Part shown: positions 1-64,000 of the stretch, in pieces
Layout of the letters: each line of letters begins with the position of its first letter
How positions within the stretch are numbered: position 1 is the stretch's first letter
Source of the DNA: Hypomesus transpacificus
Lineage: Eukaryota; Chordata; Actinopteri; Osmeriformes; Osmeridae
Reading direction: 5' to 3'
Length of the DNA stretch: 64,000 nucleotides
Assembly: GCF_021917145.1 (NCBI RefSeq)
Contig: NC_061064.1
Span: 5,472,091 to 5,536,090 of the forward strand
Notes under the pieces: model-generated
Databases searched by the model: none
What the model was told of the DNA's origin: nothing
Seen by the model: the letters and a program-made list of their open reading frames with translations, nothing else
Position numbers and translations under genes: made by a program

Positions 1-6
1 AGGGGA

Positions 7-220
7 GTGGGAGGAAGGAAAGAAGGAAAGAAAGAAGGACAGAAGGAAGGAAGGAAGGAAGGAAGGAAGGAAGGAAGGAAGGAAGGAAGGAAGGAAGGAA
101 GGAAGGAAGGAAGGAAGGAAGGAAGGAAGGATGGAAGGAAGGACGGAAGGAAGGAAGGACGGAAGGAAGGAAAGGAAGGAAGGGAGGGAGGGAGGGAGGG
201 AGGGAGGAAGGAAGGAAGGA
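7..220. repeat. GGAA-type purine microsatellite
   Basis: A nearly pure purine tract of GGAA/GAAG units passes into GGGA units near 180-206. Open frames across it encode only Lys/Glu/Gly/Arg repeats and are not genes. Confidence 0.95.
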
Positions 221-2347
221 ACATTAAAATGGTGGAAGAATTTAGGATCAGCAAGTACTTTCATTGTTTTACAATTACATGGATTGATTTGTATGGAACA
301 GCACCCTAGGATACGTACAAAGAAATCCGCAGAGGCCATGACTTGGCAAAACAGTACCAAAAGTAGCAACGACATGGTTGTCAGATAGGTGTCTGTTGAG
401 ACATCTGAAAATAAATTATAGGAAAATATATTTATATATTTATAAATAAGTATATATAAGTATACTTATAAATATAAGTATATATTTATATACTTATAAA
501 ATATAAGTAATATTCCTGAAAACAGACAACTCTTATTCCTACCTTTATTTAACAAGATCCTGTAATGATTTGCTCGGTCTGTTCAGGTGCGGTATGTTCT
601 CTGGTGGTGTTTTTACTTCATATTTATAGGCTCGGTCATGCATGGTCCGCGTTAGACTGGGATAGGTTAAGGTGGCCCTAAGAACTGAACTTCGGTCAGT
701 TTAGCTTCATTATTTATACAAGTGAGGACTATGGTTTCCTGAAGATGTCTGTTTCTAGATCTGCAGGCAGGCCGAATGACTACTTTACAGGCACAAACGC
801 ACTTAATTCCTGACATACCATGGTAACATTGAGGCTCCGTTGAAGAATGTTTTCTAATTATGTTCAAACACAGGAATATATATTTTTTTAATTATAACAA
901 ATTGTAATGTCTGTAAATTTCCATTTGTCTTGGCTAGTCCTTTTCGAAATTGGGCGGTTCTAGGTTTTTGGGACACTTCAGGAATCTTCATTGACTCCAG
1001 ATGTTTTCACAGTTGCTGTGATAGAGCGCGGCCCTGACAAAAGTGTTTATTTTTGCATCTTGTAATTTAAGGCTAAACTACATTCGCAAGAGATGAACAA
1101 AAAGCGCATTGTTGCGGGCTTGTTAAATGACTCTGGATGAGAGAGTGTGACACAAGGCGAGCTGACGAAAGGCGATGGGAGAGGAAAAGGCAGAGCTTTT
1201 ATTTTCTCTTCAGGAAGTTCAAAACCGCTACGTTTGCAGAGCTGAAATGGACTTGTGGATGGAAGAGAAAAAGTACCTCCGCTCCGTCAACCTTTGAACC
1301 GTCCTTTACTACAAAGTCACAAGACAAAGCTCGTACAGTTTCCCGAATGTCCACTCCCCGGCGCAGCCCAGGCGGTGTTAAAAATCTGATGAACTGATAC
1401 TAGGCCTACATGTGGATTAAACGCTTTGGATACTAGGGGAACAAACAAACCTACTCGAGGCAAGGGGCACAATCTCTGGAAGTGCTCCTGTTTGCATGAG
1501 CTGAAAACGGTGGGTTAGGTATGTATTGCTTTGAGAAATCAAATTAACTAAAATTGGTCAAAATTCGACATTGTTGTACGGATCATTTAATTTCTTGCCT
1601 GATTTTCATCATGATCATCATTACAATGCTGACGGCTTTGCAATATTGATTCCTTTATAATTAAAACATTTCTACTCACAACAAAATATAATATACAAAG
1701 GACCTGGTTAAAGGATACTAATAAAAATGTGGTCACATTTCATGCACACACACACACCCACACACACAGACACAAACCCACCATCACACACACGTACACA
1801 CACAGTCCTCAGATGCACTGGACCCCTTTCCTTGCTCCTAAATTCTAATCTCCAACAATGAATTCCACCAAGAAAAAACTAAAAGGAAATTTGAGTGTGT
1901 GCTATTGATTCATTTTATCTTCAGGAAGAGGAAAGAATAACAAAGGTGTTCAGAAGAGAGAACACAAAAAGGAAAGAGGAGAAAAAGCTACAGCTACAAA
2001 AACAAACAAAAAAACATGTCATCTGTTCATTTCAGTCCAGGGTCAGATTCCAAAGAAGTTAATGGGTGAGCGCATCACGTAAACATTCATCTGAGAATGA
2101 CAGCTTACGCACTCACTCACACATTCACACACCCAAAACTGTCAACCGTTAACTAGAACCCTTTTTATATGAGTCATGTTGTCCTGCGAGGCAGTGATGT
2201 TGATGAGCAATGCGATTCTTATAAACCAGCACAAATGCAAACAGAAATACCACACCACAGCCACCACAGCTTGTAGAAGTAACTAAAATGTCAGATGGTT
2301 TTCCTCCGACCTCCCCCCATCTCTATATCTCCATATCCCTTGCTCCA
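221..2347. other. tpte upstream region, no gene recognised
   Basis: Mostly unique sequence. Positions 420-510 are very AT-rich and partly self-complementary (TATA/AAGTATA motifs). A short (CA)n-like tract lies at 1744-1802. The tpte transcription start and a short first coding exon (roughly 20 residues, judged from the length of zebrafish VSP) may lie here, but I could not identify them. Confidence 0.5.
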
Positions 2348-2367
2348 GAATCGACAATATCGACAAG

Positions 2368-6620
<4,253 letters not shown>

Positions 6621-7180
6621 TGTGGGAAGATGGGAGCGAGGTGGAGGGCGCTTCTCAGACAGCCGTGCATGTCCCCAAACTGCTTTTACTCTCCCTGTTG
6701 ATGTCAAAGCACAGGATAGTGGAGGGAAAAGTGCTCGATGGTTGACAATTTGTTTTGGTCAGTGCTGTTTCGTGTCACGTGATGCCACACTAGATTGAGA
6801 TGCGCTGACGGTCAGTTTGTCCACCTCACAGAACAGCAATATTTCACCTTCCTTCAACCTTTCTTTTTATATTTCAAATGGCTATCTGATATGAGAGGAC
6901 TATGATAGGAAAGTGTAGACTAGCCAATCAGAGACAACAAGGAAGGGAACACACGTTGAATCCCTCAATATGAAGTTGAATTGCACTGTGCCATAGACCA
7001 CTCCTGTTTATTTGCATTACACTTGTACCTGTATTTCTGAAGGGACCATTGAAGATTAAGTGAGCAGGAGTCTTAGTATTGTTGGACTAAATAACTGATT
7101 GCTGTGATGTGAGGATTAGCAGAAATTAATGTTTAACCTCAATGTCATTTTGTTCATTCTTCACTGTACTGTTGAATAAA
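6621..7180 (+). other. tpte 3' UTR with polyadenylation signal
   Basis: Non-coding sequence follows the TAG stop. An AATAAA hexamer at 7175-7180 is the likely polyadenylation signal, giving a 3' UTR of about 0.57 kb. Confidence 0.7.
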
Positions 7181-7209
7181 CCAACAAGGAATTTGTATGG
7201 AACTGTGTT

Positions 7210-7291
7210 TTTTCAATGAAACCGGGCGTTGACGCTCGTGTACGCTCCCACAATGCCCTACACGAGCGTCAACGCCCGGTTTCATTGAAAA
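7210..7291. repeat. Perfect 33-bp inverted repeat with 16-nt loop
   Basis: The left arm 7210-7242 is the exact reverse complement of 7259-7291; the 16-base spacer is 7243-7258. It lies about 30 bp beyond the tpte polyadenylation signal. It could be a foldback or MITE relic, or a transcribed hairpin. No protein is encoded. Confidence 0.95.
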
Positions 7292-7355
7292 TGGATTGGA
7301 AGCCGACGCTCCGCGCCGCTGTAGTGAACACGCACGGTTAGATGTTTCCATGCTC

Positions 7356-7438
7356 CAACACACCTGATTAAAATGAATGGTTGTCATCAAGCTCTGCAGA
7401 AACCTGTTAACAACCACTCATTTGAATCAGGTGTGTTG
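7356..7438. repeat. Imperfect 29-bp inverted repeat
   Basis: The arms 7356-7384 and 7410-7438 are complementary apart from two mismatches, with a 25-base spacer. The arm begins CAACACACCTGATT, a sequence I recall from many copies in fish genomes, so it is probably a MITE-like repeat. Confidence 0.85.
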
Positions 7439-8425
7439 TAATCCTTTATTAAAAGAACTCAGTGACTAAACATTCTTAAACAGGAGAATATAAGTCAATT
7501 TCAGCATTTCTTTATTTACATGATTTTAGACAAATCTTGAAATACTTACAAGTGTGTGACAAACAACTCACAGCATACATTCGTACATCTCTACAATCCT
7601 ACTGTGGTCCAAACAAGCTGTGCCTTGCCTGTTCACCTCACTCATTCTCAAGTCAACCCCTATCGATTGAACCTAAACAAGTCGTGCAGATACTAGACTG
7701 ATGCATTTCTGTGAACCAAAGCGGTTTGGATAAACCAGTAGTTGAATTGTTTGATAAGTCAAAAGATTAGAGTAATTTGTTGATCGAAACCCCTGACCCC
7801 AAAGACTAAGGAGAAGCTTGATACTCGAAACACATACCAGAGGTCTGGAGGCTCTTTCAGCACCCTCTATGGGCCGTTTCAAAAATCAGGAAGACATTCA
7901 GATATAGCACTTTCACTTTCATGTTCATGTCAAACCCCTCACAAGAAAGGCAAAAAAATAAAACATTTGATCAAGGCACCATCACATCGGTCATTTACTC
8001 TGTAAGCAACAAAAATATCCTAACAGCACTTTGATGGTCCCCCTCAGCCCACCACAAGACTTGCTAGCATTTTAGACTTTGGATTTCACACTTTAAAACA
8101 TAACATCCAAGTATTCCAAGGCAATTGGCCCAACATATAACCAGACAGCAGCACAATCTGTCATAAACAACGCAATTTTGGGACGTAACTTCTGTGTAGA
8201 GCTACACGTAGACGCAATGTCTTTCGGATTCCACGATTATTACTCCTTTTTTTAGGATAGCTGAGGCCCTGAGGTTGTTTACTGTATAGCTGAGGCCCTG
8301 TATAGCTGAAACCCACACACACAATACTGAGTCACAATTTAGGTTGATATGGCATTCGCTCGTATTGAACTTGGAAGATGCTGTCCAAGACCAGCCCAGA
8401 CCAGACAGATCCGGTTCGGTCCGGT
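7439..8425 (-). other. smpd1 3' UTR (probable)
   Basis: Non-coding sequence lies beyond the smpd1 stop. Reverse-strand AATAAA hexamers (TTTATT on the plus strand) occur at 7511-7516 and 7445-7450, placing the 3' end about 0.9-1.0 kb past the stop. Confidence 0.5.
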
Positions 8426-11267
8426 CTAGCAGAGGGTCTTCCTGACGGCTCGGACCATGTCCCCCCCAAAGCCGTTCAGGATGTCGCACTGCTCCAGCTC
8501 GTCGTAGCGCCCGCTGCGCAGGAAACACAGGAGGCCCGTCTTGCAGGTCTCCTTGCAGGGCGCAGACACGTGGCCCTTGTGCCTGAGGTACCAGAACCGC
8601 TGGAAGACCCGGTCGTCACTCTGGAAGGTCCGGAGGAGGCCGTCCCAGTCGGAGGGGAACAGGCTGGACACCCCGTAGGCCTCCGAGGCCCGGTACAGCA
8701 GGGTCCACTTGGGGTTGGGGTCTGGGGCCAGGGGGGAGGAGGTAGGGGGGTGGTTGGCGTTGGTGAGGTTCAGGATGTAGGTCTCGTGGTCCAGAACCAT
8801 ACGGGAACTGCCTGGGTAGTTGCCGTCCACGAAGTAGACACGGTAGCCTGGTGACACACACACAAACACACACGGTACCTGTTAGGATGTTTGATGTATT
8901 GCTGTACATGTCCCAAGTATAATTTCTATTTGTCTGAAATAGTGCTCTGAAGACAGATCAATGTCGTCAATTCTTTGTACTTTGATGGTGTCTCGACATG
9001 TGACTGACCGTTGCCGTGACTGATGTGATTAACTTGTGACAAAGAACAGAAAACCGATTGATTGCGTCTGAAGTAACGCGACTTGTGGACGTCTGTTTGA
9101 GATGACGTGCAAGGACGCCAAAGTCCACTGTTGAAGAAGCGCTACACGAGGGTGTATAATGTCTCGCTGAAATCATTGTTCGTTTGAGAGACACACCCAG
9201 AGCCCGATAGCAGGTGTGCCCTCCTCGTCTGCAAACATCAAAGAGTCCCCGACAAAATTGCACTTGCCGTTTGATCCTTAGCACTTACTTCGTGCATCAG
9301 TTCAAATAGCATGCTGTGGCTGAAACTCGACGGAGGGTGGCCCGTGGCGAGCATTGGAGATGGGGCGTGTCCTCACCTGGGTTGAGGTTGATGTAGGTGG
9401 TGACGCTGGGGGCGATGAAGGCCACACCCACCGCGCGGGTCATGGTGGCCTTGTCGTAAAACATCTGGAACTCATCCAGGTGCGTGTGACCGAAGAACTG
9501 CCCCGTGATGGTACTCTCGTACCTGGTGGAACCCCCAGACAACGCCAAACACTGTTCAAGTCACTGTCTCACACGCACACTCATTTCATGCACCAATTTG
9601 ATCGCCCAGCTATAAACTCAACAAATACAACAACATGATAGTCGGGTGCCTAGGCTACACATCACATGCTACTTGAAATCATTAACCTTTCAGTCAACCT
9701 CTGGTTATTGACTTTCCGTAAGCCCAGCCCATCATGTAAACCCATCTGTAAGGACTGAGAGTAGACTACATCTCTACACAGTAAAAAATAAAACTCAAAT
9801 GGGAAATTTGTGGGGAAGTAAAACTACCGTTTTGGGATTTGATGCCAACGTTTAAGCTGATTAGTGTTTTTTTTGCCAAAATACTTCTGGTCAACTGAAA
9901 AAGGATATTTTACCAGAAATCTATTTGGTACACTTTTACCATCTATCCACCATACAAATTGTATTTGTTTGGGGGTAAGACCATACACACACACCAACAG
10001 TAAAACCATTTCAGTAAGCACCTCAAAAGCTTGTTGGCAGAAATATTGTGCTAAATACACTGAATAACTTGTTAGCTTATCCATTCAACCATTTATCTAT
10101 CCACGTTAGCTTAAAGTTGCATTAAATACAGAACTAAGAACTCATGGATGTCATTTAGTGGATGAACAGAATGAACTATGGAATGAACCGTTGTGAAAAG
10201 TGTGGCCACAGCACGGTCATTGACCTGTGAGTGGGATACTGGGAAGTAGCTAGCATAAAGTCAGAAATGCTGACACAGAGACACAGACCTGTTCATGATA
10301 TGATAGTAGTTCCAGCTCCAGCTACTCAGACAGAGCCCAGGAGGGATGTGTCCAATGATGTGGACCTGAGAGACAGACGGAGAGAAAGTCAGACAGCTGT
10401 AGGACCTGGATCGAGGGGGGTTATCTGAAAACCAGCCATGTAGGCTGGTTCACACTATTCAGCACCAACCCTCTTTAACGACGACTCAGTTTACTACTAG
10501 TTGACGTTTCTTACCCCCTTCCCCACACCCAAACAAAATATCCTTAAACATGTCATCCCCTTATTTTCCAGTTCCTCATTCCTTCACACCACCCTTCCTC
10601 CATCACCTTCTCTCCCTTCTCCTCGCTGGTCTGCAGGACGTGGACCAGCCACTGGAGCTGGTTGGCTGGGTCCGTGGAGTTCACCATCAGCCAGTAGTTC
10701 TCCCTGGCGCAGAAGTTCATGTTGAGGGACACCACGCGAAGTCCAGGTTGGACCTCCACCGTGTAGAAACCTCCATGCCTGAGAGCGAGAGAGAGCGAGA
10801 GTCCAAGCCTCAGTGATACTAATAAATTTTTGCCAAAATATTTTTCCAATCTGGGGGTCAACTGTGGCATGGCTAGCCTAGCAAGGGGTTCATCATTTCT
10901 CCGAACTAGCACAAATAGCTTTGCGGCTAGCGTTCCCACAAGCAAACAAGGAAGTTCCACCACAAATCTTTTTCACTTTGAATCAAGACTTCCTGATTCA
11001 GAGGAGAGTTCGGTACCTGAGGGTCTTTAGTGCCGGCTCGGGTAGCCACGGCGCCCACTCTTCTGCCATGGTGTCATAGAGCCAGCGGGAGGAGCGGTTG
11101 CCGTGGACGAAGGGCGGGGGGAAGCTATTGACCGGGGTGCTCTCGTGGTTCCCCACTGCGGGGTACACCTTCACGTGGGGACCCAGGTGTCTGGAAAGGG
11201 AGGTAGAAAAGGGGGAGGGAGAATTAGAGAGGTCAGGTCAGTCACAACCTTTCTAATTCTCCCTCCC

Positions 11268-11305
<38 letters not shown>

Positions 11306-13257
11306 TGAGACCCAAACGAGCCAATCAATCTCATACTTGTGTATGAGCCTGGAGATAACCGACAGCTCAGAGAGCTGCTGTTTCCTCGTCTGGGACCAGA
11401 CGTTGTGAGCCGGGATGTCGCCAGTCCAGTACACCCAGTCCCAGGGCCCCGTTCTGGCAACATTCTCCAGAAGGTTCTCCACAGTACGCAGTGGCAGGTC
11501 ACACTTGCTGTAGGTACCCCAGTAGCCCGCCTCCCGCTGACGCCAGCTGGGTGAGCCAGAATCGTTACGGCAACACAGGGGGTCCTTACAGTCAGCACTG
11601 CTCCCTTCTGCATACGCCTGATATAAAATGAAACAAGAAGAAAGATGTTTACAGCGAGAGCACTGTGTCTGGCTGTACCCTTGAGTTACAGTTATCCAGT
11701 TACATTTCTATTACACCCTGGCCATCAAAGACACAACTACAACTACTGTAACAGGTCAGGTGGAATCCAAATAAACACACTTTTACCTGTGGGACTTTTA
11801 ACTGTACAACTACCTTAGTCTACACAGCTAGAACAAATAGTATTGTGAGGGTTATTCAACATGAACAGTGCTACTCCGCTGCACACACACCAACTCACCT
11901 GGTCCCAATGGATGTCTGTGATGAAGAGTACCCTGTTTTGAGGGGACCTTGGCTTGGGGGGGCTGGGAGGGACGACCGGGGGCTTGGGGACCTGGGGCAG
12001 GGTGATGTTCCAGGGCGCGTACAGGTCAAAGCGGCCGCAGGAGGAGCCCACCAGCAGGGCGCAGGCCTCGGAGGGCCATAGCAGCGAGCGCTGCAGTGCC
12101 CGGATGAAGTCGTCCCTGAACAGCTCGGTGATCTCGCGGCAGACGCGCTTGTCGGCCAGGTGGAGACGCATGCAAGCCTCGCCCATCGCGTACGCCACTC
12201 GCTCCATGTTGTTGTCACTCTGGGGGGGGGGGGGGGGGGGGGGGGAGGGGCGAGGGGGCATGAGAAACTTCATCTTGTGGAAGTAGCCAACTCTTAGCAT
12301 TATTAGTTGTAGGTTAAGTGTGAGGAAAATGAATCAGCCAATACAAATGCTCTTTTATGACTCAAAGTGGTCATGCACAGTCTATAGAATAGCCGACGTT
12401 TAGCGCATCAGATACTTGAAAGATACAGAATGACATTTCTCAATAATATACATTTACATTTATACATTTAGCAGACGCTTTTATCCAAAGCGACTTCCAA
12501 GAGAGAGCTTTACAAAAGAGCATAGGTCACTGATCATAACAACGAGGTAGTCCCAAACATTGCAAGCAGCCAAAACATGAAGCATACATTGTGAAAAAAC
12601 TAAACAAGTGGCAAAAGGGAAGACCCATAAGAGCATGCAGTTATACAAGTTACTAATTAAAACAACATGAATCACAAAAAGTACAGGACTGTACCTGTAG
12701 AAGAACAATCAACAGTAAAATATTTTACAGCGAGTACAAGATTTAACTTCGTTATAACTAACCTACAAGAGCAACAAGTCAATCAATAAGAGTCATTATG
12801 ATCCTGGAGGAAACATCAGGTCCAGCCAAGCATTCCTAAGTGCCGTTGTACTCTTATAATTGTATATTACAATCTTGTAACATACAGATTGCTAGGGAAC
12901 ACAGCACAACTTTAAAAGCTGCCGAAGTTTCACTGTCTTTATTGCAGTATAAACATTGTTCCTGATATCAATAATGTGTGGTTGGATATCAACTCGCTGT
13001 TGGTGAGGTTAGTTGTTTACATTACTGAATTCACAAAAAAATCTTACCAGTAAAGCTATATCCAGTATAGTGAACAGGGTTTTGCATATTGGACAGGTGA
13101 GATTCCGCCAGTTGAACCCGACCCTAAGTCTATCGATCTCGTCCATAAACGTCAGGTTCGGCTCATCAAGAACGGGATGAGACGAACCGTACGGCGGCGA
13201 CACCATCAAAACAAAACATATCAACCCAAGAGTCACCGAGAGGGATGCAACCCTCAT
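8426..13257 (-). CDS. smpd1: Acid sphingomyelinase (sphingomyelin phosphodiesterase 1), 8 exons
   Basis: This lysosomal or secreted zinc hydrolase cleaves sphingomyelin to ceramide and phosphocholine. Exons in transcript order: 13048-13257, 11899-12219, 11337-11617, 11017-11190, 10607-10778, 10289-10365, 9377-9522 and 8426-8847. Phases match throughout and give 600 aa (human about 630). A hydrophobic signal peptide starts at Met1. A saposin-B domain starts near [11 protein letters not shown] in exon 1 and continues into exon 2, followed by a Pro-rich linker. The metallophosphatase ligands are all visible: Asp172 and His174 (DIHWDQ), Asp244 (TGDIPAH), Asn285 (GNHE), His392 (GHIPPG), and His424 and His426 (FFGHTH). 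Their offset from the human ligands is a constant 33-34 residues. A Cys-rich C-terminus ends KTLC. The frame is intact. Orientation is convergent with tpte. Confidence 0.97.
11271..11307 (+). repeat. (TG)n microsatellite in smpd1 intron
   Basis: A TG dinucleotide tract lies between smpd1 exons 3 and 4, close to the exon 3 donor. Confidence 0.9.
12222..12245 (+). repeat. Poly-G tract abutting smpd1 exon 2
   Basis: A run of about 24 G on the plus strand is the pyrimidine tract of the smpd1 exon 2 acceptor on the coding strand. Confidence 0.9.
12451..12800 (-). mobile_element. Retroposon-like repeat in smpd1 intron 1
   Basis: On the minus strand, 12451-12510 reads as the common fish retroposon tail (AAGCGTCTGCTAAATG followed by ATAAATGTAAATG). 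The AT-rich sequence to about 12800 is probably the rest of the element, but that boundary is uncertain. Confidence 0.55.
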
Positions 13258-14256
13258 TGTTCAGAGCTAATTGAAAACGATCTTTAAAACGGTTTAAGTA
13301 GCCGAAAAAAAACAGACTTAGGGAAACCTGGCTTACAGTCGACTATATCAAGCTAGTAGCCATAACACTTCCTTAGGAAACCAACCGCTGTCAACAAACA
13401 GGAAATGTGCTCTGCTGCCAAATTAGCTGTGACAAAAACAAGCTTCCTTTTTCAGTCTCTGGACTAGAAACGAACTATAAATGTCCGTACGTAATAGAAG
13501 TTCACATAAATAAAGGTCAGTGAAACCTTCAGCAACGGTCTGATCGGTGTCACTTTGTTGTCCTTACTCCTCAAGTTATCGCACCACAAAATATCAGCTG
13601 ACTGGTCATGTGATCGAGCACCAGCGGCTGCTGTGTTTATAACAAATGTGCTGACTAATTTAGTGATTGACAGATCAGTCAGGTTAAGTAAGGCAATGTA
13701 TTGTTAAATTGATCTTTTGGGTTTCCATTTAAAAGAATCATGTATTATTTTTGCGTATCGCATGACTGTGTCAACATTGCGCAATGGCTAATTTCGTTAC
13801 ATACCTTGCTCAAAATAATCAATGACAACATAAAAAGTCATTCAATAGGCAAAAAACGCTTGAGGCGTAATGGACAAAATGACACAAAATTAGACATTAA
13901 AGCATCAAGTTTATTGATATGCATAGATGTTGAAACATGTTACAATACAATGCTTTTGTGTACATATATTTAAATCGATTTCATGTGCACGTGTCTCTCT
14001 AAGCAATATGCAGTAACTCAGTACAGGAATGAGGACTTTTCTGCAGCCACAGTGAACTATTAAAAGCTCTATGCAGCTAGAGCATCATAACCTTTGGTTG
14101 ACACCACTTTGGCCCAACTTTAAAAAAAACATGAGTAGATACTAGCTTAAGTCAGTGGAAAGATAGATAGATGGACGGTTGAAGTGAAAGGCAGCATTAT
14201 AAATACACAGGGACACACAAGTGGTGCTGATGGGAACAGCTGGAGGACCAGCCGGA
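13258..14256. other. smpd1-ilk intergenic region
   Basis: Contains the smpd1 5' flank. A GATA-type tetranucleotide trace lies near 14160. No other gene or element was recognised before the hAT insertion. Confidence 0.5.
13600..13616. promoter_or_regulatory. E-box / CLEAR-like site upstream of smpd1
   Basis: GGTCATGTGATC resembles a degenerate TFEB-type E-box, about 350 bp upstream of the smpd1 start codon. TFEB control is known for lysosomal genes. A single degenerate site is weak evidence. Confidence 0.2.
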
Positions 14257-14968
14257 CAGGGATGGATTAACCAACGGTCCTACCGGGCCCAGGCCCATGA
14301 GCCCAGGGGGCCCATAACCCAGAGCCTCTGCGTATCGTCACTGGTATTAACTTGATGTACTAGGGTGATGATATGCGCCGTAGCCGGTATATGCTAGGCT
14401 TAAGTCATTAATGTCTTTAACAGTGCCCCAAAAGTCCTACTGATTAAAACAAAAAATAGCCTAAACATTCACTTTGAAGTTGTCACAAGAAACCTTTATG
14501 ATACCTTTCAAGTGAGTGTTTATCCCCTCAGTTTATCTATAGGACTTCAGAGGGGCTGAGTACTCCATGCAATATGGGCCCTTCAACTTTGTAGGGAGAA
14601 ATCCAAAAAGCAAGTGCAAAACAATGGCATTAGAGCTGTGTAAGCACCCCCAACACACTATTTATTGAAGATACAATATTGTTAAGCCTATGATGGTAAT
14701 TTTTCAAGAAAGAGAGAGGGTTGTGTGGGCTACAAACGTACACTCTAGTCTATGGTTACAACTATCAAATATTTTTGTAATATAAACGTTGTTTATTTTG
14801 TTGATTACTCAAGCACTTTGCGTTTTTAAACAACAATATCAATATTATTCCTGACAAAAAAAAGAAATTGTTTTGCCAAGAGAAATGTTTGTTTGTTTTT
14901 TGGCGGTGAGGGGGGGGGCCCTTGACACATCCAGGCCCAGGGGCCCATGGTTTCTTAATCCGTCCATG
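14257..14968. mobile_element. Non-autonomous hAT-like DNA transposon (712 bp)
   Basis: The termini are inverted repeats: CAGGGATGGATTAA at 14257-14270 and TTAATCCGTCCATG at 14955-14968, with 12 of 14 positions matching when inverted. GGGCCCAGGCCC-type sequence follows internally at both ends. The flanks carry an identical 8-bp duplication, CAGCCGGA, at 14249-14256 and 14969-14976. An 8-bp target duplication with a CAG-type terminus is characteristic of the hAT superfamily. No transposase frame is present, so it would depend on an enzyme supplied in trans. Confidence 0.85.
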
Positions 14969-15027
14969 CAGCCGGAGCGAGGCGCTGGGAAGCGGAGAGG
15001 GAGGGCGGTGGCTTTGGGACGGGCCCC

Positions 15028-21040
<6,013 letters not shown>

Positions 21041-21608
21041 TTTTCTCTCCTCTACCCGGTCTCCTTCTTCCTCCTCCCCCCTCTCTACTCCTCCTGACAC
21101 GTTTCTCTGGGCTGTGGGAGGCTGTGACAGTTGGGGTCGGCGGTCGTGCGGCAACTAAGTGTAGGGGTGAAGGGAGCAACTGTTCAGTCGCTCTACTATA
21201 TTCTGGAAGTGGAAAGGGGTGGATGAGTGATTGAGACAGTCAACGCTGCCTACACTTCCCAAAACGGACATAAATGATGTGTGTGTCCTTAATAAACGTG
21301 TTGCAGACAAATCACATAATTATTTAGGGGTATACACAAAAGCAGCATTTGAGAGACGATGGCTATTTATTTCACGGAGCAAAGTCAACGCCATGCAAAA
21401 AAGAAAATCATTTAAATTATAGCCTAGTTTTTGAACCACGTAAAAAGTTTCTCGACAAATTCAAACTTCTCGGTTTAAATCAATTTTTTTCCACCGTGCG
21501 TGCAGTTCGTCTTTCGCTACTTCTCTGTATACTTAACTGTCTGACATAGAACAACAGATGTAAAAAACACACAATTGGACGGTATGATCATTGGTCTTGC
21601 GGTCTTAC

Positions 21609-21750
21609 CTGCTCGATGCAAGAAAGCGGCTCCCGTTAAGTCCCTTTTCATTTGGTACAGTTTGTTGTGCCCGCTCCCAGTGCCCACGCCCCACTCATCA
21701 TCTTTGCTTGATGTAATTCTGTCACGATGAGTATTGTTGGACATTTGCCC
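21609..21750 (-). other. Candidate ilk non-coding first exon with upstream ORF
   Basis: A donor of the form CAG|gtaaga lies at 21608-21609. Spliced to 21154, its open frame (containing DDEWGVGTG and KLYQMKRDLTG) would run past the ilk ATG in a different frame and stop just after it, acting as an overlapping upstream ORF. This is inferred from splice-site matches only. The frame could instead belong to an unrecognised small gene. Confidence 0.3.
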
Positions 21751-22425
21751 CCTCTTGTGGAACGAAAGAGTCCCTACTTCGCCTCAGACACTGAAATTAG
21801 ACCTGTTCATATATCTAGCTACAAATAGCATTTTCATTGCCTTTTTCACAAGCATGGCTTCACATTTGCCCACATATACCAATTTAAAACTGAATCCCTG
21901 ATTGATGTAAACGCTCATGGGATTATACGACACCCTTATTTAAGTGTTCACTAAATACATTCAGCCTCTTGCACCAGACCAATGCCTTGATGTATTCAGT
22001 AGCCAGCATTCTTGTGTCAACAGGAATATCTAGTAGGTAAAGTTTGACTGTACCATGAACAAGATGAATGTCTTGGCTCTGTTTTAACTTGAACACAAGG
22101 ACCGCTGTTAAGACTGCACTCATTCCTAAAGGACTGAAACACACATGAAAACCAGACAGGAATTCCACAGAATAATATTTTATTCTTATTTGAGAAAAAA
22201 AAACTTCTGGTCATCCAACACAGTAGATGGCTATACTATGTACAGTAACATGGCATAGACATGAACATGGTATTTGTCATCTCCTCATTATAGTCATTAA
22301 TGGACAGTTGCTCCATCTTAAAAAAGGTTATAAGTTGGGGTAACAGCTGAAACATATTGACCAGGCCTGATACCCCTTCTTTAACCAGCCCCACGCTTAC
22401 TTACCATACTAATCTGCTCATTCAC
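21751..22425. other. timm10b 3' UTR and ilk upstream spacer
   Basis: The probable timm10b 3' UTR ends near the reverse-strand polyadenylation hexamer at 22179-22184. No other feature was recognised. Confidence 0.5.
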
Positions 22426-23888
22426 TCAAGAAGGGGGCGGAGAGTCCTGTTTGGTCACAGTGGATGATTCTATACTGGGGGAGATGGACACGTCGCTACC
22501 GTTGGTAACTGGGATGCTAACCATCTGTGAAGGGGCTCCAGAAGGAGCCAGGACAGGCGCAGACATGACCCCTTCGGGCAGGCCCGGGTTGGGTGCCATT
22601 ACTGGGGCAAATACGGCAGGAACCCCTGGGGCTGCTGGAGCATGTGGGATATCACGCAGCCCAGAACTAGCGACTGATGTAACCTCTACTGGTATCGCTG
22701 TTGCTGCCGGTGTCATCGTGGGTGGAACTGATATTACCAGTGAAGAGTTTCCTGGCACAATAGGGGCCGACACACCTCCATTTGTAGTTGTGAGCCCACT
22801 TACAATAGAGGGAGACTCTAAAGGTGGGACTACGGTAAAAGCAGTTCCGCTCACAGCTTCGGATAGTGAGGAGAGAGGCGCTGCTGCTGGGGTGATGGCG
22901 GGCATAGCGATGGCCATTTTGCCATCTTGCATGGGAGGAGCAGCAATTGAAACAGAGGATATAGGAGCAAGGTCAGCAGGGGACTCTAACCACTCTGAGT
23001 TTAGGACCGGGGTGGACATCGGCGGTACCTCTGCTGTCCCTAGAATGTCACCTAGGACAGGGCCTGGGCTCTGCATGACAGGGACATCAGCTGAAAGTCC
23101 TGTTGTAGTGGTCTGGAGGCCTGTGAAATCTCCTGCTCCACTCAACGCTGAGGAGATCATCTGGGGTGTTTCTGTTGGTACTAAGGGAAGTGGAGATTCC
23201 GCTACAGCAGACCCCCCTGGAAGAGCACCAGCCCCAGCCTCCTCTGAGGCCCCGGCTGCTTCCACTGCCCTGGCTGCCTCCGCAGCCTTGCTCTCCATCT
23301 CCTCCATGCGGCGCTGAACCATTTTGGGCATCAGCTGAACGTAAGTGCCCATCAAGCGATGGTTGGAGCGGATCAGCTTTCCTGCACAGTTGTCCGCACA
23401 GCGCTCCTAAAGGACCACATTATGATATTTAGCCACCCATATTGGATCATTAATAGCATTCATTGCATAAATTCATCACCACCGTATGATTAAAACCAAT
23501 CATCTGACTGCTAGACAAGCCAAAGCTCACTGAACAACAATGACGAGCGAGTGACGGGAAATTGTGAAAAGTGCATGTGGAGCAGCATTTGGCTGGTCAG
23601 TTGACTACTTGAATTGAAAACCACGACGAGGAAGCTACTTAATCCATTTCTGACATACCTCGTCCATAGTGAGGCTTCTGTAGTTGAAATTGCTGGAACA
23701 TCGCTGGAAACAAATCTCTGTCATGCGGTTGTAGACCATGAGAAAGTCCCGAAGCTACGGAGACAGTCAGTGGTTGATTAGAAATAACGACGTTTATCTG
23801 TCTGTTCAGAAACTTGCTAATCCATGCCAATATAATATGCATTAAGAGGTTAACTTACATTCCGTAGCTGTTGTTGCTCAGATTCCAT
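22426..23888 (-). CDS. timm10b: Mitochondrial import inner membrane translocase subunit Tim10B, with long C-terminal tail
   Basis: Tim10B (FXC1/Tim9b) is a small Tim of the intermembrane space that joins the TIM22 carrier-import complex. Exons: 23859-23888, 23659-23754 and 22426-23406, with clean GT-AG borders and matching phase; 368 aa. The small-Tim fold is clear: twin CX3C motifs at Cys25/Cys29 (CFQRC) and Cys45/Cys49 (CADNC), then [20 protein letters not shown]. The first 80-100 residues match the human protein of about 103 aa. Beyond them the last exon stays open for roughly 270 residues of Ala/Pro/Ser/Thr/Val-rich sequence with no recognised domain. A reverse-strand AATAAA (plus TTTATT) lies at 22179-22184. 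The start is at the first ATG in the exon, with context GCCATGG. Confidence 0.93.
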
Positions 23889-25223
23889 GGCAAGGCTGTC
23901 AGAAAGGCTAATGCTAGCAAGCTAGTTTTGTAGCCAAGAAATGTAAATTACTTGGGCTGCTTGAAACAATCTATGTCCACGATGTATATGTTAAGAGTTC
24001 TTGTGGTATATTATTAAAATCGGGTACAAAAACCGCAGATTAAACGAGAAAGGAAATTGTAATGAAATTACATGAATTTACCATAAACTAGTAGCATGAC
24101 TTTCATGTGTACGCTGCCATGTTTTTCACGGGTAGTGACGCCCTCTTATGACGTCCGCATAGTCGGGGTTGAATCAGACACGACTTCTCAATTCTACCAT
24201 AGATGCTGGACAATTATTTTATGACCATTACATAGATTATTCAATTGTCTCTAAAACACTACAGTAAAACCAGATTATCCATTACATCCAAGTAGCACTT
24301 TTACAGTGGCATTTTGTAAACCGGTATTCTCTGATTCACACAACCCTGCAGGATGAAACCAGCGAGAAACACTAATTATTAGCCTATTTGTACGTGAAAG
24401 TAACATAAATAACAATATTTAATAGTAATGCAATGTTTATCATCAAACATGAGTAGGCTATCATGTTTGACGGCTAAAGCTTTAACGGCCTGGGTGTTTT
24501 ACAATTTCCACTCATAAGCACGGTTGGAAAAACATGTTCCTTTGCAGACCTATTACAGAGACACAAATAACGGCGGGGCTCGAAACGACATTTATTACTT
24601 TACATTAGAAGAAAGAATAGTAAAAAACAAATCATTTTTCATCTGGCCATCGTTTTGTTTTGTGGAGCCAGGTCAAAAAAAATAGGCCTATTGCTTATTT
24701 CACATAGACTAAACAACTAAATGAATACTGCCTTGTGTTTTTAATGTTTTGAATTTCATCAGCTTCATGGTTCTGTGACCTTCAAACTACTTAAAAAATA
24801 AGGCTTCTATGTAGCACACTTTTGTTTGTAAATGTTGTCATGCCATTTTACATAATTTTCGAATTTCAGTAGCCCCTTGGTCATGTGACCTATGGACCTC
24901 AAACTAGCGCCAAATAGTGCACATTCATTTGATTGTCAATTCTCACACTATTGTATTATTAATTTGTCATTATTAATATTTTTTAATATATTTTTTTAAA
25001 TAGTGGCCTAAATACTTAAAATATGGTTCCGAATTTCTACTGAGTATGCATACAACACCCTTTTGTTTGTTAATTGTCAACTCGCATGTTTTTTAAATGT
25101 TTTCAATTCTGGTCCATTTCATTTATTTATTACATTTTTCTAATTTTTGAATCCAAGAGCTCCTTGGTCATTTGACCTACTGACCACAAACTGCTTTCAG
25201 AATACAATCTGACCTGACGTATA
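23889..25223. other. AT-rich intergenic sequence with degenerate direct repeats
   Basis: Three diverged copies of a motif beginning GAATTTCA and containing TTGGTCATGTGACC and CAAACT lie at 24751-24790, 24861-24910 and 25149-25192. The intervening sequence also shares CTTTTGTTTGT. This looks like an old tandem or interspersed repeat. No gene is recognised. Confidence 0.55.
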
Positions 25224-25972
25224 ATGCACAGCATGGTCATTTTTTCTGTCCATTATCTGGCCACCATTATTGTGGTGTTCAGTATAAACATTGGCAAGCA
25301 AACCCATTGCAGCCAACATCATAGGCTTAGAGTTCACTCTCGATGCCTGCTATGTATGATTAAAAACAAGACCCTCAAATGGGTAAATAAGAAAAACGTA
25401 ATTTCGAAATTCTTAAGATTAGGCCATCAAAAGGCCAAATTGTTTCATCCCCAACTTTTGCGTCAACCTCAATTCAACCAAAAGACAAATGCACTCTCCT
25501 GTAAAACAAAGGAGCAACTTAAGAAATGTTGTGACAAAACTGAAGACAAAAGGCAAGGAGATGGATCATTTAGAAAAAAATACTGAAATATCTCAACAGA
25601 GGATGAACAGGTCAATTTACAGTTGAACAAAGAGCTGGCGTGGTAAAGAGACCCACTTTATCAATTAACAGCCAGAGTAGGAGGATGGAGACCATTGTAA
25701 GAAGGTTTGCACAGCAATGATGTCTGTCCAGTTATTAACAGCAAATCCAAATATACATTGAAAGGGACAGGCATTTAGAAACCATGGCATCACAGACACA
25801 GTTCTACACAATGCAACCTTTTTGGATTGTAAGACCAAATATGTCAGAGAGAGAAACTTGTGCATGTAGAATACATGAACATTTTTGCCAGATGCTGCAC
25901 CAGCTGGGGGTCATTGACACATCATCGCTTGCAGAACTGATCGCTGCCCACCACGGTGTCACCACGGTGTGA
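25224..25972 (+). pseudogene. Decayed ORF of a repeated, uncharacterised fish protein family
   Basis: Two fragments are visible. The first, 25224-25586, is basic and contains KNVISKFL and KTEDKRQGDGSFRKKY. The second, 25784-25972, contains PFWIVRP, RETCACRIHEHF and a leucine-rich stretch (MLHQLGVIDTSSLAELI). The order PFW-V-P, then R-TC-C--H-N matches an uncharacterised Cys/His family that I remember in many copies in fish genomes, probably transposon-derived. Stop codons and frame changes separate the parts, so no intact protein is made. The family name and function are unknown to me. Confidence 0.35.
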
Positions 25973-26916
25973 CCACGGCAACACGATATGCATGTAAGGA
26001 GAATGTTAGACCTTCAGAGAGAGTATAAAAAGAATGACTGCTGGCTAAACACCAGCAGCAATTGTTGGTAGTTGGCAGAAGTGGCGTGGATTCCGTTATG
26101 GTTAGTTTTTTCAAGGTTTATGTAGTTTTGTTACAAAATCTTCATATTAATTGATTGTAAATACTTTAATAATAAATTTTTTTTCCAAAACCTATTTATT
26201 ATTACTGAAAACCTTCCTTAAATTAAATAGATTTCCCAAATTTGTAGTTAGAGTATATTTTCATTTATCATGCATTATCATGCATTTGCTGATGCTGAAC
26301 TTGAATATTGTAGCAATGAGACTTCACTGAAGTTAAATATTTTAGCTTATGAATAAGTAATGATTTTGCACTCTAACATCTCAATTAGATTGGTTACGCA
26401 ATATTCCAATAAAAGGTTACTGTAATCCATCCTAACTGTTATTGTTGTAATGAGAAAATGTCCTTGGTTGTTATGAAAAATGCAATTAACAAAAACAAAT
26501 GTATCTACTACAATATGGCCAAATAGTTCTTCAGTATATAAAACATTTAAAACATTACTGTAATAAGTACTAATGATATAACTTACAATAAGGACGGCAC
26601 TATCTAAAATTTCTTTTTCAAGGTAGCCATGAAAGTTCCTTTGTCTGCTACACTGTGGGAGACAGTGCCATATGCTTACCCATAGAGGGGGCACAAACAC
26701 CTGAGAATACATAAAAATGTAGTGTGCGTGTGTCAGTAGGAGATGAAGGGTGTGTGTGAAAGAAATCCAGTGCACTTCCCCCACAAGTAAGCATAAAAAT
26801 AATTTGGAAGTTACGTTTTCTCACAGTTGCTTGGGCTGGACTGTGCTTGAACCAAGATCAAGAGGGAGTGTGTGTGTGTGTGTGTATGGCAAAAATGAGG
26901 GTCTAGAGAGGGAGGG

Positions 26917-26923
26917 TATAAAA
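26917..26923 (+). promoter_or_regulatory. TATA box of nat16-like locus
   Basis: TATAAAA lies about 160 bp upstream of a probable non-coding exon whose donor (AG|gtaagt) is at 27082-27083. Confidence 0.5.
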
Positions 26924-28826
26924 CCTGGATCTCATCCGGTATCCCTAGACACATGACTCTGCCACAGAGCAACAAAGTCTGAATTTATTGGAAACAGAAG
27001 ACAACATAAACTGAAAAGTGTTTGGTCACCGAAAATTCAGCGTTTGTGAATGTTCCGGCATTTTCATTGTCTTTCTTTCTAGGTAAGTGAAAGTTTGCAT
27101 TGCAAGTTGAAACTAAGTACTCCTAAACATTCTTCATTATCGCATTCTGTCATGTTCAGACGTTTTTCAGAAGTTTTTATATGGTCTCTAGTGAGCAATG
27201 CGGTCAGACTTAAGGTTCATATTTCCATTTTTTCCCACAATGTAGAGCAGTAGATTAATCTTTTTTGTGTTAAAGAGTCATTCAGTCTTTGTCTCTCTCT
27301 CTGTCTTTATCTTTCTTTCTCCGTGACCCTTTTCCTTCCAGAGTTATGGAAGGGCAGAGTGGTGGCAGGGCTGGGGAAGAGGCAGAGTGTATAGGGAAGA
27401 GTCAGGGCTTGACCTTCTGGCTGGCCAGGCCGGAGGATTACCACGAGGTCATGTCCATTTCTGAAGACATCTACTGGGGGAACGACTACCTGCCCTATCG
27501 CTACCACATCTGGATGACTCAGCCCCATCGACTGGTCATACTGGCACGCAAGAACAGCAAACTGGTGAGACTGGAAATGTTAGAACTGCTGGCAACACTG
27601 GGACACACACTTGGATGGTCCCATCTTCCTGTGACCTTCTCAGGTTCCATGCTTAAATATCCATAAGTGATGTACAGCATTACCTGTTCCGGTCTGGGAT
27701 GTCTAAATCCCCCCCAAAAGAGATACAAAGAGAAACGTTTTCTAGCCTTCTCTAAAGGATCGCCCAGGGGATAGAAGTTTTAATACTTGCCATATAAACG
27801 ATGTCTTCAGTAGAACATGAATCACATGGGCCTTGCAGATAACAGAATAATCTGTGAGAACGGAAAACACACTGTGTACTAGTACTGCATCAGGAGCAAT
27901 AGATAACAAGAGGTCAAACTCAGGAGAGATCACAGAAAAGGGCCCTCAATCGCTAACTTTCTACGATATTTTATTTCCTTTTTTCCCCCACAGAAAAAGA
28001 TCATTTCCGGGTCCTCGTTTTAGAGATCAATCCACAATGGCATAGTTTTGTGATATCATGGGAGTAGCAAAATAAGAGGCTAACCAACAAGCTAGCTACA
28101 CTGACAGGACTAACAAACTGCAGGTCACTTTATGTGATGACATGTAGCCAGACCATGATATCCAGAAGTTTGAACATGCTGACAGTGATTAAATGTATTA
28201 GTTGCAAAGTGTAGTTGCAAGTTTTAGGAAGCTTCCCGCTATGACCCTGGAATTTCCCATAATTGTGTATCATTAACACTCTGTAGTTGCCACTAATATG
28301 TGGCAAATGATCACTAGACTATTTGAGGTGACACTTTACATTAATAAGGGCTCTCAAGTCTCACACATTTTTCCACAATGTAACCTGTATCATGGAAAAT
28401 CTTTTGCATTTCTTGAATGTGTCTGAGGTGGGTCTGGAGTCGGGCTTGGTGGTGGACGGAGCGGAGACGGTCGTGGTGGAGGGGCCTGAGAGTGAGTCCT
28501 GAGGAGAGGGGGCCGAGGCATGGCGGGGATCCTCCAGTGTTTCGTCGACGACTTCTTCAAAAGACGCTATCCCACGCTGCAGCGGGCCAGGCTGACCCGC
28601 GACGACGACCCCGGCCCACAGCGGAGCCTCACCTTGCTGGACAAACGGGTGAGCAGGACAGAGGTCACGCGGCTCTCGTTTTTGTTTCTGGCGTGTCCCT
28701 GCCGGGGGTGGGAGACGCTTGGTGTGTTCCACCCCGTTTCTGTCACGCTGAAGCTCATGCTTTCCCCGACGCTTTTTCTTTTCCTTACCTCGTCTTCTAT
28801 TCCGTTTGCCCTTTGTTTCTCACCCT

Positions 28827-29110
28827 CCCTCCCTCCCTCCCCTCACTCCCTCCCTCCCTCCCTCCCTCCCTCCCTCCCTCCCTCCCTCCCTCCCTCCCTC
28901 CCTCCCTCCCTCCCCTCCCTCCCTCCCTCCCTCCCTCCCTCTCTCTGTCTCTCTGTCTCTCTGTCTCCCTCTGTGTCTCTCTCTCATTCTCTCTCATTCT
29001 CTCTCATTCTCTCTTCCCTTTCTCTCTCCCTCTTATCCCTCTCTCTCTTCCCCATCTCTCTCATTCTCTCTGTCTCCTCTCGCTCAATCTCTCCCCCCTC
29101 TCGCTCTCTG
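28827..29110 (+). repeat. (CCCT)n and CT-rich tract in nat16 intron 2
   Basis: Roughly 115 bp of CCCT units are followed by degenerate CT repeats. Open frames here encode only Pro/Ser/Leu repeats. Confidence 0.95.
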
Positions 29111-29249
29111 TGCACCTTTACCTCCCCTACTCCCTCTCCCCCTACGTCTCCCTCCCCATCCTCAACCCTGCCCGTGACATGTGCCCTGACGGCGAGGTGG
29201 TGATCATGCTGATTACAGGCTGTGATTGTTATAAATGGCCTCATTATGG

Positions 29250-29251
29250 GG

Positions 29252-29292
<41 letters not shown>

Positions 29293-29325
29293 GGGTGGGG
29301 GGGGGCGGGGGTGGGGGGGGCCAGG
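29250..29325 (+). repeat. Long poly-G tract
   Basis: About 38 uninterrupted G (29253-29290) are followed by G-rich sequence. It is potentially quadruplex-forming. Confidence 0.95.
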
Positions 29326-29489
29326 GGAGAGGGGACAGACTAAGAGGTTTATTATCACAGGGCCAGGGGAGGTGTGCGGGGGGGGGAGGTGGAGTAGAAG
29401 AGAGGGGGGGAGTTGAAGTGTGTGTGATGGGGTGGGGGTGGGGGGGGGCAGTGAAGGCAGGCTGTAGGAAGGAAGGAAGAAAATGAAAG

Positions 29490-29511
29490 AAAACTAGAGA
29501 GAGAGAGAGAT

Positions 29512-29577
<66 letters not shown>

Positions 29578-29808
29578 GTGGGAGTGAGGGGAAGCGCACG
29601 GGAGGAGACGAGATTGACAGTCAATTGCACCAGAACAGCTGTTTCCTCCCCTACATCAACACCAAGACGAAGACAGGATTTTTTTTTCCCCCCGGCTCCT
29701 TGACTGATGTGGCTACACATCCCCCTGGTGGCTCCTTCAGCCCTGCTCTTCATCAGCTGCTTGGCAGAGAGAGAGCAAGAGAGCGAGGAGGCGAGAGAGC
29801 GAGAGAGC

Positions 29809-29876
<68 letters not shown>

Positions 29877-30053
29877 CGATTTATGAGACAGGAGAGAAAG
29901 GAGAGCGATTTTCTTCAGAGATAGAAAGAGACTAAGACAGAAAGAGAGAGAGACGGAAAGGGAGGGAAAGTTATCAGACAGAGAAAGAGACAACTGCTAG
30001 AAAGAGAGCGAGAGAGAGAAAGAGAGAGAGAGAGGGGGAGGGAGGGGGAGGGG
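29490..30053 (+). repeat. Cluster of (GA)n tracts
   Basis: GA tracts at 29490-29575, 29788-29872 and 29927-30035 are separated by short unique sequence. Confidence 0.93.
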
Positions 30054-31458
30054 GTGAGGGGTTGATGGTCTAGTGGAGATGAGAAGTACTCAGAGTAGAT
30101 CCTATGACTGGGGCTTGGTTAAGGGCCTGCTGAAGACAGGGGACTAAGGATAAATGGACGGTGGACTTAAAAAAGATTGATCGAAAGCCAACATGACACT
30201 TTGATCCGACTGTTCCCCACGTTTCCCCTTTAGCTTAAACCCCCCTTCACTCACTCGTATAATGGAGCCAGCTGGGTAGCGCGCAATTACCCATACAAAG
30301 CACCCCTCTTCACACACACACACACACACACAAACAGAAATGTATGCACTCTTACATACGCACACACACAGTCACGCTCACAGTCACTCACAAAGCCTGA
30401 ACGCAGTATCAGTCGTCGGGGAAGTGTACTTTGAGTGAAAGGCTGTTTATTGAGTGCAGGTGCAAGGAAATGGCAAGGGTGCACATTTTCATCTCAAATG
30501 GATTTTTAGCAGTGTCAAGTTTTTGTGTTTGCGTCAATAAAAGGCAGATGTAAGCTCTTACATTTTAGACTGGAAGTGCGTCAAAGCTAACAAACGATTC
30601 TATACAGAATATCTGGTGTGGGAAGGGGGCTGTCTAGTAAAAACAATTAAATGCACGCCAGATATGTTTTAAAAAGGGAATTGCTATGAATGTCCTAAAG
30701 TTACATATTTCGGGACGTGTATCTCTTTGTTCCTCTCTTCTTCTCTGACTCTTTCGTCCAGCCTCGAGACTGACCTCTTCCTGTTTGACTCTTGCCCTAG
30801 TCTGTCCTCTCCCTCTGCTGTGAGGCTGGCCAGTACCACGACTTCCTGTTTCATCTGAGGACCAGGCTGGGAGAGGAGGAGGGGAGGAAGAACCCTGGTG
30901 TGGAGGAGGAGGAGAAGAACGAGGAGGAGGAGGAGAGATCTGTGCCTGAGCTGCTCTTCCTTGAAGGTAGAGATCTGAGGTCGGTCCTCCTCCTACCCTC
31001 CCTCCCCTCCAGGGTCTCCCTCCCCTGCCGGATCCATCATACGTGACTGGCTGCCGGTTCTCCCAATCCACAGCAACCTCCCCCTACTAGACAGGCCGGA
31101 GCACATCTGGTTGGTGGATCAACCTCAGAGTCCCTCCTTCCTCAGCCTCCACACGCGGCCCTACCCAATCCCATTTGGGGGCGGGGCGGAGGGTGTGCCT
31201 GAGCATGGACCTGTTTGGGACCAGTGTGGCTTTAGCGCGGCAGGCCTTGACCCAGCACCTGGAGAGGGCAAGCTCGGACGTGTTCAGGGCGGTGCTGGTG
31301 CACGTGGTTCATGGACAGCTCTCTGCTGGAGCGCCTGGCCCCAGTTCTGTGAGGGCGGAGCGGCCAAGAGGTGTGAGGTGCGGTGGGACCAGGTGCTGAT
31401 GGAGAGAGATATCTTGGACAGAGAGTAAAAAAGAGAGACAGAGAGCATGTGATTAGTG

Positions 31459-31490
<32 letters not shown>

Positions 31491-33049
31491 CAGACAGAGA
31501 AAGAGAGAGAGAGAGAGAGCAAGTGAGCGAGAGAGCGAGCGAATGAGTAGGAAGTGGAAGGGAACAACAAGAGGTGAGGCATTAAAGAGAGAAAGACAAG
31601 ATAAACCAACTTTAAATAAGACCCAGCGAGTTAGGGATCAAATGACTAAACGAGTGAGTAAAGAGGGCGAGAGAGTAACAGAAGGAGTCAAATGGAAAGG
31701 AGAAAAAGGCCCCTTGGGTGAGGAAAGGATGCAGGAAAGAGAATGGGCAGGGAAGGAGGTAGGGGAAGCAAAGGCAGAACAAAGAGGCATGGAATTACAG
31801 TGAAACAAGGGTGCGCACACACAAAGCACACACACACATGCACACACACACACACTTAGTAAGACACACACAGACACACATTCAAACACGCATGCACACA
31901 CATAGTAGCACACACACGGGCACACACCCAGACCTGCACACACACACGGACATTCTACACATCCACAGAAACACACACATCATTAAATGCACAGTGCACA
32001 CTATAATCAGTCCTTATCAGTCCATTCACCAGTGCTCTCAACCCCTTGCTCACTCCAAACCCGGGCTGTGTGTGTGTGTGTGTGTGTGTGTCAATCAGCT
32101 TTCCTTTGTCTGAACGGGATGGAGCAGCCAGAGGGGATGAGTGGGATGGATGTAGAGGGATGGAGGGAGGGAGATAAAAAAGGAGAAAAAAAAACAGGGC
32201 AAAAAGAAGGAAGGGGTGAGCGAAAGGCGACGGAAAATGCGAAATCTCCACGTGTGAGGTGTTCGATGGGGTTTTGTCCGTGTGTGTCTGTGGTGTCTGT
32301 GTGGATACAAACACATCGTTTTGGTGTGTATTGGATTTTGCCGTGTGTGTGTCTGTGTGTGTGTGTCTCAGTTTCAGAATCCCGCCAGTGCACCACAACA
32401 CTCATGCACCAATGATGTGAACGTTTGACACACCATTCCCTCTGGCCATGCTCGGATTAGTCAGTGGTGAAGACGCTCCACTGTCCTTCGTGAAGCGCTT
32501 TCTTTCCAGTGTTTCCAATACTCTCGTTTTCTGTGTGTCAGTGAAGAATAAAGACGTTGAAGACAACAGCGGCCTGAGTCACAATGTGTTGGAGGAACGG
32601 GGGGGGGGGGGGGGGGGGAAGATGGACAGGAGAGCCGAGGAGTGGGGAGGAGGAGGAGGAGGAGGAGCGGGGGGTGAAGGAGAGGAGGTGGAGGAGAGGA
32701 GGTGGAGCGTCCACGGGTTCGTTGATGCAGTGGGCTCGCTGCCACACAAGGCACCCCCGCCCGCTGTCCAAATACACGAGACACACACCCACATCTAATC
32801 ATTCGCCCCCACATACCCCCCCCCCCACCCCCACCCCCCCCCCTCACCAGACACACACACTCGTTCACGTAGCCCTCTTCCCACCAACCAGCGGGCTTGC
32901 GTCCGCCGTGACGTCACGATGCAGTTCCCGGCAGCCTCCACAGGATGCCAGTGGCGAGTCGCCTCGCATACGGAGAACAACGGCGCCCGTTCAGTTTCGG
33001 GGCGTGTTTGTGTGTGTGTCTGTCTGTGTGCGTGTCTGTCTGTGTGCGT

Positions 33050-33198
33050 GTGTGTTTGTGAGTGTGTGTGTTTGTGAGTGTGTGTGTTTGTGAGTGTGTG
33101 TGTTTGTGAGCGTGTGTGTTTGTGAGCGTGTGTGTTTGTGAGTGTGTGTGTTTGTGAGTGTGTGTGTTTGTGAGTGTGTGTGTTTGTGAGTGTGTGTC
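33050..33198 (+). repeat. 16-bp TG-rich minisatellite
   Basis: About nine tandem copies of the unit GTGTGTGTTTGTGAGT, some with C in place of the last T. It follows a simpler TG/TCTG tract from 33005. Confidence 0.85.
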
Positions 33199-33557
33199 TC
33201 GGTTGGGTTTTTCGTCAGAGGGGGGCGGGGGCTCGGTGCGGTCGGGGGTTTTATGGACGTGTAGGCAGTGGAAGGGGGGAGGTGGTGGGTGGGTGGCTGG
33301 GTGGGTGGTGTGGGTGTCGGTGTTGCAGGGGGGCCGGGATGGGAGGGTTGGGAGGGGGTGTCGGTAAAATGACAAATAAGAGAGAAATTGTTTTTTGAGT
33401 CATCGCAGATTTGGTGGAGCGAGATAAGGACCGATGACGGTGGTGGTGGCGTGACAGGGATTAGTGGGGGGGCGTCTGGGTGGGGGTGGGTACATGGGGG
33501 AGTGGAAGGGGGGGAGGGATTTTTGGGAGGGGTGCGCATGTGTTTTTGTGTGTGTGT

Positions 33558-33558
33558 G

Positions 33559-33631
<73 letters not shown>
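33558..33631 (+). repeat. (GA)n microsatellite
   Basis: GA tract with one interruption. Confidence 0.95.
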
Positions 33632-33632
<1 letters not shown>

Positions 33633-36264
33633 GGAGATGAAGAGGTCGGCTGCGAGGGGTAGATAATGGCGGACGATGGGGGGGGTGGGGGTGGGGGGGG
33701 GGGGCGGAGGTTAGAGGGAGGCGGGACCGCATCATAGTCTGCGATATTCCGGGATTTCAGCGAAAAAGCGATGGCGGGAGACAACGGCACGATGAGGAGA
33801 AACAAAGAGACAACCCCAAAAAAGAGAGAGACCAGACGGAAAAAGGCGAGCAAACGACCGCAAGGAGGGATTGGACGGAGGGGAGGGGCGGGCTATGGAT
33901 GAGAGGATGGATGAGAGGGGGGCTGAGATCGAAATAGTGCCAGGGTGGGTGATTCAAACAGAGGTTGTTGTTTTTTTTTTACCTCTTTTGTTTGGTTGGG
34001 TGCGTTGCAGCGGGGGTGGTGTCGGGTAGTTTGCTGGTAGTAGTGGTGGTGGTGTCGGGGGGGGCAGGGCGGCCAGCGTTCTGGTCAGAATGGTGACGCA
34101 GACCGCCGTACGACGGGACTCTCAGCATCTGCCGGCTCTGATAATGATGATGGTGATGATGATAACAATAATAAGTAGCTTCCCTTGGCACCCTCATCCT
34201 ATCACAGTCCACGCTTACGTCACGGATTATCACACACGACACACATGACTGGATACACCGGGCTATCTGGGGGGTGCGTGTGTGTGCATGTTTGTGTGTG
34301 TGTGTGTGTGCGTGGGTGATATCTTTAAGGTTACCACCCTTATCCCTCACGTACCGCCTCCACTTTCATTTATCTATCTGAATCAAAGCCAAAACATAAG
34401 AAAGATTTGACCATTATCAAGGCAAAAATGTCATGCAGTATTTGTTGATCAAAATACCCTTTTCAATTATATAAAGTAAAAATGATGTAAGGTAAAGAGA
34501 ATTAGACTGAAATGAGTGAGTTGACAGTTAGACCGTTTTCATAGGCAGTGAGAGCCACAGAGACAGAGAGAGATGGAGACAGACTCTGGGCTCGAGATTC
34601 TGAGAGGAACCTGATAATCCGATGTGACTCATGTGTTGCTTGAAGCAGTGACGACACCACACTGTTTGGACACGACACGCAAGCCTATGACAGTCTTCTC
34701 ATATGGAAAAACACAGTTATTATCATTATCGCTCAATCAAAAACAGGATTCAAACTGTTCTTTTGTGAAATAGGTTATTTTTGGATGAATGAGGGGCAGA
34801 ACATTAAAATCATGAGAGACTCAATTTGCGATGCGCTGGTGAGGTCAGGGAACTGAAGGGCTAAAATACAATACAAATCTTTCTTTTTTTATCTTTAAAA
34901 AATATGACTCAAATATTGAGCAGAAAAATTGGAGCTAGAATATCAATACACCTATTACATCTAAAAGCAACTCAACGGTTTCCTCACAGGACTTGACCTT
35001 CCAAGAAACTTCCATCGAACTTGTCCATGTTGTGATTCACTACAAAGACAACATACACAGCAGAGTGGTGGCATCTTAGATGACAGCGCTGCCAAGTGTC
35101 CTTGATGTTGCCACTTGTCCTCTGGGGTAAATGGCAGGAGGTAAATAACTTCGGGCACTCACAGGTGACTCACTGACCAGACCGGGACAAGCAGAACACA
35201 CACGCTTTTAATGCTCTGTGTGTGTCTCAAGGGGACGGGAGATGACGGGGGAGGTTGGGTGTGTGGGTATGTATGTTTTTGTCAGTGAATGTGGGAGTGA
35301 GTTGGTGGGTGGGAGTGTGTGGAGAGGGGGGCGACTGGGTCTGAGTGTGCGAGCGAGCGAGCGTGAGTGTGCACGTTTGTGTGGGTGTGCACATTGGATC
35401 AAAGTTTTATAATTGGTGCCTGTGGGAAATGTGTCCGATGTGTGAAGCGGTTGTCATTTGGTCTCTCGTCGTCCAGTTTCCAGCACAGCTCTCGTAACGG
35501 TGGTGACTATCTGACCTCGGGGAGCTGCCAAATCCTTTCCCCTTCCACCTCTTGAGATCCAGCCACCCCAGTGCAGCAGCTGGCTGGCCCATCTGATAAA
35601 GCACACACACCTGGCGACCTTGAAGGGAGAGTTGGCACCGATGCTTGAGAGTTAGACCTAGGCAACATCTGTGAGGGAAGCAAACTCCAGCACTCACGCA
35701 TGCATGTGCGGGTGCGTGGGGGAGACGCTGACAAACATCTAAACACGTCAGGAGAGCAACCGTAAACAGAGGTGGGACCACTTTGTTCCCATGGGGACAC
35801 TACCTTCCTTCCACCTTCCCTTTACTCTCTCTGTCTTTGTCCATTTATGCTTGGAAAGTGAACCTGCGCATGTTATGTTTCGATCTAGGTAGATGTGCAA
35901 CTTTCTCTGGTATTGTAGCTACTTCCAATCAGTATGAAAGAAAGTCTGTGGTTTTACTTGAATGAACTCTAAAAAGCTGTGTGAAAACCAAACTGCTACC
36001 TAAACGTAGTCAAAACACGTTCTTCCCATGAGTCATTGTTGAGAGTAGATGCATGGTGGGGACATTTTCTGATCTCTTCAGTAGTCACGCAATTTCCTCG
36101 AACATGATCATTTCAAGGAAAATCTCAGGGTACGAAGACTTATGAAAAAAAGTTTTCTCCATGGCAGTCTCTCTTTTTTAAGGTTTTACTGAATAAAACA
36201 GGGTTACCTGTTTATAAACAACCCTATTCTTTTTCAAATGTTCCTCTAAAGACGATAGCATGTT

Positions 36265-36325
36265 GTATTACATTTACATTATGTTTTATTAATTTAGCAG
36301 ACATATTTGTCCAAAGTTTATAGGG
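36265..36325 (-). mobile_element. Degenerate retroposon tail
   Basis: ATTACATTTACATT followed by TTTAGCAGAC and TTTGTCCAAAG is a diverged, inverted copy of the common fish GCTTTGGATAAAAGCGTCTGCTAAATG tail. Confidence 0.5.
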
Positions 36326-37155
36326 ATACGTTTATTATTCTCAAAAATGGTTTGACATGGTATTTATTATATACAGTATGTTTAAACTGTAACATTGTAA
36401 CAGTACTACTATTTGTATACTGGGACCACTACAGTAACAAGAGCTCAAAATGCATTTTTTTTTAGTTTTATGATTTACATCATGTCAAACTCAGGAAGTG
36501 GAACATATCTAAAATTCAGGGACGTGTTATAGTCAATGGTTAATGAAAACCTTTTTAAAATAGAGTTTTCAATTCCTCCAAGCAGTGTGTAAAGAGCATT
36601 CAGAAGGTTGAATTTATTTGAGGGCTTTGTGTGTATTTTGAATGCAAAGTTTGGTTTCTACGACAGATAATATGGTTTTGACTACAGTGTTTGATTGTGG
36701 GTCGAAAGTCAAGGGTTTGGCCGAACAGTGTATGTAGTAGTTTGGAGAAAACATAGTATACATTCAAGAAATGTGTCTTAGCAATGAAGAAAAACTGTAA
36801 ATGAATCCATGTTATTGCTTTCATTTCTTTTCTTTCCTTTTTTGAGGAGAGGTCGTTTTCAGAAAATAAAAATACATTATAACAAAAGCTGCTTGCCAAA
36901 AAACACCAACATCTCGACACAATAATTTCACTGGGTTTAAAGCATAATTGCTTTAAAACTGACATCTACCCCACAGTGTTCTGACACATTACTGTATTAC
37001 AATGGGATTTGGAAAGAAAAGGTCCAGAATATAAAGGGGTGACTATTTTGCCACACACAGGGATACAACCTCAAGAAAAAATTACAGTAAAACACTTTTG
37101 ACACTCTATTACGAACTTTGTCCTGATTTAAGGTCTGACCAAAATCCAAACGAAA

Positions 37156-37326
37156 GGGAGTCAAGTGGCTGAGCGGTTAGGGAATCGGGCTGTTAATCAG
37201 AAGGTTAAAATGACGTTGTGTCCTTGGGCAAAGAACTTCACCCTAATTGTCTCGGGGGAATGTCCCTGTACTTACTGTAAGTCGCTTTGGATAAGAGCGT
37301 CTGCTAAATGACTGAATGGAAATGTA
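37156..37326 (+). mobile_element. tRNA-derived SINE with internal deletion
   Basis: The 5' head (GTGGCTGAGCGGTTAGGGAA) is tRNA-like and includes an A-box. The body includes CTTGGGCAAAGAACTTCACC and CGGGGGAATGTCCCTGTACT. The tail is TAAGTCGCTTTGGATAAGAG followed by CGTCTGCTAAATG. The GGTTCGAnTCC B-box expected after CAGAAGGTT is missing, so this copy should not be transcribed by RNA polymerase III. Confidence 0.85.
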
Positions 37327-37925
37327 ACTCCCTTCAACTTACCGAACATTTTGGAGTCGGAGGTCCATCAAGTGGAAATATTGTGAATCTTCTGTGTGTC
37401 AACCCCATCAAGTCACCTTTCAGGCACAAGAAGGATTTGAGCAATGTTTCAGAGATATGGACAAGAGTTTCAAGGAGACAGAATCCAGCAACCTGGAAGG
37501 TGGCTTTGTCATCACTGACAACACCAAACACAGATCCCAGGTCATTTCAGTTTTGTGTCTCTCACTCTCCTTCCGACTATCTATCCCTCTTTCTTGTAGA
37601 CACACACATACCCTGTTTGAAATGAATAATATTAAAACAAATAGAGGTCATTTCGTGTGGGGTTGTTACACAGTCAGCTTTGATCACAGGAGGAAAAAAG
37701 CAAATGAATGAAGGGATGCACCCTCAAACAGTTTCTTAGAGTAATGAACCTCGTTCTCATTCAGAGAGAGGGGGAGAGAGTGCTAGAGGCGAGGGACGAG
37801 AGAGAGAAATGTGACAGAGAGGAGGAACAGTGTGAGTAAGAGAGGAGGGAGCGAGAATAAGCATGCAAGGCGTGATGCTGGGTGGGGGTGATGAGGCTTG
37901 AAAAGGGGTGTTTGTGTGTGTGTGA

Positions 37926-37931
37926 GAGAGG

Positions 37932-38015
<84 letters not shown>
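37926..38015 (+). repeat. (GA)n microsatellite
   Basis: Long GA tract with a GGGGA interruption at its start. Confidence 0.95.
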
Positions 38016-38019
<4 letters not shown>

Positions 38020-39058
38020 TGGTAGTGGGAGTATGGTATGAGTCAAATGCTAAGAGAATTAAAATGAATGAAGGTCCCAGTCTTACACTATTTCATCATT
38101 TACTCCATCACTTCCTCCCTCCATCCAATCTCTTCCTCTCCGTGTCTGTCTCCATCTCTCTCTTCCCATCTCCGTCCCTCCATTCCATCATCCTTACTTC
38201 TCTATCCTTCTCTCCCCGTTTTTCATTTTCCTTCCCCTCATCTCCTTCCATCTCCCCTCCATTTCTGGAAACTTCTGACAAGACAATGCTGAAAGAAACA
38301 TCCTGAAACCACTTGAAAAAGTGAAATATAATTTTCAGATAAAATCATAATATTGGAAGGCGAATTCTCTGCAGTACACATTTTTTCCTTAATACCTTAT
38401 CATGAACAGGTTGATGAACAGTACAATCTAAAATTACTGTGCCCTAACTTAAGGCAGAACATAATTGATCTGAACATTTTTCCAAAAGATTTCACAGAAA
38501 TTGGCACTATATAAGTAACGTATAAAAATATACAGATCAATACAATATTAAAATACATTTAAAGTATGCTCTATAAGTAGGTATACACATGCCATTTCTA
38601 ATAGATTAATAAATTATACTTGCGGTTCACTGGCCAAACTGATATGTTGCTCTATCACACATCATGGACCTTTCAATTACCTAAAGGGCGTTTATGGCCG
38701 TCTATTCAACTGTTTTCCAAACCATGATTTGGTCAAATTGCAAAGCCCCTTCTTCTTACATGAAAAAGCCTATCATTGCTACAGGTATCCCTAAGCTTGC
38801 TAAAATGTTTCAGTCTTCAAACCCTAGCCCTTACCCTTGTTTTGTTGTGCGCACACGAGACAGATGTTACTGTAAAATACATTTGTTTTGATGTCACTTG
38901 TGTTTTGTGTTTATGTTTTAAAATAGCAGTATTATCACAAACTGTCTGCGATATTGCACTAAAACAGGCAGGCTTTAGAAGCTTCTGGTTGGTTTATTTG
39001 TACTTCTTCATCTCCCCTGACCTCACTTCTTTTCCAGTCAATCACACTGTTCTCAAGT

Positions 39059-39125
39059 CTTTTATTTGTCAGGTGCACAGAACAACACAAGGTTAGACTG
39101 GGCACTGAAATTCTCATGATGAGGG
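39059..39125 (+). mobile_element. Fragment of interspersed repeat
   Basis: TTTATTTGTCAGGTGCACAG followed by CAAGGTTAGACTGGGCACTG and AAATTCT resembles the 3' portion of a common fish retroposon. Only a fragment is present. Confidence 0.4.
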
Positions 39126-39553
39126 GACACAAAAAAACACAGGGCTAGGGTCAGACAAAATATGGAAAAAGTAACTCATGTAATGAAGTAATGCAGGGAG
39201 AACCTTACCGTACACCAAATCAAATTTTTATAATGGTCAAAACATACAGCCTTTGCATGTGTTCATGTGCGAGTGCACACGTGTATGTGGTAGAGGGGGA
39301 GGTGTTGGTCATTTGGCGATGACAGTGATGCTAATGTAGTTGATGCGCAATCTCATTTTCTCTTTCATTGTGACCTTTTTCTGTTCCGACTGTTCTCTGT
39401 CCGTCCCTCTGCTTGACATTTCCCTGTGGACTGCCTGTGGACGGATACGGCAGGCTGCTTGTGGGCCCCCTGTTTTTTCTCATTGAATTTGAATTTGAAA
39501 ATGTGTTGTGTTACAAATCATGCTTCCCACATACGGTAGTTTGTGGTTTATGC

Positions 39554-39715
<162 letters not shown>

Positions 39716-40394
39716 GTTTAGGATGATAATTTTAATTTCCCTGCCTCCTGTTAATCCTTTTAACTGGTAAACCTTCATCCTCCACATATCTTGCCTTCAA
39801 AGTGGATCTTCACAGAGAGTACAGAAACCAACCACACACACACACACACACTGCAATGTAAACATGTGTTCAGGAAACAGAAACCTTTGTATATATTTCA
39901 CATGCCATAGCATCACCAAAACATTTGCATAAGTCATTTAGGACTGTAACTATAATATTCATCCTCCTTTTTGTATCAACTTCATAAAGCTCTGTTCTGG
40001 ATAGTTTGTGATAAAAAGCATGTTTTGTTCTGTACATTTGCAAAAAGTACAAGGTGCAATGTGCATGTTGCTTTATTTTTGTCTGTTTGATTGTCCTTGA
40101 CTTAACAATTATTTAGTATTATGTTATTTCTCCTGTTTGTCTTTTGCATTCAAACGTCCTTAATATGGATAGGATTCCTAGGAGATGACCCACAATGTAC
40201 AGTAGAGCTAAAACGTATAAAATCTTTTGACAAATTAATTCAACTAAACACCCACACTGTTAGTCAAGCAATGCATGGTCTGGATGTTGAAGGCTCACCT
40301 CTCACTACCATACGAAACATTAATATTCATCTTTGCGAGTCAACATATATTGTAATCTAGGGCAATTTTGATGAACTGTGTGTGTGCCTGTTTG

Positions 40395-40429
<35 letters not shown>

Positions 40430-40475
40430 TGTGTGTGTGTGTGTGGTTGGGTGTGTATGTGTGTGTGTGTGTGTG
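40395..40475 (+). repeat. (TG)n microsatellite
   Basis: TG repeat with GGTGTG and GGTTGG interruptions. Confidence 0.93.
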
Positions 40476-40737
40476 AACGCCTACAGGTGACTCATCTCAC
40501 TGCACTGCAGATGACCAGTTTAATGTTCCGGCTGTCGTTTTACATTTCTGTATACGTATACATGTGAGTTTCATGAACCCCTCTATCTCTCTTCATCTGA
40601 CTGCCGAAGTCTCTCTCCCTCTTTCTCGCACACATGCTCTTTCTCTATGTGCAAGTTCATATCTCGTATCTACACAGGAGAAAACAGAATTTTGCGTATT
40701 GCGGACATTTCTCTGTAGCATGAAAAATCCCTTCACA

Positions 40738-40978
40738 TGGCCCTGCCTAGCCCAGCCTAGCCCAGCCTAGCCCAGCCCTGCCCAATGTCAGCACAGACCA
40801 GACTAAACCAGACCTGACCTAACCAGGCCAGCTCAACTCAGCCCAGCTCAGCTCAACCCAAACCCAGCTCAGGCCAGCCCTGACCAGCCCAGAACCGATC
40901 AGACTAGATTAGACCTGACCAGAACTGACCAGCCCTTCCTAGTCTTGCTTAGACCAGCCTTGCCTGACCAGACCAGAG
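40738..40978 (+). repeat. Degenerate pentanucleotide satellite
   Basis: About 48 diverged 5-bp units related to CCAGC, CTAGC, CCTGA and CCAGA. The left end is most regular (CCTAGCCCAG repeated). Confidence 0.88.
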
Positions 40979-41372
40979 AGGTAGGAGAGAAATAAATGGA
41001 AGAGACAGAGAGAGAGAGAAAGAGAGAGAGAGAGGCGAAGGTCCATGAAGCAAAACGAGGGAACAATGAAAAAGCTGGGGCTCAATTTGCGACGGCCATT
41101 TCCTTTCTTTATCCTTTACCCTCTCTTTCACTCAGAGTCAACCCCACATCAATCAGCCATCCATTTTTCCAGCTGCCGCCTCTCTCTCTCATTCTCATTC
41201 CTAACTGACACATACTCAATCTTTTTCTCAATCTCCGTAGCCTTTTGCATCACATTCGCTCCCTTCACTCATATCAACAGCGCTTTAACAGGTCTTTAAC
41301 ATCAACACTGGTAATATGTGATGTCAGCCAGCTACTGTAACTTCTACAGGATTGTGGATGTTTTGAATAGGT

Positions 41373-41411
41373 GTTGTTAGTGTTGTGCGACTTGCGCACA
41401 ACACTAACAAC
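41373..41411. repeat. Perfect 17-bp hairpin
   Basis: GTTGTTAGTGTTGTGCG (41373-41389) and its exact reverse complement (41395-41411) flank a 5-base loop. There is no U-run, and this is not a bacterial terminator. Confidence 0.9.
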
Positions 41412-41853
41412 TGTTGTGCAAATGTGACTGCGAATGTAGACCTTCATATTCTATGAGCTGAAGTATTGCATACAATCTTCAGAATAGAGAGAGCGATTTT
41501 GTGAATGGTCTTGAGACAAAATGACTATCCATTATCTCCCTCTCACACATGCACTCTCTCTGTCTCTCTGTTGCACACACACACACAGACACACACACAC
41601 ACAGCTGTCCTAACACATTTTTTTTTATATTCTAATTACCCCAGAGACTCCTTCTCCCAGTCCCTGAGAGCCCTGGGCCTAGTGGTCCCAGGTGCCCTAT
41701 AGAGCATAACATTAGCCTGGTTAGTGTGATATAAAGGCCTGGTGTGTGTATGTGTGTTTGCCTGCCTGCGTGGTGTCCTGTGTGTGTGTGTGTGTGGGTG
41801 GGTGGGTGGGTGGGTGTGTGTGTGCATTCATCCTTAACTTGTGTACTCAGGCG

Positions 41854-41953
41854 NNNNNNNNNNNNNNNNNNNNNNNNNNNNNNNNNNNNNNNNNNNNNNN
41901 NNNNNNNNNNNNNNNNNNNNNNNNNNNNNNNNNNNNNNNNNNNNNNNNNNNNN
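41854..41953. other. Assembly gap of 100 N
   Basis: Exactly 100 N, a conventional placeholder for a gap of unknown size. Confidence 1.
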
Positions 41954-43169
41954 GAAGAGATGCTTCTGCAGTTTGTAAATGTAACATGTTTTGGAGGTGA
42001 CACTTTCCGCACCCAAACAGGAAAAGTAAAGCGCGTTTATTTCGCAGGAGAAGTCTGTCACGTCACTGTCTTTAGGACACAAGTTGATCCACACGATGCG
42101 AGGCCCCACACTCCTGTGGTGAAATGCGTTCTGCGCGAGACAGCACCTCGTTTCCCCTCGGGAAGTCTGGCCTCGTCTGTCTCCTGCCTCCACATTCCGG
42201 TCACATCCGCGTCCTAGTGCAGCCGGGGGCTGGGAGGAGTTTGGTATTTTTGGTTTGATTACGTTTGCCTGCCTCAGAGCCTGTCTGTGACAGCATGAGT
42301 AGGCTACAAATAAAGAAACACGTGGCCGTTCAACACGAGGCCTCATGGGTACACATGCACACAGACACACCTGACATGGCATCGTGTCGCGGCACTTGGA
42401 CAATGTTTGTGTTCTCATGTGTCGGCGAAATGAGTCTGCGCGGTTTTGTATTGACGTTGCGCAGGTATGCGATGAGATGATTCATTTCAGTCAATTGAGC
42501 TCTCTGGGAACGTTGCGGTCTCGCTCCTCGTTCCTTTTCAAGGTGGATTATTAAGTCTTCTGAAACAATAAAGTGGTTTGGGTTAGGGTGAGGTTGAGAC
42601 ACGCAGCCCCAAGGAGTGACAGCAGGATTAGTGGCAATAATCCTAACCGGTTGACAATGCTAACAGATATGTCAGAGAAAACTCATTTTAAACGAAGTTT
42701 GTTTTGCTACATCCAAGTCAGCAAGAAACTTGTTTGTTTTTCGGACTTTTGTTGACATGCTAGCATACTGTTTGCTGTGAGCATGCGTGAGGGCAGAAAT
42801 GGTGCGAGATCTGTGAGTGTTGTAAAACCTTAGTGGGTACTTGTGATGTTTGTGATGTGTGATGTGTGTGTGTTCAATGTGTGTGCCCGCGTGTGTGCCT
42901 GTGTGTGTGTGTGTGTGTACAGTGTGTCTAAATTGGCAGGCTGTAATTAAATGCGTAGACCTCTCCACTATCTCCTCCTCCAGCCAGCGCCAGTGACGCA
43001 CACGAGGCTCAGCACAGCCATGAGTCATCAGACCCCGAGGATCACCACCCCTCCCTCTATCTCTTCATCCCTCCCTCCATCCACCTCTACCCGCTCTGTA
43101 ACCCTCTCCGCCTCTCACTGAGCATTCCTCCGTCCTACTCCTTCCATACTACCCCCTCTCCTCTCCTCG

Positions 43170-43202
43170 TGGCTGTTGCCCCCCCCCCCCCCCCCCCCCC
43201 CC
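43170..43202 (+). repeat. Poly-C tract
   Basis: About 32 C. A second run of about 17 C lies at 43331-43349. Confidence 0.93.
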
Positions 43203-43519
43203 CTCCTCCTTCCCTTCTGTTAAGTCCTCCCTCCCTCCCATCCATCCTCCCATCCCTCCTTCCTCCCTGCTCGATTCCGATGCACTCACTCTGTTATCTC
43301 TCCAAATCGGTCTGTCCCTCTCTCCATCGAACCCCCCCCCCCCCCCCCACTGGCTCAATATTCATCCCTCCCTGTCTGCACGGTGAACCTTTCTACACCT
43401 GTAGAAAGAGCAGAGCAGGGTTGCAGGCGAGAGAGGGAGGGACGGAGGGAGGTGGACAAAGGAGAAAAGAAATGGTAATGGTATGGCAGCGTGAGATGTG
43501 GAAGTGTTGGAAAAAAAAG

Positions 43520-43581
<62 letters not shown>
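43520..43581 (+). repeat. (GA)n microsatellite
   Basis: About 30 GA units. Confidence 0.95.
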
Positions 43582-43587
<6 letters not shown>

Positions 43588-45808
43588 CAAGAGAGAGGTG
43601 ACCACAATTTGAGGCCTCCTGAGTCATTATCTGACTCATACTAATCTCTCTTAGCTCTTCAGCACCAAGCACTCTCCCTGACTGCCAAAAGGCACACACA
43701 GCATTACCAAACAAACACACACCCAAACCAACCCACCACTCAAGGCGAACTCTATTCATGTAGACAGGGGGGGAATAAACACCCTCTACAAAGCGGTTTA
43801 CAGTACCACATGTATGTTTATGAGGAACAGGACACGCTAACCGATTGCAGTTCCGCTGAGCACAGCAAATGAAACGATACTTTGTACCGCCTTTGCGATG
43901 GTCAGTCGTACCCCACCGCCTGTAGAAGCTACTATACCTACCACCCCCTGACTGATCCTATCAAATAATGTCACCCCTACACTGAAGAACCTGCTGGAAA
44001 AAATAAACGATTTCACTCAAACTGTACTATTTTATCCAACAGCTTTTACCACAGTTTGGTGGAGCACCTTTCTCTCTCTCTCTTTCTGCCGTGACACAGC
44101 CGCTATCAGGAACCGAGCATGCTGGCATACATCCGCCTAGCCACATGTTTTGTGTAACTAATTGGATAACCACACCAAGTAAAGCACGAAATTGGCTTTT
44201 TTCTCCTCCCTCCTACTGCAGCAGATGCAGCTCTCCTAACAGGGCGTTGGTGGGGCAGAGAGGCACACACAATTATATGAGTCATAAATTTAATGTGCTC
44301 TCTCTTCCCACTCCTATCATCGAGGATGAGAGGGATGGAAATGAAATATCTCCCCTCTCTGGGCTGAGCACAGGACGTGGGCCTCCGTCAGGGCCGAGGC
44401 GCCGCTCCGCTCCGACTCGCCCTTGACCTGACCCACTCTGTGACCCTCACACTCCACTCCCTCCTCGCTGGGTTCTCGGACTCCTCTGACTCTGCCGCCC
44501 CTCTCCCTGGCTCTTTGCCCTCTCTGACTACTCTCTGAGTCTTTGAACTCTTTCTCTCTCTCTGACTCGTCTGTTCTGAGTCTCTGTTATTCCTTGTTGA
44601 CTCTAATTGTGTGTGTGTGTGTGTGTGATTGAAAGAACTAGAGAGGGAGTGAGAGAGAATGTGTGTGTGATAGGGGACGGGCGGGGGAACGGGTTAGCGA
44701 TGGGGGAAGTGGACGTCTGTCACAGTGGTGGTCTGGTGACACGATGCCCCCCAACTTCTCTGCCAGACTCTGTGTTCTCCAACAGCCAAGGTTATTCACA
44801 GAAAATCCTGCGCGCTCCACCCACACACACACGTCCAAGACAAGAGACAAGGTCACTCCACAGCGGAGGCGTGTAATCCCCAAACCATCCGTTTAAACTC
44901 TTCCACCAAGCTTAAAACCACGGCTGGCCCCAGAGTGGCCTCAACGCTGACACGTCCGCCTCAAGGTGAACGGCAAAGAGAGAATGTTCCGCTTGATCAA
45001 GGTGCGTAATTAGATTCGCCGCCGTTCACAAACCCTCTGAGGCCGATCGTGCCATTTTTTTTTCTTTCTTTGACTTCATTATCTCCAAATCACGAGACAT
45101 CACAAGGAGTCAAACGTATCGCCATGGGAGTAATCGGAAAGCGGGCTTTGGGGAGGGGGGGGGGGGGAGGGGGTTGGGCACGAGACAGCGGACGAAGAAG
45201 CCAATCCCGGGGCGGAGCGCGGCGCGTCCTGGCAGACAGGCGTAATGGGACGGAGAGGTGTGCAGCTGTGTCTGTGGTCTGGGCGCCAGGGCGCCTACCC
45301 AGCAGCCATTTCACTGCGGCGCTCTGATTTAGATCCCAGTTGACGTGTTGTTTTGAAGAGGAGCTTGGGAAGATATCCTCCCTCCTGCCTCTCCCCTGGT
45401 GCTTTTACCTTGAAAACAATGCAGGCTGTGGATATAGAATGTCATACCTTCAGCCATCAATCCACAAGCTACTTTCAAATAGATGGATATACACATAAAA
45501 AATCGTTTTGGGGTTCTACACGTGCATCAAATGATATACATGTCACGCTATTTTTATGCAATTAGCATTAAATAACCATTCTCTGCCCTGTAGCCCAACC
45601 ACACACTCCACAGAGCCAACTGTGATTGGCTGGATGCAGGATGACCTCATCGCAGGAGCAGACCTGCTGATATGCGGCCAGTGGCTTGACAGACAGTGTA
45701 CGTCAGCCAGTGAGAAACTCCACATTAACCTGAAATTATCTCAAATGAGTCACTCCCTCGGTTATCAACTGTCAGCTGGCTCTGAGCTGTGAGTTGTCTG
45801 GGTCTGCT

Positions 45809-45909
<101 letters not shown>

Positions 45910-46182
45910 GAATGGAAGGCCAACCAGTATTGTTTCAGTAATGCTCAGGTCTTCCAGACGGGTCGGTAGCTACAGCATAGCACCTCACCCCCGCCCGGAA
46001 AACCACATTGTCCCCCTCCTTACAGATCATTGCTGTTCAAGTAGGATTGGATAGGTGAAAGCTAATTTGTGCATCTTTCACACTTCAATCTTCTCCTCAC
46101 GTGCTGTTTTTCTAAGCGGGAGGCAGGGAAGGTTACATCTTTAGAGAACTGAAACACGTCCCAGTGCGTTTAACACATTATG

Positions 46183-46256
46183 TATTATAATAATATTAAT
46201 AATAATACATTTTGTAACGCACCTTTCACCCGAAAACAGATCTCAAGGTGCTAGTA
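46183..46256 (+). mobile_element. Fragment of interspersed repeat
   Basis: Sequence of the type AATAATACATTTTGTAACGC followed by ACCTTTCAC and CTCAAGGTGCT matches a retroposon end that I recall from many fish genomes. Confidence 0.4.
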
Positions 46257-46449
46257 TTACATGTTCTACTTCACTTGAATGCATTACATCAGAGTTTTTT
46301 TTTTTTTTCAGTCTTTCAATTCCTTTTTGTTTTGTATATTTAAACGGTGCAATCCTGTTGGCTTTCTAAAATGCACCCAATAAATAAGTGTAGTACAGTG
46401 CATTGTAATGCTATGATAATTTTGATGCAAAAATGTGTTTTCTTAATAG

Positions 46450-46450
46450 C

Positions 46451-46479
<29 letters not shown>
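46450..46479 (+). repeat. Poly-C tract
   Basis: About 30 uninterrupted C. Confidence 0.95.
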
Positions 46480-46481
<2 letters not shown>

Positions 46482-49400
46482 CAGGACAAATTACTTAAGG
46501 ATCTACAAATATCATAATCTAAAGAATAAACACTATGAGTCTACAATCACGAAATATGTCATGGTTGTTTATGGGTGTTTATTCATGGTGAGTCAATCTA
46601 AAGGGTGTGTAGATTAGTCATTACTTGCCTATTGTAATTATGGTCAAAACGCTGGCACATTTGTGCACTAATAACACTAATGAGTCAGTGACCAAAATAC
46701 ACACACATACACACACACAACACACAAACACACACATAAATTACCACTGTGGATATAGTTTAGTATTGTGATTGCTATTAAAGGCCGTAGGACCCCAAGA
46801 ATGACCAAACAGACATATAATCATCTCAAGTACACAGTGTTTTTGTTGCTTCAACAATGCAAAACCATCCATTTCAATTCACAACCGTTTTTGCTTTGTC
46901 TCGCTATCGCTCCATCCCCTCCAAAACTCTCCATTTCTCTCTCTCGAGCTGTCTCCCTTGCTCACACAAACACACACGCATAAACACACACGCATACTGT
47001 ACACACACAGTTGATAACAGCAGCCTTTGTGTGTGTACTCTATCATTCCCCCGCTTCGGCAACTCATTATCATCAGATAACTAAATTCATTCATGAAAAT
47101 AGAAACATTTACAACACAGAGAGCCCTGCGAGAGGAGAGTGAACGGGGGCGAGGGGGAGAGTCAAAAGGAAAAAAGAAAAAAGGAAAAGAAGACTGAGAG
47201 GGAGCGTGACCGTGACTGAGCGTGCGTGCGTGCTTGTGAACGCGCCCTCACGAGGGAGCAAGAAAGATGGAGGAAGCTGTGGGTGGGGGCGGGCGGGCGG
47301 GCGGGGTGGGCGGGGCGGGGGTGGGGGGCGGTTTGAGTTGTGGTGGGGGAGGGGAGGGGTTGAGGGGGTTCACAGAGAAAGTGAGCGGCTAAGATAAGCA
47401 GGGCGACGAGCAGGAATGAAAGAGAGGCGCGAGAGCGACGCCGACCAAAGAGGATTCGTGACATTCATTTACATGTTCAAACCACAACTGGTCCATTAAA
47501 TTCTTCTGAATCCACCGAAGACCTGTGGACGCCGCAATACACAGCTCGCCGTGCTCTGACTTACAATCAGCTTAAAGGACACAGTGCTACGGGGCTGGCA
47601 CACATGCGGTATAACAAACAAAGAACATGATCCCACATCAAAAGGTTGACTGGCTGGATGAAAGAAAGGTTGTGAACATACTGTAACTGAAAACTAGCGC
47701 TAGCCCACGGAGCTCGAGTCTGGTCATTAGCTGAACCACCACGGGCAAAATGAACACAACCAGGGGTCAATAGACTTGGCAGAGTATAAAAACGACATTG
47801 GCAAAAGACCTACAAATACTTACAGTACAGGAAAAACAGCTTGTACGGATAGGTATGGGAAATTAGATCAAGCTATAAAATAGTATTGTAACGGACAGAG
47901 ATGTGTCAGTCTGTTTGTACATACGTGTGTTTACCATTGCAGGTAGAGACAGCATAGGAACTGTATTTCTGGCTGTCTGAGACACAAACCTTATGAAAAC
48001 CTCCAGAACCAGTCCCTGGCTTACATACAATCTAGCCTTCCTACCTGACCCCCCCCCCCCTCTCTCTCTCTCTTTCTCTCTTTCTCTCTCTCTCTCCCTC
48101 TCTATCTCTCTCTCTCGCTCTCTCTCTCGCGCGCGCTCTTTCTCCACACTGCACTGCTCTCAACCAGTGTTTCCCTTCCTCCCATCCTGTTCAGCAGAGG
48201 AAAAACTGTTTGCTGTCATGCTATTGTCTTGTTTGTAGGGGCCCCAATTAGGGGGGGGAGGTATTCTTTGTTGCTGTTGCGTCAATGCGACAATGTTGAA
48301 CGAGGGCTGCGAGAGACACGGTGGCCAAATTGCCTGGCCAGCCATTAAGAGGAGGGAGCCAGCCGTGGTTAGTTTCCTCATAGGACCTGACGGAGAGGAA
48401 ACGGTGAATGTGGCTTTTGAGAGTGTGTGTTTACTGCTGAATCCACACACTGGAGTGATGAGGAGAGTTAATCTCCCGTTCCAGATGCCCCCAACCTCCG
48501 GTTGCCAGATAAGATGGTTTTCAGTGCTCTGAGAGTGGGGGTGGGTGGGGCTGGTGGACAGGGGATGGGTGGCAAAACCAATGGCTGGTTGCGGTCTCAG
48601 TGTGGCCTGGAGGTTGGAGGTTCAAGTCTTCCCACAATGCTTAGGCTAAATGAAATGCCCTGCAGTCCTACAGGGGCGATGACAAACTTTGACCTTCTCC
48701 CTCCTCCCTCTCATTCTGTATATATGCTTGTTTTTCTTCGGTTTGAGCCACAAAGAGATACTACTGATTGAGTGCATGCCTGTGTGTGTTTCAGAAATGT
48801 CTTTTTTTTGTTGCTTCTAAAATATAATGCATCTAACAAGTACATTAATAATATATATAATGATTTTATGAATGGGATGACTGGGATTCTCACACAAATC
48901 CATAGGCCTATGTGTGTGTTATTTTTTAATTAAATCCCGATGATGAAATGAATGACTCATTTCGTATTATGGCTAGCCACAGGCTACTGGTAAATGATAT
49001 AAATTCTCATCGACGAATGTACTCCCTCCAATGAAACAGATGTTTGGAAAGAGAGTGTGAGAGAGATGGGGTGGGGTGGGGGTGAGGTGGTATGAAGCGT
49101 TAAAAACCTTCCCTGCAGCGTTTCAGGGAAACGTGCAAGTAATTTTACAAACGTGTTTTCTCTGCCCAACGGAAGCTACATCCTCTGACTTATCTTTCCC
49201 TCTCTTCCTCAAACACCTGCAGCTTAGCCTACTCGCGCACGAACACACATGCGCACGCACGTACACACACATACATACACACACATGCACACACATTGTC
49301 CCTTCCTCCAACGGAGGATCAGAGGTTTTGTCGCTGTGGGTGTCTGCGATGAGTCACACCGGCAAATTAACGCGTTTCAAACGGCTTTCAAATTACTTCC

Positions 49401-49517
49401 CTTCTAGTCGGGTGGCGCGCTGATAACCGATAACAGTTTTCATTTCTACAAGGAGTTTTGGAGGACTCGACTCTCCTTCCGTATGTCTTGTCTGCCACAT
49501 ACAGCACATATCTGTAG

Positions 49518-49730
<213 letters not shown>

Positions 49731-52443
49731 TGGACCTAGAGACCAACAATAACAAAATCGACTATTGGTAGGCTACGTCGCATGTGACTATGTCACTTGC
49801 AATTGGTTTTAGCTGAGTGTTCATTCATAAATATTTTCTCTGGAGGCCACGCTATTCTGAGTTTTAACTAAGATTGTTCAAATTAATTAACAAAATATTG
49901 ATTTCTAATAAACAGAAATCAAACGGATAGTTAATCTACATTCCACATTGAAAATAATAATGTCTACATTTGAAGTCTACCCCGGCCCCACGCCCCCATC
50001 TCAGGTAGGCCTGTACACGAACCTCAAATAAATAAATAAAATGCTTCTTTATATGTCGGTGCATGTGAAAGAACCCGCTTCGCTTTATGCCCCTATTTTA
50101 ATTGTTTATCGATTTGATGTCAGGTCACCTGATACAGTACACGGCACCATGAAATCACCGCGACCATCTAAGCGGAACCGTGACGTAACAGCGCCCTCTC
50201 TCGTCGCCGGACACGAGCAGGGAGAAACAGCTGATAAAATCGTTTGCTATACCCAGGTTCACTGCGCGGGATCACTTAGCCGCTACCCGGTCCAACGGTT
50301 GCTCTCTCACCAGAGGCCGTTTGATTCAAGAATATTTGCCCACCACAGCAGCGATGCATTTCTTATGGCCTAGTAAGGGACTGCCATACCTACTCAGAAC
50401 TAATTGCTGATCACGTGATTATGCTTCAATTTTCTCTTTGCCACGTTTTACCACCAATGCAGGCCACTAATCTATTCACTTAGTTCCATATTGGTCCTAT
50501 GGGATTTTATTATGTGTGTGTTGCTGTGGGTCCGTGTGTGTGTGCGTGTGTGTTTGATATAAAGGGGCCTACACTGGCTGTGTGTTCGCTGGTGCGCAGG
50601 GAGACAGAGGGGAGATTGATGGCGGGAACTGATGCCGCGCTCACTGATATGAATCGCCTCATCAACTCCAAATTCGCTCCCTGCCTTACGCCTACAGCAC
50701 CATCCGTCTCTGACGCCGCCTGTTTCTCACAGGTTCCTGTGCACATTTCATGGCTAATGCTCAAAGGGCAAATATATTTTCTAAAATAAAAAAAATTTAA
50801 ATTAAAAGCCACTGAGAAACCTGCAATGATGGGCAGACATTTAGACCGACGCAGTCATTTCACGTCCACCAAGTTTCATCCCTGGCTTGCAGGTTCAATC
50901 CCAACCAATCATTTCTGACTGTTCAGCTAGTGCTCTGTGGAGGACCAATCCCATTTATGTATTACACTATGACAAATCACAGCTGGTGCTCCAGAAATCA
51001 CACAAGTAGTCACAGGAGCCCCTCCTCTTCTGTTCACCTCGTTTTTATGAATGAACCGATGAATGGAGAGATGGCTTGGTGCTGTGTCTACTGTTGGGTA
51101 AATGAAAAACAAAAGGCCCATTTTGTGCTCAGAACTGCATGGGTTTTTCACCAATGCTCTCACGTTAACAGATGAGACAGTCTTCGAGGCTCTAGCTTCA
51201 AACAGTGTTTTTGCCAGCTGTGGAGGAGGAAAAAGGGGGGGGGGTTCAAAAATAGTCATGCCAAAATGGTCATTTCTTCATTTAACAGTATGGAGCTACC
51301 CCCCATTCCCCAAGTTAAAACAATTACAGCAAACATGTCTACAACTCTCCTCCCTGCTCTGAGTTACCAGGTTAGTACTGTACCAAAGCTACCAAGACTG
51401 CACACAGGCTATGGTTGGGATTTTATGGTACCATTCCTCTCATTCGGTGGAGAAAAATGTATTTTTTTCTTTTTACGTGGGTGGATATGCTACTGTTATT
51501 CATAAGGGCCATTATTTCACTCCCGGTACAGGCCACTTTACAGCGGGTTGGTGCATTAGAACACTTATGGAGAGATCTCAGCATGCATCATCATAATTGT
51601 GGCCAATAATGTCAGCAGAAAAAAATGATTTGCAAAAATGCCTCTCTGCCTCTTTCTCTCTGTTCTCCTCCTTCTCATGTAGGCCTCTTCATGGGAATAA
51701 GCGGATGGTTGTCTCTGTACCCTGGACAGAAAACCTTGAGCGAACCCTAGCCTCGGCCTTCAACTATTTGTCTAAAGTACATGTGTGTAAGTGCATGTAT
51801 GTGTGTTGTACTTTGTGCATGTTCTCTCAAAGTAGCGTCACAGAACTTTGCCGCAAGGTAAACCTCTATCTCTGTTTTTGGTGCCCACAAGCGCCCAAAA
51901 AGTGTGTCCAAAAATTGTTGTACAGCAACTGTCCAAATGCACGCATTTACAGTATCCTATTAGTCAACTCACCGGACCAAAGATTGTTTCAAGCGGCTAG
52001 GATTGAATATCCATTTGTCCACAGGGCTTGTCTCACCGATAACACACGAATGACTGATCCACACACTGAAAAAAACGTCACAAAGGAAAATGAGGTGGCT
52101 GAACCGTACCAAAAAAAACAAGTCGATGCTTCGACCCAACCGCATTTTTTTCCCCGCCTGGGACCAAAGTTTCCAAAAGACCAAGTCTGGTTTGTTAGTT
52201 CTCTGTGTGGCATCTTTAAATACAAGGCTGGTGTGCCGGTGCTAATCTGTGTAAGTGGCCGAGCGGGCCGTGGAGTGTGAGTCAGAGCGTGGGCGCCAGG
52301 GCACAGAGGACGCTGGGTAGGGGTAGGAGGAGAGGGATCATGCTGAGTGGCAGTTGATAATGCCAAGCTGCTATATCAGAATCTGCCCCTCAGGCTTGCT
52401 GCTTACCTTTCCAACCAGCCTGCCTGCCAGCAGCACAGAGCAT

Positions 52444-52665
52444 GCCAACACACACACACACACCGAGACATGCACACACACACCTACTCAAACATCCCCC
52501 TCCTCCACACACACACACATCCATCATCCACATGCATACACATATATCCCCCCCCATACACACACAAACACGTACACACACAAACACGAACACACACACA
52601 CGTGCCTTCTCCGCTATCTCCACACACACGCACAGACTCACACACACTCACACACACTCACAAGC
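52444..52665 (+). repeat. (CA)n-rich low-complexity region
   Basis: Interrupted CA repeats, immediately followed by a poly-T run at about 52677-52708. Confidence 0.93.
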
Positions 52666-52674
52666 ACAATTTAT

Positions 52675-52709
<35 letters not shown>

Positions 52710-53629
52710 TATTTTGTTGGATTTTGGATTGTATTTTTTTGTATGTATTTACGAACAAATACATCAACGGCATGCAGTCGAACACGCACATCTAATAATC
52801 TACGGGTCAAAAAGAGCCTCTGGCTTTCACAAAGAATTACTACTCATTTGATGTGAGACACACTCTGCACACACAGGAGCCCCATTGACATCAACGAGCT
52901 GACACAGCCGCTCATTTCAGTGGGAACACAAAGCCACAGAACATCACTGATACTATCAACAGCACAACTTTCCCTCATCAGAGAGAATAGGTTTCTCTTG
53001 CCCGAGGCATTATTTAAAAGCCTGCATGCACCTCTCTTCCCACACACACGCGTGCCGCAGAGGCAAACGCACACCCGCGCTTGTGCACCCTGCACACACC
53101 CACCCACACACACACACACACGCGCCGCACAGAATCGAAAAATCACATGACATTATCAGCGCAGCAGGCACGTCGCTCCGCCAGGCTTGTGAATGCTCAT
53201 TTAGATCTGCTCCTGATTAGCTGAACGTTATCTGCCGAGGCCTCAGAATGACACTTCACAGTGACGTCGACACCACTAGTTCCCCCCCCCCCCCCCCTCC
53301 CGCCCCCATCTGTAAGTAATCCCATGTAAAACAGGGCAATCTTAGACTGGCATCAGTTCCAGGCCTCTTTAGATGGAGACAAGCTTCATGCCAGTCACGG
53401 TGTGTGATCCTGTGGAGCGGTGGATCGTGCCGTGATGCCATTCGACCTGTCCTATTTTCATCTCCAGCGCTGGCTGGTTGCAACCATATGTTGACGGCTT
53501 ACGAGGCCCGTCTGATTCACTCCTCTCATGTCTGACTCAGTGCTGGTTCATCGCCACACAATGTCTGACTGGGTGACCAAGACTAGCCATGCTGTTCATC
53601 TGGATGAAGCATTGAAGAAGTTCAATGGA

Positions 53630-53790
53630 ACAAAGCTTCCAGTGGGATTCGAACCCATGGTGGGAGACTTGGTTTGCTGGTCAGTGCTCAACATGGGAGT
53701 GTGTAGCTGATGCAATAGGGCCCGGGACAAAGAATAGCTGGTTTCAAATCCTAGAAGGCCACGGGTAGGACAAATAAAGAAGACAGCTTT
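53630..53790. mobile_element. tRNA-like / SINE remnant (two opposed B-box motifs)
   Basis: On the minus strand GGTTCGAATCC (53646-53656) is a perfect RNA polymerase III B-box, preceded by tRNA-like GAGCACTGACCAGCAAACC. On the plus strand GGTTTCAAATCC near 53740 follows TAGCTGATGCAATAGG. Neither folds as a complete tRNA, so I read it as retroposon debris. Confidence 0.3.
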
Positions 53791-54431
53791 CGTCATAGAT
53801 CCATTCATCCCAGGAAAGTGCGTGCGTGCGTGCGTGTGTGTTGCATATTGTGATCTAATAGATTAATGTGATCAGCATCGCCATTCGGAGCTGACAGATG
53901 GACACGTGCCAAAGACGACATTAAACAAAGAGCCCTAATCAGGTAGAATCAGAGCAGTCGAGTCGAACCGGGTGTGTCACGGCCATGCCCGTGGCCCCTC
54001 CGCACGGGACCAGGGCCCCCTCGAAAACACCTGACAGTGGCCATGTGGGCGGGAGGTCTGGGAAGGATTGTGGATCGCCGTGCAGGATGCAAACAAGAGG
54101 ATGGACGCGAAATTGAAAGGCGGATCAACGTGACTGGTCTGTCTCATCGGGTAGGGCTGAATCTCTGGGAGACTGCATGGGGTTGGTGGGGGGGGTATTA
54201 TGGGAGGGGGCGTGTGTGGGGTGGGGGGTAGGGGGTGGGGGAGGGGTGCAGGGGGACATCACCATCAATGACCTAGACCGAAAATGGCTGCGCACAATCT
54301 TAACCGCTACAATTTTCCTCTCCCCATTGAAGAAATGTACTATTTCATTCATGCCATTTCCGTTCATTCATCAGAGCGGGCAGCGTAGACTCAGAGTTCC
54401 ATTTCCACACGAACATTCTTATCAATGGATG

Positions 54432-54439
54432 TGACGTCA
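54432..54439 (+). promoter_or_regulatory. Consensus CRE (TGACGTCA) of vgf promoter
   Basis: A perfect cAMP-response element lies about 49 bp upstream of a TATA box. The mammalian VGF promoter likewise has a CRE at about -75 that mediates CREB and neurotrophin induction, so the role is inferred from the shared arrangement. Confidence 0.8.
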
Positions 54440-54480
54440 GCACGCCGATGCTTGCTGCGGATCACATGGTAGAGAGGGGG

Positions 54481-54487
54481 TATAAAA
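54481..54487 (+). promoter_or_regulatory. TATA box of vgf
   Basis: TATAAAA, placing transcription start near 54510. An E-box (CACATG) lies between it and the CRE. Confidence 0.8.
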
Positions 54488-54510
54488 ACGAAAGTTGCGC
54501 TGGCCGTGGT

Positions 54511-54762
54511 GCTGAAAACACAATTTGAATCGCTCAGTGCCAAAACAAGTGATTAACTGCGATACAAACACATCACAACATTTTTTGCACTGAAATAAAA
54601 CAGTCCGAATCATTTTTTTATCTCTTTCATTGTTGTGTATGGTAGAGAACCACAATAAGACTAGTTTGAAAAGCGCTCTTGGAGTGTAGCCTAATTACAG
54701 AGATAAGCTAAGAGACTACCCGAAGCGTGAATTTTCTGCACTTTTCCCGTGCGGGACTCCAG
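54511..54762 (+). other. vgf non-coding exon 1 (approximate start)
   Basis: The exon is bounded by the predicted start below the TATA box and a strong donor (CCAG|gtgagt) after 54762. VGF genes have non-coding 5' exons. The following intron reaches 56872 and could hide another small non-coding exon. Confidence 0.6.
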
Positions 54763-56632
54763 GTGAGTACTCTTGTAGTTGCTCCGTCTTTAACAGCGTA
54801 GTTGTGGGTGCTTGGTCGAGTTTGGACAGGTGTTTATTAGTCTGTCATTCTATTGTGTGTCATGTTTAAGAAACTAAGGTGCAGAAAGCGTGCCGTCGTA
54901 TTTGCGGGTGTGAGCAAAACCATCGGCATATTTACGGCTTATTAGCGGGTTTGGTTTCCAAAAGAATGCTTAATAGTGGTCGGCTTTGGTATGCTATTTT
55001 GTGTGGAATTTAAAAAGTTTTCAACTTGTAACATTCAATTGTGTATAGATCCAATTCAAACGTTTTTTTTTATCAACCCCTTCAACAGAGCATTTGTAAA
55101 TATTGGATTTGAATGTAGGGACTAGTTTGGTTGAGTGTAAAGACCTACTTGAATTGACATTGCCTACAGCAGACACTAGCCTATGCTACACATATGCTTG
55201 TTTTAAATAACGGAGGTAATAAGCTGCATTTCAGTGTTGCGGGTGATGCTTTGGTTGCAAAATACAATCGATATATTATTATTATTTTATTTTTTCAATA
55301 TATATATTTTTTTTTTTACAAAAGTTAACCTTGTGCCACTGTTGTTTAGATATAGGAAGAAAGCTATATGATTTAATGACTTAGTAGGTATTTATTATTT
55401 GAAGCAGTTTTTGTAGACCTAAACCAGTAAACCTGGTCTAGTGTAATAGCCTATGTAACTATTCACAATTAGGCTACATGAAATTATTTCTGATTCACGT
55501 AGTAGACCAAATAGGAAATAAATCACCGTCGCGTAAGTCTGCATACCTCTATTGCTTCATTGGCCCTCAATGAACAGTATGCATCACGCTCACGAAACAG
55601 TCTGGTAGGATACAATTTGATCATTGCGCATTGCTCACATTGCGCTTTGCTAGAATGGAAGCAAGTGTGCTGCAACAGTAAATCTATCACGGGTCTGTTG
55701 GGTTGAATCAGCGTGGCTTCCCGGTTTCCACATGACTTGTTTCACGGACATGCAGATTGATCTTCCGGTAACGGAATGGGCAATTGGAAACGGAAATAAA
55801 GGAATTCGTTTAAACCAAGCAGCCTAACAAAAAAAACACTTGCTATCTGCAGGTTAAAAGACATGTCTTTTCAATGCGGGTTAAATTTGCGTTTGTGCAT
55901 GGTGTGACCGGGTTTCGGTTTGGGTCAGTATAGCCCATCAATCAGTTCATTAAGATTTAGTTCACAATTTATAGTTAATTTGATAAGGCAGACACATCTT
56001 GGTATGTTCTTTGGTCAACATGCAATCAAAAATGCAACCGAAACCTCAATCTTATCCGGTTTTGTTCTCCATGGCATTGAATTGCGCACGGAGACAGGGT
56101 GCGTTATGAACCGATTAGCGCGCGTTGCCGCCAATAAATGGCACTGTCAGTCTGATATAATGAATGCCCATTCTCTTCTCATACAGTTGGCCAATTAGTC
56201 TTCAGATAATTACCGTCATAGTCATCAGCAGTAGCAGCACCCCGTAGCAGGATTGTAGAGAGAAAGCTCCACGAGAAATTCCGCTCAATTGTCAAAATGA
56301 GAGTCAGCTAGTCAAAAAAGCGGAGGTCGATTAACTGGATATTTAACAACCAGTAGGCTATGAACGTTATTTTCAAGAGCTGAGCTCCATCCGTCTATCT
56401 TCGGCAATATTTTATTTTAATACACACGGGGTTAGGCGACACTTCTAGGAGCTCATACAAATGTAATTTCACACATGCTTTGGCTCAATTGTATTTTGTA
56501 AGTGACCATTAAGTAAGTGACACGAAATGTGTAATTTATAATTTTAAGAGATATGGCTATAGCTTTTTCTGCAAGCTACAGATGATATTGTAACTTATTT
56601 TTAAACTTGAGCACAGATTAAATCTTTCTCTC
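54763..56632 (+). other. vgf 5' intron
   Basis: AT-rich unique sequence with no coding exon recognised. Small open frames lack similarity to known proteins. Confidence 0.5.
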
Positions 56633-56870
<238 letters not shown>

Positions 56871-56901
56871 AGGTGCTGGCCGTCCCTCCTGCCTGTTCTG
56901 C

Positions 56902-58905
56902 ATGGTCATGACCTGTCGCCACATCCCCTCCACAGCCCGACTCGCCCTACTGGTCCTACTCACTGTCTCACCACAGCTGGCTGGAGCTGCTGCTGTGGGA
57001 GTGGAGAGGGTGGAGGGGGGGATGGAGGGTCTCACCCGGACACACCCCAAAGAGGACGACCTTAGTCCCCTCCACACGCCCCCCGGGCTCACCCTCCCCA
57101 GACCCTTTAGCACAGTTCCCCTGGAGCAGGACCAGGGCACCCCAACAGACATGGACCCTGCCCAGATGCTGGCCTCCGTTCTTCTGGAGGCCCTGGACCA
57201 CCCTGGGGCTGCAGAGACACTGGGCAGGCCAGAGGAGGGAGACAGTGCAGAGGGGCAAAGGCAGGAACCAGCCCACCTGGAAGCCAGGGGAAGTCAAGAG
57301 GGAAGGAGAGTAGGCAATGTGGAGGAGGAGAGATGGGGGCTGGGGGAGGAGAGTGGTGTGTTGGAGAGGAGGATGGAGAGGCTAAGGGCAGCCTTAGAGG
57401 CAGCAGCCCAGGGGGAGGAGTTAAGGGAGTGGGAGGAGGAGGAGGAGGAGAGGAAAAAGTCTCAGGAGGAGAGAGGCGGCCCAACGGAAGGTGAGGTGGG
57501 CCGCGACGGAGGCGGAAGCGAGGACGGTGGAGAACGAGAGGAAGAGGAGGAGGAGGAAAGAGAAGGAGCGGAAAGATCGGGGACCGTCTCTGACGGAGCA
57601 GAGTCCTCGCTCCGGCGCAAAACGAGAGGTTACTTCCAGAACATTGACCTGGGCCTTCAAGACAATGAGATCTTACCTCCTCTGAAGGGCTACAAGGCAT
57701 ACAATACCCAGCTGGCACGAGCCGGCAAAAAACTCCACTGGCAGGAAGAGCAGGCGAGCAACCGGCCGATCCAGGGCAGCAACTTCATGGACGACTTTGA
57801 CAACGAGGGCGAGGAGGAGGTGGAGGAGGAGGCGGAGAGCCTCACCCGCGCGGAGGAGGAGGCGCGTGCCCGCGCCGACAAACAGGAGGTGCTGAGGCAG
57901 CAGGAGGAGGCGGAGCAAGCCCGCGAGGAGGAGCAGCGGTTGGCCGACATCGCCTCGGACATGCTGCTGCAGTACATGGGCAGGAAGCAGCAGGGGGCGC
58001 CCTACCTGGAACCGCGCCGCAAGTCGAGCGTGGACGCCAACGGCAACGCGGCCGAGGACAAGCGCTCCGAGGAGGTGGCCACCGACGACGACGACGGCGA
58101 CCTGGATCAGCAGATGATCGACAGGCTGATCGAGATCAGCAGCAAGCTGCACCTGCCCGCCGACGACGTGGTCGAGATCATCAGTGACGTGGAGGAGAAA
58201 AAGAAGAAGAGGAAGGAGCTGCCGCCGCCCGGCAAGCCCGTCGCGCCACGCTTCCGCCCCCTGGTGCCCCCTCCCCTGGCTGGACCCCCAATCTACCACT
58301 ACACAGCCTCCAGCAACCCCAAGAAAGCCCCGTACAAAGCCAACAGGAAGTGGCAGAAGGACAAAAACAAGGCCAAGTCCTATAAGCAGGAGTACTGGTA
58401 CAAACCCCAGAAGCAGGTCGACTACTGGTACAAGCCACAGAAACAGTTCCTGGCCTTCCCCTCCTACCCCTACTACCAGAAGCCATACCGAGCCTACTAC
58501 CCAGTCTACTTTCCCTACCCCAAAGCCACCGGCTACTACGATAAGACTTCCCTTCCCAGGGACCAGCAGCTGTTTGTCCCCCAGGACTACGGCTTCCAGC
58601 CCCCCAGGCGCAGGCACCGTGCCGGGGTTAAGGCGAGGGGGCAGGGCTGGAGGCAACAGCCACCTCCACGCCTGCCTGCCACCCCGTACATCTCTAACTA
58701 CATCCTCCCCCACCCACGGACCTACCAGCCCCTGCCTCCCCCCAAACCTCGTTCCCCCTCCGGGAGGGGCAGGCAGCCCCCCTTCTACTACCCCCCAGCG
58801 CCGGGAGATGACTACGAGGAGGATGGCCTGGAGCCCCAGCTGGACAGCGACGAAGAGCTGGAGAACTTTATTGAGAGGATCTACATGAAGCGTAGAATGT
58901 ACTAG
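56902..58905 (+). CDS. vgf: Neurosecretory protein VGF precursor
   Basis: VGF is a secreted neuronal and endocrine precursor cut by prohormone convertases into bioactive peptides. The whole protein (667 aa; human 615) lies in one exon starting at the acceptor 56871-56872, as in mammals. The first ATG is at 56902, with a second in-frame ATG at 56908; either precedes a hydrophobic signal peptide (LALLVLLTVSPQLAGA). The middle is Glu-rich. Conserved blocks include EEQRLADIASDMLLQYM, AEDKRSEE, MIDRLIEISSKLHLPADDVV, a multibasic site (EEKKKKRKE), and the C-terminal EELENFIERIYMKRR. The same order occurs in mammalian VGF, where basic sites of this kind are cleaved. The fish protein adds a Tyr/Pro/Lys-rich stretch (58380-58540) with two copies of YWYKPQKQ. 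The frame is intact. Confidence 0.95.
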   Translation: MVMTCRHIPSTARLALLVLLTVSPQLAGAAAVGVERVEGGMEGLTRTHPKEDDLSPLHTPPGLTLPRPFSTVPLEQDQGTPTDMDPAQMLASVLLEALDHPGAAETLGRPEEGDSAEGQRQEPAHLEARGSQEGRRVGNVEEERWGLGEESGVLERRMERLRAALEAAAQGEELREWEEEEEERKKSQEERGGPTEGEVGRDGGGSEDGGEREEEEEEEREGAERSGTVSDGAESSLRRKTRGYFQNIDLGLQDNEILPPLKGYKAYNTQLARAGKKLHWQEEQASNRPIQGSNFMDDFDNEGEEEVEEEAESLTRAEEEARARADKQEVLRQQEEAEQAREEEQRLADIASDMLLQYMGRKQQGAPYLEPRRKSSVDANGNAAEDKRSEEVATDDDDGDLDQQMIDRLIEISSKLHLPADDVVEIISDVEEKKKKRKELPPPGKPVAPRFRPLVPPPLAGPPIYHYTASSNPKKAPYKANRKWQKDKNKAKSYKQEYWYKPQKQVDYWYKPQKQFLAFPSYPYYQKPYRAYYPVYFPYPKATGYYDKTSLPRDQQLFVPQDYGFQPPRRRHRAGVKARGQGWRQQPPPRLPATPYISNYILPHPRTYQPLPPPKPRSPSGRGRQPPFYYPPAPGDDYEEDGLEPQLDSDEELENFIERIYMKRRMY

Positions 58906-60555
58906 AAAACATGCAGGGAAGCGTGACCAATGGGGAGTGCTGGGGTGGGGGGCAGTTGGAAGGATTCACAAAAGTTGAGGGAAACAGAGAACGGGAAGAG
59001 GTGTTTGAAGAGATTTACGGAGGGAATGGGAAGGAAAGAGAAAATGGTGAATAGATCGCTTTTTTTTTTTATTGACCACATATATTTGTTTCAGTCAAGC
59101 AGAAGGGAGAGGGGGTTCCTCTAGGTAGCCATATTCAACCTCTCAGTTTACATTCTAAACCAGAACATGCAGCGCTGGTCTGTGTGCCTGTCTTCATTCA
59201 GGTCCTCCTCTGATGCTCCTGCATGTCTCAGAGTGTTGGGGTTTTCTAAAAAGAAAAAGGAGAAAATTTTAAGAAAAAAAACATTTACCATTTACACCAA
59301 CACACAGTCAATGAAAGAAAAACAATGTGCCAATTACAAGAAACTCATGTTTACAGAATACAATATTTGTCTCGTTCATTTGGTCATGGAATATCAGACT
59401 GTGTACTGGGATTCTGACTGTAAAATGCATCATGAGTGACATCACCAACACAAGGTAAACAGTGGCAATGGCTCGAATGCAGCCCAAACTGCCAATCACC
59501 AAGGTCATATGTATACCAGCACATATTTGTAATTTGAAAAGGTGCCAAATACATTCAATGCAGTCTTTTACTTCTCAGTCGAACGCACTGGAAGTTAGGA
59601 TCAAAACTTCTATTGCCTTACAACAAACATACACACTCATATACATACATGCACATATTTGGCCCTTTCCTTATTTGTTATGTCATGGAATTCCCTTGCA
59701 CATACGGACCCTTTGGCCTCAGCCTCTACAAGCACAAAAGAAAAAAAAGATAGAACTTCCAACAGGTTGGGCAAAGGGCTATTAATCATTCATTGGGTGG
59801 GGTGGAAAGCTATGATGTGGACACTTGTCTGTTTGGCAAATGACTCATGCTTAGAGCTTTGTACCACCTTGCTGGTACCGTTGACCATTCAGGTCTCCTG
59901 CATTTTTCTCAGCCTTCCGTAACAGAAACTGCTGTTTCACTCATGCAACAACCATCTCGAAACGTTCGGCTTTTCACCCATCGACTCTTCGCTTCTCTTC
60001 CATTTGAATTCTCTTTCCTTTTTGTCCCCCTAATTACTTGAAGTCTCACTGTCTTTGCCATAAACAGCTTCTGTAAGCGAGCACTACTAATCAAACATGT
60101 GCATCAGGAGGCCAACAAACACTTCAGTGTAAATGTTTTATTTATTTCCACACACAAAAAAAAGGACAGCCACAGAAGAGATGCTGTCTAAGGACAGGAG
60201 GGGGAAAAGATTGAGCTCAAAAAAGAAAAAAGTTAAATCTGCACGTCTTTTCTACTTGCATCTAAAAAAAAGAACAAAAAAATCTTTGGAGAAAAAAAAA
60301 GAAAAACTCAGTCCAGAGAAATTCAGACGGTTGTTTCTCTGAATAAACTGTGATCCTAAAAAAAAAAGAAGAAAACTTAAAGGACGAGGACTCTGATGTC
60401 CACCGTGAAGCCGTCTGTCTTGTAAAATGGAGAGTGTTGTTGTCGATGTCAACTTTGGGATTGTAAGCTGTACAGTGTGAAATAAATATGCCCGTGCAAT
60501 GTGTAAATAACAGCATGATGATTACTAGTTTTGCTATTCAAGAGGAAAAAATAAA
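58906..60555 (+). other. vgf 3' UTR with two polyadenylation signals
   Basis: About 1.6 kb of A/T-rich non-coding sequence contains AATAAA at 60481-60486 and 60550-60555. Confidence 0.65.
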
Positions 60556-63500
60556 AGCAACTATTTTATTAAAGTTCAGTTTTTTATGCCTTTTTGGAGA
60601 AAGTTGAACTCACAGCAGTAAACATGGCAGCATGAAGAAGGTGGAACTCAGAAGATTCTCAAGTCACGAGTGAACAGGTAATGGTGCTGTGGTGTACTGT
60701 CTGGCCATGTTTTGTTTGTTCACCTTTCCAGAAATTTCCGTTCCCCTTATAGCCAGGTCTGTAAACACCCCACAATAACACTTGAGAACCCAGCAACCTG
60801 GTTATAAAAAAAAACACAAAAAAAGGGTTCAACCAGGAAACATGAAGGGTTCTTCTAGAATGAACCAGATTCACCTTTTCTCTTAGAAAACGTTTTAACA
60901 AAAAAAGGCAGTTGTCTCTTTTATCGTCGTCATGGGTCACGGTACGACTTCAGGAGTACGAGAAGGAGAAAGCAGCTTCTGGGACAGTCATGGTGAGAGC
61001 AGAAAACAAGAATGCTAGAAAAGAATGAAAGAATAACTGTACAATGGACAGGGGACATGTTGTGGGGAGAAAGAGAAAGACATGGAGAGAGAACTAGGAA
61101 GAGGGGAAGAAAGGGAGAGACAGGAACTGCAGTGATTGATGAGTCACATGATTGGCGGATGAGTCATCCATACACTTTACTGAAGAGGACCTCACGCACA
61201 TACACACACACACCAGTACACACACACACACCACTACACAGACAACCTCTTTCAGCTGTATAGCAATTTGGCTTCTGGCATTGAACATAATGATTGACTC
61301 ATGTTAGAGTACGCCTTGATTGATTCTGTCAGGCAGCACAGACCAACCAATCAGCTAATAGGGGAAGGGGGGGTACGGGGTGGGATGTGATGGACAGAGT
61401 TTGCCACATCTTCTTATTCATGAAACACCCAGCTGAGAGCAGGGGAGTAAAGTGCCTGGGGGACAAAGACATCCACGCCAGCTCTGGGTTTGGATCCTGT
61501 TCATTCAAAGCACTCTGTACATTGGTGGTGCACATTTCGACACAGTCTGTACCCAGTCCATTCAAAAGCTGTCGCTTAACCTGTGTCATTGCCTTTGACA
61601 TGACGCTTTCCTCACATACACGGCATGTATTTATATGTTTACATATACACGTGGTTATGTGGACAGATCTCGGCAGTGGAAGTGAGAAAAAAGGTCACAT
61701 CACATTTCACGTATTACGGTCCATGAAAGAAAAGTGGGCATCGGGAGCCTTCTTTCACACAAGTCAGCCTGTTTTTCTCTCCCTCCCTCCCTCTCTCAAT
61801 CTCTCTCTCCCCTTTCCTTTTACCGACTAACAGCACCAACAGTTGGAGACAGGTAGTCTTGTTTCGGGGGGGGGGGGGGGGGGGGGGGGGGGGTTCTCTC
61901 TCTCCGCTCCCTCGGCGCTATCGGTTCATCTCTCTCCTCTTTCTCTCCACCCTCTCTCCCCCTCTCGTCCCTTGCTCCGCACCAATGCTCTCTCGCCCTC
62001 TCCCCGTCTCCTCTCCTCTGAGCTTCCTCCACTGCCTCTCCTTCTTTCCTCCCTCTCTCTCCATCTCTGGTTTCGTATGCGAGCCCTGAGGGAGTAGGAA
62101 TGGGTGAAAGGCAGTCTTGCTGCACCACTGTCACAAAAGACTGGTGAGTCATCTCCACTTATGTCCCCGCTCCCTCCCAAAACACAAAGACGACGCACAC
62201 ACTTAAATGCCCCCCCCCCCCTTACCTGCAAGGCCCTCACACACACACACACACACCAACGCATTACATACTGTACCACCATATACTTCGCCATGCATTG
62301 TTCCTCGACGTTGTTCCTCTCTGTAGATCCCCAACACACACACACACATCCACACACACACTCCAATAAATAGCCTTCTGCTGGCGACAGAGGCAGAGAT
62401 ATCGAGGTATAAAGACAGACAGATCATTGTAGTGAGTCAGACAGTATGGGTAAACACTGATAATGCTCTTGGCCATACACACACACACACCTACCATCAT
62501 CTTAGCGCACAAAATTACCCCAGCAAATATCGTTTTCACCCACAAATACACCCACAGAGAGGTGCTCTGACCTGTGAGTGGAGTTAATTTGCTGATACCT
62601 CTCGTACCTCGACATTCTAAGTAGTAAGGATGACTCATCAAAGGAGCATGACATAAACAGTGGGACACAACAGAGAGAGATGCAGAAGAGGACAAAAGCT
62701 GGAAGAAAGTGGACAGTGGTGGTTGTGGTGTTTTATCATCTGAAATCGTTTGGGACGAATGGAATCAATGGAGATGATGTTAGTGTGTGAACACTTCTTC
62801 CTCCATAAGGAAAAAGGGATTGTTGTCATGCAACAGACCACTGCCAAAATAACTGTACACTACCTACCTGACATGAAGGCTAAAAAGACCCATTGGGGCA
62901 ATCTCCAATGATCTTTTAACATGATGGTAACAAATGACTTCTTTGCTTCTAATAAGCAAAGACAAAAGAAAGGACATCTGTTCTGCTAGATTGGTGAGCA
63001 GACGAAGATGGATCATTGTTGAACTGCACAGTGTGTAGCTCGTTTCATTAAAAACATAAATCAACTGGGAGGACCTATTGTAAATACTCTGCCGCCATCG
63101 CGTGGCTGATTTTTGCAATAACACTGCAGTAAAAATAAACTCAACGGGCTCGTTTTAAGGAAGCCTACGCTACGAGTTTTTCAGTAAAACGGTAAGTTTT
63201 GTCCCCTATAAACATGTCGTATAGTTTGTTTAGCAACACAGACAGCTCAGTCCCAGCCAGAGGTGTCGTTTTGCATATGCAGAGTTATACGGTGCATCTC
63301 CGTGGGATATTATTGCCTATAGCCTACCTCTTGAGAAAATTACGTGCCGCAAAACCAGCAAGAAGCATCAATCTAATTACAGCTAACCTGCAACTTTTGT
63401 TCAAATAATGTCATTTCCCAGTGATTCATTATGTGCAATTTAATTTTGAACTTCACGTTGTCCTACCATGAGCGCACTCTTTAGTCACTGTTTTTTTTTA

Positions 63501-64000
63501 CCTAACTTAGCTTTTGATCCCTCATTTACGCAAGGGTGGTCTAACCGCCTACCAAGACACCACGACACCACTTGTGAAACCCCAAAATGGGAACCCCAAA
63601 ATGGGAATGTAGAGGTTTTTCCAGACATGATCCTTCATATTTGGTACGTGTTAGAAGAGATCACCTTTTCCCGAGGTGCACTCTCACTCTGAAATTTCAC
63701 CTGCGTCCTGCGTGCCGTTGTCCACGGGTGGCCGACCTTTTCCCTCACAGCAGCCGTTCAACCACTGATTGTTCAAAAGGTCATCTCTTTGACTCCATAT
63801 AGGCCTACTACTGCAGCCGGAGAATTCAACCACTGACCAGAGGGAGAGGACAGTTTGTTGTCCCCTGTACACTGCTCCCCTGGGAGGCCTGTGCTGCTGG
63901 TGACAGGGTGTGCCAGGTCACGGGTGACATCGGAGCCCTCATACGCTTGCTCTTTACAGCAAAGCTGCTTGTGAGCCATTCAGACACATCAAATATTAAA
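60556..64000. other. Downstream flank, no gene recognised
   Basis: Contains a poly-G run at about 61866-61892, a CT-rich stretch at 61770-62070, short CA repeats and a tandem CCCCAAAATGGGAA duplication at 63581-63606. No coding exon was identified. Confidence 0.5.

Follow-up and report, generated by a model that had tools for sequence, protein, structure and literature searches.

Gene content of the locus

The window examined in the present study, a 64-kb stretch of DNA, holds a three-exon gene on the forward strand (27346-31428) whose sequence assigns it to NAT16/HISAT (histidine N-acetyltransferase). Its coding exons are as follows.

27346-27564 (+), coding exon 1: 219 bp, 73 codons, frame unchanged; matches human NAT16 (PDB 9emd) at E 6.2e-11
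28428-28648 (+), coding exon 2: 221 bp, with the acetyl-CoA-binding GNAT motif and two +1 frame changes
30801-31428 (+), coding exon 3: 628 bp with the stop codon, holding the second GNAT-like half (Hisat_C) and four frame changes whose best reading is +1

Each of the three exons matches human NAT16; read through their frame changes, exons 2 and 3 align at E 1.8e-13 (query residues 2-67 of 75) and E 1.7e-16 (query residues 55-208 of 212), respectively. The Pfam family Hisat_C (PF24066, curated cut-off 27 bits) was found in two exon-3 frames, at 5.2e-14 (52.7 bits) and 4.6e-06 (27 bits, at the cut-off), and reached 89.3 bits over profile positions 30-124, without net gap, once exon 3 was read through. 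Acetyltransf_1 (cut-off 20.7 bits) had no match in the unjoined pieces in the Pfam search and scored 24.6 bits after read-through, and the GNAT acetyl-CoA motif is present with R131, G134, A136 and the beta-bulge residues G123 and L124. GT donors and AG acceptors were read by eye at the exon borders, including the donor of exon 1 at 27565, and the exons join in phase 0. On the same strand, 25 kb further downstream, there is a VGF reading frame, assigned on a short match; human NAT16 is described as sitting between MOGAT3 and VGF (PMC12219266). On the strength of these sequence matches and the nearby VGF, the gene is identified as NAT16/HISAT at its conserved place. This agrees with the preliminary description, which had called it nat16-like; the similarity claimed there for the full length covers most of the protein, the exceptions being the first 54 residues of exon 3 (a Glu-rich start) and the last 8 of exon 2, which fall outside the human NAT16 match. 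No second copy was found within the window, where tblastn of four gene pieces returned their own places and two chance-level matches (E 0.45 and 0.47).

Several other features were noted in the window. Pieces at 3326-6795 (+) have weak PKD_channel and PTEN_C2 matches below cut-off, and we take them to be voltage-sensing PTEN-like phosphatase-like. A UnaL2 LINE 3' element (Rfam RF00436) at 37264-37317 is the sole RNA family match over the window, in which no tRNAs were found. This element and the gene set point to a ray-finned fish as the most likely source. There is a 100-base N gap at 41854-41953, so the window probably joins two contigs.

Six frame changes in exons 2 and 3

The reading frame advances six times, twice in exon 2 (frame 0 to 1 to 2) and four times in exon 3 (0 to 1 to 2 to 0 to 1), while exon 1 has no frame change. 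The positions are listed below.

Near 28482-28486 and 28506-28510 (+), first and second exon-2 jumps: +1 each
Near 31022-31025, 31177-31186, 31304-31308 and 31337-31341 (+), four exon-3 jumps: best read as +1

Because these paths imply two and four extra bases, the lengths of exons 2 and 3 become multiples of three, and with the phase-0 joins this bears out the earlier statement that removal of the extra bases restores consistent phase. A frameshift-aware alignment to human NAT16 was run at six penalties (6, 9, 12, 15, 20 and 30). Penalties of 12, 15 and 20 each yielded six frame changes that share a direction modulo 3, with no stop codons and 123 of 270 residues identical; there were 14 events at the lowest penalty (6), eight at the next (9) and three at the highest (30). 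Two of the six jumps (31183 and 31274) come out of this alignment as -2 instead of +1, an effect of one additional residue in human NAT16 at these points, and the last two are located at 31274 and 31326, not near 31306 and 31342.

The -2 calls raise the alternative of fewer or mixed events, in which some +1 pairs would be single deletions (a +1 pair leaves the frame as one -1 does) or -2 losses would underlie two jumps, so that the uniform +1 sign would be an artefact of frame joining. Such a reading is compatible with the other explanations considered here and seems improbable on the profile scores and residue matches. In exon 2, the two +1 jumps give Acetyltransf_1 its 24.6 bits, neither of the two single-jump variants has an Acetyltransf_1 match, and the nine residues of the middle frame (LRVSPEERG) are identical to the human LRVAPWERG at 7/9. 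In the alignment to human NAT16, the first exon-3 jump comes out as +1 whichever of the six penalties is used. A +1 reading of both the second and the third exon-3 jump gives Hisat_C 89.3 bits, against 87.7 or 85.3 bits with a residue added at one of them and 83.8 at both, so that the profile prefers +1 at the two doubtful jumps by margins of 1.6 and 4.0 bits. Replacing the last two exon-3 jumps by one -1 lowers the score to 85.6 bits; the profile does not extend to the last jump (89.2 versus 89.3 bits), for which the F..LA-FC spacing equals that of human NAT16 when it is read as +1. Single-deletion and -2 readings were thus disfavoured by the profile scores, although the human-only alignment partly favours -2. 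Judged from these alignments, +1 is the better reading at all six jumps, three of which are firm and three less so, resting on small score margins or residue spacing. The six insertions of the preliminary description, all +1, accordingly remain the best reading, with this difference in firmness.

Five of the six jumps fall within or next to a G/C run of at least four bases; such runs occupy 5.6% of the bases of exons 2 and 3 (run lengths as assembled, extra bases counted). The earlier placement of every jump in or next to a short G/C run therefore holds for these five; at the jump near 31306 the sequence is GGTT, which scarcely counts as a run. At the first, second and fourth jumps the extra base could belong to either of two adjoining runs. 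The jumps are spread over 2.9 kb of genome (28482-31342); in coding sequence this amounts to about 0.85 kb, divided between two exons, rather than the 0.6 kb first given. Taken together, single-base indels of one sign (6/6 best read as +1) mostly fall at runs of at least four (5/6).

The conserved frames downstream of each jump would also suit programmed +1 frameshifting or an RNA-level correction, by which the gene would be expressed as it stands. Six +1 sites in one mRNA make this extremely improbable: antizyme uses one such site, and we know of no vertebrate mRNA with six separate ones.

State of the encoded protein

The read-through path of the frameshift-aware alignment to human NAT16 contains no stop codons, as had been noted previously. 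Of 13 ligand residues (substrate or CoA contacts) taken from the published account (PMC12219266), with an offset of 23 for the 9emd numbering derived in the present analysis, 12 are kept, namely Y74, Y79, G123, L124, V126, R131, G134, A136, T160, R161, D163 and W246; the thirteenth, F63, is Tyr here. The kept residues include all four that bind histidine (Y74, Y79, W246 and T160) in the sequence alignment.

Marks of a pseudogene were sought as stop codons, deletions and loss of splice sites. Neither stop codons nor splice-site losses were found, and deletions are disfavoured, two jumps being less certain in this respect. Taken alone, the lack of stops says little, since its probability would be about 0.02-0.20 under neutral decay, a range that uses ratios of 6-14 substitutions per indel. 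Together, the lack of stops and the kept splice sites and ligand residues are unlike what several independent neutral lesions usually leave behind. They weigh against a real, very recent NAT16 pseudogene or null allele, in which the enzyme would be lost from this locus and another hisat copy might exist elsewhere: six lesions would have accumulated without a clear deletion, longer insertion, stop or broken splice site, and with 12 of 13 ligand residues retained. Fish lens, brain and retina are reported to contain much N-acetylhistidine (PMC12219266, PMC4496688), so loss of HISAT would probably be costly.

Neighbouring genes

Three neighbouring genes served as controls.

56902-58902 (+), VGF reading frame: 667 codons, 2001 bp uninterrupted; open control and syntenic neighbour of NAT16
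15031-18311 (-), ILK gene: intact control; 11 pieces, 1272 bp, first exon not covered
8429-13146 (-), SMPD1 gene: intact control; 7 pieces, 1617 bp, and a small piece near 10353, ends not covered

VGF was identified by PDB 7d13 ('Neurosecretory protein VGF') at E 0.0025 over 28 query residues only, and its frame has no Pfam match. The ILK pieces align with the PDB 3kmu kinase chain over its whole 271 residues and with 3f6q (ankyrin chain) at 36-179; those of SMPD1 align with human ASM (PDB 5i81) at residues 29-375 and 399-561, the stretch between being found separately. No frame changes occur in these 4890 bp, as the preliminary description of intact neighbours had it; the pieces were chosen as open frames, and what tests ILK and SMPD1 is the coverage of the human counterparts, which shows no loss. 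The controls hold 81 G/C runs of at least four (19 in ILK, 23 in SMPD1 and 39 in VGF), compared with 11 in exons 2 and 3. The VGF frame has a GC content of 62.7%. Since it is equally GC-rich and open, and the controls are undamaged, GC content alone is not the cause of the damage; the artefact in GC-rich DNA raised earlier is favoured as an artefact, with GC-richness alone excluded as its source. An open frame of 326 codons at 22429-23406 (-), without a Pfam match, was not used as a control; it begins Tim10-like, continues with an Ala/Pro/Thr-rich tail and is presumably TIMM10B-like.

Damage limited to one gene, with three others clean, is what a recent null allele would produce; assembly errors would need to be restricted to a patch in which NAT16 happens to lie. 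The control closest to the gene on the upstream side is 9 kb from exon 1, and on the downstream side 25 kb from exon 3. Between NAT16 and its neighbours, no coding sequence was recognised in any of 88 open frames (Pfam, E 0.001), these being the frames of at least 62 aa among 131 of at least 50 aa from 23.5-27.3 and 31.4-56.8 kb once low-complexity and N-containing frames had been removed. A local bad patch would therefore leave no visible trace outside the gene, and its extent cannot be gauged from these stretches.

Local sequence context

Repeats found by Tandem Repeats Finder lie inside and directly after the gene.

28823-30034, simple-repeat-rich stretch of intron 2: 1.2 kb (Tandem Repeats Finder and run census)
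31471-31547, (GAGA)n tract directly after the stop codon (Tandem Repeats Finder)

The intron-2 stretch contains (CCCT)30, a 39-base G run within a 73-base G-rich tract and several (AG)n arrays, and frame jumps are found on both sides of it. The damage has a better local correlate in these simple repeats, within intron 2 and immediately past the gene, than in GC-richness. A 16-base tandem array at 33004-33197, 1.6 kb downstream of the gene, has 0% indels; short as it is, it gives no hint of a bad patch at that place, which counts against an artefact.

Mononucleotide runs of at least 10 bases in the window are G/C in 22 of 28 cases and A/T in 6; for runs of at least 20 bases the counts are 8 and 1. 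Fugu, rainbow trout and coho (coded Trub, Omyk and Okis) are the three fish genomes reported to have more poly(C/G) than poly(A/T), the opposite being general (PMC8186053), and a poly-G excess was for this reason rejected as proof of bad sequence.

Slippage at G/C runs is a real source of mutation, which in a window so rich in long G/C runs lends some weight to a recent null allele; that short G/C runs also lengthen by biological slippage counts against an artefact. The stronger proposition that a fish lineage has just lost HISAT/NAT16 through a burst of G/C-run expansions is unlikely. If it were true, the osmotic balance of the lens would be run in another way or from a second copy, HISAT/NAT16 being the enzyme of the N-acetylhistidine lens 'water pump'.

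Origin of the frame changes

The pattern of insertion-only, single-base, mostly run-associated and stop-free changes around a repeat-rich intron fits residual assembly error better than true loss. We consider it probable, at roughly 0.6, that the six extra bases are residual assembly indel errors in an ordinary and probably working NAT16/HISAT gene. The CCCT, poly-G and AG repeats of intron 2, together with the GA tract that follows the stop codon, would lower usable read depth and mapping; insertion-type errors of single-molecule reads would tend to lengthen short runs; and local failure of polishing, which repeats of this kind may well invite, would let insertion errors survive in exons 2 and 3. 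The real protein is predicted from its sequence to be a double-GNAT histidine N-acetyltransferase making N-acetylhistidine.

Published indel spectra and error rates give rough support. In mammalian neutral spectra the deletion:insertion ratio is given as 1.3-1.9 (PMC2671719), and raw PacBio error rates as 8.0% for insertions and 3.2% for deletions (PMC7671305). Bearing in mind that mammalian spectra are applied to a fish and raw rates to consensus errors, that the platform of the assembly may differ and that three jumps are less firm, six of six single-base insertions would have a probability of about 4e-6 to 3e-5 under the neutral spectra (0.002-0.007 given single-base size) and six of six insertions one of 0.13 under the raw PacBio rates. 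Counting against an artefact, insertions are reported to outnumber deletions in opossum (deletion:insertion 0.85:1; PMC2671719), a ratio that for one-base events gives, by hand and as roughly, 0.54^6 = 0.025. In GC-rich DNA, older Sanger and Illumina assemblies are described as having erred and PacBio-based ones as better, which does not favour a long-read error (PMC9516821). For bacteria, many apparent pseudogenes are reported to be assembly errors (PMC11017572).

A recent null allele also has precedents: birds, mouse and rat are reported to lack NAT16, and the large majority of RefSeq entries from non-primate mammals carry a low-quality flag (PMC12219266). Set against the retained protein features, these make it possible, and less probable than assembly error. 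Among recent loss, artefact and loss of N-acetylhistidine synthesis, the three options offered at the outset, the evidence thus leans to artefact, and the term 'disabled' goes further than what has been established.

Either outcome has consequences. If real, the locus would represent a vertebrate in which N-acetylhistidine synthesis from this gene has been knocked out naturally. If an artefact, it warns against calling NAT16 loss from assemblies alone, and the sign, size and run context of the corrections would provide a test for mammalian low-quality NAT16 models. A NAT16 model can need several corrections yet keep its catalytic residues and splice sites.

Comparison with known systems

Human NAT16/HisAT (PDB 9emd and 9emo; PMC12219266) shares with the present gene double-GNAT sequence in all three exons, the active-site and CoA residues and, in the window, VGF. 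The gene differs from it by the six frame jumps, Tyr in place of F63, identity limited to the 123 of 270 aligned residues and an exon 3 whose first 54 residues are unalignable. MOGAT3, a neighbour of human NAT16, was not recognised in the window.

Teleost HISAT (hisat), reportedly described by Yamada and Arikawa in 2014, is the expected orthologue and the enzyme of N-acetylhistidine synthesis; the sequence comparison made here is with human NAT16 only. Among the literature matches listed, none describes a broken teleost hisat, and in one hisat figures as a candidate gene that differs between lineages of pink salmon (PMC8682878).

In the zebra finch, an earlier assembly is reported to hold false insertions in a GC-rich exon of PCDH17 that resemble gene damage (PMC9516821). 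There, assemblies were compared and 10x reads used to check frameshifts, whereas the frame jumps described here are known from one assembly. A further parallel is provided by the 'Low quality protein' NAT16 entries of non-primate mammals, which are likewise models in need of correction against their assemblies. No more than 23% of the mammalian NAT16 sequences found, most of this 23% being primate, are stated to lack the low-quality label, for a reason called unclear; the authors suggest pseudogenisation (PMC12219266), whereas the pattern in the present gene points to sequence error.
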